This document shows, in pieces, positions 1 through 64,000 of a stretch of 64,000 bases of DNA. This DNA is from Alkalinema sp. FACHB-956. Its GTDB lineage: Bacteria > Cyanobacteriota > Cyanobacteriia > Leptolyngbyales > Leptolyngbyaceae. The notes below the pieces were generated by a model. That model made no database searches, was not told the DNA's origin, and saw only the letters and a program-made list of their open reading frames with translations. The DNA lies in assembly GCF_014697025.1 (NCBI RefSeq), contig NZ_JACJRC010000008.1, forward strand, positions 1 to 64,000. The letters run 5' to 3'. Position 1 is the first letter of the stretch, and each line of letters opens with the position of its first letter. The position numbers were made by a program, and so were the translations under genes.

Positions 1-175
1 GAGACTGGCGTTGCTTGGGTTTAATATCTCCGGTTTCGGCTTTGCGGTGGAGCCACAGGTTAATCGTATTGCGACTGATGTGAAACAGTTCACTGGCTTC
101 TTGTTTTTTCAGTCCGTCCAATTCGATCGCTTCGATGACTCTGCGTCGAAAATCTTCACTGTAGGGGCGGGCCAT
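1..175 (-). mobile_element. IS630-type transposase, N-terminal part (cut by window edge)
   Basis: A reading frame starts at ATG 175 on the minus strand and runs off the left edge, giving 58 residues without a stop. The translation begins MARPYSEDFRRRVIEAIE and continues with a KKQEASELFHISRNTINLWL helix-turn-helix. That is the typical start of the DNA-binding half of IS630-family (Tc1/mariner-like) transposases, which bind the inverted repeats and cut at TA. The catalytic DDE part would lie outside the window. A TA dinucleotide in TTTAGCTATATT near 232-242 could be the element end, but only one end is visible, so terminal repeats cannot be checked. The element sits just downstream of the urtA-like gene. 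Whether it is intact cannot be seen. Confidence 0.75.
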
Positions 176-323
176 GGTCAGCAGGGGGAATTACTCACTT
201 CCCTTCTAGTCTACGTCCTAAGGTCGCTGGCTTTAGCTATATTTGGATTTTGATTGTTCTGGCGAGGGGCGCATGGTCAATGGTGTTGATGAGGGTAGCC
301 AGTAGTCAACACTGGCGGATGGG

Positions 324-1667
324 TCAAACCTGTCTACTCTTGAACTTCCCTCCTCTTTTGGGATTCGTCCAATCGCAGGCATAGCCTTTAGTTTCTGCAA
401 TGGCTTGACTCCAAGGCTCCGGCGCGATCGGCCCTGAAGATCCGTAGACGATGTTAAACAATCCATCCGATCGGGCTTGGCCAATGTAGCAAGGTTTAGA
501 AAGGTGGTGATTGCGATTGAGCGTGACGCGCCCCATGGGAGACACAAAGGTTTGGCCAATGGCTGCCCGTCGCACTGCCTCTAGATCCTGGACTGTACCC
601 GCTTTTTCGACCGCCTGCTTCCAGAGATAAACGGCAGTGTAGGCCGATGCCATGGGATCATTCAGACGGCGCTGGACTCCGTATTTGGCCCGAAAGGCTT
701 GGATAAATGTTTGGTTCGCCCCATGCTTCAAGGTTTGGAAATAGTTCCAAACAGCATAGTGTCCACGCAGATATTCTGCACCGATCGCTAACGTTTCATC
801 CTCGGTAATGGTGAACGACAGGACTGGATAGTGTTGTGGCGTCATGCCTTGCTGGTGGAGGGCTTTAAAAAATGCAACATTAGAATCGCCATTGAGGGAA
901 TTCAAAATGACGCCCCCCTTGGGCATCGCCTGACGAATTTTCTGGATGATCCGATCTACATCGGTGACACCGAGCGGTAAATAGTCTTCTCCGAGATAGC
1001 TGCCTTTTTTTGCCAAAATCAGAGTCTTGAGCACCGTATTGACCACCCGAGGATAGACATAGTCCGACCCCAAGAGAAACTTGGCTTTTCCGGGAAAATT
1101 TTTGAATACCCAATCCAAGCTGGGTTCCACCTGCTGGTTAGGAACGGCTCCCGTGTAGAAGATATTCTTAGAACATTCTTGTCCTTCGTAAGAGACGGGA
1201 TACCAGAGCATAGAAGCTTCCGCTTCAAATACTGGCAATACTGATCTACGACTAGCGGAAGTCCAACAACCGAAAATAGTCAGCACGCGGTCTTGGCGAA
1301 TGAGTTTTTTGGCTTTTTCTGCAAACTGAACCCAATCTGAAGCCCCATCTTCAATCACTGGTTCAATTTCTCGGCCTAAAATGCCGCCTGTTTTATTAAT
1401 TTCTTCAATGGCTAACATTTCTGCATCTAAGCAACCCATTTCACTGATCGCCATCGTGCCACTCAGAGAATGGAGCAGGCCGATCGCCAGGTGCTTGCTC
1501 GATTTTGGGGCCGATCGCGCGGGTTGGGGACTCGGTAATGGATTGGGTTTCACCGATCGCGGTGGGGAAGCGGGCCGGGGTGGCAAGCCAAAGGCCGTTA
1601 ACCCCGCCCCCGCGATCGTCCAGCCTGCCAGTTGCAGAAATCGCCGTCGCCGAAATCGTTGTTCCAT
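324..1667 (-). CDS. urtA: UrtA-like urea ABC transporter substrate-binding protein with Tat signal
   Basis: A 447-residue periplasmic binding protein of the amide/urea type. The N-terminus has a twin-arginine motif (RRRRFLQLAG, residues 6-15) followed by a hydrophobic stretch, so Tat export is predicted. A Pro/Ser-rich linker precedes the binding domain. Signature blocks of cyanobacterial UrtA are present: LLHSLSGTMAISE, EPVIEDGASDW, FGCWTSASRRSVLPVFE and GQECSKNIFYTGAVPNQQ. ATG 1667 was chosen over an upstream start because GGGAG lies 8 bases before it and the Tat motif follows directly. Classical cyanobacterial UrtA proteins are lipoproteins, so Tat export is a variation. The permease and ATPase genes (urtBCDE) are not in the window. 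An IS630 transposase begins about 150 bases downstream, so the gene may be an orphan or a second copy. The ligand could also be a short-chain amide. Confidence 0.85.
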   Translation of the reverse strand: MEQRFRRRRFLQLAGWTIAGAGLTAFGLPPRPASPPRSVKPNPLPSPQPARSAPKSSKHLAIGLLHSLSGTMAISEMGCLDAEMLAIEEINKTGGILGREIEPVIEDGASDWVQFAEKAKKLIRQDRVLTIFGCWTSASRRSVLPVFEAEASMLWYPVSYEGQECSKNIFYTGAVPNQQVEPSLDWVFKNFPGKAKFLLGSDYVYPRVVNTVLKTLILAKKGSYLGEDYLPLGVTDVDRIIQKIRQAMPKGGVILNSLNGDSNVAFFKALHQQGMTPQHYPVLSFTITEDETLAIGAEYLRGHYAVWNYFQTLKHGANQTFIQAFRAKYGVQRRLNDPMASAYTAVYLWKQAVEKAGTVQDLEAVRRAAIGQTFVSPMGRVTLNRNHHLSKPCYIGQARSDGLFNIVYGSSGPIAPEPWSQAIAETKGYACDWTNPKRGGKFKSRQV

Positions 1668-1793
1668 AGGACATGCTCCCGAACGATCGCAAAGAATCCT
1701 GCGTTTCACTCTACGATTGGGGACTGGCTGCGGTCTGGTTTATTACAGTGCTGTCAAGCTATTTAACGTTCAGTCACGTTGGAGCGCTTGAAT

Positions 1794-3185
1794 TTACACC
1801 ACTCCGGCGGCGGCAAGCACGGTCGAACCCCCTCCCCCGATCGCCTGTTCCCGATCCAAATGGATACAGGTTTGCACCAAACCATCGGCTCCATCAACAA
1901 TCCAAACCCGAGTTTGTAATTGCTCAGCCACCTGCTCCACCGTCATATCATCGAGGAAAAGAGTGGAATGCAACTTCAGCATTAGAGAGGGTAAAAGAAT
2001 GCCATCTCCCAAGTCCTGTCCCCGTAACCGTTCCACAATATCCAGCCCCGTCAACAAACCCGTGACCGTAATACTCTGGCCCCAGTAAGTGCTATTGAGT
2101 GCGGCCATGGTCACTTCTAGATTCTCCACTTGATTCAACCGTTGCAAAATCGGCTGAAATGCAAGTTCCACGGCATTGCCCACAATCCAGGTTAAGCGCT
2201 GAAGTCGATCGATCTGGGCTGGCAGTTTGCGAGCCTGCTTGTCAAATTCCTTGAGAAACAGCCGAATTGATCCAACCCCATTGCCAATCTGGGGATAGTC
2301 TTCATAATGCTGCTCCGAGGGAATCTCCATACCTGCAATTAGAAACCACTCGTCAGCCAACCACGCAAAAGTTGAGCCGAGTTCCTGCTGGAACTGTTGC
2401 TGTAAGGCTTGCACCTGGTGGATCACTTCTTGCGCCTTGGCGGGCGAAACGGGAATCAGCTCATCCTGATCGGGCCGAAAGCGCGTCAAACCGACGGGCA
2501 CAACGGCAGCTGAGAGCACTGCGGGAAAGTCGCCCCGGTGGAAGTTGGCTAAATCCGTGAGGGTGCGCGTTAAATGTTCGCCGTCATTAATGCCGGGGCA
2601 CAGTACCACCTGCGCATGGATTTGTAACTCGTTCTGCTCAAACCAAGCTAACTGCTCCAACAGCAGCCCCGCCCGTGGATTTTTCAGCAGCCGCGATCGC
2701 ACATCAGGTTCGGTCGCATGCACGGAGACGTACAGGGGCGACAACCGCATCGCTGCAATACGATCCCACTCCCGCTGAGGCAAATTCGTCAGCGTCAGGT
2801 AACTGCCATAGAGAAAACTTAAACGGTAGTCGTCATCCTTGTGATACAGCGTTTCCCGTTTCCCTGGAGGCTGCTGATCGATAAAGCAAAAGGGACAGCG
2901 ATTGGTGCATTGGATCAGTGCATCAAATAAGGCTGTTTCAAATTCCAACCCTAGGTCTTCGTCGTAATCCTTCTCAATTTCGATCGTGTGGGAGCGACCC
3001 TTGCGATCGAGCACTTCCAATTCGAGAGACTCATCAGCACAGAAAAATTGATAGTCAATTAAATCCCGGGGCTTCTGGCCGTTAATCGCCACGATCGCGT
3101 CTCCCGCCTCAAAGCCAATTTCCTCCGCGATCGAAGCGGGCAAGACCTGACTAATCACTGCCGGACGGATCGTAGACTCACTCAT
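1794..3185 (-). CDS. PDZ / DUF512 radical SAM protein (TIGR03279-like)
   Basis: A 463-residue protein with an N-terminal PDZ-like segment (GFEAGDAIVAINGQ), a radical SAM-type cluster motif with Cys 93, 97 and 100 (CX3CX2C in CTNRCPFCF), and a C-terminal DUF512 region. This architecture is the conserved cyanobacterial family annotated as putative FeS-containing oxidoreductase; its reaction is not known. The protein should be cytosolic because no signal or membrane segment is visible. ATG 3185 is preferred to the TTG 21 bases upstream. No strong Shine-Dalgarno sequence is seen. The gene stands alone between urtA and uppP on the same strand, with 126 bases to the next start, so there is no clear operon. 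Confidence 0.85.
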   Translation of the reverse strand: MSESTIRPAVISQVLPASIAEEIGFEAGDAIVAINGQKPRDLIDYQFFCADESLELEVLDRKGRSHTIEIEKDYDEDLGLEFETALFDALIQCTNRCPFCFIDQQPPGKRETLYHKDDDYRLSFLYGSYLTLTNLPQREWDRIAAMRLSPLYVSVHATEPDVRSRLLKNPRAGLLLEQLAWFEQNELQIHAQVVLCPGINDGEHLTRTLTDLANFHRGDFPAVLSAAVVPVGLTRFRPDQDELIPVSPAKAQEVIHQVQALQQQFQQELGSTFAWLADEWFLIAGMEIPSEQHYEDYPQIGNGVGSIRLFLKEFDKQARKLPAQIDRLQRLTWIVGNAVELAFQPILQRLNQVENLEVTMAALNSTYWGQSITVTGLLTGLDIVERLRGQDLGDGILLPSLMLKLHSTLFLDDMTVEQVAEQLQTRVWIVDGADGLVQTCIHLDREQAIGGGGSTVLAAAGVV

Positions 3186-3339
3186 AAATAACAGCTGCTG
3201 AACCAAAACTGAAGGGCTGCGTTCTTCAGTCTACCGTGTCTTTTCAAGGCTGATCGACGGCAACGACGAAACATTACTTGGATACTTGTCGATGAACGCC
3301 ATGCAGCTTGGTTTTCTAGACCTTTAACAGCTTAGTTTT

Positions 3340-4272
3340 CTAGCCCTTCAATAAGCCCAAGCCCAGGGCTGTAAATAGAAAAGCTGCAAAAACCAGACGA
3401 TACCAGACAAAGACCCAAGTACTTTGTTTTTGCAAAAATTTCAGCAACCACGCGATCGACAGATAGGAAAAGATAAAGGTTGAAACAATGCCCACCAATA
3501 AGGGGACTGCCATTGCCGCTTCGTTCACCACTTCTTTTGCTTGCACTAAGGTAGCGATCGCGAGGGTTGGAAAGCCCAACAGAAAGGAAAAGCGAGCTGC
3601 TGTTTGTCGTTCCAACCCCAGAAACAGCGCAGTGGTTAGTGTAGACCCCGATCGGGAGGCCCCCGGCAAGAGTGCAATCATCTGCCCCAGCCCCACAAGA
3701 ATCCCATCCTGGGTTTTCAACTGGCTAAAGCGCCGTTTACGACTGCCAATTTTTTCCGCCAGTCCCAGCAATAACGACATGACGATCGACATAACGGCAA
3801 TCATGACCGGACTTTCCAGTTCCACCTTCAGCATTTTGAAGACCAGTCCTCCCAGTAATGCAGGAAAGGTGCCAATCACAATGCCAATTAGGATCCGCCA
3901 CTCTTCCCGTCGCCAATCCTTTTGCTGAAAGGCTTGCCAAGCGCCTCGCAGGAGGAAGTCAAAGTCCTTCCAGAAATACATTAAAACCGCAACCACACTG
4001 CCGAACTGGATGGCATCGATCGCTTCCTTACTCCAGCCCGATCGCGGCACACAGTCCGGCGGAACGCTGGCCAAGGCATCTGCGCAACTCACGGCTTCCC
4101 ACCCCAATAGATCCCGAAAAATAATCAGATGGGCAGTGCTGCTAATTGGCAAAAATTCTGTAATCCCTTGCACAATTCCCAAGACAATGCCCTGAAAGGC
4201 TTGAAATAATGGCGTGACTCCCGTCTCTGCCAGCAGCATTGGCTCAACTCCTGTGAAGGGCATTCCACTCAT
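3340..4272 (-). CDS. uppP: Undecaprenyl-diphosphatase (UppP/BacA)
   Basis: An integral membrane phosphatase that turns undecaprenyl diphosphate into the monophosphate, recycling the lipid carrier for peptidoglycan and polysaccharide synthesis. At 310 residues it is at the long end of the family. Both catalytic blocks are present: the first EFLPISSTAHL (about residues 38-48) with its Glu and Ser residues, and the second PGASRSGSTLT (about residues 203-213) with the conserved Arg. Multiple hydrophobic helices follow. A roughly 30-residue Cys/Ser-containing insertion around residues 60-80 is specific to cyanobacterial-type members. Three in-frame ATG codons (residues 1, 4 and 12) are possible starts and no Shine-Dalgarno sequence decides among them. 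Confidence 0.95.
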   Translation of the reverse strand: MSGMPFTGVEPMLLAETGVTPLFQAFQGIVLGIVQGITEFLPISSTAHLIIFRDLLGWEAVSCADALASVPPDCVPRSGWSKEAIDAIQFGSVVAVLMYFWKDFDFLLRGAWQAFQQKDWRREEWRILIGIVIGTFPALLGGLVFKMLKVELESPVMIAVMSIVMSLLLGLAEKIGSRKRRFSQLKTQDGILVGLGQMIALLPGASRSGSTLTTALFLGLERQTAARFSFLLGFPTLAIATLVQAKEVVNEAAMAVPLLVGIVSTFIFSYLSIAWLLKFLQKQSTWVFVWYRLVFAAFLFTALGLGLLKG

Positions 4273-4574
4273 AACCGTCGTTGTTTACTAGGCTGTTGTA
4301 TTTTGACAAAATTTGTGTGACTCAAGGATGTCGTAGAGATGACGATTTAGTCAGGGCTCAGCATGAAACCAGTCACTTTACGTAACGTTTCTCCCCCTCC
4401 ATACACCCAGGAAACACGACAATCAGCAACAAACCATGAAGGCTGATTAAGAATTTGTAAGGTCTTTCGGGGCAACCCCTAGTGAAGTCCTATCTTCGTC
4501 AACTACGGGTGATTGCGAAGAGTGTGGTACTGTTAAGGAAGGTAAACTAAATTAATCAGCTTTTCAGAATTCCG
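4273..4574. other. Divergent spacer between uppP and DUF3120 gene
   Basis: This 302-base spacer must hold the promoters of uppP (leftward) and the DUF3120 gene (rightward). The only clear signal is a strong purine tract AAGGAAGG at 4535-4542, which lies about 32 bases before the TTG start of the rightward gene and 8 bases before an in-frame ATT codon at 4551. No hairpin terminator or small gene is seen. Confidence 0.4.
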
Positions 4575-5288
4575 TTGATTACTTACCCTCGCGATCCCCA
4601 AACCCTTGCCCGAGCAACTGAATCTCCTGTCAGTGCTCCTTTCTTTCAGTTCTCATTATCCCAGCGTTGGAGGGTGATTGCAGGTTCTGTTTTTTTAATT
4701 TCAGTCCCCGTTTTTTTTCAAGCCCCTTTAGTGCGATCGTTGCCTGCGGTTAGCCTCACTAGCACGATCGTCTGGGCTTGGCTCAGTATTTACCTATCGC
4801 AACAATCCAAAACGCGAATTTGGGGCGAACTCCTAACCGGATTTACCTGGACTTGGTTAGCGGGTTCTCTGTATTGGGGCTGGTTACGCTGGGAACCGAC
4901 ATTGCACCTCCCCATTGAGGCGATGGCGCTTCCGATCGCCCTGTGGGGGTTAGCCCGAGGCTGGTGTAAAATCGGTAACTTTTTCTATCTCGGGTCACTT
5001 TTGGGAACCGCGATTACTGATTTATACTTCTACGCAGTTGACCTGATTCCTGCTTGGCGACAGCTGATGCAAGAGCCCAGTGAGGTTGAAGCAATTTTTC
5101 ATGGTGCGCTGGCTCGAATGAGTACTCCCTGGGGGCAACTTTGGGTCATTTTATTAGGGGCACTACTGTTGGCCATTGGCCTACGAACCATTCGCAGTTC
5201 CTCACTCCATTGGTTAGCTTTCAGTGGAGCCGTTCTCAGTACAATTCTGGTGGATGGTTTATTTTGGATAGCGGCTTTACTTGCGTAA
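4575..5288 (+). CDS. DUF3120 integral membrane protein
   Basis: A 237-residue membrane protein with about six hydrophobic segments, matching the cyanobacterial DUF3120 family of unknown function (features such as LAGSLYWGWLRWEPT, and GNFFYLGSLLGTA followed by DLYFYAVDLIPAW). The reading frame has no ATG near its beginning. TTG 4575 is the first common start codon after the upstream stop at 4548. The best ribosome-binding tract (AAGGAAGG, 4535-4542) is instead spaced for an ATT codon at 4551, which would add eight residues. The true start is therefore uncertain. The gene is alone on its strand. The downstream spacer is unusually repetitive. Confidence 0.8.
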   Translation: MITYPRDPQTLARATESPVSAPFFQFSLSQRWRVIAGSVFLISVPVFFQAPLVRSLPAVSLTSTIVWAWLSIYLSQQSKTRIWGELLTGFTWTWLAGSLYWGWLRWEPTLHLPIEAMALPIALWGLARGWCKIGNFFYLGSLLGTAITDLYFYAVDLIPAWRQLMQEPSEVEAIFHGALARMSTPWGQLWVILLGALLLAIGLRTIRSSSLHWLAFSGAVLSTILVDGLFWIAALLA

Positions 5289-5505
5289 GGCGAAACGATC
5301 CGATTAACTTATGTGTATCCTGATGAGTACCTATGTTGGCATTTGACTGTCAATTTTGACTATCTTTTGACTCTCTAGTGCTGGCATTGGCTGCTTGTGT
5401 TAGCTTCGATCGTGTGTTGAATAGCGGTTTGCTGAATACTAGTAGGCTCCTAGCGTAGCAATCTAGCTTGGCTACTTCAAAGGAGTGATGTGCCACTTGT
5501 ACTAG

Positions 5506-5569
5506 CTAGCGATGCTTCTAGCTGGTAATGCTTCTGGCTAGTGATGCTTCTGGCTAGCGATGCATTTTT
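5506..5569. repeat. 16-bp tandem repeat, about 4 units
   Basis: Four consecutive 16-base units (CTAGCGATGCTTCTAG, CTGGTAATGCTTCTGG, CTAGTGATGCTTCTGG, CTAGCGATGCATTTTT) lie in the spacer between the DUF3120 and FHA-cyclase genes. Unit length is not a multiple of three and no gene covers it. Confidence 0.85.
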
Positions 5570-5630
5570 CGCCGAACTGGTGTTTTTCCTGTTGAATCTT
5601 TTAAATTAGCCGGGTTGTCCAGTTCAACCT

Positions 5631-5711
5631 GGAATTTCTGTAGTTACTGGAATTTCTGTAGTTATTTGGGATTCCTAGAATAATTCAGGATTCCTGTAAT
5701 AATCTGGGATT
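5631..5711. repeat. 18-20-bp degenerate tandem repeat, about 4 units
   Basis: Units starting GGAATTTCTGTAG, GGAATTTCTGTAG, GGATTCCTAGAAT and GGATTCCTGTAAT begin at 5631, 5649, 5669 and 5688. They are degenerate copies in the same 527-base spacer as the 16-bp repeat. No coding capacity or terminator is visible in the spacer. Confidence 0.75.
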
Positions 5712-5815
5712 GATGCTGATTTTGTTGAATTTCCAGATTCGCTCGCATCTAAGACTTCCAATGCCAGGGATTCTCAGATGGGAGAATTTTTTGTAAGGCT
5801 TATTGGCGCACACCT

Positions 5816-6802
5816 GTGGTTACTGTTCAACCCACTCCCCACCTACTTTTGAGAAGTGAATCGGGCAGTCAGCGGCTACCGTTGGCCGAGGGCACTTGCT
5901 GGACGATCGGCCGAGGGGATGAAAATGACTTCGTTTTAGGCGATCGTTGGATTTCTCGGAACCATGCCATGCTGCAAAGTATGGAAAATGGCGAAATATA
6001 TTTGATTGATTTAGGCAGCCGTAACGGATCCTTCGTAAATGGTCGTCGGGTCAGTGTTCCAGTCACCCTCCGCAATGGGGATCATTTAACCTTTGGACAA
6101 ACGGAGCTGGAGTTTTACTGTCCTGCTTCCCAGTTTGAACAGGATGAAGAGTCCCGAGAATTTACGGCCACAGCCACGTTACATGTACGTCGCCTGATTT
6201 CTGTGCTGGTGATTGATATTCGGGATTACACGGTTTTGACCCGGCAACTGGATGAAGGCATCCTGTCGGAAATGATTGGCCAATGGTTCCGGCGAGCGGG
6301 GGATATTATCCGCAAGCATGGTAGTTGGGTGGATAAATATATTGGGGATGCCGTGATGGCCGTCTGGATTCATGGTGCCCAGGAGGTGAGCCCCCAGGAA
6401 ATGCTCTCGGTGGTGCAATCTGTGGATGAACTGCACCAAATGACCAACGAACTCTCCCAAATTTATCCTGTGCCCTTTCCCTTACGCATTGGAGCCGGTG
6501 TTAACACAGGGTTTGCCATGGTTGGGAATACGGGAACTGGCGATCGACCCGACTATACCGCCCTCGGCGATACTGTCAATGCGGCCTTTCGGCTAGAAAC
6601 CATTACCAAGCAAATTGGCCGGGATGTGGCGATCGGCGAAACCACCTACCAATACATGGTGCCGTTGCTGATTGCCTGTGACCCCTTTAAACAACATACG
6701 GTCAACCTGAAGGGGTACGACGAGCCCACCAACGCCTACGCCGCCTCCTTCCAGCAAGTCAATGAATTTTTGCTCCGACAGGCCGCTACTCCCCGTTCTT
6801 AA
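5816..6802 (+). CDS. FHA-domain class III adenylate cyclase
   Basis: A 328-residue cytosolic protein. Residues about 25-100 form an FHA phosphothreonine-binding domain (WTIGRG, then SRNHA, then LGSRNGSFVNG). Residues about 130-320 form a class III nucleotide cyclase domain. The two metal-binding Asp residues are D134 and D137 (VIDIRDYT). The substrate-specifying Lys (VDKYIGD) and Asp (PDYTALGD) are those expected for ATP, so cAMP synthesis is predicted, with activity tuned by binding a phosphorylated partner. FHA-cyclase fusions are known in cyanobacteria. The start is GTG 5816; no in-frame ATG occurs before the FHA core. The gene is monocistronic between the repeat-rich spacer and psbU. Confidence 0.9.
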   Translation: MVTVQPTPHLLLRSESGSQRLPLAEGTCWTIGRGDENDFVLGDRWISRNHAMLQSMENGEIYLIDLGSRNGSFVNGRRVSVPVTLRNGDHLTFGQTELEFYCPASQFEQDEESREFTATATLHVRRLISVLVIDIRDYTVLTRQLDEGILSEMIGQWFRRAGDIIRKHGSWVDKYIGDAVMAVWIHGAQEVSPQEMLSVVQSVDELHQMTNELSQIYPVPFPLRIGAGVNTGFAMVGNTGTGDRPDYTALGDTVNAAFRLETITKQIGRDVAIGETTYQYMVPLLIACDPFKQHTVNLKGYDEPTNAYAASFQQVNEFLLRQAATPRS

Positions 6803-6959
6803 GGGGTTCTCCATGGCTCAGTTCTAGCATCAGTTCTAACAATTGTTAAGAATCCTGAGAACTCTCCCCTACTTGATAACGACACCGTAACAGAGAGATG
6901 ATAGTCTCTAATAAAGCTGTGTAGAGAGTCTGCTCGATTCGAGTGGGAGGGTTAAATTC

Positions 6960-7403
6960 ATGAAGCGTATTGTTCGGTGGTTATCCGTTCTTAGCATCAT
7001 CGTCGGCTGCCTCGGTTGGTTAGGCAATGTTCAGAGTGCTATGGCCGCTAATTTCGGTGCCATGGGTGCTTGGATGCAGCCTACAACGGTTCTCGCTGCG
7101 GAAGCTGGGGAACTCCGGAATACGGTGTCTGACAAGTTAGCCACGGAGTTTGGCAAGAAGTTGGATTTGAATAATACCAACGTGCGTTACTTCCGTGATT
7201 TACCGGGGATGTACCCCAAACTGGCAGGCATCATCGTCAAAAATGCACCCTATGCTCAGGTGAATGACGTGTTGAATATTCCTGGCCTGACCAATGAACA
7301 AAAGTCCGTGATAGAAGGCTATCTGGACAAGTTCACCGTGACTGATCCGGATTCCGCTCTGGTTGAAGGCAACGATCGCATCAATAATGGGATTTATCGT
7401 TAA
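6960..7403 (+). CDS. psbU: Photosystem II 12 kDa extrinsic protein PsbU
   Basis: A 147-residue lumenal subunit that stabilises the oxygen-evolving cluster of photosystem II. An N-terminal signal peptide (MKRIVRWLSVLSIIVGCLGW) is followed by a twin-Ala region, with predicted cleavage near TVLA/AEAG. The mature part carries the conserved LDLNNTNVRYFRDLPGMYP block and the paired helix-hairpin-helix (DVLNIPGLT). The start is well supported: GGGAGGG lies about 8 bases before ATG 6960. A strong hairpin terminator follows at 7540-7584. Its nearest neighbours are unrelated, so it is probably transcribed alone. Confidence 0.97.
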   Translation: MKRIVRWLSVLSIIVGCLGWLGNVQSAMAANFGAMGAWMQPTTVLAAEAGELRNTVSDKLATEFGKKLDLNNTNVRYFRDLPGMYPKLAGIIVKNAPYAQVNDVLNIPGLTNEQKSVIEGYLDKFTVTDPDSALVEGNDRINNGIYR

Positions 7404-7539
7404 TTTGTGCTGGAAGACAAAATTGGGTTGAATCGGGTAGGCTCAGACACTCGCAGCTAATTCCCAGGATTTAACGCCAACGATTCCAGAGAAGGAGTCA
7501 TCCAGTTCTGTATCACGGATCAAACTGAACTTTTGATTG

Positions 7540-7584
7540 CTCTCTGCACCGTGCTCGACCTGCTCGTGTTGCAGAGAGTTTTTT
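7540..7584 (+). terminator. Hairpin terminator downstream of psbU
   Basis: CTCTCTGCA (7540-7548) pairs perfectly with TGCAGAGAG (7570-7578), followed directly by six T residues. It ends the psbU transcript and lies just before the nadB start, which argues that nadB does not start at the TTG codon at 7537 inside this hairpin. Confidence 0.85.
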
Positions 7585-7644
7585 ATTCCTCAGATATTTC
7601 TCAATGACCGCATCGACTGCATCGACCGAGGAGAGAGACCGATC

Positions 7645-9381
7645 GTGGATGGGTACAAAGTGGATGGGCAACTGGATGGGCAACTGGATGGGCACACATT
7701 TGATGTCTTGGTGGTGGGGGCCGGAGCCGCAGGACTCTATAGCGCGCTGTGCCTGCCACAACATTTGCAAGTGGGCCTGATTAGCAAAGATAAGCTTTCC
7801 CGATCGGCCAGTGACTGGGCCCAGGGCGGCATTGCTGCCGTTGTCTCTCCAGAAGATTCCACCGAGTTGCACATTGTGGATACCCTCAAAGCAGGAGCAG
7901 GGTTGTGCGACTACGATGCGGTCAAGTTTTTGGTAGAACAGGCCTCAGACTGTATTCACAATTTGGTCGATCTCGGGGTGGCCTTCGATCGCCAAGGCGA
8001 TACCCTGGCGCTCACGTTAGAAGCGGCCCATTCCCGCCGCCGGGTGCTCCATGCCGCTGATACGACCGGTCGTGCCGTGGTGAGTACCTTAGCGAACCAT
8101 GTTCTCGCCCGGGAAAATATTCAAGTGCTTTCCCCTGCCCTAGTGCTCGATCTTTGGATGGACGCGGGCCAATGTCGGGGGGTGTGTTTGGTCTATCAGG
8201 GGCAAATCCACTGGCTGGCGGCAAAAGCGGTCGTATTGGCGACGGGCGGCGGCGGCCAAGTCTTTGCCCAAACCACGAATCCCAAGGTCAGTACTGGAGA
8301 TGGTGTGGCGATCGCCCACCGTGCCGGGGCCATTCTGCGGGACTTAGAATTTTTCCAATTTCACCCCACTGCGCTGACCCAACCCGGTGCTCCCCGGTTT
8401 CTCATCAGTGAAGCCGTTCGAGGGGAAGGGGCCCATTTGATTGACAAGACGGGACGCCGCTTTGCCTTTGACTATCATCCAGCCGGAGAGTTAGCCCCCC
8501 GCGATGTTGTTAGCCGCGCAATTTTCAGCCATCTGCAAAAGACGGAAGCGGATCCCGCTAGTGCCCATGTTTGGCTGGACTTACGACCCATTCCCCCCGA
8601 TCGCATCCACCATCGTTTTCCCAACATCATCCAAGTCTGTCAGCAGTGGGGCATTGATATCCTCAAGGAACCGATTCCCGTAGCTCCAGCGGCCCATTAT
8701 TGGATGGGTGGCATCCTGGCAGATACGATGAACCGCACCTCTATTCCAGGACTCTATGCGGTGGGCGAAACGGCCAGCACAGGCGTACATGGGGCTAATC
8801 GTTTAGCAAGTAACTCCCTATTGGAGTGCATTGTCTTTGGGGCTCAACTGGCTCACATTGCCATTGAACCGACTATCGAGCCATCTTTGAATGCCAGGGA
8901 TGTGCCCCCTTCAGATTCTCTACCAGAAGCTGCTAGAGCCCCGATCGTTCTGCCGTCGATCGATCCGGCGGAATTAGCTTGGATCCAAAATATCCGCGTA
9001 GAATTACCACGTCTGGTCTGGCAAAGTGCTGGAATTTGCCGAGAGCATTCCCACTTGCAAGCAGCCCTGACTCAGATCCAGCAATGGCAAAGGGAATTTG
9101 CGGCTTTGGCAGTCAGTCGATCGCTGCAAGCACTGCTCCCGACGCAGTCTGTTTCATTGGCAGCCCAAGCGGATGGCGAAGGGGTTTTACGCCAGTGGGG
9201 CGAATTACAAAATCTACTGACGATCGCTGCGCTGATTCTGCACAGTGCTCATTTGCGTACCGAGAGTCGCGGTGGTCACTACTGCTCAGACTTTCCAGAC
9301 ACCTCTGAGGATTGGACGGTTCATACCCTGGTACGATGCGATCGCTGGTGGCAAGGGTCTGTGCACAGTGCGCCAAGCTGA
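7645..9381 (+). CDS. nadB: L-aspartate oxidase (NadB)
   Basis: A 578-residue FAD enzyme that oxidises L-aspartate to iminoaspartate in the first step of de novo NAD synthesis. The FAD-binding block VVGAGAAGLYSAL, the SDWAQGGIAA motif, the FHPTAL motif and EAVRGEGAHLID are present, followed by the HYWMGG and GVHGANRLASNSLLECIVFG blocks. The start is GTG 7645, preceded by the purine tract GAGGAGAGAG with a 7-base gap. The frame is open further upstream to a TTG at 7537, but that codon lies in the psbU terminator. The N-terminus contains a 12-bp DNA repeat (7663-7694) encoding Asp-Gly-Gln-Leu units ahead of the FAD motif. nadA and nadC are not adjacent. Confidence 0.95.
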   Translation: MDGYKVDGQLDGQLDGHTFDVLVVGAGAAGLYSALCLPQHLQVGLISKDKLSRSASDWAQGGIAAVVSPEDSTELHIVDTLKAGAGLCDYDAVKFLVEQASDCIHNLVDLGVAFDRQGDTLALTLEAAHSRRRVLHAADTTGRAVVSTLANHVLARENIQVLSPALVLDLWMDAGQCRGVCLVYQGQIHWLAAKAVVLATGGGGQVFAQTTNPKVSTGDGVAIAHRAGAILRDLEFFQFHPTALTQPGAPRFLISEAVRGEGAHLIDKTGRRFAFDYHPAGELAPRDVVSRAIFSHLQKTEADPASAHVWLDLRPIPPDRIHHRFPNIIQVCQQWGIDILKEPIPVAPAAHYWMGGILADTMNRTSIPGLYAVGETASTGVHGANRLASNSLLECIVFGAQLAHIAIEPTIEPSLNARDVPPSDSLPEAARAPIVLPSIDPAELAWIQNIRVELPRLVWQSAGICREHSHLQAALTQIQQWQREFAALAVSRSLQALLPTQSVSLAAQADGEGVLRQWGELQNLLTIAALILHSAHLRTESRGGHYCSDFPDTSEDWTVHTLVRCDRWWQGSVHSAPS

Positions 9382-9463
9382 TCTCCTCCAATCCCACCCA
9401 CATCCCCCCAGCCTGCCCAACTTGCAACCCATCACCCTGCAACCGATCCGATCTACCGCCAAT

Positions 9464-9500
9464 AAAAACGGAGAAAGCACCCAGTGGGTTACTTTCTCCG
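9464..9500 (-). terminator. Hairpin terminator of the DUF1830 gene
   Basis: CGGAGAAAG (9469-9477) pairs with CTTTCTCCG (9492-9500). Read on the minus strand, the hairpin is followed by five T residues (complement of 9464-9468). It therefore terminates the leftward DUF1830 gene rather than nadB. Between nadB and DUF1830 nothing else is seen. Confidence 0.8.
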
Positions 9501-9663
9501 ATGAATAAACTTGATTAATTAAACAAAATCATCAAACCCAGTCGTCCTAAACTTTGCCTCTTATTTGAGCTATGACTAGCCTATGTATTTGGCACAGGTA
9601 TGCGTACAGGTATGCATTTGGCAGAGGGATTGGATAGGCCCCATCAGCTCTTTCCCAAACCGT

Positions 9664-10005
9664 CTAGGACGCGATCGCGGCATTGGAGCACATCAATCCT
9701 TCGTTGCGTTCTTCGAGCAGTTGATCGGGCACAACTTGTACCATCGGTACAGCCTGCACGCAAAGCTTATGGCATGGGATCGTATCCGATAAAATCGCAC
9801 TCGCCATCATCCCAGTATGGATCTCCAAGAGGGCTTCCGGTAGCGCTTCAAACATCAGACGCTGACCTGGAAAAACCACCCGTTCAAAGTACCATTTTGG
9901 AATGTTGGTAATGCGGACAATTTGAATCTGACTCGTGACGTTGACATAGCAGCAAACTAACCGCGCAGACGTTTCAGATGGTAGTGGATCAAAAATTTGT
10001 GCCAT
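9664..10005 (-). CDS. DUF1830 protein
   Basis: A 113-residue cytosolic protein of the cyanobacterial DUF1830 family, function unknown. Typical blocks are CCYVNVTSQIQIVRITNIP, KWYFERVVFPGQRL, EALPEALLEIHTG and MASAILSDTIPC. ATG 10005 is preceded by an AGGGCAC tract about 3-6 bases upstream. It has its own terminator at 9464-9500. No neighbour suggests a role. Confidence 0.85.
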   Translation of the reverse strand: MAQIFDPLPSETSARLVCCYVNVTSQIQIVRITNIPKWYFERVVFPGQRLMFEALPEALLEIHTGMMASAILSDTIPCHKLCVQAVPMVQVVPDQLLEERNEGLMCSNAAIAS

Positions 10006-10376
10006 AGTGCCCTAAGGATGACATCCCAGATGTGAGGATAACGAAACTGAACTCATTTTGAACACTAACACCCCCCGATCCCAGGGAACTGTCAAGCCAA
10101 CTACCATCTTTTAGTTGTGTTAATTATTCATGGAAGAATTAACCAAGCATTTCCCCTAGAGCCACATGGCGGAAAATTCCATGATCCTGCGTGGGGCCTA
10201 GATAGAATCAATGGTTTGCCCGCTACTTGAAGAACTTGTTGCAAATTCTGGGGTTAGCCAACCAGGGGCTAGATTCCGGTGGTATCGTAAAGTTATGTGA
10301 AAGTTCATTTCAGATTTGTCTTGGAATGAATCGATCCCCACAGTCCTCACGCCTGAACTTGCCCTGCGGATTTCCT
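10006..10376. other. Divergent spacer between DUF1830 and radical SAM gene
   Basis: This 371-base stretch separates two divergent genes. The only structure noted is an imperfect inverted repeat, GTTAATTATTC (10119-10129) with GAAGAATTAAC (10133-10143), which could be an operator or a weak hairpin. The radical SAM frame is open back to TTG 10227, so part of the stretch may be coding if a non-ATG start is used. Confidence 0.35.
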
Positions 10377-11948
10377 ATGGATGCTCGAATTCTCTACGTC
10401 CGGCTGCCCTGTAATCCCATCTTTCCCATTGGGGTTGTCTATTTGGCCGACCACGTCCATAAGCTTTTTCCTGGGATCGAACAGAAAATCTTTGACCTGG
10501 GTACAGTGCCGCCGCTGGACTATGTCAGCGCCATGGAAGCGGCGATCGACGAATTCCAACCCAATCTCCTGGTCTTTTCCTGGCGGGATATCCAGATCTA
10601 CGCGCCAGTGGGTGGGCGGGGGGGCAATCCCTTACAAAATGCCTTCGAGTTTTACTACTCCCTAAATCCGCTGCTCAAACTGCGTGGCGCGATCGGGGGC
10701 CTGCGGATGCTGACCTCCTACTATGGGGAGCTGTGGCGGAACCAGACCCTGATTAAGCGCGGGATCAAGCGGGCACAGCAGTATGTACCCGATGTCACGA
10801 CGGTAGTTGGGGGGGGCGCGGTCAGTGTGTTCTATGAACAACTGGGGAATAAGCTTCCCAAGGGCACCATTATTTCCGTCGGTGAGGGAGAAGCGCTGCT
10901 GGAAAAGCTGATTCGCAAGGAAAGCATTGCCCAGGAACGGTGCTACATCGCAGGCATGGAACAGCCCCGCCAGCGACTGATCCACGAGCAACCCGCTGCG
11001 ATCGAAAAAACAGCCTGCAACTACGACTACATTGAAAAAATCTGGACGGAGTTTGAATATTACTTCCAGTCCGATGATTTCTATGTGGGTGTGCAGACTA
11101 AACGGGGCTGTCCCCATAACTGCTGCTACTGCGTTTACACCGTGATTGAAGGTAAGCAGGTGCGCATCAATCCCGCCGATGAAGTGGTGCGGGAAATGCA
11201 GCAACTCTACGATCGGGGCATTCGCAACTTCTGGTTCACCGATGCCCAGTTCATTCCGGCACGGCGCTTTATGGAAGATGCCAAGGAATTGCTGCGGAAA
11301 ATCATCGCTGCGGGCATGACCGATATCCATTGGGCCGCTTACATTCGAGCGGACAATCTGGATCCAGAACTCGCAGACTTGATGGTTCAGACAGGCATGA
11401 ACTATTTTGAGATCGGCATTACCAGCGGATCCCAAGAGTTGGTGCGCAAGATGCGGATGGGTTACAACCTACGCACGGTCTTGCAGAATTGTCGTGATCT
11501 CAAAGCGGCAGGGTTCAACGATCTGGTTTCGGTGAACTACTCCTTTAATGTGATCGATGAAACCTTTGAGACGGTACGGCAGACGATCGCCTACCACCGG
11601 GCCTTAGAGGAAGTCTTCGGGGCGGACAAAGTGGAACCCGCGATTTTCTTTATTGGGCTGCAACCCCACACACACCTAGAAGACTATGCCTTTGAAAACA
11701 ACATCGTCGATCGTAGCTACGATCCCATGAACCAGATGCCCTGGAATGCCCGCAAGCTACTGTGGAATCCGGAGCCCCTAGGATCCTTCTTTGGGGAAGT
11801 GTGTCTACAGGCATGGAAACGCAATCCCAATGATTTTGGGCGAGAAGTCATGCAGGTTCTGGAGGAACGGGTGGGGCGTGCACCGTTGGAAGAGGCCCTA
11901 ACCGCACCGATCGCTCCAGCGACTAAGGAACCGGCCCTGGCTCGTTAA
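10377..11948 (+). CDS. B12-binding-type radical SAM protein, BchE-like
   Basis: A 523-residue protein with a cobalamin-binding-like N-terminal half (TTVVGGGAVSVFYEQLG and IISVGEGEALLEKL) and a radical SAM domain whose cluster Cys residues are C245, C249 and C252 (GCPHNCCYC). C-terminal residues carry ITSGSQELVRKMRMGY. The overall architecture resembles anaerobic Mg-protoporphyrin ester cyclase BchE and its cyanobacterial homologues, but the classic cobalamin-binding DxHxxG motif is not seen, so B12 use is doubtful. The substrate is unknown. ATG 10377 was chosen because the family core starts there (ILYVRLPCNPIFPIGVVYLA). The frame is open upstream to ATG 10326 and TTG 10227. A perfect terminator follows. 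Confidence 0.75.
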   Translation: MDARILYVRLPCNPIFPIGVVYLADHVHKLFPGIEQKIFDLGTVPPLDYVSAMEAAIDEFQPNLLVFSWRDIQIYAPVGGRGGNPLQNAFEFYYSLNPLLKLRGAIGGLRMLTSYYGELWRNQTLIKRGIKRAQQYVPDVTTVVGGGAVSVFYEQLGNKLPKGTIISVGEGEALLEKLIRKESIAQERCYIAGMEQPRQRLIHEQPAAIEKTACNYDYIEKIWTEFEYYFQSDDFYVGVQTKRGCPHNCCYCVYTVIEGKQVRINPADEVVREMQQLYDRGIRNFWFTDAQFIPARRFMEDAKELLRKIIAAGMTDIHWAAYIRADNLDPELADLMVQTGMNYFEIGITSGSQELVRKMRMGYNLRTVLQNCRDLKAAGFNDLVSVNYSFNVIDETFETVRQTIAYHRALEEVFGADKVEPAIFFIGLQPHTHLEDYAFENNIVDRSYDPMNQMPWNARKLLWNPEPLGSFFGEVCLQAWKRNPNDFGREVMQVLEERVGRAPLEEALTAPIAPATKEPALAR

Positions 11949-11989
11949 CTGCCAATTTGTGCACAAGACCAATTTGCTGGTTCACATTT

Positions 11990-12028
11990 AAAAAACTCCA
12001 CTCCATTGCCACAGGAGTGGAGTTTTTT
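11990..12028. terminator. Bidirectional hairpin terminator
   Basis: A 15-bp perfect stem (11990-12004 with 12014-12028), including six A residues on the left and six T residues on the right, with a 9-base loop. It works for both the rightward radical SAM gene and the leftward CPBP protease gene that converge here. Confidence 0.92.
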
Positions 12029-12049
12029 ATGGGTGGTGAATAATGCAGG

Positions 12050-12961
12050 CTAGAATTTTTGCTGTTTTGATCGGGGTTTCCCGCGATCGCGAACTTGCAT
12101 CAACTGCCGTAGACCGATCGCCATTACCCCCAAGGTGATCACACCTGGAAAACTCGCTAACGGATTGCCATTCATTCCCGTCAGCCAAGTCGGTACCGTT
12201 GCCACCGGATGGATCAGATTGCCCACATTCAAAATATAGTAACCGCCAACTAATCCACCATGGATCCCGATCGAGAGGCCAATTTGTCCCCCAGTGGCCC
12301 GTTTGGCCCAAGCCAACGATAGTCCCAAAATTAGTAAGGCTGGAAAGGTCAGCCAAGCGGCAATCAGTTCTGACAAGGGGCGAATAAAATGGGCGATCGC
12401 AAAAATCAAACTACTGGTCGCCGTGGCCACGCTGGAGGAATAATCCCGCTCTAGCTCATTAAACAGCCAACCTCGGAAGAGCAGTTCTTCTGCAAAAGCC
12501 AGCAGGACTGAGATCAGCAGGGCTTCTCCCACAATCCGAGGCAACGTTGCAGAGACTGGCAGCCACTGTACCCACCCGAGTTCTCCTTCGAGAAAAAATA
12601 AGCCGAACACAGTCCCCCACCCCAGGCATAATCCTGCCAATAGATTGCGCCCGTTGCAACTGAAAGGTCGCAGTCCATAGCGGTGTAATGGTTGGGATTC
12701 GTTGTACAGTAAGCGATTCCAGACCTGGATCAGGACTAGAAATTCCAGGTACAAAATCGGCATCGTCAGGAGGGATTCCAGGTTTTGGTCAGCAACTACC
12801 AGCGCGATCGGCCCAGCGATCGGGATCCAGCACAGCAGCAAAATTAGAAGAAAGCAGACGATCCGTAGGGGTGCAGGCAACTTAGCTAAACTTTTTAACC
12901 TAGCTAAACTTTTCAACTTGGCCAAACCTTTAATGTGTTGCAGAATTGCTGGCTGCGCCAT
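12050..12961 (-). CDS. CPBP family intramembrane metalloprotease
   Basis: A 303-residue multi-spanning membrane protein of the CAAX protease/bacteriocin-processing (CPBP, ABI) family. The family motifs are present: AEELLFRGWLF (EEx3R), the later His in FAIAHFI and the terminal block SIGIHGG. Substrates of cyanobacterial members are mostly unknown. The N-terminus (residues about 9-29) is a Lys/Leu-rich amphipathic repeat, encoded by an 18-bp tandem DNA repeat at 12879-12932 (AKLKSL, ARLKSL, AKLPAP). This lies outside the catalytic core and looks like a recent expansion. ATG 12961 is used as the start. The gene shares a bidirectional terminator with the radical SAM gene. Confidence 0.9.
   Translation of the reverse strand: MAQPAILQHIKGLAKLKSLARLKSLAKLPAPLRIVCFLLILLLCWIPIAGPIALVVADQNLESLLTMPILYLEFLVLIQVWNRLLYNESQPLHRYGLRPFSCNGRNLLAGLCLGWGTVFGLFFLEGELGWVQWLPVSATLPRIVGEALLISVLLAFAEELLFRGWLFNELERDYSSSVATATSSLIFAIAHFIRPLSELIAAWLTFPALLILGLSLAWAKRATGGQIGLSIGIHGGLVGGYYILNVGNLIHPVATVPTWLTGMNGNPLASFPGVITLGVMAIGLRQLMQVRDRGKPRSKQQKF
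12879..12932. repeat. 18-bp tandem repeat, 3 units, in CPBP gene 5' end
   Basis: AACTTAGCTAAACTTTTT, AACCTAGCTAAACTTTTC and AACTTGGCCAAACCTTTA follow one another. The unit is a multiple of three and keeps the frame of the CPBP protease N-terminus. Confidence 0.85.
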
Positions 12962-13218
12962 GCCCTGATTGTCCTCACTTCAGTGTTCCATACTTCAGCG
13001 TTCCATGGAAAAACAGGGCAAAGCTAAACTCAGCCCCGCTTAACTCTATTTCGATAACCAATACTTCTTAGATAAACAATACTTTGCTGGACAATTCCTT
13101 GACAATTGCTCGCTTATCCAGAGCTAGCCAATTGTTTGCAGCATTCTCTATTCAGTTGACGTAATTGAGTTGAGGCATCTGGTGAGTGATAGATGCCTGA
13201 TCACGGTGCCTGATCACA

Positions 13219-13500
13219 TTAAGTATCTGGCTCGATCGTGCTTTCTAGGCCATGCTGCTTCAGCATTTCGCAGTAGAACTCAGCAGGTTCCAAGGCACAG
13301 GTAATAACGAGCGCCTGCCCGTTGGTATGGGCTTCCATCATGATGCTGACCGCCTGGGGTTGCGTCAAACTCGGAACGGTGTGCATCAAAGTCTGTACAA
13401 CATACTCCATTGTGTTGAATGGATCGTTGTAGAGTAGCACGCGGTACTTGGGTGCTAATTGACGGGACGTTGAACGTTGTTCAATAGTCTCGACAGCCAC
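13219..13500 (-). CDS. clpS: ATP-dependent Clp protease adaptor ClpS
   Basis: A 93-residue adaptor that brings N-degron substrates to the ClpC/ClpAP machine. The family blocks KYRVLLYNDPFNTMEYVV and the later ITCALEPAEFYCEMLKQHGL are intact. In this family the Asn-Asp pair (residues 25-26 region) and downstream acidic residues bind the N-terminal residue of substrates. The beginning AVETIEQRST matches cyanobacterial ClpS1 rather than ClpS2. ATG 13500 is the start. No operon partner. The region between this gene and the CPBP gene (12962-13218) holds a short direct repeat (ACTTCAGTGTTCCAT, ACTTCAGCGTTCCAT) and nothing else. Confidence 0.95.
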   Translation of the reverse strand: MAVETIEQRSTSRQLAPKYRVLLYNDPFNTMEYVVQTLMHTVPSLTQPQAVSIMMEAHTNGQALVITCALEPAEFYCEMLKQHGLESTIEPDT

Positions 13501-13854
13501 TGTGACAACCTCGATAAATTTGCTAAAAACTGTTTTACATCTTTCCAGAATTTTTTCCCAGAGATTTTTGTAGTTACGCTTCCCAAAATCTCTTGGTGGG
13601 GAGAGGCTTGTTGAGCCTAGAACTTACCCAGAGTCTAACCAATGAAACCTGTATTGTTATAGCATTTCTGCCCCTAGTCTGCCAGCGTCCTCCTGACTTC
13701 AGCGGAGATTTTTGACGACAGGAAACGCTAGCCATTGCTTCTACCGAATTTCTACAATGTATTGAGGTCACGATTGTACCGAGGTCACGATCGTAATCGC
13801 CCGTTCAAAACAAAATTGCCATCCTTCCAACTGTTTCCCTCTTTTCGGTTCCCT
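13501..13854. other. Spacer between clpS and the 157-aa gene
   Basis: This 354-base divergent spacer presumably carries the promoters of both genes. A short direct repeat (TTGAGGTCACGATTGTA, CCGAGGTCACGATCGTA) lies at about 13762-13795. No hairpin or small gene was found. Confidence 0.35.
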
Positions 13855-14328
13855 ATGACGACGGTTCCCCAGTTCTCTCCCAATCAAATTGTCTGTATTG
13901 AACAAAATGCGGAGTTTGTGTTTGGAGAAGTCGTGCAAATGGTTCCCAGTCGTGGGCTATGCTGGGCTAGACCGATCGCGATCGCCCGTCCTGGGCCTAG
14001 CCTGCTCCTATTAGAACTGGTACAAGATTTACGGGATAGTTCTGACTTACTCTTACCCGCTGTTCTCTTTCGGGAAGCCCTGGATACAGAAGTGCTGCCC
14101 TTGATGACTGCGCTGCTTGATCCAGAAAAACCCGTTCCCCCGCAGCATAGTCAAGAAGCCCGTCGTTGGCTGAATCAATTTGTGCAGCAGATTTGCCAAG
14201 TGCACCCTGAAGTCTTTGTTAATCCCCCCGTTATTAATCCCCCCGTTATTAATCCCCCCGTTATTAATCCCCCCATTACGGCCACCCACCCCATCGCACC
14301 CACCCAGGACGGGGCAACTCCAGCGTGA
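13855..14328 (+). CDS. Conserved cyanobacterial hypothetical protein with Pro-repeat tail
   Basis: A 157-residue soluble protein of unknown function. The first 115 residues look globular (SPNQIVCIEQNAEFVFGEVV near the start, then RGLCWARPIAIARPG). I do not recognise a named domain. The tail from about residue 120 is a repeated Val-Ile-Asn-Pro-Pro motif produced by a 15-bp DNA repeat at 14221-14280, ending in a Thr/Pro-rich segment. ATG 13855 is chosen because the frame's upstream extension to 13735 is low-complexity and starts with non-conserved sequence. dapB follows after 106 bases on the same strand, so co-transcription is possible. Confidence 0.6.
   Translation: MTTVPQFSPNQIVCIEQNAEFVFGEVVQMVPSRGLCWARPIAIARPGPSLLLLELVQDLRDSSDLLLPAVLFREALDTEVLPLMTALLDPEKPVPPQHSQEARRWLNQFVQQICQVHPEVFVNPPVINPPVINPPVINPPITATHPIAPTQDGATPA
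14221..14280. repeat. 15-bp tandem repeat, 4 units (VINPP)
   Basis: Three exact AATCCCCCCGTTATT units and one degenerate unit (AATCCCCCCATTACG) lie in the 3' end of the 157-aa gene and stay in frame. Confidence 0.92.
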
Positions 14329-14434
14329 GAATCGTTCCAGAGGGTGCCCACGGTGAAATAACGGTGAAATAATAGCCTTTGGGCCAATGCCCGAATGATT
14401 TACCGTTTGTAGGATTTACCCGAGGGAACCCATC

Positions 14435-15256
14435 ATGAGCCAGCCGATTCCTGTTGTGGTCAATGGTGCCACTGGCAAAATGGGGCGTGAAATCGTTAAA
14501 GCGATCGCCAGCGCTCCTGGTTTACAACTCTTTGGCGCGATCGCCCACAATCCCAAGTGGGAAGGGCAAGACATTGGTGAAGTCGTGGGGCTAGACCCCT
14601 TGGAAGTGCCGATTACGCGGGAGTATGAACCGATGATGGCGATGCTCTCCCAGGAAAAGCAACTGGGCGTGGTGGTGGATGTCACCCATCCGGAAGCGGT
14701 GTATCACAACATTCGCACGGCGATCGCCTACGGAGTCCGTCCGGTGGTGGGAACGACGGGGTTGACGCTGGATCAAATCCAGGAGCTAGCCGAATTTGCC
14801 GACAAAGCCAGTACGGGCTGTATTTTGGCCCCCAACTTTTCGATCGGTGTCATTTTGATGCAACAGGCTGCCCTGCAAGCTTCGAAATATTTCGACCACG
14901 TTGAAATTATTGAACTGCACCATAACCAAAAGGCCGACGCCCCCAGTGGCACAGCGGTACAAACGGCGCAACTCCTGGCGGAAATGGGCAAAACCTACAA
15001 TCCCGCGAAGGTGACTGAAACGGAGAAGCTCCAAGGCGCGCGCGGTGCCCTCGCGGAAGAAAACATTCGCATTCACAGCGTGCGCTTACCGGGTTTCATT
15101 GCCCATCAGGAAGTGATTTTTGGGGCACCGGGGCAAATCTACACCCTACGCCACGACACCACCGATCGGGCCTGCTATATGCCGGGAGTCCTGTTGTGTG
15201 TCCGTAAGGTGATCGAGTTGAAAACGTTGGTTTACGGAATGGAGAAAATTCTGTAG
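14435..15256 (+). CDS. dapB: 4-hydroxy-tetrahydrodipicolinate reductase (DapB)
   Basis: A 273-residue enzyme of the lysine/diaminopimelate pathway that reduces 4-hydroxy-tetrahydrodipicolinate with NAD(P)H. The nucleotide-binding motif [13 protein letters not shown] is at the N-terminus. The catalytic/substrate block [15 protein letters not shown] carries the His-His pair and Lys, and VVGTTGL and [10 protein letters not shown] are the other conserved blocks. ATG 14435 is preceded by GAGGGA at a gap of about 8 bases. No terminator is seen on its own strand. The spacer downstream holds a minus-strand hairpin with T-run. Confidence 0.96.
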
Positions 15257-15357
15257 GTGATTGATAGGTTGGCGATAGATAGGCCCATGGACGCGGAGCC
15301 AAACCCCTAGGCATTCGCCAAGACCCTAGGTCGTAGCCGTATCAGCCTGGAATAAGC

Positions 15358-15398
15358 AAAAAAATTGCCTGACCCACTAAAGCCCCCAGGGTCAGGCA
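15358..15398 (-). terminator. Minus-strand hairpin terminator beyond cobH
   Basis: TGCCTGACCC (15366-15375) pairs with GGGTCAGGCA (15389-15398). On the minus strand the stem is followed within two bases by seven T residues (complement of 15358-15364). It lies 264 bases beyond the cobH stop, which is far for a simple cobH terminator, so a separate transcript may end here. Confidence 0.8.
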
Positions 15399-15600
15399 CT
15401 GTACCTGTAAGGACGCTGAACCATCGAAAGAGACTAAACAAACTGTAGTTGCCCCCTAGCTGCTTAGTTCTTCGAGCGCGTTCCTCAGATTCGTCTCCTA
15501 TTTTCAAGAAAATCTGGCTGATTCCCCTCGAGGGATGTACCCATCTTTGTTGCTGTTTCTAGAGAAAATTCCAGCCAGATCTCCGTAGAACCCCCCTGAG
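15358..15600 (-). ncRNA. Candidate small RNA or long 3' UTR next to cobH
   Basis: The 405-base spacer between dapB and cobH has no convincing gene, yet ends on the minus strand in a strong terminator. Upstream of the terminator there is a second potential stem, ATCTGGCTG (complement of about 15572-15580) with CAGCCAGAT (about 15511-15519). The 5' end is a guess. A TTG-started frame at 15307-15507 overlaps the hairpin and ends past it, which argues against a protein. It could be an independent sRNA or a 3' UTR product of cobH. I do not recognise a known family. Confidence 0.3.
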
Positions 15601-15661
15601 CAATTACCAGAACGATCGTTCAAGCAAAATCTGGGGTGAGATTACGGTGCATTGCCACGGG

Positions 15662-16297
15662 TTAGTTACCATTACTAGCTTCCTGCTGACCGTAAGCTTG
15701 CCAAGCGATGTCTACGAGGCCATTCATCAAAGCCGCTGCTACAACAGCACTGCCCTTGCGCCCTTCTGTGCGGATATGGGGAATCAGAGAATCTTGCAGG
15801 CGTTGTTTGGCGACATCTGCATCCACAAAGCCCGCTGGGGTACCTACGACTAGGGCAGGCCGAATTTCCTCGGCTTCAATGAGTTCCGCCAGGGTAAACA
15901 GGGCAGTCTGGGACTGACCCACGATAAAAATGCCCTCGGGGTATCGCCGCGCCAAGGTTTCAATCCCCCAGGCAGACATGGTTTTTTCCTTCTGGGGACG
16001 GGTGAGGGTTTCCATGGCGCAGTAGATGGGATTGGCAAAGGTGTGTTGGATGTTTTGGGAAATGCCGACCTGCACCATGGGCACATCCACAATAATGGTG
16101 GTTCTTGCAGCGAGGGCTGCGGCACCTGACTGGAGGGCAGTTTCCGAAAAGCGAATCAGAGACTTGTACTCAAAATCAGCGGTGGCGTAAATGACTCGTC
16201 GAACAAGCTCATATTCAGCCGGGGTAAAGGTATGGGTTCCGACCTCCCGATCGATGATCGCCAAACTGTGGGCATCGGAAATGTGCCACTCCATCAT
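15662..16297 (-). CDS. cobH: Precorrin-8X methylmutase (CobH/CbiC)
   Basis: A 211-residue enzyme of cobalamin synthesis that moves a methyl group from C-11 to C-12 of precorrin-8X to give hydrogenobyrinic acid. Typical family blocks are RRVIYATADFEYKSL, IIVDVPMVQVGI, the FIVGQSQTALFTL segment and the strongly conserved PALVVGTPAGFVDADVAKQ, then GRKGSAVVAAALMNGL. The start is one of two adjacent ATG codons (16297 or 16294). It is isolated from other cobalamin genes, as is common in cyanobacteria. No cobalamin riboswitch is visible in the short upstream spacer. An apparent separate transcript or long 3' UTR lies downstream. Confidence 0.95.
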   Translation of the reverse strand: MMEWHISDAHSLAIIDREVGTHTFTPAEYELVRRVIYATADFEYKSLIRFSETALQSGAAALAARTTIIVDVPMVQVGISQNIQHTFANPIYCAMETLTRPQKEKTMSAWGIETLARRYPEGIFIVGQSQTALFTLAELIEAEEIRPALVVGTPAGFVDADVAKQRLQDSLIPHIRTEGRKGSAVVAAALMNGLVDIAWQAYGQQEASNGN

Positions 16298-16476
16298 TGT
16301 CTGCTACTCAACAAACTAGGTTTAACGCTCAAGAACTCAAAATTAGCGAATCGCCAATATCGTCAATACAATATCGCCAATAATGTAACAATTCATGGGA
16401 GATCAGGTCTCCATGACAACTATAGACGAATACACTATAGGTTGCCGAAAAACCAACCGTAGTTTCTGATCGACTT

Positions 16477-18303
16477 ATGAGTTATCACTTACTGTCGATT
16501 TCCGACTTGGGAGTCAGTTCCGCTGTTAACTTCCCCTGCTATTTTGCAGTGAGTACCGCACCGATCAATGTAGAAGATGCGATCGCGATTTCAGGGGACA
16601 ATCCTGCACAAAAGATCCGCGAAATTACGGATTACTTAAAACAGCAGGATGCAAACGCAGAAATCTTAATTTTGATTCATGGCTACAATACCGATCGGAA
16701 TAATGTTCAACAATGGTATCGCGATACCTGCGAATACATTGCCCATCATTATCCTCAACATTCTCAAGGATTGGTCGTCATTGGTTATCGCTGGTCATCG
16801 GAGCAAATTTCGGGGGATGAGTCTGGTAAGTTTGCAGATAAACGCTTATTTGCTTGGGAAGCCTTACCCAAATTTGCGAAAGGGGTTTATATCTTTTCCC
16901 TGGCTGGGATTGCGATCGGTGCAGTGGGCGGCCTTTTGAGTTTTTTCTTAGCATTTTCTAGTCAAATTCCATCATTATTTCTTTTAGGATTATTTTCACT
17001 ATTTTTACTGACTGCTTTATTTCTACTTTCGCCACTTCTGACATTATTTCTTCTGCGTTTATCTGGCTATTTTAGAGATGTTTTTAGAGCAGATCAGTAT
17101 GGGGTTTCAGATTTAATCGAACTGATTCGCAATCTCGATGATCAGTTGGTTGAATCCGTGGATTTGCCGGAGCGCTACCAACGGGAGCAGTACTGGCAAT
17201 CGAAGGAACGCAGCAAAGTCCGCCTGTCCTTTGTGGGCCACAGTATGGGCGGATTCGTGGTCACCAATACGGTTCGAATTTTATCGGATGTCTTCGATCG
17301 TAGTTCGATCGGGAGTCTAAATCTGGTAGAAAACTGTAAGACGCCGCCTTCTGGGGTGGGGAATGTGTTTTCACTAGGGCGATTGGTGTTGGTTGCGCCG
17401 GACATTCCTGCGGAAACGTTAATTACTGGACGGGCCAATGTTTTGCGATCGTCGCTCCGTCGCTTTGAAGAAGCTTATTTGTTCTCCAATGAAGGCGATA
17501 TGGCCTTGCGTCTGGCATCTAGTACGGCCAACTATTTTTCCTATCCCACCAAAACTCGGACAGGCGGATATCGGTTAGGCAATGTGGTTGTTCGGGATCT
17601 GGGTCAGATGGGAAAGAACAATCTGGAAAAAGCTGGCATTCTCAATTTGACTGCGGATGGTCACTTAATCGCAACAAATGAGAAAAATCCCTATCTGGAT
17701 TATCTCTATTTACAACGCCGTTGTTCCCTCGCCGATCGCCAGCGCAGCATCTTCCAGCAACAGTTTCGAGAAGATGCATTCATTCAGCAACAACATAAAT
17801 CGATCGCGGAGCTCTTTACCTATTTCGACTGCACCAACTATCAGGAGCTGGTGATTGATCCCAAGACTGGACAACGGGCCATCCATCCTAAAACCGGACA
17901 ACCCATGACCAAAGGGATTGTCAGTCGAGCTTCCGGAAAAACTAGCCTAGACTTTCTGGACTATGTGGCACTGTTAGTGGATTCGGCCCGTCAAAAAGTG
18001 GATCCCCACGGAGGTTATATTTTTTCTGCCGATGCTCGGTTTACCAAACGACTGATCTATGGTCTCGCTTGTTTGGGATGGCAAGGATTTTTAGAGAGCT
18101 TGCAACAGGAAGCCGCCTTCCCAGAAGTGCTGGTTCAAGTGCAACAGGATTATCCCGATCTGAAGGAACCCCAACAGCACTGGCTGGCGTCTCTGCAAGT
18201 GTTAAATATCCTGTGTGAAGCCCGTGGATTACAGGTGTTACTTTCCCCAGAACGCTATCAATCAGACATCATGGGTCATCCGCGCGATCGTTATGGCTAT
18301 TAA
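16477..18303 (+). CDS. Alpha/beta hydrolase (DUF900-like) with inserted membrane segments
   Basis: A 608-residue protein. An alpha/beta-hydrolase fold is shown by the first strand ILILIHGYNTDRNN, the oxyanion-region strand LVVIGYRW and the nucleophile elbow GHSMGG with S256. Two long hydrophobic stretches, about residues 137-162 and 167-197, are inserted between that strand and the elbow, so the enzyme is probably anchored in the membrane by a helical hairpin or pair. Residues 300-608 are soluble and end in a helical region not recognised. Substrate unknown; esterase or lipase activity is inferred. ATG 16477 is the start. The following glycosidase gene overlaps its 3' end by 11 bases, suggesting translational coupling. 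Confidence 0.75.
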   Translation: MSYHLLSISDLGVSSAVNFPCYFAVSTAPINVEDAIAISGDNPAQKIREITDYLKQQDANAEILILIHGYNTDRNNVQQWYRDTCEYIAHHYPQHSQGLVVIGYRWSSEQISGDESGKFADKRLFAWEALPKFAKGVYIFSLAGIAIGAVGGLLSFFLAFSSQIPSLFLLGLFSLFLLTALFLLSPLLTLFLLRLSGYFRDVFRADQYGVSDLIELIRNLDDQLVESVDLPERYQREQYWQSKERSKVRLSFVGHSMGGFVVTNTVRILSDVFDRSSIGSLNLVENCKTPPSGVGNVFSLGRLVLVAPDIPAETLITGRANVLRSSLRRFEEAYLFSNEGDMALRLASSTANYFSYPTKTRTGGYRLGNVVVRDLGQMGKNNLEKAGILNLTADGHLIATNEKNPYLDYLYLQRRCSLADRQRSIFQQQFREDAFIQQQHKSIAELFTYFDCTNYQELVIDPKTGQRAIHPKTGQPMTKGIVSRASGKTSLDFLDYVALLVDSARQKVDPHGGYIFSADARFTKRLIYGLACLGWQGFLESLQQEAAFPEVLVQVQQDYPDLKEPQQHWLASLQVLNILCEARGLQVLLSPERYQSDIMGHPRDRYGY

Positions 18304-19807
18304 ACGCCTTGCTATACAAAACACAGGGAGCTGGAAAACGGGACGTCGCTGGATGATGCTTGGATTACTGCTGGTGAGCCTCGCAACTGCTTGCAAGGTA
18401 AGTCTTCTGAGTCGGTCGCCCACGGGTTCTCCCGGTCTGTCCCACTCCCCCAAGCTAGAAACCGTGACATTAACGGCCCAATCCGGTGAACAGCAAAGGT
18501 TTGCTGGTTTTGGCATCAGTCAAATCGTGTCCAAGGATTATGCGAAGTTGCCCCAGGGTCGCCGCAAGGAGTTATCGCAAAAACTATGGCAGGACTTGCG
18601 GCTCAATACGCTGCGCCTGTGGTTCTTTATGGATGTCTATGCCCCTACACCCGGCCAGCGGCAATTGCAGTCCATGTTCACTGAACCCTACCTCCAACTA
18701 GTGCGGGATGCCCAACAGACAGGGCAGTTGCAAAACCTCCTGCTAGCGCCCACTTCAGTGCCGAAATATTTGCTGGAAAAGCGGGATGGCGGGATGCGCC
18801 TTCGCAGAGAAAAGTTGAGGGATTGGGCCGATACGATCGCGGATTTTATCCAAGCGGTGCGCGATCGCTATGGCATCACCATTAATGTCACGGGCATTCA
18901 GAATGAGCCCAACGACGATCATCTCAATTTTTCTAAGGGCGAAATAGCCCAAGCGGTTAAACAATTGCGTCGATCGTTGAACGATCGCCAACTCAACAGC
19001 GTCAAAATCATTGCGCCGGAAAGTGCCAATGCCGATGGATATGCTGAAAGCCTGATTGATGACTTGAAACAGGATCCTGAAGCTTGGAACGCGATCGACG
19101 GCATTGCCACCCATTCCTACAATATGGCCGCGACTCCGGCGATCGCCGATCGGGTCAGGAATACGGGGAAAACTTACTGGCAAACGGAAGCGGGAGCCAA
19201 CGGCCCTGAAGAGTCGGGTAACGCCATGATTGCGACCTCTATGGCCGCGCGATTTCTGAACGATGTGAACCACTGGGTGACCCATTGGATTTGGTTTATT
19301 GGGGCAGCCCAGGCCGATCCCAACGACAATGCCACCCGCTTGATGAAGTATGAGGCCGATCGTCCCCAAAGGACTTGGTTAACGCTATTCAAAAAATACG
19401 ACTACCTCCAGCAACTGAGTCAGACCTTTGAGGTCGGGGCAACCTTTCGTACGGTGGAAAGCTCTCTGGAGGGCAAAATGGTCTGGACCTATGGCAAAAA
19501 GCCGCGCATTAATGGGGCGGTAGCTCGCAATCCCGATGGAAGCTGGGCGATCGGCGTTACTAATTTCACGTCTAAAGAAGGGCGCAATACCCAAGATCCC
19601 CACGACCAAACGGGCTATCCGACCCAAGCTTTTTCGGTCACGATCCGAATTGCTGAACTGACTGGTAGCCGCGCAATGCCGTTCCAAGTGTGGCGCAGCA
19701 ATGCCCAGAAGGGGAATCACAAACAGGCCGATGTGATGATGCGCAACGGTACGTTGACGGTAGAAGTTCAGCCCTTGGAATTGGTGACACTGCGATCGCA
19801 ACCCTAA
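18293..19807 (+). CDS. GH30-like glycoside hydrolase, predicted lipoprotein
   Basis: A 504-residue secreted glycosidase. The N-terminal signal ends in SLATAC with C34 as the probable lipidation site (the box is slightly atypical, with Ala at -3), so it should sit on a membrane facing the periplasm or outside. The (beta/alpha)8 domain has two Glu residues where GH30 enzymes of clan GH-A have theirs: E205 in GIQNEPND (acid/base) and E299 in YWQTEAGAN (nucleophile). A C-terminal beta-sandwich follows (about residues 405-504). GH30 members cut beta-1,6-glucan, beta-1,6-galactan, xylan or glucosylceramide; the substrate here is unknown. ATG 18293 was chosen because it overlaps the upstream stop and precedes the signal peptide; the longer frame from 18215 has no start signal. 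Confidence 0.78.
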   Translation: MAIKRLAIQNTGSWKTGRRWMMLGLLLVSLATACKVSLLSRSPTGSPGLSHSPKLETVTLTAQSGEQQRFAGFGISQIVSKDYAKLPQGRRKELSQKLWQDLRLNTLRLWFFMDVYAPTPGQRQLQSMFTEPYLQLVRDAQQTGQLQNLLLAPTSVPKYLLEKRDGGMRLRREKLRDWADTIADFIQAVRDRYGITINVTGIQNEPNDDHLNFSKGEIAQAVKQLRRSLNDRQLNSVKIIAPESANADGYAESLIDDLKQDPEAWNAIDGIATHSYNMAATPAIADRVRNTGKTYWQTEAGANGPEESGNAMIATSMAARFLNDVNHWVTHWIWFIGAAQADPNDNATRLMKYEADRPQRTWLTLFKKYDYLQQLSQTFEVGATFRTVESSLEGKMVWTYGKKPRINGAVARNPDGSWAIGVTNFTSKEGRNTQDPHDQTGYPTQAFSVTIRIAELTGSRAMPFQVWRSNAQKGNHKQADVMMRNGTLTVEVQPLELVTLRSQP

Positions 19808-20046
19808 GGGGTTATCAATGCTATCTCTACAGTCATCACCTCTTGTCCATAGTTTCAAAGGGACAATGCATAACCCATAATGCATAACCCATTCGGCGAT
19901 CGCCCTATAAAGTTCTCGGAAATCCGTCCTCGGAAATTGAATAGAGGAGTACCGATTTTTCGCGGAACTTCCTAGACTGGAAAGGAAGCCATTCAAATTT
20001 CTTCAATCAACGTCCAACTTAGACATCCAATTTACAAGGAAGCATT

Positions 20047-20841
20047 ATGGGACTGTTCGATCGTGTGAGCCGCCTTGTTCGTGCCAATCTGAATGATGCC
20101 GTCAGTAAGGCTGAGGATCCTGAAAAAATCCTAGACCAAGCCCTCATGGACATGCAGGAGGACTTGGTCAACATGAAGCAAGCGGTGGCTTCCGCGATCG
20201 CCACCCAAAAGCGCACTGAACAACAGGTCGCCAATAATCAGCGGGAAGCCGATACTTGGCAACAACGGGCTCAACTCGCGCTCCAGAAGGGAGATGAGAA
20301 CCTGGCACGGGAAGCCCTGATGCGCAAAAAATCCTTCGTGGAAGCAGCGACCACCCTGAATCAGCAACTAACGCTGCAATCCACCCAGGTTGATACTCTC
20401 AAGCGGAACTTGATCGCTTTGGAAGGCAAAATTTCCGAAGCGAAAACCAAGAAAGACATGCTCAAGGCGCGGGCTGCTGCTGCCAAGGCTAACGAGCAAC
20501 TGCAATCCACCGTGAACAGCATGAGTACCGGTTCCGCCATGGCTGCCTTCGAGCGCATGGAAGACAAGGTGCTGCAAATGGAGGCCCGTTCCCAAGCCGC
20601 TGCGGAACTAGCGGGAGCAAACTTGGAAGCACAATTTTTGTCCTTAGAATCGGGTGATGTGGATTTGGAACTGGAAGCGATGAAGGCCCAGTTGCTGGGC
20701 GGCACTTCTGCCCAAACCCAACAGCAACTGCCCCAACAGGCCACCGCTGGCGCACCGGCACCGAAGTCAACGGCAGCGCCCCAAGACAAAGCGATCGATG
20801 CGGAGTTGGAAGCGCTGAAAACCCAATTGGATAACCTTTAG
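20047..20841 (+). CDS. vipp1: PspA/IM30 family protein, Vipp1
   Basis: A 264-residue ESCRT-III-like coiled-coil protein that binds and remodels thylakoid and plasma membrane. The N-terminal amphipathic helix MGLFDRVSRLVRANLN and the long Ala/Gln/Glu-rich helical core are typical. It is longer than PspA: after a Gln/Pro/Ala linker (about residues 222-250) a short C-terminal helix ELEALKTQLDNL is present, which marks Vipp1 rather than PspA. The start ATG 20047 has AAGGA 6 bases upstream. Upstream spacer 19808-20046 contains a short direct repeat (CATAACCCATAATG) and no gene. A DCC protein gene follows 69 bases downstream on the same strand. Confidence 0.93.
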   Translation: MGLFDRVSRLVRANLNDAVSKAEDPEKILDQALMDMQEDLVNMKQAVASAIATQKRTEQQVANNQREADTWQQRAQLALQKGDENLAREALMRKKSFVEAATTLNQQLTLQSTQVDTLKRNLIALEGKISEAKTKKDMLKARAAAAKANEQLQSTVNSMSTGSAMAAFERMEDKVLQMEARSQAAAELAGANLEAQFLSLESGDVDLELEAMKAQLLGGTSAQTQQQLPQQATAGAPAPKSTAAPQDKAIDAELEALKTQLDNL

Positions 20842-20910
20842 ATCCGTTAGGCCAGTCCCTTGAAGCCCAGGAATCCCGATCGACCCAAGCGTGCAGAACG
20901 CCCCACCCCG

Positions 20911-21366
20911 ATGCAGTACACCGTGATCTATGACGGCAACTGCAACCTCTGTTCTAACCTCGTGCAACTGTTGGAGACCCTCGATCGGGGGCAACAGTTT
21001 CAATACATCCCCATGCAAGCTGAAGAGGCCCTAGCGAGCTATGGGGTGACAGCAGTGGACTGTGAGCAGGGGATGATGTTGATTCACCCGACGGATCCCA
21101 GTCAGCGCTGGCAGGGGAGTGCGGCAGCGGAGGAAATTGGGCGTCTGCTGCCCTTGGGCGCGATCTTTGTGGCGGCTTACCGGGCACTACCGGGGGCGAA
21201 GTTTTTGGGCGATCGGGCCTATTTACAGATTCGCGATCACCGCTATGACTGGTTTGGGCGGCGGCGACAGACCTATCGATCGCGCTACCCGGCCTGGGAG
21301 AGTGACCCAGCCTGTGATAATGGTTGTGAACGTTATTTTGCTGATTCCTCCGCCGATTCTCCATGA
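20911..21366 (+). CDS. DCC family thiol-disulfide oxidoreductase-like protein (DUF393)
   Basis: A 151-residue protein of the DCC1-like family. The signature YDGNCNLC (residues about 6-13) gives the CX2C thioredoxin-like active site. ATG 20911 was selected because the YDGNCNLC strand must begin within a few residues of the start; the frame extends upstream to a TTG at 20860 with unlikely sequence. The role is unknown; a thiol-disulfide exchange function is inferred from the fold. Its stop overlaps the start of the MEKHLA gene (ATGA, 21363-21366), so the two are translationally coupled, and both follow vipp1. Confidence 0.85.
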   Translation: MQYTVIYDGNCNLCSNLVQLLETLDRGQQFQYIPMQAEEALASYGVTAVDCEQGMMLIHPTDPSQRWQGSAAAEEIGRLLPLGAIFVAAYRALPGAKFLGDRAYLQIRDHRYDWFGRRRQTYRSRYPAWESDPACDNGCERYFADSSADSP

Positions 21367-21857
21367 CTGTGCCTTCCACGATTGACCCTGCGCCCTGGCA
21401 ATCTCCGGCCAGCCTGCGCCATGTTCAGCGGCTCCTAAACAGCTTTGCGCAACAGGTGGGTCGATCGCTCTTAGCCAATCAAGGCAGTCCCGATGCGATC
21501 GCCCAAGCGCTCTTTGAAGCCCCTTTTGTTGTGGTCTCCCACGGAACCGAGGCCGATCCGATTTTCAACTATGGCAATCAGCAGGCACTGAATCTGTGGG
21601 AATTTGACTGGGACAGCTTTACCCAACTGCCGTCCCGCCAGTCCGCTGAAGCCAGTGAGTACGTCGATCGAGAACAGCTTTTAGCAGAAGCCAAACTAAA
21701 AGGCTATATCAGCAACTATCGAGGCATCAGAATTTCCCGCACAGGCCGCCGCTTTTGGATTGACAATGTGATTCTGTGGGGCGTTGTGGATGAGCAGGGA
21801 GCACCCTGTGGACAGGCTGCCACCTTTGATCAATGGACCTTTATCGAATCAATCTAG
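21363..21857 (+). CDS. MEKHLA domain protein
   Basis: A 164-residue soluble protein. The block FVVVSHGTEADPIFNYGNQQALNLWE and the later ISNYRGIRISRTGRRFWIDN are characteristic of the MEKHLA domain, a PAS-related fold found in cyanobacterial stand-alone proteins and in plant HD-ZIP III regulators. Function unknown; a ligand- or redox-sensing role is only inferred from the PAS-like fold. It overlaps the DCC gene by 4 bases. Its 3' end overlaps the convergent MORN gene by 17 bases, with no terminator between them. Confidence 0.88.
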   Translation: MTVPSTIDPAPWQSPASLRHVQRLLNSFAQQVGRSLLANQGSPDAIAQALFEAPFVVVSHGTEADPIFNYGNQQALNLWEFDWDSFTQLPSRQSAEASEYVDREQLLAEAKLKGYISNYRGIRISRTGRRFWIDNVILWGVVDEQGAPCGQAATFDQWTFIESI

Positions 21858-22620
21858 GATCGATCGGAAATCGACGACTGGGCTGCTCGCCTAAAAACTG
21901 CCCACTGCGCCAGCGCCCAACCACCTGCTGCCCATTGGCAAAGGTATAGGTTCCTAGCCCGTTCCATTGATTGTTGCGCATTTCCCCTTCGTAGCGATCG
22001 CCATTGGGTAAGGTACAGACAGCGATGCCTACGATCGTGCCCGTTTGGAAAAATCCTTCGCAGCGGGTGCCATCTGGATAGGTAAAGGCTCCATTGCCTT
22101 GGCGTTGATTATTGTCAAATAACCCCTCATAGCGGCTCCCACTGGGAAAGATACAAACCCCAGCCCCGTTCAGCGCATCATTTTGAAACTGTCCTTCGCA
22201 GCGGGTGCCATTGGCGTAGATAAACGTGCCCCGCCCTTGCCGCTGATTGTTGACAAATGAGCCTTCATAGCGATTGCCGTTGGGGTATTGGCAGGTGGCT
22301 TGGCCGTTCAGAAAGTTTTTGCGAAATTCGCCTTCGCAGCGGGTGCCATCAGCGTAGGTAAATTTGCCTTGGCCCTGCCGTTGGCCCTCGCGGAACTCGC
22401 CTTGGTAGCGGTTGCCGCTGGGAAAATTGCAGGTATGTTTGCCGTTTAAGGTGCCATCTCGATACTTACCATCACAAAATGCCTCAGCTTGGGCCGACTG
22501 TAGGGGGATCATCAGGCTGATACAATAGGCGATCGCTGCCCATTGGAACGATCGTCCCCACCACTTTGGTAGGGCTTGCAGCGGATTTTCTGACATTTTT
22601 GTCGGATTTCTTGCCTGCAT
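21841..22620 (-). CDS. Secreted MORN-repeat protein with paired cysteines
   Basis: A 259-residue protein with an N-terminal signal peptide (cleavage predicted near SAQA/EAFC) and about ten MORN motifs (YEGEF, CEGQF and similar) covering the mature part. The repeats are arranged as double units of 46 residues. In four successive units a Cys precedes EG and a second Cys follows after exactly 14 residues (C-X14-C). In an exported protein such pairs could form disulfides across neighbouring beta-hairpins. MORN proteins are structural or lipid-binding elsewhere; the bacterial role is unclear. The start could also be the ATG at residue 9. Its end overlaps the MEKHLA gene by 17 bases. Confidence 0.85.
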   Translation of the reverse strand: MQARNPTKMSENPLQALPKWWGRSFQWAAIAYCISLMIPLQSAQAEAFCDGKYRDGTLNGKHTCNFPSGNRYQGEFREGQRQGQGKFTYADGTRCEGEFRKNFLNGQATCQYPNGNRYEGSFVNNQRQGRGTFIYANGTRCEGQFQNDALNGAGVCIFPSGSRYEGLFDNNQRQGNGAFTYPDGTRCEGFFQTGTIVGIAVCTLPNGDRYEGEMRNNQWNGLGTYTFANGQQVVGRWRSGQFLGEQPSRRFPIDPRLIR

Positions 22621-23122
22621 AGTGTTTTGATTAGTAAAGACAACGACGGATCACGACTTAATACATGAGGTTAAACATGAGGTTGAACAATTGTTGAAGA
22701 ACGGTTGAACAACTGAACAACGATCGAGGTTAAAGATAGAGGTTAAATAACCTGTTCAAAATCCTTATCAAACCATTGAATGCGTAATTTTTAACCACAA
22801 ATTTTTAGAATTGTTCGATCGCTCAGATCGCTAAATTCGCTAGCTAAGCAGCCGAACAGCCGATATATTTGCCTCTATCCATTGCAGAAAAGCCTATATT
22901 CGGTCACTTTGACCCAAGGTTGGGCATGTTAGGTTAATAATTTTGTTCAAAAATTAAGAACGCGATTCCCGGCGACTGTTGCTATTCAAGGCTTTGGCAA
23001 TGGGTGAAACATGGCTCTAGGGTACTTAGCTCCATGTTCCTCCTATTTGAGACATTGCCTGGATTGATGACAGTTCTGGTTATACAAAAGCCCTGAGATT
23101 GGATGAGTCTGGTTTGAGTCTG
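22621..23122. other. Divergent spacer with short GGTTAAA/GGTTGAA repeats
   Basis: Between the MORN gene (leftward) and the DUF3370 gene (rightward) lie 502 bases. From about 22665 to 22752 the words GAGGTTAAA, GAGGTTGAAC, ACGGTTGAAC, GAGGTTAAAG and GAGGTTAAAT recur irregularly. The remainder is AT-rich and holds no recognisable gene, RNA or terminator. Promoters for both genes are presumed. Confidence 0.4.
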
Positions 23123-24583
23123 ATGATTTTTCCATTATTTCCCCTCGCCCAAGCCCTCCCCCTTCCGACACCGGTTCCAACCAGCCCGCCTCTTCAGGTG
23201 CCAGAACCGCCGAAGCAGCAGGTTCCTCCCATGTTTGTCTTTCCCCCCCAGGAAGACATTTCCCCGCAGGATAGCCTCCCCCGCCAGGAAATTCTCCAGG
23301 TTCAAGAAATTCGTGCCTTGCCCGGTCAACTGGATGAGGTCCCCGTTTTCAACAGCAACAGCCCAGAAATGGTCATGGACGAAGGGGTGCTCCTGTCCAC
23401 CCTGCCCCCCAAGGGCAAGCTGTTCCCCAAGGCTCACCTGAACTATGCCTTCAATGGTCGGTTTGATGTGTTTTCCCATCACATCAGCCGAGCCAGTACC
23501 CCGAGTCAGATTCGATCGCTCTTTCAAGGCATTTTGGTGCAAAATCCGGGGCCCCAGGCGGTGACGATCGAAGTTTTGCAAGCGGCGAGCTACCTGACCC
23601 GTCCCGATGCTTTATTTATTGATTTGCCAGATTACCAAGAAGATCCGATCGGGAATGTGTTTTCGGGTCCTGGCAGTCGGGTGATGAGTGACATTCTGCG
23701 GGGACGTCGCCAAGGCAGTTTGCCCGATCTGATGGTGATTCCGCCGGGGGGAAGCCGCATGTTAATGAATTTGCCGATTCCTGCTGGCTTGGTTACCCCT
23801 ACCTCTAACGGTCGATCGACGATGATTCGGCTGCGCAGTAGTGGCCCAGTCTATTTGGCCTCCTTGGCAATGTATGCGCCGCGCAATTTGGACGGGACAG
23901 AGCGCATTCCCACTCCAGAAGAATGGCAACAGTTTGCCCTAACAGCCAACTTAGCAGGGCCGCGTGACTTGCCCCCGACGCCCCCCACCGATCGCCGGGA
24001 ACGAGTGATCTACGGGCGGGTGGCTGGGGTTGCCCAGGGATCCCAATGGCAGGCCAAGTTAACGGACTCTCCCAATGGCGATCGCTTGACGATTCCTCGA
24101 CCAGGGGCAGCGTTTTCCTACGGTATTAGTACCTTGCCGCGCGGGACGTTTGGCACGGGGCAAGTCCAAAGTGCCAAAATGCTGGTGCGCTATCCTGATA
24201 CGGCCTATCTTGCCAATGGCAACTATGGCATCCAGTACAGTTTGACCCTGCCGTTACACAACAATACGCGCCAAGCTCAGAAAGTGGCTTTGCTCTTTGA
24301 AACCCCGATTAAGCACGATCGCAGCAAACAGGAAGCGCTCTTTTTTAATCCGCCGGAACCGAAGATTTTTTTCCGAGGAACGGTGCGAGTGCAATACCAA
24401 AATGATGCGGGGGTGAAGCAAACGAAGTTTGTTCATCTGGTGCAACGGCGGGGCCAGCAGGGGGAACCGTTGGTGATGCTGAAGTTGCCCGCAGGCGATC
24501 GGCGCTTGGTGGAGGTCGATTTTCTCTACCCCCCCGATGCCACGCCTCCACAGCTTTTGACGGTCAGAACCCTCAAGGATTAG
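23123..24583 (+). CDS. DUF3370 protein, probably exported
   Basis: A 486-residue protein of the cyanobacterial DUF3370 family. It opens with a short hydrophobic stretch (MIFPLFPLAQALPLP) that may be a signal, followed by a Pro/Gln-rich linker of about 60 residues. The rest is a large beta-rich domain with the family blocks VQEIRALPGQLDEVPVFNSN, FDVFSHHISRA and LPIPAGLVTP. Function unknown; surface or periplasmic location is inferred. ATG 23123 is taken; TTG 23099 would add eight residues. Neither has a clear ribosome-binding site. Confidence 0.8.
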   Translation: MIFPLFPLAQALPLPTPVPTSPPLQVPEPPKQQVPPMFVFPPQEDISPQDSLPRQEILQVQEIRALPGQLDEVPVFNSNSPEMVMDEGVLLSTLPPKGKLFPKAHLNYAFNGRFDVFSHHISRASTPSQIRSLFQGILVQNPGPQAVTIEVLQAASYLTRPDALFIDLPDYQEDPIGNVFSGPGSRVMSDILRGRRQGSLPDLMVIPPGGSRMLMNLPIPAGLVTPTSNGRSTMIRLRSSGPVYLASLAMYAPRNLDGTERIPTPEEWQQFALTANLAGPRDLPPTPPTDRRERVIYGRVAGVAQGSQWQAKLTDSPNGDRLTIPRPGAAFSYGISTLPRGTFGTGQVQSAKMLVRYPDTAYLANGNYGIQYSLTLPLHNNTRQAQKVALLFETPIKHDRSKQEALFFNPPEPKIFFRGTVRVQYQNDAGVKQTKFVHLVQRRGQQGEPLVMLKLPAGDRRLVEVDFLYPPDATPPQLLTVRTLKD

Positions 24584-24763
24584 GGGGCTAGATGAAACTT
24601 TCTATGCTGCCACGAATAAAAAATACTGTGAAGAGATGGCCGATCGACACAATTGCAGCTTGAATCGTATAGAGCTAACATGCCTCAAATGGGCAATAGA
24701 TCAGCATATTGTTGCCAGTGATAGACTTGAAGTAGAATGCCTAGTCCCTATGGTGAAGTCAGC

Positions 24764-24991
24764 ATGAACACAGAGTTTACTCAAGTTTTTGAGTTAACCC
24801 TCTCGGAAAAATTGTTACTGTTGGAAGACTTGTGGGATAGCATTGCCCAAACTCCGGAGCAAGTTCCTGTACTTGACTGGCAGAAAGAAGAACTTGATAA
24901 GAGAAAGGCTACCTACTTGTTGAACCCTAACTCCGGTAGTTCATGGGAAGCGGTTAAGCAGCGGATTCGCAACGGACAGTATGGTGCCTAG
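24764..24991 (+). CDS. Addiction-module antitoxin (TIGR02574-type)
   Basis: A 75-residue acidic protein matching the putative addiction module component family. The block LTLSEKLLLLEDLWDSIA is typical of these antitoxins, which neutralise ParE/RelE-type toxins and repress their own operon. ATG 24764 was chosen; nine further residues are open upstream. The toxin gene overlaps by 11 bases (24981-24991), the usual layout of such pairs. Confidence 0.88.
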   Translation: MNTEFTQVFELTLSEKLLLLEDLWDSIAQTPEQVPVLDWQKEELDKRKATYLLNPNSGSSWEAVKQRIRNGQYGA

Positions 24992-25283
24992 AACTCTGAT
25001 CCTTCAGCCAGAAGCAGAACAAGATGTGGCTCTGGCTTTCACTTGGTATGAAGAGCAAGAGCCTGGTTTGGGTGAAGAGTTTCTCCGTTGTGTTGATGCT
25101 TGTGTTCAATTCATCCGACGCAACCCGGAGATGTATCCAATAGTCCACGAAAGCTATCGAAGGGCTATCGTTCGGCGCTTTCCCTATGTGGTCTTCTATG
25201 AGTATTCAGACACAATCATTATTATTTACGCGGTTTTTCACTGTTCTCAAAACCCGAAGAAATGGCGAGGGCAGTTACCGTAG
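24981..25283 (+). CDS. ParE/RelE-superfamily toxin
   Basis: A 100-residue toxin partner. Family features are the N-terminal strand and helix PEAEQDVALAFTWYEEQEPGLGEEF, the central RRAIVRRFPYVVFYEY and the C-terminal IIIIYAVFHCSQNPKKW. This is the type usually annotated as plasmid stabilisation protein or ParE. ParE proteins poison gyrase and RelE proteins cut mRNA; the target cannot be told from this sequence. The gene is full length and lies immediately downstream of its antitoxin. A Uma2-like gene fragment lies on the opposite strand just after it. Confidence 0.88.
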   Translation: MVPRTLILQPEAEQDVALAFTWYEEQEPGLGEEFLRCVDACVQFIRRNPEMYPIVHESYRRAIVRRFPYVVFYEYSDTIIIIYAVFHCSQNPKKWRGQLP

Positions 25284-25316
25284 GAGTATACGATTCAGTT
25301 TAAATTTGTGAGAATG

Positions 25317-25440
25317 CTAATCGAATTCTGGTGCCCACAGTTCATCGACTAAAATCTGCCATCCCGGTAGAAGGTCAGGCACCGTCAGCATCTCCCCATC
25401 CCGCAAAGTCATTGGCTTAGGACTGGGAAACTTAGCCGCG
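25317..25440 (-). pseudogene. Remnant of a Uma2 nuclease C-terminus
   Basis: On the minus strand, reading to a stop at 25317-25319, the frame encodes KFPSPKPMTLRDG, then LTVPDLLPGWQI, then ELWAPEFD. The PDLLPGW and ELW..EF words are the usual C-terminal end of Uma2 (DUF820) proteins. Nothing upstream in any frame continues the domain before the end of the prolyl oligopeptidase gene, so only the last 40 or so codons survive. Confidence 0.45.
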
Positions 25441-25493
25441 ATAGCAAGTTTCCCAGTCGGTACCGTTACACCGACGAGCCTCAGCCACGAGAT

Positions 25494-27677
<2,184 letters not shown>

Positions 27678-27810
27678 GCTCAAAAACAATGGAATAGTGA
27701 CGAGGAACTCTAGAGCGACGCCTTCTGGCAAGTCACTTTGTTACGGGTGAGAAGAGAAAGTGGCTAGGATGATTAGTGACTAGGGCGATTAGTGACTGGG
27801 ACGATCGGGA

Positions 27811-28173
27811 TCAAGACGATCGTTGACGGGTAATGTCGATCGTAATTTTTCCGCCAAAGTCAGGGATTGGGGCCGCAGGTTTGTGTAGTCGGACGCGCAC
27901 CTCGTGAACTTTGGGAAGCACCAGAATGCTATCCGCGATCGCCGTCGCTAACCGTTCAACTAAAGCGAACTTGGACTGTTTGACGATCGTTTTGGTTTGT
28001 TCAATCACCTGGCGATAGTCCAGCGTGTCGTCTAGATGATCGGTCTGTCCTGAGATTGATAAATCTAAGGCGATCGTTAAATCCACCTCAAACCATTGCC
28101 CAAGAACCGTTTCTTCTGGCAAAAATCCAGTGTAGCCGTAGCAGCGAATATTCGTCAGTTCAATTCGATCCAT
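27811..28173 (-). CDS. folB: Dihydroneopterin aldolase (FolB)
   Basis: A 120-residue folate-pathway enzyme that splits dihydroneopterin to hydroxymethyl-dihydropterin and glycolaldehyde. The blocks DRIELTNIRCYGYTGFLPEE, the YRQVIEQ segment, LVERLATAIAD and the final VRVRLHKPAAPIPDFGG are typical, with the conserved Tyr, Glu and Lys residues. ATG 28173 gives the normal family length; the frame is open upstream to 28257 but the extra residues do not belong to the family. No strong Shine-Dalgarno sequence is seen. Confidence 0.93.
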   Translation of the reverse strand: MDRIELTNIRCYGYTGFLPEETVLGQWFEVDLTIALDLSISGQTDHLDDTLDYRQVIEQTKTIVKQSKFALVERLATAIADSILVLPKVHEVRVRLHKPAAPIPDFGGKITIDITRQRSS

Positions 28174-28257
28174 GGAGTTTCTAGGCTGTAATGATGTCCT
28201 AATATTTTCCATTGGCATTGGCTGAAATCGTCTCCCAATCCAGCCTGAAATTGTCAC

Positions 28258-28284
28258 AAAAAAAGCCCAGAAATCTCTGGGCTT
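28258..28284 (-). terminator. Terminator of the Ycf66 gene
   Basis: GCCCAGA (28265-28271) pairs with TCTGGGC (28276-28282) around a 4-base loop. On the minus strand the stem leads into seven T residues (complement of 28258-28264). It separates ycf66 from folB. Confidence 0.9.
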
Positions 28285-28299
28285 GAAATTCTTAAGTAA

Positions 28300-29124
28300 C
28301 TAGGCTTCGTCCGCTGAAGGTCCCCAGCTTTCCTTGGGAGGTGGGGGTTCCACAGGCCGGAAATCGACATAATCCGCAGGCGGTTCATCGCTGGGCGATC
28401 GACGGGGTTTTACATCTTCTACCGGTCGCCGCCGCCGAGGACGAGGTACCTCAATATCGTTGTTGTCTAGAGTATCCATACCCCGATTATCCATGCCTCG
28501 ATTACTGCGATCGGGGGCGCTGGAACGGGATGGAATACTCCGGGGCGCGGGGGGTTCATCTTCCCAGCTGTTGGACTCGCGACGATCGCGGCGAGGTGTA
28601 TCCATCGTAGGCAACTCTGTGGGATAGTCATCATCCACCCGAGAGCGACGACGGGACGGTGGCCGATCTTCTAGATAGCGATCGCGCTCTGTGCGCCGAC
28701 GACTGCTGCGATCATCCAAATCATCGCGACGATCGCCCCGCACTTGGCGACGGGGTTCCCGATCGTCCAGTCCTCCCATTGCGCCATAACTATCTTCAAA
28801 CCCAGCCCGATAATTGCGAGGTGGCAAATCGTAGTCCCGAGGATTTCCTCCCGCTTTGGGGTTTGTATCCGGAGTCCGCTTGCCGATCGACTCAAGAATC
28901 AAGGCAATAAACATCCCTGTAAAAATCACCGACTGCAATGAGTGTTGCAGTGTTGCCCCTAGATCAACTAGCGACAAAATCCCTACAGAGAGTGCCAAAA
29001 AGGCATAGACCACATCCGAATCACGCTTGCAACCTGGCTTGAACCGCTCTAGAAAGAACAGAAAAACCGCAAACAAAATCAAGATGATGCCTAGTAGGAG
29101 TGGAACGGGAGTACCGAAATTCAC
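28300..29124 (-). CDS. ycf66: Ycf66 family protein
   Basis: A 274-residue protein. The N-terminal 80 residues hold two or three hydrophobic helices (VPLLLGIILILFAVFLFFLE, VVYAFLALSVGILSLVDLGA, SVIFTGMFIALILES) that match Ycf66, a protein kept in cyanobacteria and some plastid genomes. The remaining 190 residues are a highly charged, disordered Arg/Asp/Pro-rich tail, variable in the family. The function is not established; it is a predicted thylakoid or plasma membrane protein. ATG 29124. psbX lies directly upstream on the same strand, separated by a terminator. Confidence 0.9.
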   Translation of the reverse strand: MNFGTPVPLLLGIILILFAVFLFFLERFKPGCKRDSDVVYAFLALSVGILSLVDLGATLQHSLQSVIFTGMFIALILESIGKRTPDTNPKAGGNPRDYDLPPRNYRAGFEDSYGAMGGLDDREPRRQVRGDRRDDLDDRSSRRRTERDRYLEDRPPSRRRSRVDDDYPTELPTMDTPRRDRRESNSWEDEPPAPRSIPSRSSAPDRSNRGMDNRGMDTLDNNDIEVPRPRRRRPVEDVKPRRSPSDEPPADYVDFRPVEPPPPKESWGPSADEA

Positions 29125-29221
29125 AGTGAATTCCTCGTCAGGATGAATTGCTGGTTCAGCAAGAGTCTGTTCTATGTTAGCGACTTACTGGGGCCTCGGA
29201 ACGGGAAAATCGCTCCCATAC

Positions 29222-29265
29222 AAAAAACCTCAGCCCACGATCGATCCCGCGATCGTACACTGAGG
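29222..29265 (-). terminator. Terminator of psbX
   Basis: CCTCAG (29228-29233) pairs with CTGAGG (29260-29265), with an inner ACGATCG/CGATCGT helix between them. On the minus strand the structure is followed by six T residues (complement of 29222-29227). It lies between psbX and ycf66. Confidence 0.8.
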
Positions 29266-29335
29266 CTCATACGTAAAAGATTGAATGCCGGAGTAATCGG
29301 GACATCCCCTGACCACCCTAGCCAGATCAACTAGA

Positions 29336-29452
29336 CTATGAGCGAGAGATTTTATCTTGTTGGCTGACGAGAATGAGAGCAGCCAAAATTCCACCAACCA
29401 CAACCGCTCCGTACAGTAAGCCCCAGAAGAAATTTGCTAAAGATGGCGTCAT
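29336..29452 (-). CDS. psbX: Photosystem II reaction centre protein PsbX
   Basis: A 38-residue single-helix photosystem II subunit near cytochrome b559. The N-terminus MTPSLANFFWGLLYG is the conserved PsbX start, followed by a Val/Gly/Ile-rich membrane helix and the stromal end SQQDKISRS. The length agrees with the family (about 38-41 residues). It lies upstream of ycf66, with its own terminator in between. The gene is shorter than usual ORF-calling limits. Confidence 0.93.
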   Translation of the reverse strand: MTPSLANFFWGLLYGAVVVGGILAALILVSQQDKISRS

Positions 29453-29609
29453 AATTCGATCCCGGAATCCTTATAATTCAAGTTGTCTAAATTCTAGGGG
29501 TTTGCGGAGCTAGGAGCAAGAGGCAAGCCCTAAGGGGCGCGTAATTAGGTACAATTAAAGTTACAAAGCTTTACATTTCAGAACATTTACCAATTAGGAC
29601 GTGACAGGT

Positions 29610-29897
29610 ATGTCCATGTTAGAGATTGCAAATCTAGCCTTGGGAATTGGTCTTGGGGGCATGATTTTTCTCTTCATCTTCCGCATTGTGTTGACCTGGT
29701 ATCCCCAAGTTGATTTAACTCGATTTCCCTTTAATGTCGTTGTGTTACCTACTGAACCTTTTTTAGGGGTTACTCGGAAGGTGATTCAGCCGATCGGCGG
29801 CGTAGATATTACCCCTATTCTCTGGGTGGGAATTTTGAGCTTGGCACGGGAAATTCTGCTGGGCCAGCAAGGACTGATGACAATGGCGTTGAAGTAA
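29610..29897 (+). CDS. YggT family membrane protein (Ycf19-like)
   Basis: A 95-residue protein with two hydrophobic segments, FLFIFRIVLTWYPQVDL and the conserved FLGVTRKVIQPIGGVDITPILW. YggT/Ycf19 proteins are implicated in osmotic response, cell division or plastid nucleoid and thylakoid organisation. ATG 29610 has AGGA about 10 bases upstream; a GTG at 29601 would add three residues. The last codons and the stop lie in a 15-bp tandem repeat (29882-29926) that continues past the stop, so the present C-terminus may have arisen by repeat expansion. Confidence 0.9.
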   Translation: MSMLEIANLALGIGLGGMIFLFIFRIVLTWYPQVDLTRFPFNVVVLPTEPFLGVTRKVIQPIGGVDITPILWVGILSLAREILLGQQGLMTMALK

Positions 29898-29926
29898 ACG
29901 GCGTTGAAGTAAACGGCGTTGAAGTG
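29882..29926. repeat. 15-bp tandem repeat, 3 units, across the yggT stop
   Basis: AATGGCGTTGAAGTA, AACGGCGTTGAAGTA and AACGGCGTTGAAGTG are consecutive. The first unit contains the final codons of the YggT gene; the stop spans units 1 and 2. A second short repeat (AACGACGCAAAGG/A) follows at about 29944-29972. Confidence 0.9.
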
Positions 29927-30055
29927 AAGAACTAGGGCGGCGTAACGACGCAAAGGTAAACGACGCAAAGATAAAGGTGCGATCGTCCGCTGCCGAACTC
30001 CTCAAACAACTGGGCGATCAACTCTGGAAACGCCAATTGATGCCCGATCGTGCCT

Positions 30056-30096
30056 TACTCCGGCAATCGATCGGGGTCAATGCCCTGCGATATTAA
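30056..30096 (-). pseudogene. C-terminal remnant of a Uma2 gene (36-bp repeat copy 1)
   Basis: Bases 30056-30091 are identical to 30863-30898, the 3' end of the interrupted Uma2 gene. On the minus strand the frame reads HLISQGIDPDRLPE and stops, matching YLRSQGIDPDRLPE of the other copy with a few changes outside the 36 bp. The rest of this paralogue is gone. Confidence 0.6.
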
Positions 30097-30137
30097 ATGC
30101 GTTAAGCTGAGCATAACCCCTCCCTGAGGTTTCGCTG

Positions 30138-30848
30138 ATGACAATTTCAGCTACTAATCTCACAACCGAAAACCCATCTGTAGAGATCGCCAGTGACAGC
30201 GATTGGAAGGATGTTGTGGTGCCTCCTGGGGACTTATACAGTGACGAGCCACCCTTGGAAAGTTCTCTACATTTGCAGCAACTGGTACTGCTACTGAAAT
30301 GTCTCGAATGGCTGTGGCGCGACAGAACAGATTATTTCTGTGCTGGAAACCTCACGATTTACTATAGCCCGCGTCAACGCAAGTCAGAAGATTTCCGGGG
30401 GCCGGATTTCTTTGTTGTTCTGGGGGCTGAAAAACGTCCGCGTAAGAGTTGGGTTGTATGGGAGGAAAATGGTCAATATCCCCATGTGATTGTCGAGTTA
30501 TTGTCAGATTCAACGGCTACCACCGATCGCGGTTTCAAAAAACAACTCTATCAAGACACGTTTCGTACCCTTGATTATTTTTGGTTTGATCCAGAAAGTC
30601 TGGAATTTCAAGGCTTTCACCTAGTCGATGGACAATATGAAGCGATCGTCCCAAATGCCGCAGGGCTGCTATGGAGTCAACAGTTAGGATTGTATTTAGG
30701 TGTTTATGAGCAGCAGTTACGGTTTTTCACCGCGTCAGGGGAATTAGTTTTGACCCCAGAGGAATCCCACGATCGGCTAACGGAATCCCACGATCGATTG
30801 GCAGCAAAATTGCGCGAGTTGGGCGTTGATCCAGATGCATTAGGCTAA
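30138..30848 (+). CDS. Uma2 family endonuclease-fold protein (DUF820)
   Basis: A 236-residue protein of the PD-(D/E)XK Uma2 family, abundant in cyanobacteria and of unknown biological role. The family core is visible: GPDFFVVLG with the catalytic-type Asp at about residue 92, HVIVELLSDST with the Glu at about 120, and TLDYFWFDPES after it. The C-terminus is a charged coiled tail with the repeated ESHDRL. It is the only intact Uma2 gene in the locus and is flanked by the 36-bp direct repeats 30056-30091 and 30863-30898. Confidence 0.88.
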   Translation: MTISATNLTTENPSVEIASDSDWKDVVVPPGDLYSDEPPLESSLHLQQLVLLLKCLEWLWRDRTDYFCAGNLTIYYSPRQRKSEDFRGPDFFVVLGAEKRPRKSWVVWEENGQYPHVIVELLSDSTATTDRGFKKQLYQDTFRTLDYFWFDPESLEFQGFHLVDGQYEAIVPNAAGLLWSQQLGLYLGVYEQQLRFFTASGELVLTPEESHDRLTESHDRLAAKLRELGVDPDALG

Positions 30849-30861
30849 TCGATAAGTTGTC

Positions 30862-31560
30862 CTACTCCGGCAATCGATCGGGGTCAATGCCCTGCGATCG
30901 TAAATAGGCTTCCAATCGCTCCCGCTGCGCTTGTTCTCGATCGGCCCGTTCTTCCGCACTCAAGTAGCGATTACCCTTGGCATCAAACCACGTCAAAAGC
31001 TCTTTCTCAATCCCGCCGATCGTCTTTTGATAGCGTCCAATTCCCAATCCCACTTCCGGCATCCAGTAAGGCTCACCAATTTGCAGCCGATATTCGCCCT
31101 CAACTAATTTGTAGAGTTCAAACGGTTGATGCCTGTCCCGTTGCCAAAACTCCGGATTATAAATCAAGTAATATAAAACGCCCAAATTGGCATAGAGAGA
31201 GCGCTTCTCGTCATACTCATCCCCCGGACGATGGGACACCATTTCCAAAACAAAAATGGGAACAACCTCATTTTCTTCCCAGGTTGCATAGCTGCGACGT
31301 GACTTGCCACCTTTTTGGCGTTCAACCCCGAGACTCAAGAAGCCATCCGGCATGACGGGCACCCTCGGACTCACCCCAGTCGTGTGATAAATCGCCATAT
31401 CAGCCCCAAAGTATCAATCCATCCGATTGCCCCAAAGGCTCGTCAGAAGTAGCAGAAGTAAATTGGGCAATAGATTCTGATCTTCATTATCCACCGGCGT
31501 ATCATCCGAACAAGGTAATTCTTCGGTCGAAGGAAGCGGGTATTTCAGGTGGGCGGTCAT
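30862..31560 (-). pseudogene. Uma2 family gene interrupted by an in-frame stop
   Basis: The apparent 178-codon gene from ATG 31398 lacks the N-terminal third of Uma2. Reading upstream in the same frame, TGA at 31414-31416 is preceded by an open frame back to ATG 31560. It encodes MTAHLKYPLPSTEELPCSDD and then a Leu-rich helix like that of the intact paralogue. Around the stop the residues are NRMD(stop)YFGADMAIYHTTG, aligning with DRTDYFCAGNLTIYY in the paralogue. A single Trp-to-TGA change would explain it. The downstream part keeps the catalytic-type Asp (PDGFLSLG) and Glu (FVLEMVSH). A shortened protein from ATG 31398 could still be made but would lack part of the fold. Confidence 0.8.
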
Positions 31561-31903
31561 TATCGCGAACCAACTCCTGAAGTAGATGGGTAATACTCAC
31601 CAGTATAAAGTAGTCAATAATTCGCGAGCTCGATTGCTTCAGGCCGTCGCCCAGCCCTCCACAAACTTGGCTATCAACCCTAACAAGTATCAACCCTAAC
31701 AATGCTTGCACCGCGACTCTGGCAATCGATCGAGCTCAGTGTGATTGTGTTACGATCGACCTATTCTTGAAGCGATGACCCATGGGCATTCTCACGATTG
31801 ATGAACGGGGTCGGATGCCGTTTCTTGCTGCCTTAGGCGATCGCACCATCAGAGGGTGAACTGACTCGACATTGCCTCAAAAAAACTGACAATTAGCCAA
31901 ACT
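31561..31903. other. Spacer with a 16-bp repeat and an antitoxin-like fragment
   Basis: This stretch has two copies of a 16-base unit (CTATCAACCCTAACAA, GTATCAACCCTAACAA) at 31671-31702 and a 25-codon frame at 31783-31860 described separately. No terminator or RNA gene is seen. Confidence 0.4.
31783..31860 (+). pseudogene. Possible AbrB-type antitoxin fragment
   Basis: A 25-codon frame begins MGILTIDERGRMPF. The words TIDERGR resemble the start of SpoVT/AbrB-domain antitoxins, where a strand-turn-strand is followed by a Pro and a longer domain. Here it stops after 25 residues, so at best it is a remnant. No toxin is adjacent. Confidence 0.3.
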
Positions 31904-32143
31904 ATGGATGCTTTTTCCCTGGTTCCTCCCGCTTGGACAGAAGCGGCGGTTCATGCCCGTGGTTTCCAATGTCCAACCTGTGCTAAGTCCCCTCGGGAAG
32001 CCAAGCAAGTCTGGCTCAACCGTCGATCCCCCGTGTATACCGATGACGGTCGCAAGTATCAGGAATTTTATCAGTGTGATTGCACCACGGTTTGGTGGGC
32101 TTGGAGCACCGATCGGCCTCAGCCCGACTGTTCATCTGACTAG
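31904..32143 (+). CDS. Small Cys-rich hypothetical protein
   Basis: A 79-residue protein with a CPTC pair (FQCPTCAKSP, about residues 22-28), a basic middle (VWLNRRSPVY) and a second Cys pair in FYQCDCTTVWWAW (about residues 57-67). The spacing suggests a small zinc ribbon. I recognise no named family; the composition resembles conserved cyanobacterial hypothetical proteins. ATG 31904 is the start. It converges with the histidine kinase gene with only two bases between the stop codons. Confidence 0.6.
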   Translation: MDAFSLVPPAWTEAAVHARGFQCPTCAKSPREAKQVWLNRRSPVYTDDGRKYQEFYQCDCTTVWWAWSTDRPQPDCSSD

Positions 32144-32145
32144 GG

Positions 32146-33549
32146 TTAGCTTGCGATCGCTACAGGTTCCTGAAATAAGGGCACGGTAAACGTCACCGTT
32201 GATCCAAGACCTTCCCCCATACTGTAAAAATTAACTTCACCCCCCATTTCGTGGACTAACGTTTGAGAAATGGCCAAACCTAAGCCTGTCCCACCATATC
32301 GGCGCGTCAAAGACCCATCAATTTGACTAAAGGACTGGAAAAGGCGATCTTGCTTTTCTAACGACACGCCGATTCCCGTATCTGCCACTCGAATCATCAC
32401 CAAACCAGGGCATTCCTGATTTTGTACCGTCGTCTTTTTACGGACAAATTCGGTGCTGATGGTAATGCCGCCTTCATGGGTGAACTTGACCGCATTGCCT
32501 ACAAGGTTAATCAAGACTTGATAGAGCCGCTGGTAGTTGGCGTAGACAATCACCTCATCGTGGGTGCTGGGCATTTGCAGGTCAAAGGTGAGTCCTTTTT
32601 GCTTGGCGGACGTAGCCTGCGATCGCTCAAGTTGCTGGAGGACTTCGTTTAAGTTCACTGGACTGAGATCAATCTGGAGCTTGCCTGCTTCAATTTTGGC
32701 CAGATCCAACACATCGTTAATAATGTCCAGCAAATGCTCCGCTGACTTCAGCGCTTCTTCCAAGAATTCTCGCTGTTCCTCGGGATCGTCCGCCATTCCA
32801 TCCATGATCAACTTCAAAAAGCCAATCATGCCATTCAATGGAGTGCGCAACTCGTGGGACGTATTGGCCAAAAACTCACTCTTGAGCCGAGACGCTTCCT
32901 CCGCCCGCTCGCGGGCGTCTTCTAGCGCTTCTTGTTTCCGGACTAAGCTATGGTTGACCCGTTGCAATTGCTGGAAGAGGCTGGCATGGGCGATCGCGGT
33001 TCCAACTTGATCGGCCAATTCTTCTAAAAATGCGGTTTCGGCCTCTGTCCAAGGTTGGTTGACGTTGCAACGACAGAGAACAATGAAGCCATTGGGTTGA
33101 TCCTGGTGCCCCGTCGCAACAACGAGGCGATCGTAGAGCACATCTTCCAAGGGCACGGCATCCGCAATGACGCAACAATCATCCAGCAGGCTGTTGACTT
33201 CAAAATGCACTTCTGCCGGGGTGGGACGCAAACTGTCCAAGGCTTTTTGGAAACTAATATCTTGGTTGAAATCCACAACTCCATTGACCCAAGACCGTAA
33301 CCCTTCTTGATGGTATTCCGCTTCCACCCGCGCAGTAGATTGGCCCGAATCGATCGAGTAAATCAGGCAACGGCTAACTCCCAACGCCTGCCCTAGTCCA
33401 TCTACAGTCTGCTGATAGATGGTTTTAAGATCCAAGGTACGACGAATGCTCCAGGCAATCCGGGTTAGCAGACGATGGTACAAGTCTGGGCAAGTACCAA
33501 GATTCGTGGTGGACGACACGACACCGGGAGAATCGATCGGAGCTGCCAT
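32146..33549 (-). CDS. GAF-domain sensor histidine kinase
   Basis: A 467-residue soluble sensor kinase. Residues about 25-195 form a GAF domain (LDLKTIYQQTVDGLGQALGV to FLEELADQVGTAIAHA). A short coiled coil leads to the dimerisation domain with the phospho-accepting H232 (FLANTSHELRTPLNG). The ATPase domain has all boxes: N (INLVGNAVKFT), G1 (VADTGIGV), F (FQSFSQIDGS) and G2 (GGTGLGLAIS). No membrane segment or receiver is present. The partner response regulator is not in the window. The signal is unknown. ATG 33549 is the start. Confidence 0.92.
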   Translation of the reverse strand: MAAPIDSPGVVSSTTNLGTCPDLYHRLLTRIAWSIRRTLDLKTIYQQTVDGLGQALGVSRCLIYSIDSGQSTARVEAEYHQEGLRSWVNGVVDFNQDISFQKALDSLRPTPAEVHFEVNSLLDDCCVIADAVPLEDVLYDRLVVATGHQDQPNGFIVLCRCNVNQPWTEAETAFLEELADQVGTAIAHASLFQQLQRVNHSLVRKQEALEDARERAEEASRLKSEFLANTSHELRTPLNGMIGFLKLIMDGMADDPEEQREFLEEALKSAEHLLDIINDVLDLAKIEAGKLQIDLSPVNLNEVLQQLERSQATSAKQKGLTFDLQMPSTHDEVIVYANYQRLYQVLINLVGNAVKFTHEGGITISTEFVRKKTTVQNQECPGLVMIRVADTGIGVSLEKQDRLFQSFSQIDGSLTRRYGGTGLGLAISQTLVHEMGGEVNFYSMGEGLGSTVTFTVPLFQEPVAIAS

Positions 33550-33901
33550 GGCACAATCTTTTAAGGATGACTAATCAAACATTGTCAACTCTAGTTTGAG
33601 TAAGGAAAGTCCCTTGAGCAAGAGGGGCTTGAGCAAGGAAGTCACGCCTTTCTGATCTAAAGTTACATACATCTATCTAGTGTTAACTCAGAGTTGCCCA
33701 AAATGGCACATTAATCTGAGGACTCTGGAATCTGAGGCCCCTGAGTTTAGCCCAGAATACTGAACCCGATCGCAGAGTTTCCCAATCACATCAACAGAAA
33801 GTATTAAAATATCTTAAGCAATCTGCCCTGGTGGATTGTCTCCAGCTGCAACTATTTTGTTTGCCCTTGTTTTGCTTTCTCTTTGGATGCATTAAAGTCC
33901 T
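33550..33901. other. Divergent spacer between histidine kinase and lepA
   Basis: This 352-base AT-rich spacer holds the promoters of both genes. No hairpin, repeat of note or small gene was seen. Confidence 0.35.
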
Positions 33902-35722
33902 ATGACCGACGTACCCGTCAACCGAATTCGTAACTTCTCTATCATCGCTCACATTGATCACGGCAAATCCACCCTGGCCGATCGGCTCCTGCAAGACACC
34001 GGCACCGTGGAAGCTCGGGAGATGAAGGAGCAGTTCCTGGACAACATGGACTTGGAACGGGAGCGTGGTATCACCATCAAGCTGCAAGCTGCTCGCATGA
34101 AATATCGGGCACAGGATGGTCAGGACTATATCCTCAACCTGATTGACACACCGGGGCACGTAGACTTTTCCTATGAGGTTTCGCGATCGCTAGCGGCCTG
34201 CGAAGGAGCTTTGCTGGTGGTGGATGCATCCCAGGGAGTGGAAGCACAAACCCTGGCCAATGTGTACTTAGCGTTGGAACACAATCTGGAAATTATCCCG
34301 GTTCTGAACAAAATTGACCTGCCGGGGGCGGAACCCGATCGCGTCCGCGAAGAGGTGGAAGAAGTCGTCGGCTTGGATTGCAGCGACGCAATTTTAGCCT
34401 CTGCTAAAGAAGGCATTGGTGTACCCGAAATCTTGGAAACGATCGTTCGCAAAGTGCCGCCCCCCCAGGACACGATCGATCAACCCCTACGGGCTCTCGT
34501 GTTTGATAGCTATTACGATGCCTATCGTGGGGTGGTGGTGTACTTCCGCGTGATGGATGGCGTGGTCAATGTCGGTGACAAAGTCCGCTTCATGGCCTCC
34601 GGCAAGGAATATGTCATTGATGAATTGGGGGTACTGGCTCCAACTCAAGTGCGAGTTGATAGTCTCCATGCTGGGGAAGTGGGATATCTAGCCGCTTCGA
34701 TTAAAGCTGTCGGGGACGCTCGGGTGGGCGACACCATTACGATCGCCACGAAGGCTGCCCCCGATCCCTTACCGGGCTACGTCGAAGCCAAACCCATGGT
34801 CTTCTGCGGCCTCTTCCCCACTGATGCTGACCAGTTCCCCGATCTACGGGAAGCGCTAGATAAGTTACGGCTCAACGATGCAGCCCTCAGCTTTGAACCG
34901 GAAACCTCGAGTGCGATGGGGTTTGGGTTCCGCTGCGGCTTCCTAGGGCTCCTGCACATGGAGATTGTCCAAGAACGGTTGGAGCGGGAATATAACCTCG
35001 ATCTGATCACCACTGCGCCCTCGGTGGTCTATCGCGTCACCACGATTAAGGGTGAAGTGCTGCTGGTGGATAACCCCAGCCATTTACCTGACCCCCAGTA
35101 CCGCGAAAAAATTGAAGAACCCTACGTCCAAGTCGATATCATCACGCCGGAAACCTATGTGGGCACGTTGATGGAACTTTGCCAGACGCGGCGCGGGATC
35201 TTTAAAGATATGAAATACCTGACGCCGGGACGCACCACGTTAATCTACGAAATTCCCCTGGCGGAAGTGGTGACAGACTTTTTTGACCAGATGAAATCCC
35301 GATCGCGTGGCTATGCCAGCATGGAGTACCAGCTCATCGGCTATCGAGAAAATAATCTGGTGCGCTTGGACATTCTGATTAATGGTGATCCGGTGGATCC
35401 CTTAGCCACGATCGTGCACCGCGATAAAGCCTATGGGGTCGGTCGGGCTTTGACGGAAAAATTGAAGGAACTGATCCCACGACACCAGTTCAAAATTCCT
35501 ATTCAGGCGGCGATCGGCAGCAAAGTCATCGCCAGTGAACATATTCCAGCCCTGCGGAAGGACGTTTTGGCCAAGTGCTATGGAGGGGATATCTCTCGTA
35601 AAAAGAAATTACTGCAAAAGCAAGCTAAAGGTAAAAAGCGCATGAAGGCGATCGGTACCGTTGATGTGCCGCAGGAAGCCTTCATGGCAGTGCTAAAGAT
35701 TGGCCAGGAAAACAAAGGCTAG
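33902..35722 (+). CDS. lepA: Elongation factor 4 (LepA)
   Basis: A 606-residue translational GTPase that acts on the ribosome in initiation and back-translocation. The G1 motif AHIDHGKST, the RGITIK switch, DTPGHVDF (G3) and NKIDLP (G4) are in order at the N-terminus. The C-terminal LepA-specific domain with the basic end [18 protein letters not shown] is complete, so the protein is full length. ATG 33902 is followed directly by [15 protein letters not shown] hairpin follows at 35775-35810. Confidence 0.98.
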
Positions 35723-35774
35723 TCGATTTCACTGATGACTGTATCAAGCTTTCATAAATTATTCTGGAAGGGCG

Positions 35775-35810
35775 GACACAGGTAGCGACTTATGCTAGCT
35801 TGCCTGTGTC
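35775..35810 (+). terminator. Hairpin downstream of lepA
   Basis: GACACAGG (35775-35782) pairs with CCTGTGTC (35803-35810), with an inner TAGC/GCTA helix. There is no T-run after it, so it may be a 3' UTR structure or a weak terminator. Confidence 0.5.
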
Positions 35811-36001
35811 ATCGGGATTGATTGAGAGATTGCTGTAAAAGTTTTATCGCAGAGTGTCTGAAGGCAAAATTTGAAGGCAAAAACTTAGTCTTGTATCCAC
35901 TCCATCATGGGCGTTTCCAGACTCGCTTTTTTCGAGAGAGTTGACCGGATTAATGATCGGATGGACAGAATCTGTACTCACGACCCTTACAACGTACAAT
36001 T

Positions 36002-36961
36002 ATGCGAATTTTAGTGACAGGCGGCGCAGGCTTCCTTGGTTCCCATTTGATCGATCGGTTAATGGTGGCTGGTCATGAAGTGATCTGTCTTGATAACTTT
36101 TATACAGGTAACAAGCATAATGTTGGTCAGTGGCTCGGAAATCCTAATTTTGAGCTGATTCGCCATGATGTAACGGAGCCGATCCGCTTAGAAGTGGATC
36201 AAATTTACCACTTGGCTTGTCCAGCATCGCCAGTTCACTATCAATACAATCCCGTCAAGACCATTAAAACCAATGTGATGGGAACGCTCAACATGTTGGG
36301 GTTAGCAAAACGGGTAAAAGCCCGCTTTTTCTTGGCATCCACGTCTGAAATTTATGGCGATCCGGAAGTGCATCCTCAGCCTGAAGAGTATCGCGGGAAT
36401 GTTAACCCGATCGGGATTCGCAGTTGTTATGACGAAGGTAAACGGGTCGCAGAAACGTTGGCTTTTGACTACCATCGCCAAAATGATGTGGATATCCGAG
36501 TGGTGAGAATTTTCAATACCTACGGCCCCCGCATGTTGGAAAACGATGGTCGTGTGGTGAGCAACCTCATCGTCCAAGCTCTCCAGGGCATTCCCTTAAC
36601 CGTCTATGGAGATGGGTCGCAAACTCGTAGTTTTTGCTACGTCTCGGACTTGGTTGAAGGCTTCATTCGCCTGATGAACAGTGATTACATTGGCCCGGTC
36701 AACTTGGGAAATCCCGGGGAATACACCATTCTGGAATTGGCAAAAACGATTCAAGACATGATTAATCCCGATGCCCCCTTGAAGTTTGAGCCTCTGCCCC
36801 AAGACGATCCTCGCCGTCGCCAACCGGACATTACCCTCGCCAAGACGCAGCTTGGTTGGGAACCGAAAGTGCCTTTAAAGGAAGGCTTACACTACACGAT
36901 CGAAGATTTTCGGCAACGCTTAGGCGATCGAGTAGCGGCAGCAGCGGTCATGGGTCGATAG
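36002..36961 (+). CDS. UDP-glucuronate decarboxylase (UXS-type SDR)
   Basis: A 319-residue extended short-chain dehydrogenase. The NAD motif is [10 protein letters not shown], the catalytic Tyr and Lys are in YDEGK (about residues 145-149), and the block [10 protein letters not shown] is typical. It matches the UXS group, which converts UDP-glucuronate to UDP-xylose. The next gene makes UDP-glucuronate from UDP-glucose, so the pair forms a short pathway for exopolysaccharide or cell-wall sugars. ATG 36002 has no clear ribosome-binding site. The two genes are 292 bases apart, so they may have separate promoters. Confidence 0.9.
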
Positions 36962-37046
36962 CCGCGCATTGGCACTGAATTCTTCCCACTGAATCTTTGA
37001 CGCTGAAGGATTGACATTTAAGCATTGGCCAATGGGGACAATTCCC

Positions 37047-37088
37047 ACTGGTCAATTTCTACTAGTCAATTTCTACTAGTCAATTCAC
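37047..37088. repeat. 14-bp tandem repeat, 3 units
   Basis: ACTGGTCAATTTCT, ACTAGTCAATTTCT and ACTAGTCAATTCAC are consecutive in the spacer between the UDP-sugar genes. Confidence 0.85.
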
Positions 37089-37253
37089 AGCAGCAAATTC
37101 CCAACAAATGGTAGTCCTCGGTAGTTTAAAGATTTTGGGGGCACGCTATTAAGTAAAGGGTATGAGCGAAGGTTGACTCAAGTCTCAGTCAAAAGGATTC
37201 AGTAACGCCTTCGTAGTTTGTTGTTGTTGTAACTTTCCCTTTGAGGACTTTCT

Positions 37254-38654
37254 ATGCGTGTTTGTGTAATTGGGACAGGATACGTGGGCTTGGTCACCGG
37301 TGCTTGTCTCGCCCATGTGGGGCATCATGTCATCTGTGTGGATAACAATGAGGCTAAAGTGAACCTCATGAAGTCTGGACAGTCTCCCATCTTCGAACCG
37401 GGATTGTCTGAGATTATGCAAGCTTCGATCCAGTCAGGTCGGTTGGAGTTCACCACAGATTTGGCAGCAGGGGTTGATCACGGGCAAATTCTCTTCATTG
37501 CCGTTGGCACACCTGCTTTACCCACTGGCGAAAGTGACACCCGTTATGTTGAAGCTGTGGCCCGAGGCATTGGTGCTAACCTCAAGCCGGAAAGCGGCTA
37601 CAAAGTGATTGTGAATAAATCCACCGTGCCGATCGGTTCTGGGGATTGGGTTCGGATGCTGGTTTTGGATGGGGTGGCTGAACAACAGGCGGCAGAACCC
37701 GTTTTAGCGGGTGTGGGAGCAGCAGACAGTCGCCCTAGCCTGAATGAACCAGAATTTGATGTCGTGAGCAATCCAGAATTTCTGCGGGAAGGGTCTGCGG
37801 TCTATGACACCTTTAACCCCGATCGCATTGTCCTGGGTGGCAATAGCGAAAAGGGCATCAGCCTCATGCAGCAACTCTATCTACCAATTATCAATCGAGA
37901 GTTTGCAGAAGAGAAAGATCTATCTCCTGTCCCCGTAGTGGTGACTGACCTCAGCTCGGCAGAAATGATTAAGTATGCCGCCAATGCGTTCCTGGCCACC
38001 AAGATTAGCTTCATTAACGAAGTGGCGAACGTCTGCGATCGGGTCGGGGCAGATGTGACCCAGGTTGCCAAAGGTATTGGGCTAGATTCCCGGATTGGCA
38101 GCAAGTTTCTGAATGCAGGCTTGGGTTGGGGGGGCTCCTGCTTCCCGAAGGATGTTTCAGCCCTCATCCATACCGCTGACGACTATGGCTACGAAACCCA
38201 GCTTCTGAAGGCTGCGGTGAGTGTCAATGAACGCCAAAAGATGGTTGTCATTGAGAAACTACAACAGGTGTTGAAAATTCTCAAAGGGAAAACCGTTGGG
38301 TTGCTAGGTCTGACCTTTAAACCGGATACCGATGATCTGCGGGATGCTCCAGCTCTGGTGTTGATTGAGAACTTGACTCGATTGGGCGCTAAGGTGAAAG
38401 CCTATGACCCCATCATTTCCCAAACTGGGATGCGCCATGGCCTGTCGGATGTCGTTGTTGAAACTGATCCAGAACGCCTCGCAGATGGGTGTGATGCCCT
38501 CGTTCTCGTCACTGAATGGCGCGACTTCCAACACTTGGAATACGGCAAAATGGCTAAGTGTATGAATGCTCCCATCATCATTGATGGTCGTAACTTCTTG
38601 GATCAGACGGCATTGGAAGGGGTCGGCTTCCGGTATGTTGGCATTGGTCGCTAA
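37254..38654 (+). CDS. ugd: UDP-glucose 6-dehydrogenase
   Basis: A 466-residue enzyme that oxidises UDP-glucose twice with NAD to UDP-glucuronate. The N-terminal Rossmann motif is GTGYVGLVTGACLA and the catalytic Cys lies in GWGGSCFPKD. The STVPIGSGD and EFLREGSAVYD blocks, then LTFKPDTDDLRDAPAL, complete the family pattern. ATG 37254 has GAGG 7 bases upstream. An insertion of about 20 residues in the middle of the NAD domain (AEQQAAEPVLAGVGAADSRP) is unusual and may be lineage specific. A hairpin terminator follows at 38717-38744. Confidence 0.97.
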   Translation: MRVCVIGTGYVGLVTGACLAHVGHHVICVDNNEAKVNLMKSGQSPIFEPGLSEIMQASIQSGRLEFTTDLAAGVDHGQILFIAVGTPALPTGESDTRYVEAVARGIGANLKPESGYKVIVNKSTVPIGSGDWVRMLVLDGVAEQQAAEPVLAGVGAADSRPSLNEPEFDVVSNPEFLREGSAVYDTFNPDRIVLGGNSEKGISLMQQLYLPIINREFAEEKDLSPVPVVVTDLSSAEMIKYAANAFLATKISFINEVANVCDRVGADVTQVAKGIGLDSRIGSKFLNAGLGWGGSCFPKDVSALIHTADDYGYETQLLKAAVSVNERQKMVVIEKLQQVLKILKGKTVGLLGLTFKPDTDDLRDAPALVLIENLTRLGAKVKAYDPIISQTGMRHGLSDVVVETDPERLADGCDALVLVTEWRDFQHLEYGKMAKCMNAPIIIDGRNFLDQTALEGVGFRYVGIGR

Positions 38655-38716
38655 CAATCGCTAACTGGTGCTTCTAATCGAGCGCTTGCGATCGCCCAAA
38701 TTCAACTATCGTTAAT

Positions 38717-38744
38717 CTGAGCCAACGATCTAACGTTGGCTCAG
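38717..38744 (+). terminator. Hairpin terminator of ugd
   Basis: CTGAGCCAACG (38717-38727) pairs perfectly with CGTTGGCTCAG (38734-38744) with a 6-base loop. The downstream T content is weak (GTTTCGCTTTG). Confidence 0.7.
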
Positions 38745-38846
38745 GTTTCGCTTTGACTGTCTTTTTGAGGCTGTGAGGATCAAAATTTTGAGGCGTACCT
38801 AGGCGAATGGCCGAAGAGGTCGCCTCACATTTTTAATGTTGCGGGT

Positions 38847-39782
38847 TTAATGTTGCGGGGCTGTATAAGCTGCTTCAGGAGCACTCCCTAGCGCTCGATC
38901 GTTCAAAGTTTGCAGAGCTTGCGTTAAATCGGCGGTCAGCGATCGTGCATCTTGTTTACTATGGCCTGTCATGTATTGACTCACGGATAGCGGTGGCCCA
39001 ATTTCAATGCGCACTGCCGTTCGGCAAGGGACTTGGGGGTCACTGTACTGGAGGTGCATAGGCACAATTTGAATCTGGCTACCCGGCTTCAGGGTTTCCG
39101 CTTGCAGGGCTAGACGCGCAAGGCCCGGTTTCAGAGGATTGATGTAGGGATCTCGAAAAATATTGCCCTCTGGGAAAATGACCAGCATTTCTCCCGCTTC
39201 TAACAGGTCAATCCCGTGGCGCAGGCTGGAAATCCCAGGTCGCTTAGTATCGATCGGAAATCCCCCTAAGCGTCGAATAAACCAACCTTGCACACCCGTC
39301 ACTTCATCCGCAGTCACCATGAAGCGGAGGTGTCTACCCGTGACGTGTTTACCGGCTGCAAAGGGAACAAGAATAGCATCCCAGCGGGAACGATGGGTGG
39401 GGGCCAAAATAACAGGCCCAGTCGTGGGTAAATGTTCCTGACCGACCACCTTAATGTGGCTAAAGTAAGCAGGTAAAACAATCCGATGCCCTAGTGGATA
39501 GACGATCGGGGCGAGCCAAGGGGATAAACGAGAACTCACAGTGGCGTTCCGGACAGTACGGGGTGGATGCAGAGACAACTGAGACAACCAATTTCGAGAC
39601 GCTAAAATTGGACGGACTAATCGGGCTACGATCGGTTGAGTTGCTTGACGGACACGCTCCAACCGAGTGACGTCAGCCTGAATCGGAGTAGACTCATCCA
39701 TCAATTCGGATAGGCTATCTTCTGATACAGCCTCCATGGATGATGGTTCGTGACAAAGGTGACCAGATTGAAAAACAACCAT
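38847..39782 (-). CDS. 1-acyl-sn-glycerol-3-phosphate acyltransferase (PlsC family)
   Basis: A 311-residue acyltransferase that adds the second fatty acid in phosphatidate synthesis. The catalytic HX4D motif is HRSRWD, and the FPEGN block binds the acceptor phosphate. The long N-terminus (about 90 residues) is acidic then basic and unlike short PlsC proteins; many cyanobacterial members have such extensions. ATG 39782 has AGGGA about 10 bases upstream; later ATG 39737 is possible. The gene is alone on its strand. Confidence 0.9.
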   Translation of the reverse strand: MVVFQSGHLCHEPSSMEAVSEDSLSELMDESTPIQADVTRLERVRQATQPIVARLVRPILASRNWLSQLSLHPPRTVRNATVSSRLSPWLAPIVYPLGHRIVLPAYFSHIKVVGQEHLPTTGPVILAPTHRSRWDAILVPFAAGKHVTGRHLRFMVTADEVTGVQGWFIRRLGGFPIDTKRPGISSLRHGIDLLEAGEMLVIFPEGNIFRDPYINPLKPGLARLALQAETLKPGSQIQIVPMHLQYSDPQVPCRTAVRIEIGPPLSVSQYMTGHSKQDARSLTADLTQALQTLNDRALGSAPEAAYTAPQH

Positions 39783-40024
39783 CTCGTTGATGTCCCTGGG
39801 CAAAGTCAAGCCATTATCCTACAACCCGTTATAGGGAGTAGGGCAGATTCTAGCTGAGGCAAAGTACTGCAAAGGCATGGTGTAGCTTCTAGGCTAGTCG
39901 TTACCAGAAGCCCAATGATCAAAGAACGGGACAGTTCCTGGGCTGTCATGATTCACCAATTCGAGGTATGGACGGGGGATTAAAACGTTCCAATCTTCCC
40001 ACGAAAATTTCCAACAGGCGAGTC

Positions 40025-40053
40025 TTGACAATCTAAAACCATTCTTTTACATT
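40025..40053 (+). promoter_or_regulatory. Sigma70-type promoter of tRNA-Glu copy 1
   Basis: TTGACA (40025-40030), 17 bases, then TACATT (40048-40053), 31 bases before the tRNA. The rest of the 302-base spacer 39783-40084 has no other feature. Confidence 0.6.
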
Positions 40054-40084
40054 ATTAACAGTGAGCGCAAGCGCGCTAGTTCAG

Positions 40085-40157
40085 GCCCCCATCGTCTAGA
40101 GGCCTAGGACACCTCCCTTTCACGGAGGCGACGGGGATTCGAATTCCCCTGGGGGTA
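40085..40157 (+). tRNA. trnE: tRNA-Glu(TTC), copy 1
   Basis: A 73-base tRNA with acceptor GCCCCCA/TGGGGGT, anticodon loop CTTTCAC (TTC anticodon) and T-arm GGGGATTCGAATTCCCC, with discriminator A. In cyanobacteria charged tRNA-Glu also feeds tetrapyrrole synthesis through glutamyl-tRNA reductase. CCA is not encoded. The gene is one of two identical copies. Confidence 0.97.
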
Positions 40158-40174
40158 TTTAAAAAATATTAGAT

Positions 40175-40205
40175 AGGCGAGGATAAACTTTATCCTCGCC
40201 TTTCT
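40175..40205 (+). terminator. Terminator of tRNA-Glu copy 1
   Basis: AGGCGAGGATA pairs with TATCCTCGCCT around a short AAACTT-containing loop, followed by TTCT. It lies 18 bases after the tRNA. Confidence 0.8.
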
Positions 40206-40374
40206 GTCATGTCAGATATTTTGGTCAGTGTTGTCATTAGTATTTTGATTGGATTGAGGATCCGTTACTAGAACTCTCTGAAGACCTAGACAGTTGGAAG
40301 ACCTAGAAAATTGGTGAAATCTGGAAACAAGTAGGGTTGAGAAATGAGGTTGAGAAAAAAATTGGCTTAAAGGC

Positions 40375-40403
40375 TTGCATCTCCCAAAGTTTTGCGTTAT
40401 AAA
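40375..40403 (+). promoter_or_regulatory. Sigma70-type promoter of tRNA-Glu copy 2
   Basis: TTGCAT (40375-40380), exactly 17 bases, then TATAAA (40398-40403), 33 bases before the second tRNA. Confidence 0.7.
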
Positions 40404-40436
40404 TACTAAGGCGAAAGCGCAAGCGCGCTAGTTCAG

Positions 40437-40509
40437 GCCCCCATCGTCTAGAGGCCTAGGACACCTCCCTTTCACGGAGGCGACGGGGATTCGAATTCCC
40501 CTGGGGGTA
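40437..40509 (+). tRNA. trnE: tRNA-Glu(TTC), copy 2
   Basis: Identical over all 73 bases to copy 1. The 20 bases before it (GCGCAAGCGCGCTAGTTCAG, 40417-40436) are also identical to 40065-40084, and two bases after it match, so a block of about 95 bp is duplicated. The promoters and terminators of the copies differ. Confidence 0.97.
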
Positions 40510-40525
40510 TTCATCTAAAATAGTT

Positions 40526-40564
40526 AAGCGGTTGGGGAGCAAGCATCTTCAACCGCTTTTAAGT
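40526..40564 (+). terminator. Terminator of tRNA-Glu copy 2
   Basis: AAGCGGTTG (40526-40534) pairs with CAACCGCTT (40550-40558), then TTAAGTTTT. It also lies 24 bases from the end of the convergent CHAT gene. Confidence 0.8.
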
Positions 40565-40587
40565 TTTGCCCGTTACTGCCATAGCCT

Positions 40588-43500
40588 TTAGTTGGCGTTG
40601 CCTATCAGGTTAAATGCAGCCCAGTCACTTGGGTGAGGGTACTTCTTTCTAGTCTCCAACATGGCTTGACGTAGGGCTTGAGCCTTTTGGGATGGGTCTA
40701 CCTTGAGACGTTGATAAAACTCTGTCATAAGGAAGGCTGTACTTTCATCCTTCACATTCCATAGAGAAACGACCACGCTGGGTACCCCTGCAATAAACAA
40801 CGATCGCGAGAGTCCAATCACGCCATCGCCTGTGATGTCCCCCCGTCCGGTGCTACAGGCGCTCAGAACGGCTAAATCGGCTTTGAGTTTTAAATCCAGG
40901 ATTTCACCAGCAGTTAAAAAGCCATCATTGCCTGCTGAAGGGGTGAGCGCGATCGCACCAGGCACTTCACCTCGGAAGGTGTCGAGTAATCCATGGGTTG
41001 CGAGATGAATCACGCTAGCAGTTTTGATTTGTTTCAGGACTTGAGTTTTCGTTGCTTGGCGGCCAATGAGGGCAGAACTTTGTAGGAGTTGGGCAATTTG
41101 GGTCGCTTCCTGCTCGGCACCGGGTAAGGACTCCAAAGGCTCGTTATTGTAGGTTGGCATCTGCGGATTTCCCACAATCAGCGGTGCAGCGAGCGGCGTC
41201 GATCGAGCGGAGGATGACGTAAGTTCGATCGCTTGTAAAGCAGGTGCAGTGGCGATCGTATGACGGAGGATGAGGGAATTACCTTGCCCATCCTCCAAGG
41301 CCGCAAAGGGCACTAGAAATAAAGCACCTTGGGGAACAAAGATGACCAAATCCTCGGGATTGGTTGGTAAATCCTGGGTAATGGGGGCAATCAGCAGATT
41401 GTGAAGGTGGTGTAGGTTATTGACTAAGCCCCGGGCCATTGTATTTGGCTGTTGGGTAATGGTGATCTTGGCACGACCTCTGACGCCTAGTTCATCTCGA
41501 CTGTCTTGGATCAGGGTTGCGATCGATTCAGGGGCTGTGTTGCGATAGAAGCGCACGGTTCCATCGGGCTTGATCACCCAAATATAAACTTCCTGGTTGC
41601 CAATCAGGGAATATTGCACCAAGGTGGCATTGAGCCTTTGGGCAATTTGACGTATTTCTTGGATTTTTGGGACCGTGCCTAATAACGGTTGACTTTGGTT
41701 AAGCTGTTGGCTTTGGTTAAACGGTTGGCTTTGGTTAAACGGTTGACTTTGGTTACCCAGCCGACTGGCGAGAAGTTCGACAAAAGCCCTTGCCCGTCCC
41801 CGTTCTGCGGCTTCCAAGGCAGCTTCTGGTTTTTGTTGCAGAATCAAGGCGGTTTGCAGCAACTCATAGGTTGATTTTTGGGTTTCAAACAGTGACACCC
41901 GATCGAAATCTGTGAGGCCGGGACGTTGCGATTCCCAGAGTTGTGCGGCTTGGCTGAGGAGATCGACTGCGGTAGCCGATCGCTGCTTCTGAATTTGCAC
42001 CGCCCCCAGGAGTGTGAGGGCTTTCGCCGTTGTGGCATGGTTCCCCAGCCGTTGGGCTAGGGCGATCGCAGCTTGTAAATGCTGTTCCGCTAGCTGAAGA
42101 TTCCGGCGATCGAGGGCGACTTTGCCTAACTCCGTTAATAGTTCTGTTTCTTCGGGTTGTAATTTGAGTTGTTTGGCAAGGGTCAGTCCGGTTTGTAAGG
42201 TCTGTAGTGCCTCAGGGCTACGATTTTGCTGAACGTACAGACGACCCAGTTGTTTCAGCGTACCAATTTCCGTGCGTCGGCTACCCAATTCCCGATGTAG
42301 CAGGAGGGCTTGCTGGAGGGTTTGTTCCGCCCGGGGCAGTTGTCCCATGTCTAAATACAAACTGCCTAATCCGCTGAGGGCAACGGCTTCATGAATTTTG
42401 CTGCCCATTTCGCGAGCCATCGTTAAGGCCCGATCGTACAATTCCTGGGCTTTGGCATAGCGCCCCAGGGTGCGATAGGCAAACCCAAAACTGACCAAGG
42501 TGCCCAGTTCCGCTGGACGATTGCCGATCGCTCGATGAATGTCCAATGCCTGCTGATGATAGGTTAAACCTTTGGCGTACTGGGCTTGATCCCCATAGAG
42601 GCGGCCAATGTTGTCTAAATTAATGGCCTCCAGGTTTTTCTCGCCGATTTCTCGGGCAATCAGCAAGGCTCGCTGATGGTAATCCAGCGCTCTGGAATAA
42701 TCGCCCAACGTGGCATAGAACACCGCAAAATTAGCAAAAGTCACCGCCTGCCCCGGACGATTGCCTGTGACTTGGTACAACATCAGGGCATGCTCATACT
42801 GCTGACGGGCGTTGGGATAATCTCCCAGGGTTTGCTGGGTTGACCCCAGGTTGTTCAAGACCGTCGCCTCATTATCGAGGTCGTTAATGGTTTGGGAGAG
42901 ATATCGAGCTTGTTGATAGGTGGTCAGCGCTTGGGAATAATCGCCTTGCCGATCGTAGACTTGGCCAATGTTATTTAACGTGATGGCCATTTGGCTCCGG
43001 TTGTTGAGCGACTGGTGGATTTGCAAACTTTGTTGGTAGAGGGTAAGGGCTTGGGCATATTGCCCCAGATTGGTATAGAGATTGGCTAGATTATTCAGAC
43101 TGGTGCCCTCATTACTTTTATCCCCCAAGGCTCGATCGATCATCAGCCCACGCTCATACAGACCACGGGCCGTTGAGTAATCCCCCAAGCGGACATAGCT
43201 ATTTCCCAGATTGGTCAGCGATCGGCTTTCCAGCACCTTGCCCTGGTTCACCAGTTGGAGTCGCAGCTTGTTGAAACTTTCGAGCAAAACCGTCTCTGGC
43301 AGCTGTTTGGCATCGCAAAACTGACGCATGAAGCGATGGAGCGAGGAGTTTTCACCCCCTTGGGCCGCTTCGCAACTCCGCGCTAAGTTCCGAGAGGTAA
43401 TCGCTTCACCATAGCGCGTTTGCATTTCCTGGGCGGTCTGTAACCCCTGGAGATAGCGCGCGATCGCCTGCGTATGATTGCCTTGACGGTTTTGTAGCGT

Positions 43501-44247
43501 ACCCAGGTTATTGAGAATAGCGGCAATTTGTTGCCGATCGCCGCTCTGCTGAGCCATTGTCAGAGCTTTGTGATAAATGTCGATCGCGAGGGCCGTTTCT
43601 GACAAGTCATCATAGGTTCTGCCCAACGTTATCAGCAGAATCGATCTCAGCTCATGCGGGTCTGGCAATACCGTTAGAGCCTGTTTCAGGATGGGAATGG
43701 CTTGGCGATACTGCTGTTGCTCCCGTCGGAGATTGGCTAAAGCCAGTAACGAGAGTCCTTGGCCTTCGGGATCCGCCATGACTTGTGCAAATTCGAGCGC
43801 AGTTTGATAGGCTGCGCGGGCCCGATCGAACTGTCGTTGATGTTGTAATTCGGCACCTAATCCACTGTAAGCAATCCGTAAATTTGCGGTAATTCCTTGA
43901 TACAGAGGATGGTCCTTAGACAACATTTGTCGCGCTTCTTGTAGAACTGCGATCGCGGCTTGATATTTTTCCTGCTGGTGATAAACTTGACCGATATTCC
44001 AAAGTGTTTGCGCAATCTTTGGTGTATCCCGCCGTTGGCGAAAGTCCTTCAGTGCATTTTGGTAGTGGTGTAGAGCGAGATCAAGGTTGCCTGCTTGGAG
44101 TGCGATGGTGGCTGCTTGCAGGGCTGGATGGGAGGTTTGAGGAGTGGATGCGACTTGGGCAAGGGTAGTGCCCGGAAAGAACAAGCCGATCGGCGTAGAG
44201 ACCAAGAGAACCGTCATTGTTGCAAGTTCTACCCATTGCCGACCCAT
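40588..44247 (-). CDS. Exported TPR-CHAT domain protein
   Basis: A 1219-residue protein. A signal peptide (MTVLLVSTPIGLFFPGTTLA, ending near residue 30) is followed by about 18 tetratricopeptide repeats of the Kinesin-light-chain type to residue 800, then a C-terminal CHAT domain. CHAT is a caspase-like peptidase fold; the expected dyad is present as H1085 (HLATHGLLD) and C1131 (LSACSTGRGD). TPRs should bind the partner and activate the protease, by analogy with CHAT proteins such as TPR-CHAT of type III-E CRISPR systems, though no CRISPR gene is near. Export to the periplasm makes it different from those. A Phe-Asn-Gln-Ser-Gln-Pro insertion (18-bp DNA repeat) precedes the CHAT domain. ATG 44247 has a strong AAGGAG. 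Confidence 0.9.
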   Translation of the reverse strand: MGRQWVELATMTVLLVSTPIGLFFPGTTLAQVASTPQTSHPALQAATIALQAGNLDLALHHYQNALKDFRQRRDTPKIAQTLWNIGQVYHQQEKYQAAIAVLQEARQMLSKDHPLYQGITANLRIAYSGLGAELQHQRQFDRARAAYQTALEFAQVMADPEGQGLSLLALANLRREQQQYRQAIPILKQALTVLPDPHELRSILLITLGRTYDDLSETALAIDIYHKALTMAQQSGDRQQIAAILNNLGTLQNRQGNHTQAIARYLQGLQTAQEMQTRYGEAITSRNLARSCEAAQGGENSSLHRFMRQFCDAKQLPETVLLESFNKLRLQLVNQGKVLESRSLTNLGNSYVRLGDYSTARGLYERGLMIDRALGDKSNEGTSLNNLANLYTNLGQYAQALTLYQQSLQIHQSLNNRSQMAITLNNIGQVYDRQGDYSQALTTYQQARYLSQTINDLDNEATVLNNLGSTQQTLGDYPNARQQYEHALMLYQVTGNRPGQAVTFANFAVFYATLGDYSRALDYHQRALLIAREIGEKNLEAINLDNIGRLYGDQAQYAKGLTYHQQALDIHRAIGNRPAELGTLVSFGFAYRTLGRYAKAQELYDRALTMAREMGSKIHEAVALSGLGSLYLDMGQLPRAEQTLQQALLLHRELGSRRTEIGTLKQLGRLYVQQNRSPEALQTLQTGLTLAKQLKLQPEETELLTELGKVALDRRNLQLAEQHLQAAIALAQRLGNHATTAKALTLLGAVQIQKQRSATAVDLLSQAAQLWESQRPGLTDFDRVSLFETQKSTYELLQTALILQQKPEAALEAAERGRARAFVELLASRLGNQSQPFNQSQPFNQSQQLNQSQPLLGTVPKIQEIRQIAQRLNATLVQYSLIGNQEVYIWVIKPDGTVRFYRNTAPESIATLIQDSRDELGVRGRAKITITQQPNTMARGLVNNLHHLHNLLIAPITQDLPTNPEDLVIFVPQGALFLVPFAALEDGQGNSLILRHTIATAPALQAIELTSSSARSTPLAAPLIVGNPQMPTYNNEPLESLPGAEQEATQIAQLLQSSALIGRQATKTQVLKQIKTASVIHLATHGLLDTFRGEVPGAIALTPSAGNDGFLTAGEILDLKLKADLAVLSACSTGRGDITGDGVIGLSRSLFIAGVPSVVVSLWNVKDESTAFLMTEFYQRLKVDPSQKAQALRQAMLETRKKYPHPSDWAAFNLIGNAN
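41686..41757. repeat. 18-bp tandem repeat, 4 units, in CHAT gene
   Basis: Units CGGTTGACTTTGGTTAAG, CTGTTGGCTTTGGTTAAA, CGGTTGGCTTTGGTTAAA and CGGTTGACTTTGGTTACC encode the Asn-Gln-Ser-Gln-Pro-Phe/Leu repeats in the linker before the CHAT domain. Frame is kept. Confidence 0.92.
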
Positions 44248-44544
44248 GGTCTTCTCCTTGGTGCATCGATTGCCTAGGCGCTATTTCTTTAATTTAAAAT
44301 TGCTGCTCGCCAGATCAGTAATTTTCCGGAGAATGTCTTCCAGATTAGGTCTAGAGAAATAAGCCGTTGGATAGGAAAATCCCTGGTTGGTTGACCTGAT
44401 TGGGAGAAGCTGAACGATCCAGTCTGTTTAAGGCTCCTGAAGGGGAGCTTGGTAGTTGAACTTCTTCCAAGGGAACTCTGAAATGAGTGGTTTTACGGAT
44501 TGATTGGCTTCGCTGTGTAGGTGTGCAACGCCCTAGAGATCTTT
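44248..44544. other. Divergent promoter region of CHAT gene and kinase-cyclase gene
   Basis: This 297-base spacer separates the divergent CHAT-TPR and kinase-cyclase genes. Apart from the AAGGAG of the CHAT gene no repeats or terminators were recognised. The kinase-cyclase frame is open back to GTG 44521. Confidence 0.4.
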
Positions 44545-47500
44545 ATGCTCCAACTTCCTGGTTATCAAGTCTTGAATCCGCTGTATGTCGGAGCGAACTC
44601 CACCGTCTTTCGGGGCTGTCGGTTAGCGGATAGCTGTCCAGTGATTCTTAAAGCATTACAGATCACGTCTTCTGATCCGTTTGAGCAGTCGCGCTACCGT
44701 CAGGAATACGATCTACTGCAATTGCTTGACCCGATCGGGGGCGTCATTCAAGCCTATGACTGGGTCATGCATCAACAAGTTCCTATCATCATCTGTGAAG
44801 ATTTTGGGGGCCAGTCGCTGGAAGATTTTCTAGTGCAGCAACCGTTGAGTTTGGAGCAATTTTTCCCGATCGCGATCGCCATTACCAACATCCTGGGGGA
44901 AGTCCACGCAGCCCAAGTCATCCACAAAGATCTCAACCCTGCCAATATCCTCATCCACCCGCAAACCCATGAAATCAAGCTGATTGACTTCGGGATTGCA
45001 ACGTTATTGACCCGAGAAAATCCAGCGATTAAAAACCCCAACGGGTTAGAGGGCACCCTGGCCTACCTCTCACCGGAGCAGACTGGGCGCATGAATCGCC
45101 AGGTGGACTACCGCACCGATTTTTATTCCTTGGGGGCGACTTTCTACCGCTTACTCACTCGGCAGTTCCCCTTTGAAGCCAAGGATGCTCTGGAACTTGT
45201 CCATTGTCACCTAGCCCGCTTGCCCCAGCCTGTCCATGAGCTGAATGGGGCGGTGGCACCGATCTTGTCGGCGATCGTGGGCAAATTGATGGCTAAAACC
45301 GCTGAAGATCGCTATCAAAGTGCTTGGGGGATCCAAGCGGATTTGGAAACCTGTTGGCAACAGTGGCAAACACAACGGACGATCGCGCCGTTTGTGCTGG
45401 GTCAACAGGATGTTTCTAGCCAGTTTCAAATTCCCCAAAAACTCTACGGTCGGGATGGAGAGATTCAAACACTGCTGGCAGCCTTCGATCGTGTGGCGTC
45501 TCCACCGGAGAATCGGGTACCTAGTCACGCGGGGGGCAGCGAACTGGTTTTAGTGACAGGCTTTTCCGGCATTGGTAAGTCAGCCCTGGTGCAGGAGGTG
45601 TATAAACCGCTGACCCAGCGGCGGGGCTATCTGATTTCGGGCAAATTTGACCAAGTGCAGCGCAACATTCCCTATCGGGGGTTTGTGTCTGCTTTGTCTA
45701 GCTTGATTCAGGAGTTACTAAGCGAAACGGAAGCGGAACTCCAAAATTGGCGATCGCGATTGCAAGCGGCTCTCGGACAAAATGGCCAAGTGATTGTGGA
45801 TGTGATTCCAGCGGTTGAGCTGATCATCGGCCCCCAGCCCCCTCTGGCCGATTTGCAGCCCTCCGAGGCTCAAAACCGCTTTAATTTAGTCTTTCAAAAT
45901 TTCATTCAAGTTTTTGCCCAATTAGAACATCCCCTAGTTTTATTTTTAGATGATTTACAGTGGGCAGATAGTGCCTCCTTGAAGTTAATTCAACGGTTGC
46001 TAGTGGGCGACGATCGGCAAAATTTACTCTTAATCGGAGCCTATCGAAGCAATGAGGTGAATGCTAATCATCCGTTGCAGTTAGCGATCGAAGAGATTCA
46101 AAAAGCGCAAGGTCGAATTTCTCAAGTATCGCTCAATCCACTCGGGCTCAATGATGTTCAACAATTGATTGCCGACACGGTTAAAACGACGATCGAGGCC
46201 GTTGAAGATCTCGCTCAACTCGTTTTACAGAAAACAGAGGGGAATCCTTTCTTTTTAAATGAATTTCTAAAAACGCTGTATACCCAAAAACTCATTGACT
46301 TTGACACTCGTCAAGGGCAGTGGAATTGGGACTGTACCCAGATTCAAGATTGCGGCATTACAGACAATGTAGTAGAGCTGATGACACAACGGATTCAGCA
46401 ATTGCCGTCCATGACCCAAAAAGCCTTGCAGATGGCTGCTTGTATTGGTGCCCAATTTGATTTAAAAAGTTTGGCGATCGTGATGCGCCAGTCCTGTAAA
46501 CAGACCTTGCAGGATCTACAGGATGCCATTTCCGTAGAATTGCTCTACGGAATCGATCGCGTGATTCACCCAGAAACCTTAGAGAGTGATTTGCTAACGA
46601 GTGAATTGCTAACGATTGATTTTGAAAGCCAATTGCGCTATCGCTTTGTCCACGATCGCATTCAGCAAGCAGCCTATGGGTTAATTCCTGAGTCTGATAA
46701 ACAGCGGATACATTGGCAAATTGGACAGTTGTTACTCGCACAGACTCCCCCGGAACAGCAGGAACAAAAGTTATTTGAATTGCTGAATCATTTGAATTTG
46801 GGGCGATCGTTTTTGACCAGTGAAGCCCAACGACAACAGGTGATTCAACTGAATTTGGAAGGGGGAATCAAAGCTAAACAATCCGCTGCCTATGAGCCAG
46901 CCTTGCAATATTTTGAAATCGCGGTGGAATTATGCCGTGATCAGGATTGGCAGGATCAGTTTGATTTGATCTGGCAGGTTCACCGTGAAATCGCTGAAGC
47001 TTGCTGCATTTGCTCACAGTTCGATCGGATGGGTCAATTCGCCGCGATCGCGCTCAGTCAAGAGCAAGATGTGTGGAAACAGGCAGAAATTCAAACGATT
47101 TGCATCCAAGCTGCGATCATGCAGAACCAACCCCTTCAGGCAATCCAAATCGCCCATCGGGTCTTGCGTCAAATGGGTCTACGGTTGCCGAAAAAACCGC
47201 ACCAGGGTCATGTAATTTGGCAAATGTTAATCACCCAGGCCAAACTAGCGCGGAAAACGCCACAAGTGCTGCTAGATCTGCCGGAGATGCAAGATCCGAA
47301 AATGGATATGATGCTGAGTCTCATGGGTCGAGTGGGCGCAGCATCCTATTTTGCTTACCCCGAATTTACATCCATTCAGATGTTCAAATCGATTCAAATT
47401 GCGTTGAACCATGGCACTCATAGTAACTCCAGCGGTAACTATGCCACCTATGGCCTCGTGCTCTGCGGTGTTTTAGGAAAGATCCCAGAAGGCTATAAGT

Positions 47501-49953
47501 TTGGCAAACTGGGCATGGATTTGGCCAATAAGCACCCGTTAAACCGTGCATCTGTAATGACCAAGTTTGTATTTAATTTCCTGATTCGCCACTGGCAAGA
47601 TCCCTTACATTCCCTCATTCCTGAGTTCACAGAAGGATACCAGAACGCCCTAGTGGTTGGAAATCTAGAGTACGCAGCTTATTTTCTATTTAGCCGCTGC
47701 AATCTCAAGTTTTTAGCAGGTCGGGACTCCTTGGTTGATTTGATACAAGACCTGAAGGACTGCACGGAGACGATCGATCAATTGAATCAAGTGGCGACAG
47801 GGCGATGGATTCGGGCAACGTTGCAAGTGGTACAAAATTTCTTACAGCCTTCTGATAATCCCCATTTGTTACAGGGGGAGTTCTACCACTTGCCAGACAT
47901 GCGGCCCTTGCATGAAGCGGCTAACGATCGCACGATCATTTTCCAAGCCTATTTCTATCAGGCGATGCTAGCCTATCACTTTAGACAGTGGGAGACCGCG
48001 ATCGAAGCGATTCGTTTGACGAAGCAATTTGCAGATTCAGCCATTTCTTCTCCTGTCATTTCAATTCTGAATTTCTACGAATCCTTAACGCATTTATTTG
48101 GTTATTCCCAATCGTCTAAACAGCAGAAAAAACAGATATTAAAAGTAGTCAAGGCTAATCAGAAAAAGTTAAAGGAATGGGCTAAACATAATCCCAACAG
48201 TTGTCTCCATAAATTCCATTTAGTCGAAGCGGAACGGCAGCGCCTGCTGGGAAATCCCATTCAAGCCATGCAGCACTATGAACAGGCGATCGCCCTTGCC
48301 TATGACCATGGCTATCATCAGGAATCCGCGCTGGCCAATGAACTGGCTGGACAGTTTTACTTGCAACTCAATCAACCCGTTCCCGCGAAGGTTTACTTGG
48401 AAAAAGCTTGTGCAGATTACCAATATTGGGGCGCGATCGCCAAAGTGGAATGGTTAAGAACGACCTATCAGGACTGGTTAGCCCCGGTTGGGCTGGGAGC
48501 CCAGGCTGGAGGGACAACGATGAGCAATACCATGACACTGTCCCAGGGGACTTTATCCACCACCGATCGTGGCAATTTCCTAGATTTAGATACCGTGGTC
48601 AAGGCCGCCCAGGTGATGACGGGCGAAATCGTTTTAGACAAACTCCTGTCTAAACTGATGCAAATTTTGATTGAAAATATGGGAGCGCAAATTGGGTATT
48701 TGATTCTAGAGTCCAAGGGGCACCTCTGTATCGAAGCAGAAGGCTCGATTGATCAGGCGCAAATCACCGTGTTACGAGGCATTCCTGTCGAGGATTCAGT
48801 GAGTTTGTCAACCGCGATCGTGAATTACGTGGCTCGGACTGGGGAAAGTGTGGTTCTCTCCGATGCCAGGGACGATCGGCGCTTTCAACAAGACCTCTAC
48901 ATTCAACAACAGCACCCCAAATCCGTCCTCTGTGCGCCCCTAGTCAACCAAGGGCGCGTGAGTGGCTATGTTTATCTAGAAAATAACCTGACCGTTGGAG
49001 CCTTTACCCCCGATCGCTTAGCACTGCTCAACGTGCTCTCCTCCCAGGCCGCCATTGCGATCGAAAATGCCCGCTTGTATACCAATTTAACGGAACTCAA
49101 TAACGCCTATTCCCGCTTTGTCCCGCGCCAATTCTTACAATTCCTCAACAAAGATAGCGTGGTTGATGTACAGCTAGGGGATCAACAACAGTTAGAAATG
49201 TCTGTCCTGTTTTCCGATATTCGATCGTTCACGACCCTCTCGGAACAAATGACCCCGCAGGAAAACTTCCAATTTATTAATGACTACCTCAGTCAGATGG
49301 AACCGGTGATCATTGATCACCAGGGCTTTATTGATAAATATATCGGGGATGCCATCATGGCGTTGTTTGGTCGATCTGCGGATGATGCGGTGCGGGCCGG
49401 GATTGCGATGCTGCGGACCCTCGATCGCTTTAATAAAATTCGGAACCAATCCGGAAAACCTTCGATCCAAATTGGAGTTGGCATTAACACGGGCCTGCTG
49501 ATGCTAGGAACCGTGGGTGGCTACAATCGCATGGATAGTACGGTAATTAGTGATGCCGTTAATTTAGCTTCTCGCATTGAAGGTCTGACCAAGACCTATG
49601 GTGTGAACCTGTTGATTACAGAACAAACGTTACAAAAATTAGAAAACCCGGATCAATATCACATTCGTAAAATCGATCGCGTTCAAGTGAAAGGGAAGTC
49701 GGAAGTAATCACGGTGTATGAGGTCTTTGATGCTGACCCACCGCCTCGTTTAGCAGCCAAATTGGCAATGTCTGACCAGTTTAATCAGGCAATTCAGCTG
49801 TACGAGTCAGGTGATTTTGCGATGGCGATGCATGAGTTTGTCCAATGTCTAATGCATCACCCATCGGATCTCGTTGTTCGGCATTATCTCAAGCACTGTA
49901 TGCAACGGCGTTTTCAGATCGTGCGCGATCGGCAACTAGCTGGGGAATTCTAG
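44545..49953 (+). CDS. Giant Ser/Thr kinase-AAA ATPase-GAF-adenylate cyclase
   Basis: An 1802-residue signalling protein. Residues about 6-270 are a Hanks-type protein kinase with K36, catalytic D129 (HKDLNPANIL) and D148 of the DFG motif. Residues about 300-560 are an AAA/STAND-type ATPase: Walker A GFSGIGKS with K345 and Walker B LVLFLDDLQWAD. A long helical TPR-like region spans about 790-1330. A GAF domain follows (about 1345-1510), then a class III cyclase with metal Asp D1558 (FSDIRSF) and the Lys and Asp (DKYIGDA, MDSTVISDA) expected for ATP. The kinase-AAA-GAF order is that of HstK-type hybrids, which end in a histidine kinase; here a cyclase replaces it. ATG 44545 is chosen over GTG 44521. 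It is divergent from the CHAT-TPR gene. Confidence 0.92.
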   Translation: MLQLPGYQVLNPLYVGANSTVFRGCRLADSCPVILKALQITSSDPFEQSRYRQEYDLLQLLDPIGGVIQAYDWVMHQQVPIIICEDFGGQSLEDFLVQQPLSLEQFFPIAIAITNILGEVHAAQVIHKDLNPANILIHPQTHEIKLIDFGIATLLTRENPAIKNPNGLEGTLAYLSPEQTGRMNRQVDYRTDFYSLGATFYRLLTRQFPFEAKDALELVHCHLARLPQPVHELNGAVAPILSAIVGKLMAKTAEDRYQSAWGIQADLETCWQQWQTQRTIAPFVLGQQDVSSQFQIPQKLYGRDGEIQTLLAAFDRVASPPENRVPSHAGGSELVLVTGFSGIGKSALVQEVYKPLTQRRGYLISGKFDQVQRNIPYRGFVSALSSLIQELLSETEAELQNWRSRLQAALGQNGQVIVDVIPAVELIIGPQPPLADLQPSEAQNRFNLVFQNFIQVFAQLEHPLVLFLDDLQWADSASLKLIQRLLVGDDRQNLLLIGAYRSNEVNANHPLQLAIEEIQKAQGRISQVSLNPLGLNDVQQLIADTVKTTIEAVEDLAQLVLQKTEGNPFFLNEFLKTLYTQKLIDFDTRQGQWNWDCTQIQDCGITDNVVELMTQRIQQLPSMTQKALQMAACIGAQFDLKSLAIVMRQSCKQTLQDLQDAISVELLYGIDRVIHPETLESDLLTSELLTIDFESQLRYRFVHDRIQQAAYGLIPESDKQRIHWQIGQLLLAQTPPEQQEQKLFELLNHLNLGRSFLTSEAQRQQVIQLNLEGGIKAKQSAAYEPALQYFEIAVELCRDQDWQDQFDLIWQVHREIAEACCICSQFDRMGQFAAIALSQEQDVWKQAEIQTICIQAAIMQNQPLQAIQIAHRVLRQMGLRLPKKPHQGHVIWQMLITQAKLARKTPQVLLDLPEMQDPKMDMMLSLMGRVGAASYFAYPEFTSIQMFKSIQIALNHGTHSNSSGNYATYGLVLCGVLGKIPEGYKFGKLGMDLANKHPLNRASVMTKFVFNFLIRHWQDPLHSLIPEFTEGYQNALVVGNLEYAAYFLFSRCNLKFLAGRDSLVDLIQDLKDCTETIDQLNQVATGRWIRATLQVVQNFLQPSDNPHLLQGEFYHLPDMRPLHEAANDRTIIFQAYFYQAMLAYHFRQWETAIEAIRLTKQFADSAISSPVISILNFYESLTHLFGYSQSSKQQKKQILKVVKANQKKLKEWAKHNPNSCLHKFHLVEAERQRLLGNPIQAMQHYEQAIALAYDHGYHQESALANELAGQFYLQLNQPVPAKVYLEKACADYQYWGAIAKVEWLRTTYQDWLAPVGLGAQAGGTTMSNTMTLSQGTLSTTDRGNFLDLDTVVKAAQVMTGEIVLDKLLSKLMQILIENMGAQIGYLILESKGHLCIEAEGSIDQAQITVLRGIPVEDSVSLSTAIVNYVARTGESVVLSDARDDRRFQQDLYIQQQHPKSVLCAPLVNQGRVSGYVYLENNLTVGAFTPDRLALLNVLSSQAAIAIENARLYTNLTELNNAYSRFVPRQFLQFLNKDSVVDVQLGDQQQLEMSVLFSDIRSFTTLSEQMTPQENFQFINDYLSQMEPVIIDHQGFIDKYIGDAIMALFGRSADDAVRAGIAMLRTLDRFNKIRNQSGKPSIQIGVGINTGLLMLGTVGGYNRMDSTVISDAVNLASRIEGLTKTYGVNLLITEQTLQKLENPDQYHIRKIDRVQVKGKSEVITVYEVFDADPPPRLAAKLAMSDQFNQAIQLYESGDFAMAMHEFVQCLMHHPSDLVVRHYLKHCMQRRFQIVRDRQLAGEF

Positions 49954-49996
49954 GGTTAAATCTTCCCAAGATTTTCACTTTTCCAAGATTTCCACG

Positions 49997-50096
49997 GTGA
50001 TTGCTGACGCAGTGATTACTAACAGTGATTACTAACTACGTAGTGATTACTCGAGGATTACTCGAGCTACAGTGATTACTCGAGGATTACTCGAGG
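49997..50096. repeat. 27-bp and shorter GTGATTACT repeats
   Basis: AGTGATTACTCGAGGATTACTCGAG occurs twice (about 50042-50066 and 50071-50095), preceded by shorter GTGATTACTAAC copies. It lies in the 241-base spacer before the carotenoid oxygenase gene, which otherwise shows no feature. The long frame from 50072 would translate into the repeat and is not used. Confidence 0.85.
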
Positions 50097-50194
50097 GCAA
50101 TGAATCAACAGGGTGCATCACGGGTTTTATAGCCAGTTCCTTGCGGGACTGCAACGGTTTCGCACATATTTCCCATCAATTTAATGAGGCTCTG

Positions 50195-52303
50195 ATGACC
50201 ACTCGTTATCCTGTGTCTACGCCTTCCAATTTTGTGCTCTCTACAGATAAGGCTGCTCCGTTAGAATTAGTCAATAACAAGGCAGAAATTACGTCTACGG
50301 TACGGTTTCCAGACGCTGGGATGATCACCAGCCGCGAAGAAGTCACCGATCGTCCCTTGCAAGTTCTTGAAGGCTCCCTACCCGCCGATCTAACGGGGCA
50401 TATCATTTTTATGAGTCCTGCAGGCAGCATCGATATGCAAGAGCAGGCAGGAAAACCGCTCTATCCTTCGGCGGACGGCACCTCTTTGTTTAACGGTGAT
50501 GGCATGGTGCGTCGTTTCGACTGCCGCCCGGAGGGTATCCGCTATACCAGTCGTCTCCTCAAAACCCCTTGCTACTATGCAGATGCAGCCAGCCGTCCGG
50601 GAACCCGCTATGCAGACCTGAAGTTTTTCAGCAGTGGATTGGCTCGGTTTTCCTTCATGCTGGGTTTCCGGGATGAAATTAACACCGCTTGTATTCCGGT
50701 GAAATTTACAGGCGATCGCCATTGGCGGCTCTTGGCCTCCTGGGATGCGGGGCGACCCTACGAAATTGATCCGTTGTCCTTGAAAGTAGTCACCCCCGTC
50801 GGTTCCAATCAAGAATGGCGCGAACAGAAATTACCTTTTAGATACGGCCCCTTCCGCTTGGTCACTACGGCAACGCACCATGCCTACGATGACCATACCC
50901 AGGAACTCTGGACGGTTAACTGGGGGAAATCGTTGTTAACGATGGTTTCTCCATTAGTGATTCAAATCTTTCGATCGCTCACCCGAGGCAATCCTTTGCT
51001 GGAATTTCTCGGCAAAATTGCCTTTTGGGTGATGATGCAAGTGCTGCAATTTGTTAGCTTGATTTTGCATGTCTTTGGCTTTGGGGGCGAGGACTTTGTT
51101 CGGTTGATGCGCTGGGACGGCCAAGGCGAACTCAAAGGATGGAAGGTCGTTCTGCCGACAGGTTTACCCGTGCAAATCGAGCAAAGTATGCACCAAGTTG
51201 GGGTGACCCGAGATCACATTGTGTTGATGGATACGTCTTTCAAACTGGGGCCAGAACAATTAATTCCCAATCCCTTGCCGGGGAATACCCAAACGGAACG
51301 GGTGATTCGTAAGGTATTGAATTACGCCCAATTCCCTGACACAAATGTGTATATTGTGCGGAGATCGGACTTAGATCCCAGCAAGGATAAAGTGGTTGCC
51401 CATCAAGTGAAGATTAAGCGAGAAATTGCTCACTTCCGGGTTGATTATGATGATTCCAATGGCATTGTGCTCCATGTTGCCCATAACAATGCTTGGGATC
51501 CTTCGGAATGGCCGCAAGCCTATGATAACTTTGTCCCGTCTCCGCCCAATCCGGCTCCCGTGGACGATCGCATCGATCGCTTAGTGGGAATGACCGTTAC
51601 CACAACGGATCTGAACTATTTGGGCCGCTATGTGATCAATCCCAAGAATTGGAAAATCACGGAGGAAAAACGGGTCAGTGATCCGGCCTGTACTTGGGCA
51701 CCCGCGCTCTATGCAGATAATGGCACGCTGACTGCACCGGAGCACTACAACACTATTTACTGGAATGCCTGGGGTTGCTGGGATGAGTTAATGACGGAAT
51801 TCATTGCCAACCTCTACAAGAAATACAAATATCGCCAACTGCCGTTGCAAGAGGTGTTGCAGTACGCCAGTAAGGGCCAACCCGCGAGCCTATGTCGCTT
51901 GGATACCCAGTCCATGACGATCGTGGATCAATACGCCTTCCCATCCGGTTATTTTGGGAACTCGCCGCAGTTTGTGCCTCGGGATGCCAACAGCTCCGAT
52001 CCGACCGATGGTTATCTCGTGTGCGGCGTAATTTTTGATGGGGCGGAGGGGCAATTAAACAGTCAACTATGGGTGTTTGATGCCAAGAACCTCGCCCAAG
52101 GGCCGGTGTGCAAGCTGGGTGATTCGGAGGGTAAGAGCCTGTTTGGGTTAACCATTCACACAACTTGGATTCCAGAGATTGCCCCCCGCACGGCCAGTTA
52201 CTGCATTCCCGTACGATCGGACTATGATCCGTTGTTACAAGACCAGCCGGAAATTGTGCGGGAGTTGTTTGAGCAGGAAGTGTATCCCCACTTTGAGGCG
52301 TAA
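50195..52303 (+). CDS. Carotenoid oxygenase (RPE65/CCD family)
   Basis: A 702-residue non-haem iron enzyme of the carotenoid cleavage family, a seven-bladed propeller that splits carotenoids or apocarotenoids to aldehydes. Four iron-binding His are plausible in TTATHHAYDD, HQVGVTRDH, IAHFRVDYDD and FGLTIHTTWIP. It is longer than the usual 480-540 residues: an inserted hydrophobic region (MMQVLQFVSLILHVFGFG, about residues 285-302) could bind the membrane. The substrate is unknown. ATG 50195 has TGAGG 6 bases upstream and is preferred over the frame's earlier start at 50072 in the repeat tract. Confidence 0.88.
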   Translation: MTTRYPVSTPSNFVLSTDKAAPLELVNNKAEITSTVRFPDAGMITSREEVTDRPLQVLEGSLPADLTGHIIFMSPAGSIDMQEQAGKPLYPSADGTSLFNGDGMVRRFDCRPEGIRYTSRLLKTPCYYADAASRPGTRYADLKFFSSGLARFSFMLGFRDEINTACIPVKFTGDRHWRLLASWDAGRPYEIDPLSLKVVTPVGSNQEWREQKLPFRYGPFRLVTTATHHAYDDHTQELWTVNWGKSLLTMVSPLVIQIFRSLTRGNPLLEFLGKIAFWVMMQVLQFVSLILHVFGFGGEDFVRLMRWDGQGELKGWKVVLPTGLPVQIEQSMHQVGVTRDHIVLMDTSFKLGPEQLIPNPLPGNTQTERVIRKVLNYAQFPDTNVYIVRRSDLDPSKDKVVAHQVKIKREIAHFRVDYDDSNGIVLHVAHNNAWDPSEWPQAYDNFVPSPPNPAPVDDRIDRLVGMTVTTTDLNYLGRYVINPKNWKITEEKRVSDPACTWAPALYADNGTLTAPEHYNTIYWNAWGCWDELMTEFIANLYKKYKYRQLPLQEVLQYASKGQPASLCRLDTQSMTIVDQYAFPSGYFGNSPQFVPRDANSSDPTDGYLVCGVIFDGAEGQLNSQLWVFDAKNLAQGPVCKLGDSEGKSLFGLTIHTTWIPEIAPRTASYCIPVRSDYDPLLQDQPEIVRELFEQEVYPHFEA

Positions 52304-52457
52304 TCCTACTTTGTGGTCTAATCCGGCGGTCTAATCCGGCGGCTTAATCAGGGTGCTTAATCCCCGTTTCCAGTACGATTGTTAGCAAAACGATCAAACA
52401 CAAGTTTCAGGTGGGCGATAGATCGCGATGAATCGAGGTCAGCGATCGTCCACCTGT

Positions 52458-52505
52458 TTTTTGTTGAGCTTGATAGACAGATTTTTGCTGAGCTTGATGG
52501 ACAGA
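52458..52505. repeat. 24-bp tandem repeat, 2 units
   Basis: TTTTTGTTGAGCTTGATAGACAGA and TTTTTGCTGAGCTTGATGGACAGA follow each other in the spacer between the carotenoid oxygenase and chorismate enzyme genes. The spacer also has short CTAATCCGGCGG copies near 52320 and no gene that I trust. Confidence 0.8.
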
Positions 52506-52540
52506 CGATCGGGCAACATCACGCGCCTATCGAACAGGTG

Positions 52541-54097
52541 TTAATGCAAATCCAGGGCCGCTAACTGAGCTTTTGCTTTCTGTAACGACTCAAACCACTC
52601 TCGCTCGGGATCACTATCCGCCACAATTCCCGCTCCCACTTGCCCCCAAACCGTTGCAACTTGAGGTGCTACAGTCTGGGACGCTACAGCTACAGTCTGG
52701 GACGCTACAGTCTGCGGTGCATTATCCGGTAACGGTTTAGAGGTATCTTGTTTAGATGTGTCTTGTTTAGATGTGTCTTGTGGTGCGTAAAGCAGCGTGC
52801 GGATCAGAATATTTAAATCCAAATTACCCCGAAGATCCAAATAGCCACAGGAACCGTAGAAGAGGCTGCGGCGCACGGGTTCTAGTTCTTCAATAATTTC
52901 CATGCAACGCACCTTGGGGCAGCCCGTAATCGTGCCACCGGGGAATAATGCTTGAATGACATCAATGCTATCTACATTCGATCGTAGGGTCCCAATCACA
53001 TTGCTGACTAGGTGCATCACATGACTGTATCGCTCGATTACCAGTAATTCATCAACCTGAACAGTTCCCCATTCACACACCCGACCTAAATCATTCCGCT
53101 CTAGATCAACTAACATGATGTGCTCTGCCTGCTCTTTCGCATTCGATCGAAGTTCTGAAGCCAATTCCTGATCGATTTCCAAGGTCATGCCTCGGGGGCG
53201 AGTTCCGGCGATCGGTCGCGTTTCCACTTGACGATCGACCTGTTTGACTAAGCGTTCTGGCGAACAACTAATCACATCGCCGTAGGGCGTTCTCCAATAA
53301 CTGGCAAAGGGCGATGGATTAATGGTTTGTAGCGCTTGATAGATTGCCCAACTACTGGCTTGAGTTTCCGTTTCAAATCGTAGGGATAAATTCGCCTGAA
53401 AAATATCTCCCGCTTGGATGTAGGCTTTGGCTTTCAGGATCGCAGCTTCGTAGGCAGCCCGATCGGTCTGTAACTTCAAAGGTGCTACGGGAGAGGAAGC
53501 CTTCTGCAATTGCTTCCGATCGTTTGCCTGGGTCGCGATCGCCATTGATTCAGATAGAGCAACCTCCAAGCGCGAAAAATCCTGGGCATCCGTAACCGCT
53601 AACCACAATACCTGCGCCTGATGATCCAGCACTGCAAAACAATCTGGCTCGTACCAATAAGCCACAGGGAACGGCAATGGGTCAGGATTCGTATAGGGCA
53701 GTTTTTCGATTTCCCACGCCAAATCATAGCCCAGCCACCCTAACCAACCGCCAATAAAAGGCAGATGAGTCGGAGGTTGGGATGCTGGCAGCGGTTGCGA
53801 AGCATCCTGAAGGGTGACCTTGGGTTCTGAGGTTGCCCCGGATTCCCCGGCTAATTGCTGGCGCAGAAACGGCAAAATTGTCCCCACGGGGGGTGTCCAC
53901 AGTTGCGCTCGGTCTGCAACCTGGCGAGGGTTTCCCGCACAGATGGAATATCGTCCCAACTGAGGATAATCCGGCGACGCAGGATAGGGACTCTCCAGCA
54001 AAGTTGCCACCGGCTCGGTGACAAATAGCGCTGCAAAGATGTCAGAACCCGTACGATCGGCCAACGGATACGATCGCCATTGCCAGGAAGTCACCAT
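52541..54097 (-). CDS. Chorismate-binding enzyme (TrpE/PabB-like)
   Basis: A 518-residue chorismate enzyme. The catalytic half shows FQANLSLRF, the SPERLVK block, PIAGTRPRG, IMLVDLERNDLGRV, FPGGTITGCPK and VGAGIVADSDPEREW. PabB enzymes that use a Lys nucleophile have PIKGT; here Ala 297 takes that place as in anthranilate synthase TrpE. The N-terminal half is like PabB/TrpE, without clear tryptophan-inhibition residues. So it makes either anthranilate or aminodeoxychorismate; an annotation as PabB is weaker. Two low-complexity insertions (Gln-Asp-Thr-Ser-Lys and Gln-Thr-Val-Ala-Ser repeats) lie between LNILIRTLLY and VGAGIV, encoded by 15-bp DNA repeats. ATG 54097 is the start; the upstream TTG is not favoured. 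Confidence 0.88.
   Translation of the reverse strand: MVTSWQWRSYPLADRTGSDIFAALFVTEPVATLLESPYPASPDYPQLGRYSICAGNPRQVADRAQLWTPPVGTILPFLRQQLAGESGATSEPKVTLQDASQPLPASQPPTHLPFIGGWLGWLGYDLAWEIEKLPYTNPDPLPFPVAYWYEPDCFAVLDHQAQVLWLAVTDAQDFSRLEVALSESMAIATQANDRKQLQKASSPVAPLKLQTDRAAYEAAILKAKAYIQAGDIFQANLSLRFETETQASSWAIYQALQTINPSPFASYWRTPYGDVISCSPERLVKQVDRQVETRPIAGTRPRGMTLEIDQELASELRSNAKEQAEHIMLVDLERNDLGRVCEWGTVQVDELLVIERYSHVMHLVSNVIGTLRSNVDSIDVIQALFPGGTITGCPKVRCMEIIEELEPVRRSLFYGSCGYLDLRGNLDLNILIRTLLYAPQDTSKQDTSKQDTSKPLPDNAPQTVASQTVAVASQTVAPQVATVWGQVGAGIVADSDPEREWFESLQKAKAQLAALDLH
52668..52780. repeat. Two 15-bp tandem repeats inside the chorismate enzyme gene
   Basis: GCTACAGTCTGGGAC at 52668, again at 52689 and as GCTACAGTCTGCGGT at 52704, then TTTAGATGTGTCTTG-type units at 52736, 52751 and 52766. 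All keep the frame. Confidence 0.9.
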
Positions 54098-54237
54098 AGA
54101 AAACGGAGCAACCAATAAAAGACTTATCAAAACTCAGGGGAAGCCATTCTAACAACGGCATCCCCCACCACTCAACCACTGCAACAGCAACCAGTAGACC
54201 GCATTGATACCAGCCAAAACCGGATACCGGCTAGGAC

Positions 54238-54432
54238 TTAGCGCAAGCCGATCCAACTGTAAAAATCTTGGTGGGTAAAAAACTCCAAGAGGAGCAGCCC
54301 GAGTAACCCAAGCATTGCAAAGCGACCATTAATCTGTTCAGCATAGGGCGTCCAGCCAAATCCAGGTGCTTCAGTGCTGCTCGGTTCAACGGATTGCTGG
54401 GATTTGTCTTGTACTTGCGGCTCTTCAGTCAT
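54238..54432 (-). CDS. hli: High-light-inducible protein (Hli/Scp)
   Basis: A 64-residue one-helix chlorophyll-binding protein that protects photosystem II and chlorophyll intermediates under light stress. The core FGWTPYAEQINGRFAMLG contains the conserved ExxNGRxAM chlorophyll-binding motif, followed by a hydrophobic stretch (LLGLLLLEFFTH). The N-terminus is acidic and variable. It lies between the chorismate enzyme and sdhB on the same strand; an operon is not obvious. Confidence 0.95.
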   Translation of the reverse strand: MTEEPQVQDKSQQSVEPSSTEAPGFGWTPYAEQINGRFAMLGLLGLLLLEFFTHQDFYSWIGLR

Positions 54433-54494
54433 CGGTTCAATATCCTTGGTTCAAGGGCCTTGATGGAATATTGCAGAATTTTAACCTGTGGTGC

Positions 54495-55490
54495 CTAACC
54501 TTGGGATTCTGCTTCAAAGGCTTGGACAGATTCGATCAGCGATCGCACCTCTTTGGTGCCTTCCGAAGGATGAAAGTCTAGGGGTAATTTGCCCTTGGAC
54601 AGCATCCGCACCCCCAACGGAACCAGACTCACCAACCCAGGAATGTCGCGAAACTTATTGGCCACCACGTTCAAGCCAAATTTACGCTCATCGATCCACC
54701 CTCCCTGCTTCACCAGTTCAATCAGTTGCTTGCGGTGACGGATCGATCGACTGGCTTGGTCATCGCTACGATCTAAAATTTCGCCTTTGATTTGGCTAAT
54801 TTGTTGCAGGGGAGCTACTTCCATAGGGCAGACGGAATCGCACTGCTGGCAGCGGGTACAGCCCCAAACCCCAGCATCTCCAGCGTTATACTGCGCTAGC
54901 CGCTGCTCCGTTTGGTCGTCTCGACTGTCGGCCACCATCCGGTAAGCCTTGGCCAGGGCATGGGGACCCACAAAGCTCGGATTGACCTCCCGCGCATTAC
55001 ATTCTGAGTAACAAGCCCCACAGAGAATGCAGTTACCCACTTGATTCAGCTTGTCCCGCTCCGCTGGCGATTGCAAAAACTCCCGTTCTGGTACCTGCCG
55101 TGCGGCTGTGCTGACGTAGGGCTCCACGGCTTCTAGGTTGTCCCAGAAGGTTTTCATATCCACCACCAAATCGCGGATAACAGGCATATTACCCAACGGC
55201 GCGATCGTAATTGTTGGGAGTTCGTCGGTTGAGTTAGCACTAAACCGATCGACTTCGCTCCCAACATGTTCCTTACAAGCCAACGCCGATCGACCGTTGA
55301 TGCGGATGGCACAACTCCCACAAATCGTATTGCGACAATTGCGACGGAAGGCCAAGCTGCCATCCTGCTCCCATTTGATGCGGTTGAGGCAGTCTAGAAT
55401 GGTCGTTCCCGGCTCCGTCTCAATGGAATAGGTTTCGACCCGAGGCATTTCGTTAGGGGCTTGCCGAACAATCTGGAAGTTAACTTGCAT
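54495..55490 (-). CDS. sdhB: Succinate dehydrogenase iron-sulfur subunit (SdhB)
   Basis: A 331-residue subunit that carries electrons from succinate to quinone on the thylakoid or plasma membrane. The [2Fe-2S] Cys are in CRNTICGSC and SALAC; the [4Fe-4S] and [3Fe-4S] Cys in CILCGACYSEC and CTRCQQCDSVCP. The protein is longer than bacterial SdhB of about 240 residues, with an extended C-terminus as in cyanobacterial SdhB. ATG 55490 is used; TTG 55496 would add two residues. SdhA is not adjacent, as usual in cyanobacteria. Confidence 0.95.
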   Translation of the reverse strand: MQVNFQIVRQAPNEMPRVETYSIETEPGTTILDCLNRIKWEQDGSLAFRRNCRNTICGSCAIRINGRSALACKEHVGSEVDRFSANSTDELPTITIAPLGNMPVIRDLVVDMKTFWDNLEAVEPYVSTAARQVPEREFLQSPAERDKLNQVGNCILCGACYSECNAREVNPSFVGPHALAKAYRMVADSRDDQTEQRLAQYNAGDAGVWGCTRCQQCDSVCPMEVAPLQQISQIKGEILDRSDDQASRSIRHRKQLIELVKQGGWIDERKFGLNVVANKFRDIPGLVSLVPLGVRMLSKGKLPLDFHPSEGTKEVRSLIESVQAFEAESQG

Positions 55491-56641
55491 AACCAAGACG
55501 ACACCAAACTAGAAAAACTCAACCCAAACCATGATTCGATCGTCATTACCAACCCCACAAAATTAATCAGAAACCCCCATCAGAAGATCCCAATATTGAA
55601 ATGCTATTGTGATGATCTAATGGTGAGATCAAGTTGTGAGATCAAGCACTGTAACCGAGACTGCTGCGCTAAAGTACGCTACAGCCTCCTATGAAATACT
55701 GGATCCTGGATGGAGCCGATCGAGTCATCTCTTCCATAATACTGAGCTTTTTAGCGTTCCCACCGAGTTACCAAGAATTCAATGCAGATTAATTAGTAGG
55801 GCTTAGGAATTTTAGTAGGGCTTAGGAATTTGACTACCCCTTGAGGGTGAGCTACCCGAGGTGAGCTACGAGATAGGTTGTCCGTGATAGGAACCAGATA
55901 ACCCTATGCAATTTCCATAGGGCATTTCGATCTCACCCATTTATTCCCCGATCTCACCCATTTATTCCCCGAGTCTGTCTGATTTTGACCTCTCTTTTTA
56001 AGGGTTGAGTAACATCTTGCAACACAGCTCAGTATGAGTTCAATATCAATGGATAATCAGTGCTAATTCTATGCTATCGCGGGATGATACCTGCTGGATT
56101 CAATCAAACATCTCTGGATGAAGTAATCAATATTTTACCTTGCTCAAATCCTCAACAAATTGTGGAGAAAACATGGAGAAAGTCAGCTTTTATTTGCTAT
56201 CACGTGAGCAATTACTGCGCAGGTTTCTCTGGTGAGACAAGTTAGAGACTAGCAGGTTCCAATGCGCATGATAATATCAATTTTTAAAGAATTTATTATT
56301 TCTAGCGCGTCTAATCCTTGCTTATTACTCAGTTAGAATCCCTTGTAACTTCACTTGAATTAGGCTGATAGCAGGTCGAAAAGTCCTATTCTTAAAAAAA
56401 TGTGAGATTAGAGTCTGCATTTTATGATGAATGACTTGGATCGTCGCGATCGATGCAGTGTATTACTCAAGTCGAAGAAATTTATTAAAGACCTTATAAC
56501 TGAATTGAACTGTTAGATTGGATCTAGAAAACCTTGCAAACCGAGTTGGGGAGAACTTCCCAAGAAGTATGTTCAATTGACGAACTTTAGCGATATATTT
56601 TATTAGGCTAAGTAAGAACAATTAGGAATATTTTCTAGAGA
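55491..56641. other. Long AT-rich spacer upstream of cyAbrB gene
   Basis: No trustworthy gene is seen in these 1151 bases. It has two tandem repeats: TTAGTAGGGCTTAGGAAT twice (55793-55829, period 19) and GATCTCACCCATTTATTCCCC twice (55929-55970, period 21). GTGAGCTAC also recurs near 55848-55876. The 200 bases before the cyAbrB start are AT-rich, and there may be a long 5' UTR. Short frames (55461-55694, 56060-56245) have no family features and unlikely starts. Confidence 0.5.
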
Positions 56642-57040
56642 ATGACTGAGACAGCAACTGCTCCTCTTACAGGTAAGGCTTTACTTCAAAAGGTAAAAGA
56701 CCTAGCCCATTGTCCTCGTCGAGAAAAGGCCATGCGCTGTGGTTACTATACCGTTAGCAAGACGAAGAAAGTTCGAGTTAATTTCACCGAGTTTTATGAT
56801 GCGCTCTTGGCTGCACAGGGTCTCGCATTAGATGCTTCCAGTGCAAAAGATAGTCGAGGCCGAGAAGCATCCTATCGTGTGACTGTTCATAAAAATGGAC
56901 AGATCATTATTGGCACAGTCTATACCCAAGAAATGAATCTTCAACCCGGCGATCAATTTTTGATTAAGCTGGGATATAAGCATATTCATTTGATCCAAGT
57001 AGATAAAACTGACGATCTTGGAGATGATGACGAAACTTAA
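56642..57040 (+). CDS. cyAbrB family transcriptional regulator
   Basis: A 132-residue DNA-binding protein of the cyanobacterial AbrB family, which controls carbon/nitrogen and hydrogenase genes. The conserved core is LTGKALLQKVKDLAH, CGYYTVSK, VRVNFTEFYDALLAAQG, KDSRGRE and the C-terminal KLGYKHIHLIQVD. Differences from the common form are Lys-rich TKKV before VRVNF and an acidic tail (DDLGDDDE), so this may be a divergent paralogue. ATG 56642. The stop is directly followed by ATG 57041 of a 72-codon frame that I do not regard as a gene. Confidence 0.92.
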   Translation: MTETATAPLTGKALLQKVKDLAHCPRREKAMRCGYYTVSKTKKVRVNFTEFYDALLAAQGLALDASSAKDSRGREASYRVTVHKNGQIIIGTVYTQEMNLQPGDQFLIKLGYKHIHLIQVDKTDDLGDDDET

Positions 57041-57464
57041 ATGAGGGCACTGTCAAAGCTGATTACCAAGGCTTGCTGCCAAGATTTGCTACTGAGACTG
57101 GCCACTAAGACTTGCTGCCAAGACGTTAAGCACTGTTCCGTCACTTTGGGACGGGCACTATGGAAGTTTTACGTAGAGAAAGTTTTACGTAGAGATCACT
57201 CATCCTCTATGCAATTGCAGGCCGACGAGATTGACTGGGGATCTGAACCTAATTTCTAAACCTACTTAAGGCTATGTGCTTAGGGTTGCTGTGTAAGCGC
57301 AGCTTATGCAGGGTCGGTTCAATTTCTTGCTCGTCGGATTCTTTAATGATGTTGCTGGAATACTTATGGTTCTGGGATGATTCGTGTCCTCAAGAGTCCC
57401 AATGGGTTCAAGATATGGGCTCAAGACATGGGCTCAAGACATAGCTCCAAGATACGGAGGCAGG

Positions 57465-57528
57465 CCATGCGTGGGGGAAACCATGCGTGGGGGAAATCAT
57501 GCGTGGGGGAAATCATGCGTAGGGCAGG
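57465..57528. repeat. 16-bp tandem repeat, 4 units
   Basis: CCATGCGTGGGGGAAA at 57465 and 57481, TCATGCGTGGGGGAAA at 57497 and TCATGCGTAGGGCAGG at 57513. No gene covers it. Confidence 0.92.
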
Positions 57529-57582
57529 CCATGGGTTTAGGATATGGGCTCCGGCCCCTTGCCTACAGGTTGTTAAGTGATC

Positions 57583-57621
57583 AAAAAAGCGGTGATCCCA
57601 ACGTTCCCGATCGATCACCGC
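57583..57621 (-). terminator. Terminator of the DUF1868 gene
   Basis: GCGGTGATC (57589-57597) pairs with GATCACCGC (57613-57621). On the minus strand it is followed by six T residues (complement of 57583-57588), 48 bases past the DUF1868 stop. Confidence 0.85.
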
Positions 57622-57668
57622 TAAACTCCACACCCTGATAGGAGGCATGGGTAAGGGCCTTATGAAGG

Positions 57669-58448
57669 CTAGAACTGAAACACGGGCCAATCTACCTCGC
57701 GGTGGTAGCTCATCATGTTGGGAAACTGTCGCAGTTCAGCCTGCTTGACCCAAAACGTCGCGTCAGTCGCTTCCAGCCAAGGTTGATTGAGTTGGTCGCA
57801 GGTTTCCGCCATGGCATCCCGATCTACCTGGGCAACATCCCCGAAATAGCCCAACGTAATGTGGGGCGTAAAGTGGTACTGCTGCTCAATTCCAATGGCA
57901 ATCAAGTTGGAATTTTGATAAATCGATCGCCGCAATTCTAGGATTTGGTTGTAACCCATTTCATCCGTAGCCGCTAGGGCAAGGCCAATGGCACGGGTCA
58001 TGACGATGAGCCCTGCCACCCGAAAGGGAATGGGCTGTCCACTGGTCAAGTGGGCACTCTGCTCAAAACTTTGGGAAATTCCCGATCGTAACTTGCCTTC
58101 AAAGTCTGGATCCTCGCAGGCATGACGATAGGCACTATCCCAAATCATGTCCGCAATGGTCAGGTGGAAACTTTCGGGTGGAATGGGAATGAACACATCC
58201 GCACCCAACGTCTTGACCAGTTCGTGTTGGTAATTGGTCAAACGCTGATACAGAGCGGGATTAGCACTATCTTCAGGGCCAGGGGGGGTAATGACGGTAT
58301 ACCCTGGAAATGTGCTGGGCTGCCAATCGCCTGGTTGACTTCGCTCAAATTTTGGTGACTGCTGAATATTCTGCACCTGGGAGCGATAGGTTTCTGGCAG
58401 CGTCATCCGCATTATTCGGTTGAGATAAATTTGATAGGTCTCGTCCAA
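57669..58448 (-). CDS. DUF1868 protein, 2H phosphoesterase-like
   Basis: A 259-residue cytosolic protein of the DUF1868 family. Two motifs of the 2H phosphoesterase fold are present: FHLTIAD (H-x-T) at about residue 95 and FTPHITLGYFG (H-x-T) at about residue 197. Enzymes with this pair hydrolyse 2',3'-cyclic or 2'-5' phosphodiester bonds; the real substrate is unknown. TTG 58448 is the likely start because GAGG lies 9 bases upstream and the family begins with LDETYQIYLNRI. The first ATG is after this conserved helix, so an ATG start would cut the domain. It has its own terminator. Confidence 0.8.
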   Translation of the reverse strand: MDETYQIYLNRIMRMTLPETYRSQVQNIQQSPKFERSQPGDWQPSTFPGYTVITPPGPEDSANPALYQRLTNYQHELVKTLGADVFIPIPPESFHLTIADMIWDSAYRHACEDPDFEGKLRSGISQSFEQSAHLTSGQPIPFRVAGLIVMTRAIGLALAATDEMGYNQILELRRSIYQNSNLIAIGIEQQYHFTPHITLGYFGDVAQVDRDAMAETCDQLNQPWLEATDATFWVKQAELRQFPNMMSYHREVDWPVFQF

Positions 58449-58693
58449 GAGCGATCGCCTCAATTACAAAATGAAGATTTATCCTTAATCTAACGGGATC
58501 AGTGACTCTTCACCTAGGGAATTTTTACCAATCTGTAAAAGCCTTGCCACAGCATAGTTGTGATTGGGGATCAAGTCGGAGATTAAGGGCTATTTCATTC
58601 ACAGTCGGGCAGTAAAATGACCGTTAAGTTTTCTTAATCCTAGTCCCTCTGCACCCCCTTTTCTAAGAACCCCATAGGACGCTACAAAACGCT

Positions 58694-59677
58694 ATGCCCA
58701 TTTACTTTTTCTGGGGAGAAGATTCCTTTGCTCGAGATCGTGCGGTTAAAGCTCTGCAAACTAAGGCTTTGGACCCAGATTGGGCAAGCTTCAACCTCGA
58801 TAAACTGAGTACTGATCAACCGGATGCCATCCTGCAAGCCCTGAATCAAGCCATGACGCCTCCCTTTGGTTTGGGCGATCGTTTTGTTTGGTTGGTGGAT
58901 AGTTCGATCGCCCAACGCTGTGGAGAAGACCTCTTAGCGGAGCTAGAACGGACTTTACCAGCTATTCCTGCGACTACCACCTTCGTGATGACCAGTGCTA
59001 GTAAGCCTGATGGTCGCCTCAAGTCCACCAAGCTCTTGCAGAAATATGCGGAGATTCAAGAATTTTCCCCGATTCCGCCCTGGAAAACTGATCACCTAGC
59101 ACAACAACTCCGTAAACTGGCCCAGGAACTGGATCTCAAGTTGACCCAGAGGGCAGTGGATTATTTGGTAGAAGCAGTCGGAAACCAGACCCGGCAACTG
59201 CATAGCGAGTTGGAAAAAATTCGCCTACTGGCTGGAACGACCCAACAGCCTCTAGATGTAGACGAGATTGCCCCGATCGTCACTGCTTCCAACCAAAATA
59301 GCCTCAAACTGTTTGCAGCGATTCGTCAGGGGCAAACGACAACGGCGCTGGAACTGGTGGCAGATCTGCTACGTCAAAATGAACCAGGGCTCCGAATTGT
59401 TTCTACGCTGACGGGGCAATTTCGCCAACGCCTCTGGATCAAGCTAATGCTGGAGTCTGGAGAACGGGACGATCGCACGATCGCCCAAGCGGCAGACCTT
59501 GGAAACCCCAAGCAACTCTACTTCCTACGCCAAGAAGTGGTTCGCACGCCGCTACAAGCCTGGGAAAGGGCTCTTCCCCTCTGTTTGGAATTGGAATTTA
59601 GCTTAAAACGAGGGGGCGACGAAATAGCAGTCCTACAAACCAAGGTGATAGAGCTGTGTGAATTATTTCGAGGCTAA
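58694..59677 (+). CDS. holA: DNA polymerase III delta subunit (HolA)
   Basis: A 327-residue clamp-loader subunit that opens the sliding clamp ring. The N-terminus MPIYFFWGEDSFARDRAV is the family start. The degenerate AAA domain is followed by the blocks LAQELDLKLTQRAVDYLVEAVG and ELEKIRLLAG, then LRIVSTLTGQFRQRLWIK and the final LELEFSLKRGG. ATG 58694 is the start. The spacer downstream (59678-59936) contains a 13-bp repeat. Confidence 0.93.
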   Translation: MPIYFFWGEDSFARDRAVKALQTKALDPDWASFNLDKLSTDQPDAILQALNQAMTPPFGLGDRFVWLVDSSIAQRCGEDLLAELERTLPAIPATTTFVMTSASKPDGRLKSTKLLQKYAEIQEFSPIPPWKTDHLAQQLRKLAQELDLKLTQRAVDYLVEAVGNQTRQLHSELEKIRLLAGTTQQPLDVDEIAPIVTASNQNSLKLFAAIRQGQTTTALELVADLLRQNEPGLRIVSTLTGQFRQRLWIKLMLESGERDDRTIAQAADLGNPKQLYFLRQEVVRTPLQAWERALPLCLELEFSLKRGGDEIAVLQTKVIELCELFRG

Positions 59678-59737
59678 ATGACGGGCCGCCACAAGCTGCT
59701 TTCTACCACCGCAACTCTTTCTAACAGCCCTGTCTAC

Positions 59738-59776
59738 CAATCCTTTCTATCAACTCTTTCTATCAATCCTTTCTAT
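59738..59776. repeat. 13-bp tandem repeat, 3 units
   Basis: CAATCCTTTCTAT, CAACTCTTTCTAT and CAATCCTTTCTAT, in the spacer after holA. Confidence 0.88.
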
Positions 59777-59936
59777 CAAAATTGTCTGAACCATTGTTCT
59801 ACGCCCTCCCAGGCACGCTCGCTCGCTTTTCAGGATTTCAAGAATCTGTGACAGGTCAGGAACTTATCCCGCATAGAATGAATCTAGAAAATTAATCCTC
59901 TGTTGTGTGCAAGTTTTTCAAACGTCACACCTTGTC

Positions 59937-60503
59937 ATGAGTAACCTGCTGTTCTCCCCTAAAACCATGCGTCTGTCTAGCTTCCCAATCCCAACTCCTG
60001 TGAAGACTCCTCCTCTGTCCCAATACCGCCGCGGGTGCCAGCGATCGCTGACTCGATCGCTGTGGGTTGGTGCGTTGTCTTCATTGACCCTGCTCGCAAG
60101 CTGGGCCCCCATCCTTCCCCTCGGAAGTTCATCTTCGGCGCTATTGGGCACCACACTCTGGGGAACTCAGGTAGCACGGGCGGAAGAATCTTCGTTTACC
60201 CGTTACGTTCGGGCGGCCTTTGAAATTGAAAAGCAACGGCGGGCTTTGATTGGCCGAGTGAAGGAACTGACCGATGGGAATGTTCCCAATAATGTCTGTC
60301 ATAGCAGCGGCTTGGAACAAATTCCGGGAGGCATTCGCGAGGCAGTGCAAGGCATTTGTGGTAATTTCAATCGGTTTGCTGGAGATACGGTCAAGAAATA
60401 TCAACTCAAGCCAGAGGAATTCAATAGCTTCCAGCGTCAGGCAGGCAATAGTGATATGAAGGAACGGATTAACGCAGAAATCAAGCGCCTTAATCTTAAA
60501 TAG
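59937..60503 (+). CDS. DUF4168 protein, probably exported
   Basis: A 188-residue protein with an N-terminal basic segment and a hydrophobic stretch (LWVGALSSLTLLASWAPILPLG), so a signal peptide or anchor is likely, with cleavage near ARA/EES. The mature part FTRYVRAAFEIEKQRRALIG, with two Cys (NNVCHSSG, QGICGNF) and the block VKKYQLKPEEFNSFQRQA, matches DUF4168. Function unknown; family members are found outside the cytoplasm. ATG 59937 or 59967 could be the start, with no clear Shine-Dalgarno sequence. A strong terminator follows. Confidence 0.75.
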   Translation: MSNLLFSPKTMRLSSFPIPTPVKTPPLSQYRRGCQRSLTRSLWVGALSSLTLLASWAPILPLGSSSSALLGTTLWGTQVARAEESSFTRYVRAAFEIEKQRRALIGRVKELTDGNVPNNVCHSSGLEQIPGGIREAVQGICGNFNRFAGDTVKKYQLKPEEFNSFQRQAGNSDMKERINAEIKRLNLK

Positions 60504-60627
60504 ACGCTTCTAGACACTTCAGAAACTTCCTACGGCCTACAGGTACGTGTTGCTAGCGCTAGGTGCGTGTTGCCATCGCTAGCCCATCAAATTCTGCCCC
60601 GCTTCAGCAACTTCAACTACCTAGACT

Positions 60628-60660
60628 CCCGCTCCAGATTCATGGAGCGGGAAAATTTTT
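60628..60660 (+). terminator. Terminator of the DUF4168 gene
   Basis: CCCGCTCCA (60628-60636) pairs with TGGAGCGGG (60643-60651) with a 6-base loop, followed by AAAATTTTTT. Before it, TACGTGTTGCTAGCGCTAG/TGCGTGTTGCCATCGCTAG forms a short direct repeat near 60543-60584. Confidence 0.88.
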
Positions 60661-60748
60661 TAGGATTTTTTTTGAGCGCACCATTTTTTGAGCAAAGCAA
60701 TGCCGGAGCAATGACTGAAGCGACCTCAGACCTAGGCTGACTAAGACT

Positions 60749-61195
60749 TCAACTGGGTTGCTGCTTTAAATGGGTTACTAATGCCTGTAAGCCCAACCGA
60801 TAGCTTTCAGCGCCAAACCCACAAATCTGCCCGATCGCAACTGGTGCAATGTAGGAATGATGGCGAAAGGCTTCGCGTTTATGGATATTACTCAAATGAA
60901 CTTCTACGGTGGGCAGATTCACTCCCGCGATCGCATCCCGAATCGCCACACTGGTATGGGTATAGGCACCGGGATTTATTAAAATGCCTTGGTGAACTCC
61001 CATCGCAGCATGGATGGCATCCACCAAGGCACCCTCATGGTTAGACTGTAGACTAGACACCCTGATCCCCAGATCTGGAGCCATTTGCTCCAGCATCAAG
61101 TTAATATCTGCCAGGGTCGTAGAGCCATACACTTCCGGCTCACGCAGACCTAAAAGATTCAAGTTAGGGCCGTGCAATACTAAAACGCTAAACAA
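60749..61195 (-). CDS. aroQ: 3-dehydroquinate dehydratase type II (AroQ)
   Basis: A 148-residue shikimate-pathway enzyme converting 3-dehydroquinate to 3-dehydroshikimate. The family blocks [17 protein letters not shown] (with the catalytic Arg and Tyr), [24 protein letters not shown] (His) and [15 protein letters not shown] are complete. The start is TTG 61195, 6 bases after a GAGAAGG tract; there is no in-frame ATG before the catalytic motif. It is 80 bases downstream of a 46-aa gene on the same strand. Confidence 0.95.
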
Positions 61196-61275
61196 ACTTG
61201 ACCTTCTCGTAGCGTCAGCGAAGTTTTGATTGAAATGATAGAAGACGAAACTCTTTACCCAGTGAAACGTCCGTT

Positions 61276-61416
61276 CTAACGTGGGTAGCGACGGCGATCG
61301 TCCACGGGAACTGGAATGGGTTCAGGTTCAGGCTGAGCATCGGGGCCTAACAGCGCTTCAATCAGCTTGCGAGCCCACTCTTTTACCTTTTCCAGAACCT
61401 TATCAATGACATCCAT
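61276..61416 (-). CDS. Small conserved-looking protein (46 aa)
   Basis: A 46-residue protein: an amphipathic, Lys-rich helix ([20 protein letters not shown]) followed by a Pro/Glu-rich segment and a basic tail (DDRRRYPR). The start is very well supported by the tract AAGGAGAGG about 7 bases before ATG 61416. I recall no named family, though similar small helical proteins with Pro-Glu tails occur in cyanobacteria. The frame is too short for usual ORF cut-offs. It lies 80 bases before aroQ on the same strand and may be co-transcribed. Confidence 0.6.
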
Positions 61417-61639
61417 TGAACAGACCTCTCCTTAAATGTCTAGTCTGGACACAGTCACCTTTCAGACGTTAAACCCTTAAGCTAAAAATCTCCTCGACGA
61501 AGAAAATTTTTAAAGGTAAACATAACCTGATCTTAACAAGGGAACGAAGTAAAGCCAAGCAGAAATTTTGCAGGACTTCTCCCATCTGATTCAAATCATA
61601 ACGAATCTTGACAGAAGTGTGAGGGTTATCCAGGTAGGG

Positions 61640-62893
61640 TTATCCAGCCAGGACTTGTCGCCGCAATTGGTCAAGGGCACTACAAGCACTGACTTGCCGA
61701 ATCCAATCTCGACCTCGGTTGCCAAAACGGCATTCCTGAGCTATAACGCTGCCATCGGGGGCAGCTACGCCAACGTAGACCAGGCCGATGGGTTTCGCAT
61801 CGGTTCCACCCGTGGGGCCTGCAATCCCTGTGATGCTGACTCCCCAGTCTGTGCCTAGGGCCGATCGGGCTCCCCCTGCCATCTGTTCCGCCACGATCGC
61901 GCTAACGGCCCCTTCAGTTTGTAAGACTGTCCGATCTACCCCTAGGAGTTTTTCTTTAATGCGGTTGTCATAGGCGATGATTCCGCCCCAGAAGTACTCC
62001 GAGCTCCCGGAAATCCCAGTGAGCATCTGGCCCAACCCACCGCCGGTGCAGGATTCAGCCACGGCCACTGTTTGCCCTCGATCCCTGAGTAAGGCCCCCA
62101 CGACAGAGGCTAGGGAATCTTGATCTGCACCATAGCAATCGCTGCCTGCGATCGCGCGCAGTTGGGCTTCCACCGGGCTAATCAGAGCCTGTGCAGCGGT
62201 CGTTGAATCCGCTTTAGCGGAAATTCTCAATTTGACTTCCCCCCAGTTGGCATAGGGTGCGACTGTGGGATTTGTCAACGCCAAAAATTCACTGACCCGT
62301 TCAGCCAGACTGGACTCGGAAATGCCCCAAAACCTGAGGGTTCGGCTGACGATCGTGGCTGAAGTCCAGCCCTGGGCTTGGAGATAGGGAATGGCTGTCT
62401 CCTGCCACATGGCTTTCATTTCCGTGGGCACTCCAGGGAACGTGAAAATTGTGACATTAGGCCGAGGCTGCCAAATCATGCCGGGGGCGGTACCGACGGG
62501 ATTGGGCAAAATGGCTGATCCCTGGGGCCGGAGCGCCTGTTTCCGATTGTTGTCGGTCATGGTTCTGCCACGGGCTGCGAACTTTTGAGCGATGTCTGCA
62601 ACCACTGCGGGATCTTCCACCAGAGGCGTTTCAAACGTTTGCGCGATCGTTTCTGTAGTTAAATCATCGGGAGTTGGCCCCAGGCCACCCGTGAAAATCA
62701 GTAACTGTGCCCGACTCGCAGCAAGTTCGATCGCCCGTTTCAGTCGATCGGGATTATCGCCGACGGTGGTTTGGTAATAGTGAGCAATGCCTAACTGAGC
62801 CAACTGTTGGGCTAAAAATTGCGCATTGGAATTCAGAATGTCGCCCAGCAATAACTCGGTGCCGACACTCAACACTTCTGCAACGATCGTCAT
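61640..62893 (-). CDS. cinA: CinA family protein (competence/damage-inducible; NMN deamidase)
   Basis: A 417-residue protein with an N-terminal molybdopterin-binding-like domain (SVGTELLLGDILNSN, IFTGGLGPTPDDLT) and a C-terminal NMN amidohydrolase domain (VAVAESCTGGGLGQML, SITGIAGPTGG). The C-terminal domain in other bacteria deamidates nicotinamide mononucleotide, recycling NAD; the N-terminal domain hydrolyses ADP-ribose. In cyanobacteria CinA is implicated in transformation with RecA. ATG 62893. No recA in the window. nadB, another NAD gene, is far away. Confidence 0.93.
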   Translation of the reverse strand: MTIVAEVLSVGTELLLGDILNSNAQFLAQQLAQLGIAHYYQTTVGDNPDRLKRAIELAASRAQLLIFTGGLGPTPDDLTTETIAQTFETPLVEDPAVVADIAQKFAARGRTMTDNNRKQALRPQGSAILPNPVGTAPGMIWQPRPNVTIFTFPGVPTEMKAMWQETAIPYLQAQGWTSATIVSRTLRFWGISESSLAERVSEFLALTNPTVAPYANWGEVKLRISAKADSTTAAQALISPVEAQLRAIAGSDCYGADQDSLASVVGALLRDRGQTVAVAESCTGGGLGQMLTGISGSSEYFWGGIIAYDNRIKEKLLGVDRTVLQTEGAVSAIVAEQMAGGARSALGTDWGVSITGIAGPTGGTDAKPIGLVYVGVAAPDGSVIAQECRFGNRGRDWIRQVSACSALDQLRRQVLAG

Positions 62894-63022
62894 GGATTTT
62901 TAACCTAGGGTTCTAAGGCGATTGGTTGGGGCGGGATTACTGCGGGAGAGAAATCGGGTAGATTACTAGGCTGCGCTAGATCACCAGGCTGCATTTTTCC
63001 ACTCAGTCCCTCGGCCTAGTCT

Positions 63023-64000
63023 CTAAGCTTGCTTGGCAATTCTCCAAACTCGCCAGGTCGCAAAGCTGAGAATCAACGTGGCCGAAATGGCGTAGGCAAA
63101 GCCACTGGGAACCCCCGAAAAGGCTAGGGCTAAGCTCCCAACCCAGAGGGTCAGAGAATAGATAAACAGAACCGTCCGGCGGTGGGAAAGTCCAGCATTG
63201 AGCAAGCGGTGGTGTAGGTGGCGCTTGTCCGCAATGAAGGGCGATTTGCCGTTGCGTAATCGATCGAGAATAACCGCCGACATATCGAGAATGGGTACCG
63301 CCAGAATCAGATAGGGCAATAGGACTGCCACGGTGGTAACGCCTTTGACAAGGCCGATCGCGCCAATACCCGCTAAGGTAAATCCAATAAAGTAGGATCC
63401 ACCATCCCCCATAAAAATTTGGGCTGGGTTAAAGTTGTACCGAAGGAACCCGAGGGAAGACCCTGCAAGCGCGGCGGCAATCAGCGCTGCTGCCGGTTGC
63501 TTCATGAAAATACAAGTCAGCAGCATGACCACGGCTGCAATACCGGAGACCCCAGCCGCCAAGCCATCTAAGCCATCAATCCAATTAATGGCATTGGTCA
63601 TGCCCACCAGCCACAGCACCGTAATGGTCAGACTGATTGGATCGGGAAGCTGGAGAAGTCCCAAGCCAGGAATGGTAATAAAGTCAATTTGTACGCCCGC
63701 CGACCAAGCCGCGATCGCGACAATAACTTGCATAATCAGTCGGCTCAGGGGCGACAAATTAAACAGGTCGTCGAGCAAGCCAATACCAAAATAAGCCAAG
63801 GCTCCCAGAGCGACCCCCCAGGCTTCGTATTCTTTGACTTGCGGCAGTTGCCCGAAGCCCCCTGTCCACCAAACTGTGAGCAGCGCGAGAGAAAACCCCG
63901 CAAACATCGCCACCCCGCCCAACCGTACCATGGGACGATTGTGAACCTTCCGGGGATCGGGGCGATCGACGAACCCCAAACGGAGTGCCGTCTTCTTGAT
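63023..64000 (-). CDS. MraY/WecA-type phospho-sugar polyprenyl transferase (partial)
   Basis: A membrane enzyme that joins a sugar-1-phosphate from a UDP sugar to a polyprenyl phosphate carrier. The start is cut by the window: the frame remains open to base 64000 (KKTALRLG before FVDRPDPRKVHN). The conserved parts are DRPDPRKVHNRPMVRLGG, GLLDDLFNLSP, NAINWIDGLDGLAAGV, FMGDGGSYFIGF and the HLHHRLLNAG end. WecA/TagO-type (GlcNAc-phosphate transferase) fits better than MraY. At least nine hydrophobic helices. It complements uppP, which recycles the same carrier. Confidence 0.9.
   Translation of the reverse strand: MKKTALRLGFVDRPDPRKVHNRPMVRLGGVAMFAGFSLALLTVWWTGGFGQLPQVKEYEAWGVALGALAYFGIGLLDDLFNLSPLSRLIMQVIVAIAAWSAGVQIDFITIPGLGLLQLPDPISLTITVLWLVGMTNAINWIDGLDGLAAGVSGIAAVVMLLTCIFMKQPAAALIAAALAGSSLGFLRYNFNPAQIFMGDGGSYFIGFTLAGIGAIGLVKGVTTVAVLLPYLILAVPILDMSAVILDRLRNGKSPFIADKRHLHHRLLNAGLSHRRTVLFIYSLTLWVGSLALAFSGVPSGFAYAISATLILSFATWRVWRIAKQA

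Follow-up and report, generated by a model that had tools for sequence, protein, structure and literature searches.

An HstK-type putative receptor protein of Alkalinema sp. FACHB-956 with a predicted adenylyl cyclase in its output position, and the recurrence of its layout in other bacteria

The gene at positions 44545 to 49953 (+ strand) of the window, by which we mean the whole stretch of 64,000 nucleotides that was analysed, encodes a protein of 1802 residues in which a Hanks-type kinase, an AAA_16 ATPase, a TPR superhelix and a GAF domain lead up, in this order, to a class III cyclase at the C-terminus. Taken as a whole, this protein is best explained as a one-protein receptor of the HstK/Chk1 type, with a kinase, a STAND switch and its TPR sensor, a GAF and, as output, an adenylate cyclase; ligand-gated STAND assembly would probably join the cyclases, and cAMP would be made for CRP-type receptors. 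The original prediction had described an HstK-type core on which a complete adenylyl-type cyclase replaces the histidine kinase; this description holds, but the arrangement is not singular, since it recurs in several phyla. The protein is a real, uncharacterised example of a recurring variant that has been tabulated once before.

The reading frame is open over 1802 codons, as had been predicted, and a GTG at 44521, upstream of the 44545 start, offers an alternative start that would add eight residues. The domains were observed directly in a Pfam search, the check proposed with the original prediction, which returned the predicted order with matches above the curated cut-offs for Pkinase (residues 11-225, 111.6 bits), AAA_16 (299-497, 137.4 bits), GAF (1364-1506, 69.1 bits) and Guanylate_cyc (1548-1724, 80.2 bits). 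That two neighbouring genes were joined through a sequencing error has a negligible chance of being true, as full-length relatives with the same order were found on independent contigs, which excludes both chance and assembly error. As to context, an operon partner was sought at the locus, and the neighbours are a divergent gene for a TPR-CHAT protein (40588..44247, - strand) and a downstream gene for an RPE65/carotenoid oxygenase-type protein (50072..52303, + strand), with neither of which a functional link is claimed. The latter starts 118 bp downstream of the cyclase gene, behind short direct repeats (49963-50095) that comprise five copies of CAGTGATTACTAA-like units and an exact 25-nt AGTGATTACTCGAGGATTACTCGAG pair; since the repeats overlap the listed GTG start at 50072, the true start of this gene is unsure. 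Elsewhere in the window, a second, weaker Guanylate_cyc match (37.5 bits, above the cut-off) lies at 6197-6688 (+ strand) in a frame of 349 residues.

The kinase domain (44575..45348, + strand; residues 11-268) was delimited by Pfam over residues 11-225 and by alignment with PknB structures over residues 13-268. It carries K36, E54, H127-K128-D129, N134 and D148-F149-G150, and hence the VAIK lysine, the HxD aspartate, the asparagine and the DFG aspartate of Hanks Ser/Thr kinases; the active site, including the Asp129 named in the original prediction, is intact, and the kinase is predicted to be catalytically competent. Of 60 cyclase-bearing proteins, 54 have all of K36, D129 and D148, five carry changes among them, and one further sequence (L165) is cut by a contig edge; among proteins without this cyclase the kinase is intact in 38 of 41, with a contig edge cutting one of the other three. 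The five exceptions (L120, L179, L182, L185 and L208) have each lost at least one of the three kinase residues with their cyclase residues kept, so that the kinase, although usually maintained, can evidently be lost. Three of them (L120, L208 and L182) have degenerate kinases (Lys to Arg, catalytic Asp to Asn) next to persisting NTPase and cyclase residues and may be regarded as natural pseudokinase versions.

The region that follows, described in the original prediction as AAA/STAND with a TPR-like part, is present, and its AAA portion is better described, on the predicted fold, as a STAND switch joined to a TPR sensor. The AAA_16 NTPase (45439..46035, + strand; residues 299-497) contains a Walker A motif (GFSGIGKS) and a Walker B motif (LVLFLDD), and the rest of the STAND module together with the TPR superhelix (46036..48435, + strand; residues 498-1297), delimited by alignment, AlphaFold model, Foldseek and VIA-align, contributes R501, GNP at 566-568 and H703-D-R705. 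These are the Walker A, the Walker B with its DD, the downstream arginine, the GxP and the winged-helix histidine, a set that we take to mark STAND NTPases. In a 14-row alignment K345, D469-D470, R501, G566-N-P568 and H703 are invariant, and in a larger set of 102 rows every one retains the Walker A lysine and both Walker B aspartates. The AlphaFold model of residues 285-1345 (48 sequences) has a mean pLDDT of 87.4, and its first Foldseek match is the STAND-TPR structure 6mfv (E 4e-10), presumably PH0952, followed by Avs3 in second place and MalT (8bob) in fourth (E 1.5e-5). VIA-align gave Z scores of 16.7 for MalT, 15.9 for 6mfv and 15.5 for Apaf-1, at rmsd values of 4.9 to 8.7; high Z scores are, however, easily reached by helical repeats, which weighs on these matches, and TPR proteins without a STAND part (an APC/C subunit and APPBP2) scored 18.4-19.6, above MalT. 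Against the TPR part (residues 921-1297), Rap peptide sensors reached a Z of 21.8. The Foldseek TM-scores for 6mfv are only 0.34/0.50, with an rmsd of 11.8, from which we conclude that the domain placement differs between the model and this structure.

The GAF domain (48634..49062, + strand; residues 1364-1506) was assigned by Pfam and lacks the NKFDE cyclic-nucleotide motif, which was found in none of 102 GAF domains by a regular expression whose spacing is our assumption and which was run without a known NKFDE protein as positive control. From the GAF, a long helix (49009..49113, + strand; residues 1489-1523), followed by a conserved RFVPRQFL segment, is predicted by the AlphaFold model and the alignment to lead toward the cyclase catalytic domain (49186..49716, + strand; residues 1548-1724), which was delimited by Pfam, alignment and model matches and precedes a predicted C-terminal helical tail (49741..49947, + strand; residues 1733-1801). 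The GAF-cyclase model, built from 37 of 42 prepared sequences, has a mean pLDDT of 88.6, and all 50 of its listed structural matches are nucleotide cyclases, the best being of class III and including CyaC, CyaB and photoactivated adenylyl cyclases.

Within the catalytic domain we read D1558 and D1602, K1598 and T1666, and N1673 and R1677, which we take to be the metal-binding aspartates, the purine-specificity pair and the transition-state pair, respectively, of a class III adenylate cyclase; the complete cyclase with both metal aspartates and adenylyl-type specificity residues that had been predicted is therefore there. In a HMMER alignment, K1598 and T1666 fall on the lysine and threonine of Pseudomonas aeruginosa CyaB (3r5g) and on the glutamate and glycine of the guanylyl cyclase Cya2 (2w01). 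All six residues are kept in 60 of 60 cyclase-bearing rows, all found via a cyclase search, although for K1598, D1602 and T1666 this is in part a result of selection, as 46 of the rows were picked by patterns that include K1598 or T1666 with their neighbours, only the window protein and 13 rows from a search of 388 genomes having been chosen without a pattern. It is quite improbable that the domain is inactive or makes cGMP and serves as a dimerisation arm only: a search of the literature, with subscription journals mostly outside its reach, found no biochemistry or activity assay of the protein or of a relative with the same layout, which leaves room for such a reading, but the full set of metal, K/T and Asn/Arg residues here and in the other rows, and the agreement of the K and T with CyaB and not with Cya2, speak against it. 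We predict from these residues an adenylyl-type class III cyclase that should make cAMP. Ser/Thr phosphorylation and cAMP synthesis may, as the original prediction proposed, be combined in one protein. Receivers of cAMP are plausible, given 16 matches in the genome to the cyclic-nucleotide-binding family PF00027, 13 of them above the cut-off; the genome also holds 16 matches to PF00211.

These features can be combined into a mechanism on the basis of two general properties: a class III cyclase of this kind functions as a dimer, and activation of a STAND protein leads to its assembly, so that a STAND core acting on a TPR-bound ligand would pair the cyclase arms. The favoured sequence of events would be as follows: (i) a ligand, which may be a small molecule, a peptide or a protein, binds to the TPR/GAF part; (ii) the STAND NTPase swaps its nucleotide and then presumably oligomerises; (iii) the GAF-helix-cyclase arms would be drawn together by this assembly; (iv) the cyclase, active only as a dimer, would produce cAMP for CRP-type receptors; and (v) the kinase most likely tunes the switch through auto-phosphorylation, or marks a partner protein. 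A linear cascade, in which the kinase phosphorylates the GAF/linker or the cyclase and so switches cAMP synthesis, with cAMP reporting kinase activity and the STAND part only regulating the kinase, would account for the retention of K36, D129 and D148 in most cyclase-bearing proteins, which argues that catalysis is used. We nevertheless consider it rather unlikely, because the five proteins with a lost kinase residue keep their cyclase residues and because proteins that lack this cyclase retain the kinase to the same degree, so that it is not tied to the cyclase; together with the predicted STAND switch and TPR sensor, this means that the kinase is not necessarily the driver of the cyclase.

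The count of the architecture in cyanobacterial genomes that had been suggested along with the original prediction showed it to be recurrent. A search with the last 290 residues against 388 genomes of the class of the window (cyanobacteria, judged from named relatives) gave 14 other matches in frames of more than 1500 codons, and the kinase-AAA-TPR-GAF-cyclase order is present in 13 of these, from 12 genomes. For the 388 genomes this is a lower bound, because scoring was limited to at most six candidates in each genome and the listing to matches above about 246 bits. In one of the 13 (L117) PAS matches lie between the GAF and the cyclase, and in the fourteenth (L119, genome G055) the frame lacks a kinase and has the AAA domain only in part before TPR-GAF-PAS-cyclase. 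In named genomes a single-protein query returned nothing, while an alignment of GAF-cyclase parts matched at least 588 stretches, with the full order in 47 frames within the best 80 loci; the two genome sets overlap, and one duplicate frame was removed from later counts. Most full copies among these 80 loci belong to Cyanobacteriota (Microcoleus, Nostoc, Oscillatoria, Laspinema, Anabaena catenula and others), and a contig of a Trichodesmium erythraeum metagenome-assembled genome (L161) carries TPR-GAF-cyclase and runs off the contig start. Beyond cyanobacteria, full copies come from Thiomargarita, Candidatus Albibeggiatoa, Leptospirales, Verrucomicrobiota, Myxococcota and Tumebacillus flagellatus, mostly in metagenome-assembled genomes, where binning errors are possible; among these, L163, L165, L166 and L179 come from the records under the names Thiomargarita, Candidatus Albibeggiatoa and Tumebacillus flagellatus, L179 being the T. 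flagellatus copy with a changed kinase. Three loci (L152, L159 and L200) each hold two GAF and cyclase frames within less than 18 kb, possibly tandem duplicates, one of the two being cut by the locus start in L159 and L200. A scan of viral contigs gave 11 loci. A plasmid scan matched 1181 records, and among the 15 listed, 14 align only up to residue 1515-1537, the other being a Legionella lytica plasmid with a cyclase annotation, whose two aligned pieces (4-1732, 37%) extend into the cyclase. The layout thus recurs in several phyla and is not unique.

The core itself (residues 1-1515) is homologous to that of HstK-type proteins, with about 34-46% identity over roughly residues 1-1520 to many relatives and to paralogues in the same genome. 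Nine other HstK-type proteins, examined here as strong AAA_16 matches in this genome, end in a histidine kinase in seven cases, the ending that the original prediction had given to the whole type, but in GGDEF (L131) and AAA_35 (L130) in one case each, which makes the slot a general site of exchange. HATPase_c was found at the C-terminus of 18 out of 24 relatives and SpoIIE at that of one, eight of the 24 being cut by the locus end. In genome G017 (L121:4927-5643) the same kinase-AAA-TPR-GAF core carries another kind of class III cyclase, with 228 bits to PF00211 vs 80 for the window protein; the same genome also holds a fusion of the window type.

Trees bear directly on the history of these outputs. 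For 48 proteins, 13 of them cyclase-bearing and with the long-branched L120 left out, enforcing a single cyclase clade on the core from kinase to TPR lowered the lnL by 291 (AU p 1.75e-5), while for the GAF alone it cost 13.8 lnL (AU p 0.235), so that one clade was not rejected by a domain whose 171 columns give less power to reject it. Starred branches force at least seven changes in the 48-row core tree, six and eight in 49-row trees with L120 included, and, for 102 proteins (60 cyclase-bearing), at least 13 on the core (FastTree) and two on the GAF. In a control for power, windows of 170 residues along the chain required 6-11 label changes (46-47 rows) and 11-21 (100-101 rows), as against 5 and 9 for the GAF, which is the lowest value by a small margin, the best kinase window requiring 6 and 11; L121, labelled apart in the trees, was left out of this comparison. 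When the fused cyclase domains were placed among 48 unfused ones, from which cyclases with a frame off the locus start or, for loci from the genome search, a score below 100 bits had been excluded, a single clade was rejected as well (AU p 6.27e-5), although long branches are present and starred branches alone force only three changes. A single ancient fusion, inherited vertically as a fixed gene family, would fit the somewhat tighter clustering of cyclase-bearing rows on the core tree than under shuffled labels (8 changes vs 11.6, with 5 of 500 shuffles as low), but is very hard to reconcile with the rejection of one clade on the core and among unfused cyclases, with the changes forced by starred branches and with the second, different cyclase of L121, and we give it little credence. 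Repeated exchange of outputs on the core is thus well supported, the cyclase-bearing proteins not forming one clade on the core and the GAF not rejecting one, and joint movement of GAF and cyclase as a unit is favoured, not proven. Such exchange suggests that the signal transmitted by the core is generic, a bringing together of effectors, and not specific to histidine kinases. Going further, we tentatively raise the possibility that the kinase-STAND-TPR core serves bacteria generally as a receptor chassis, with cassettes of GAF and effector (a histidine kinase, either of two kinds of cyclase, GGDEF, SpoIIE or AAA_35) being swapped on it as units, the cyclase form being an induced-proximity adenylate cyclase whose dimer would be created by ATP-driven STAND assembly on a peptide-like ligand.

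To our knowledge, the activation step of the large HstK-type and fungal Chk1/Mak2/Mak3 receptors is poorly understood. The cyclase version would give such a receptor an easily measured product: in an E. coli cyaA strain, the state of kinase, STAND switch and TPR sensor alike could be read directly from the cAMP level, and ligands could be screened in this way.

The architecture is already in print as a table entry, as a 2007 survey lists Trichodesmium erythraeum Tery_2857 as 'cbSTKII; GAF, CYCc' and places its kinase in the large cbSTKIII (HstK) cluster of dual Ser/Thr-histidine kinases (PMC2176072). By this description Tery_2857 resembles the window protein in uniting a kinase, a GAF and a class III cyclase; in the accessible text of the survey the term 'AAA' is absent and we found no discussion of the cyclase (PMC2176072). 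The idea of shuffling is likewise not new for the family, since incongruent kinase, GAF and HisKA trees were described there, with domain shuffling named as one explanation (PMC2176072). HstK (Anabaena Alr2258) and the cbSTKIII dual kinases, compared here as a family, share the core, with a kinase and an intervening GAF, but end in a histidine kinase where the window protein ends in a cyclase; as Pfam matched neither HisKA nor HATPase_c in the latter, even with E values of up to 0.1 admitted, it is a sister architecture to HstK and not a dual kinase. The fungal receptor Chk1 has a Ser/Thr kinase, AAA_16 and GAF in the same order, followed by a HisK-REC end, and Mak2 and Mak3 are said to share its domains (PMC9069115), their kinase and GAF being also described in PMC5383687. 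These proteins are eukaryotic and end in HisK-HATPase-REC, unlike the cyclase-ended window protein, whose TPR part bears a likeness to Chk1 through a weak match to Pfam TPR_CHK1 (residues 1107-1263) that falls below the family's own cut-off. The Chk1-type kinase domain is sometimes joined to an ATPase and occurs in diguanylate and guanylate cyclase proteins (PMC9069115), and Myxococcus PKN2 is a different kinase-cyclase protein (PMC1262709). The cyanobacterial GAF cyclases CyaB1 and CyaB2 also join GAF to a class III adenylate cyclase, but CyaB2 has tandem cAMP-binding GAFs, and most GAFs that bind cyclic nucleotides are marked by NKFDE (PMC4411481), whereas the window protein has a single GAF on a kinase-STAND core; as this GAF lacks NKFDE, the cAMP-binding route of CyaB2 probably does not apply to it. 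The STAND switches PH0952 (6mfv), MalT (8bob) and Apaf-1 (3sfz) resemble the core in its predicted arrangement of NTPase and helical repeats, but share about 11-13% sequence identity with it and have effectors of their own. Human soluble adenylyl cyclase (ADCY10) and bacterial cyclase-AAA-TPR proteins likewise link a class III cyclase to a STAND-like chain of NTPase and TPR, but there the cyclase is N-terminal and no kinase is present, whereas in the window protein the cyclase forms the C-terminal output.
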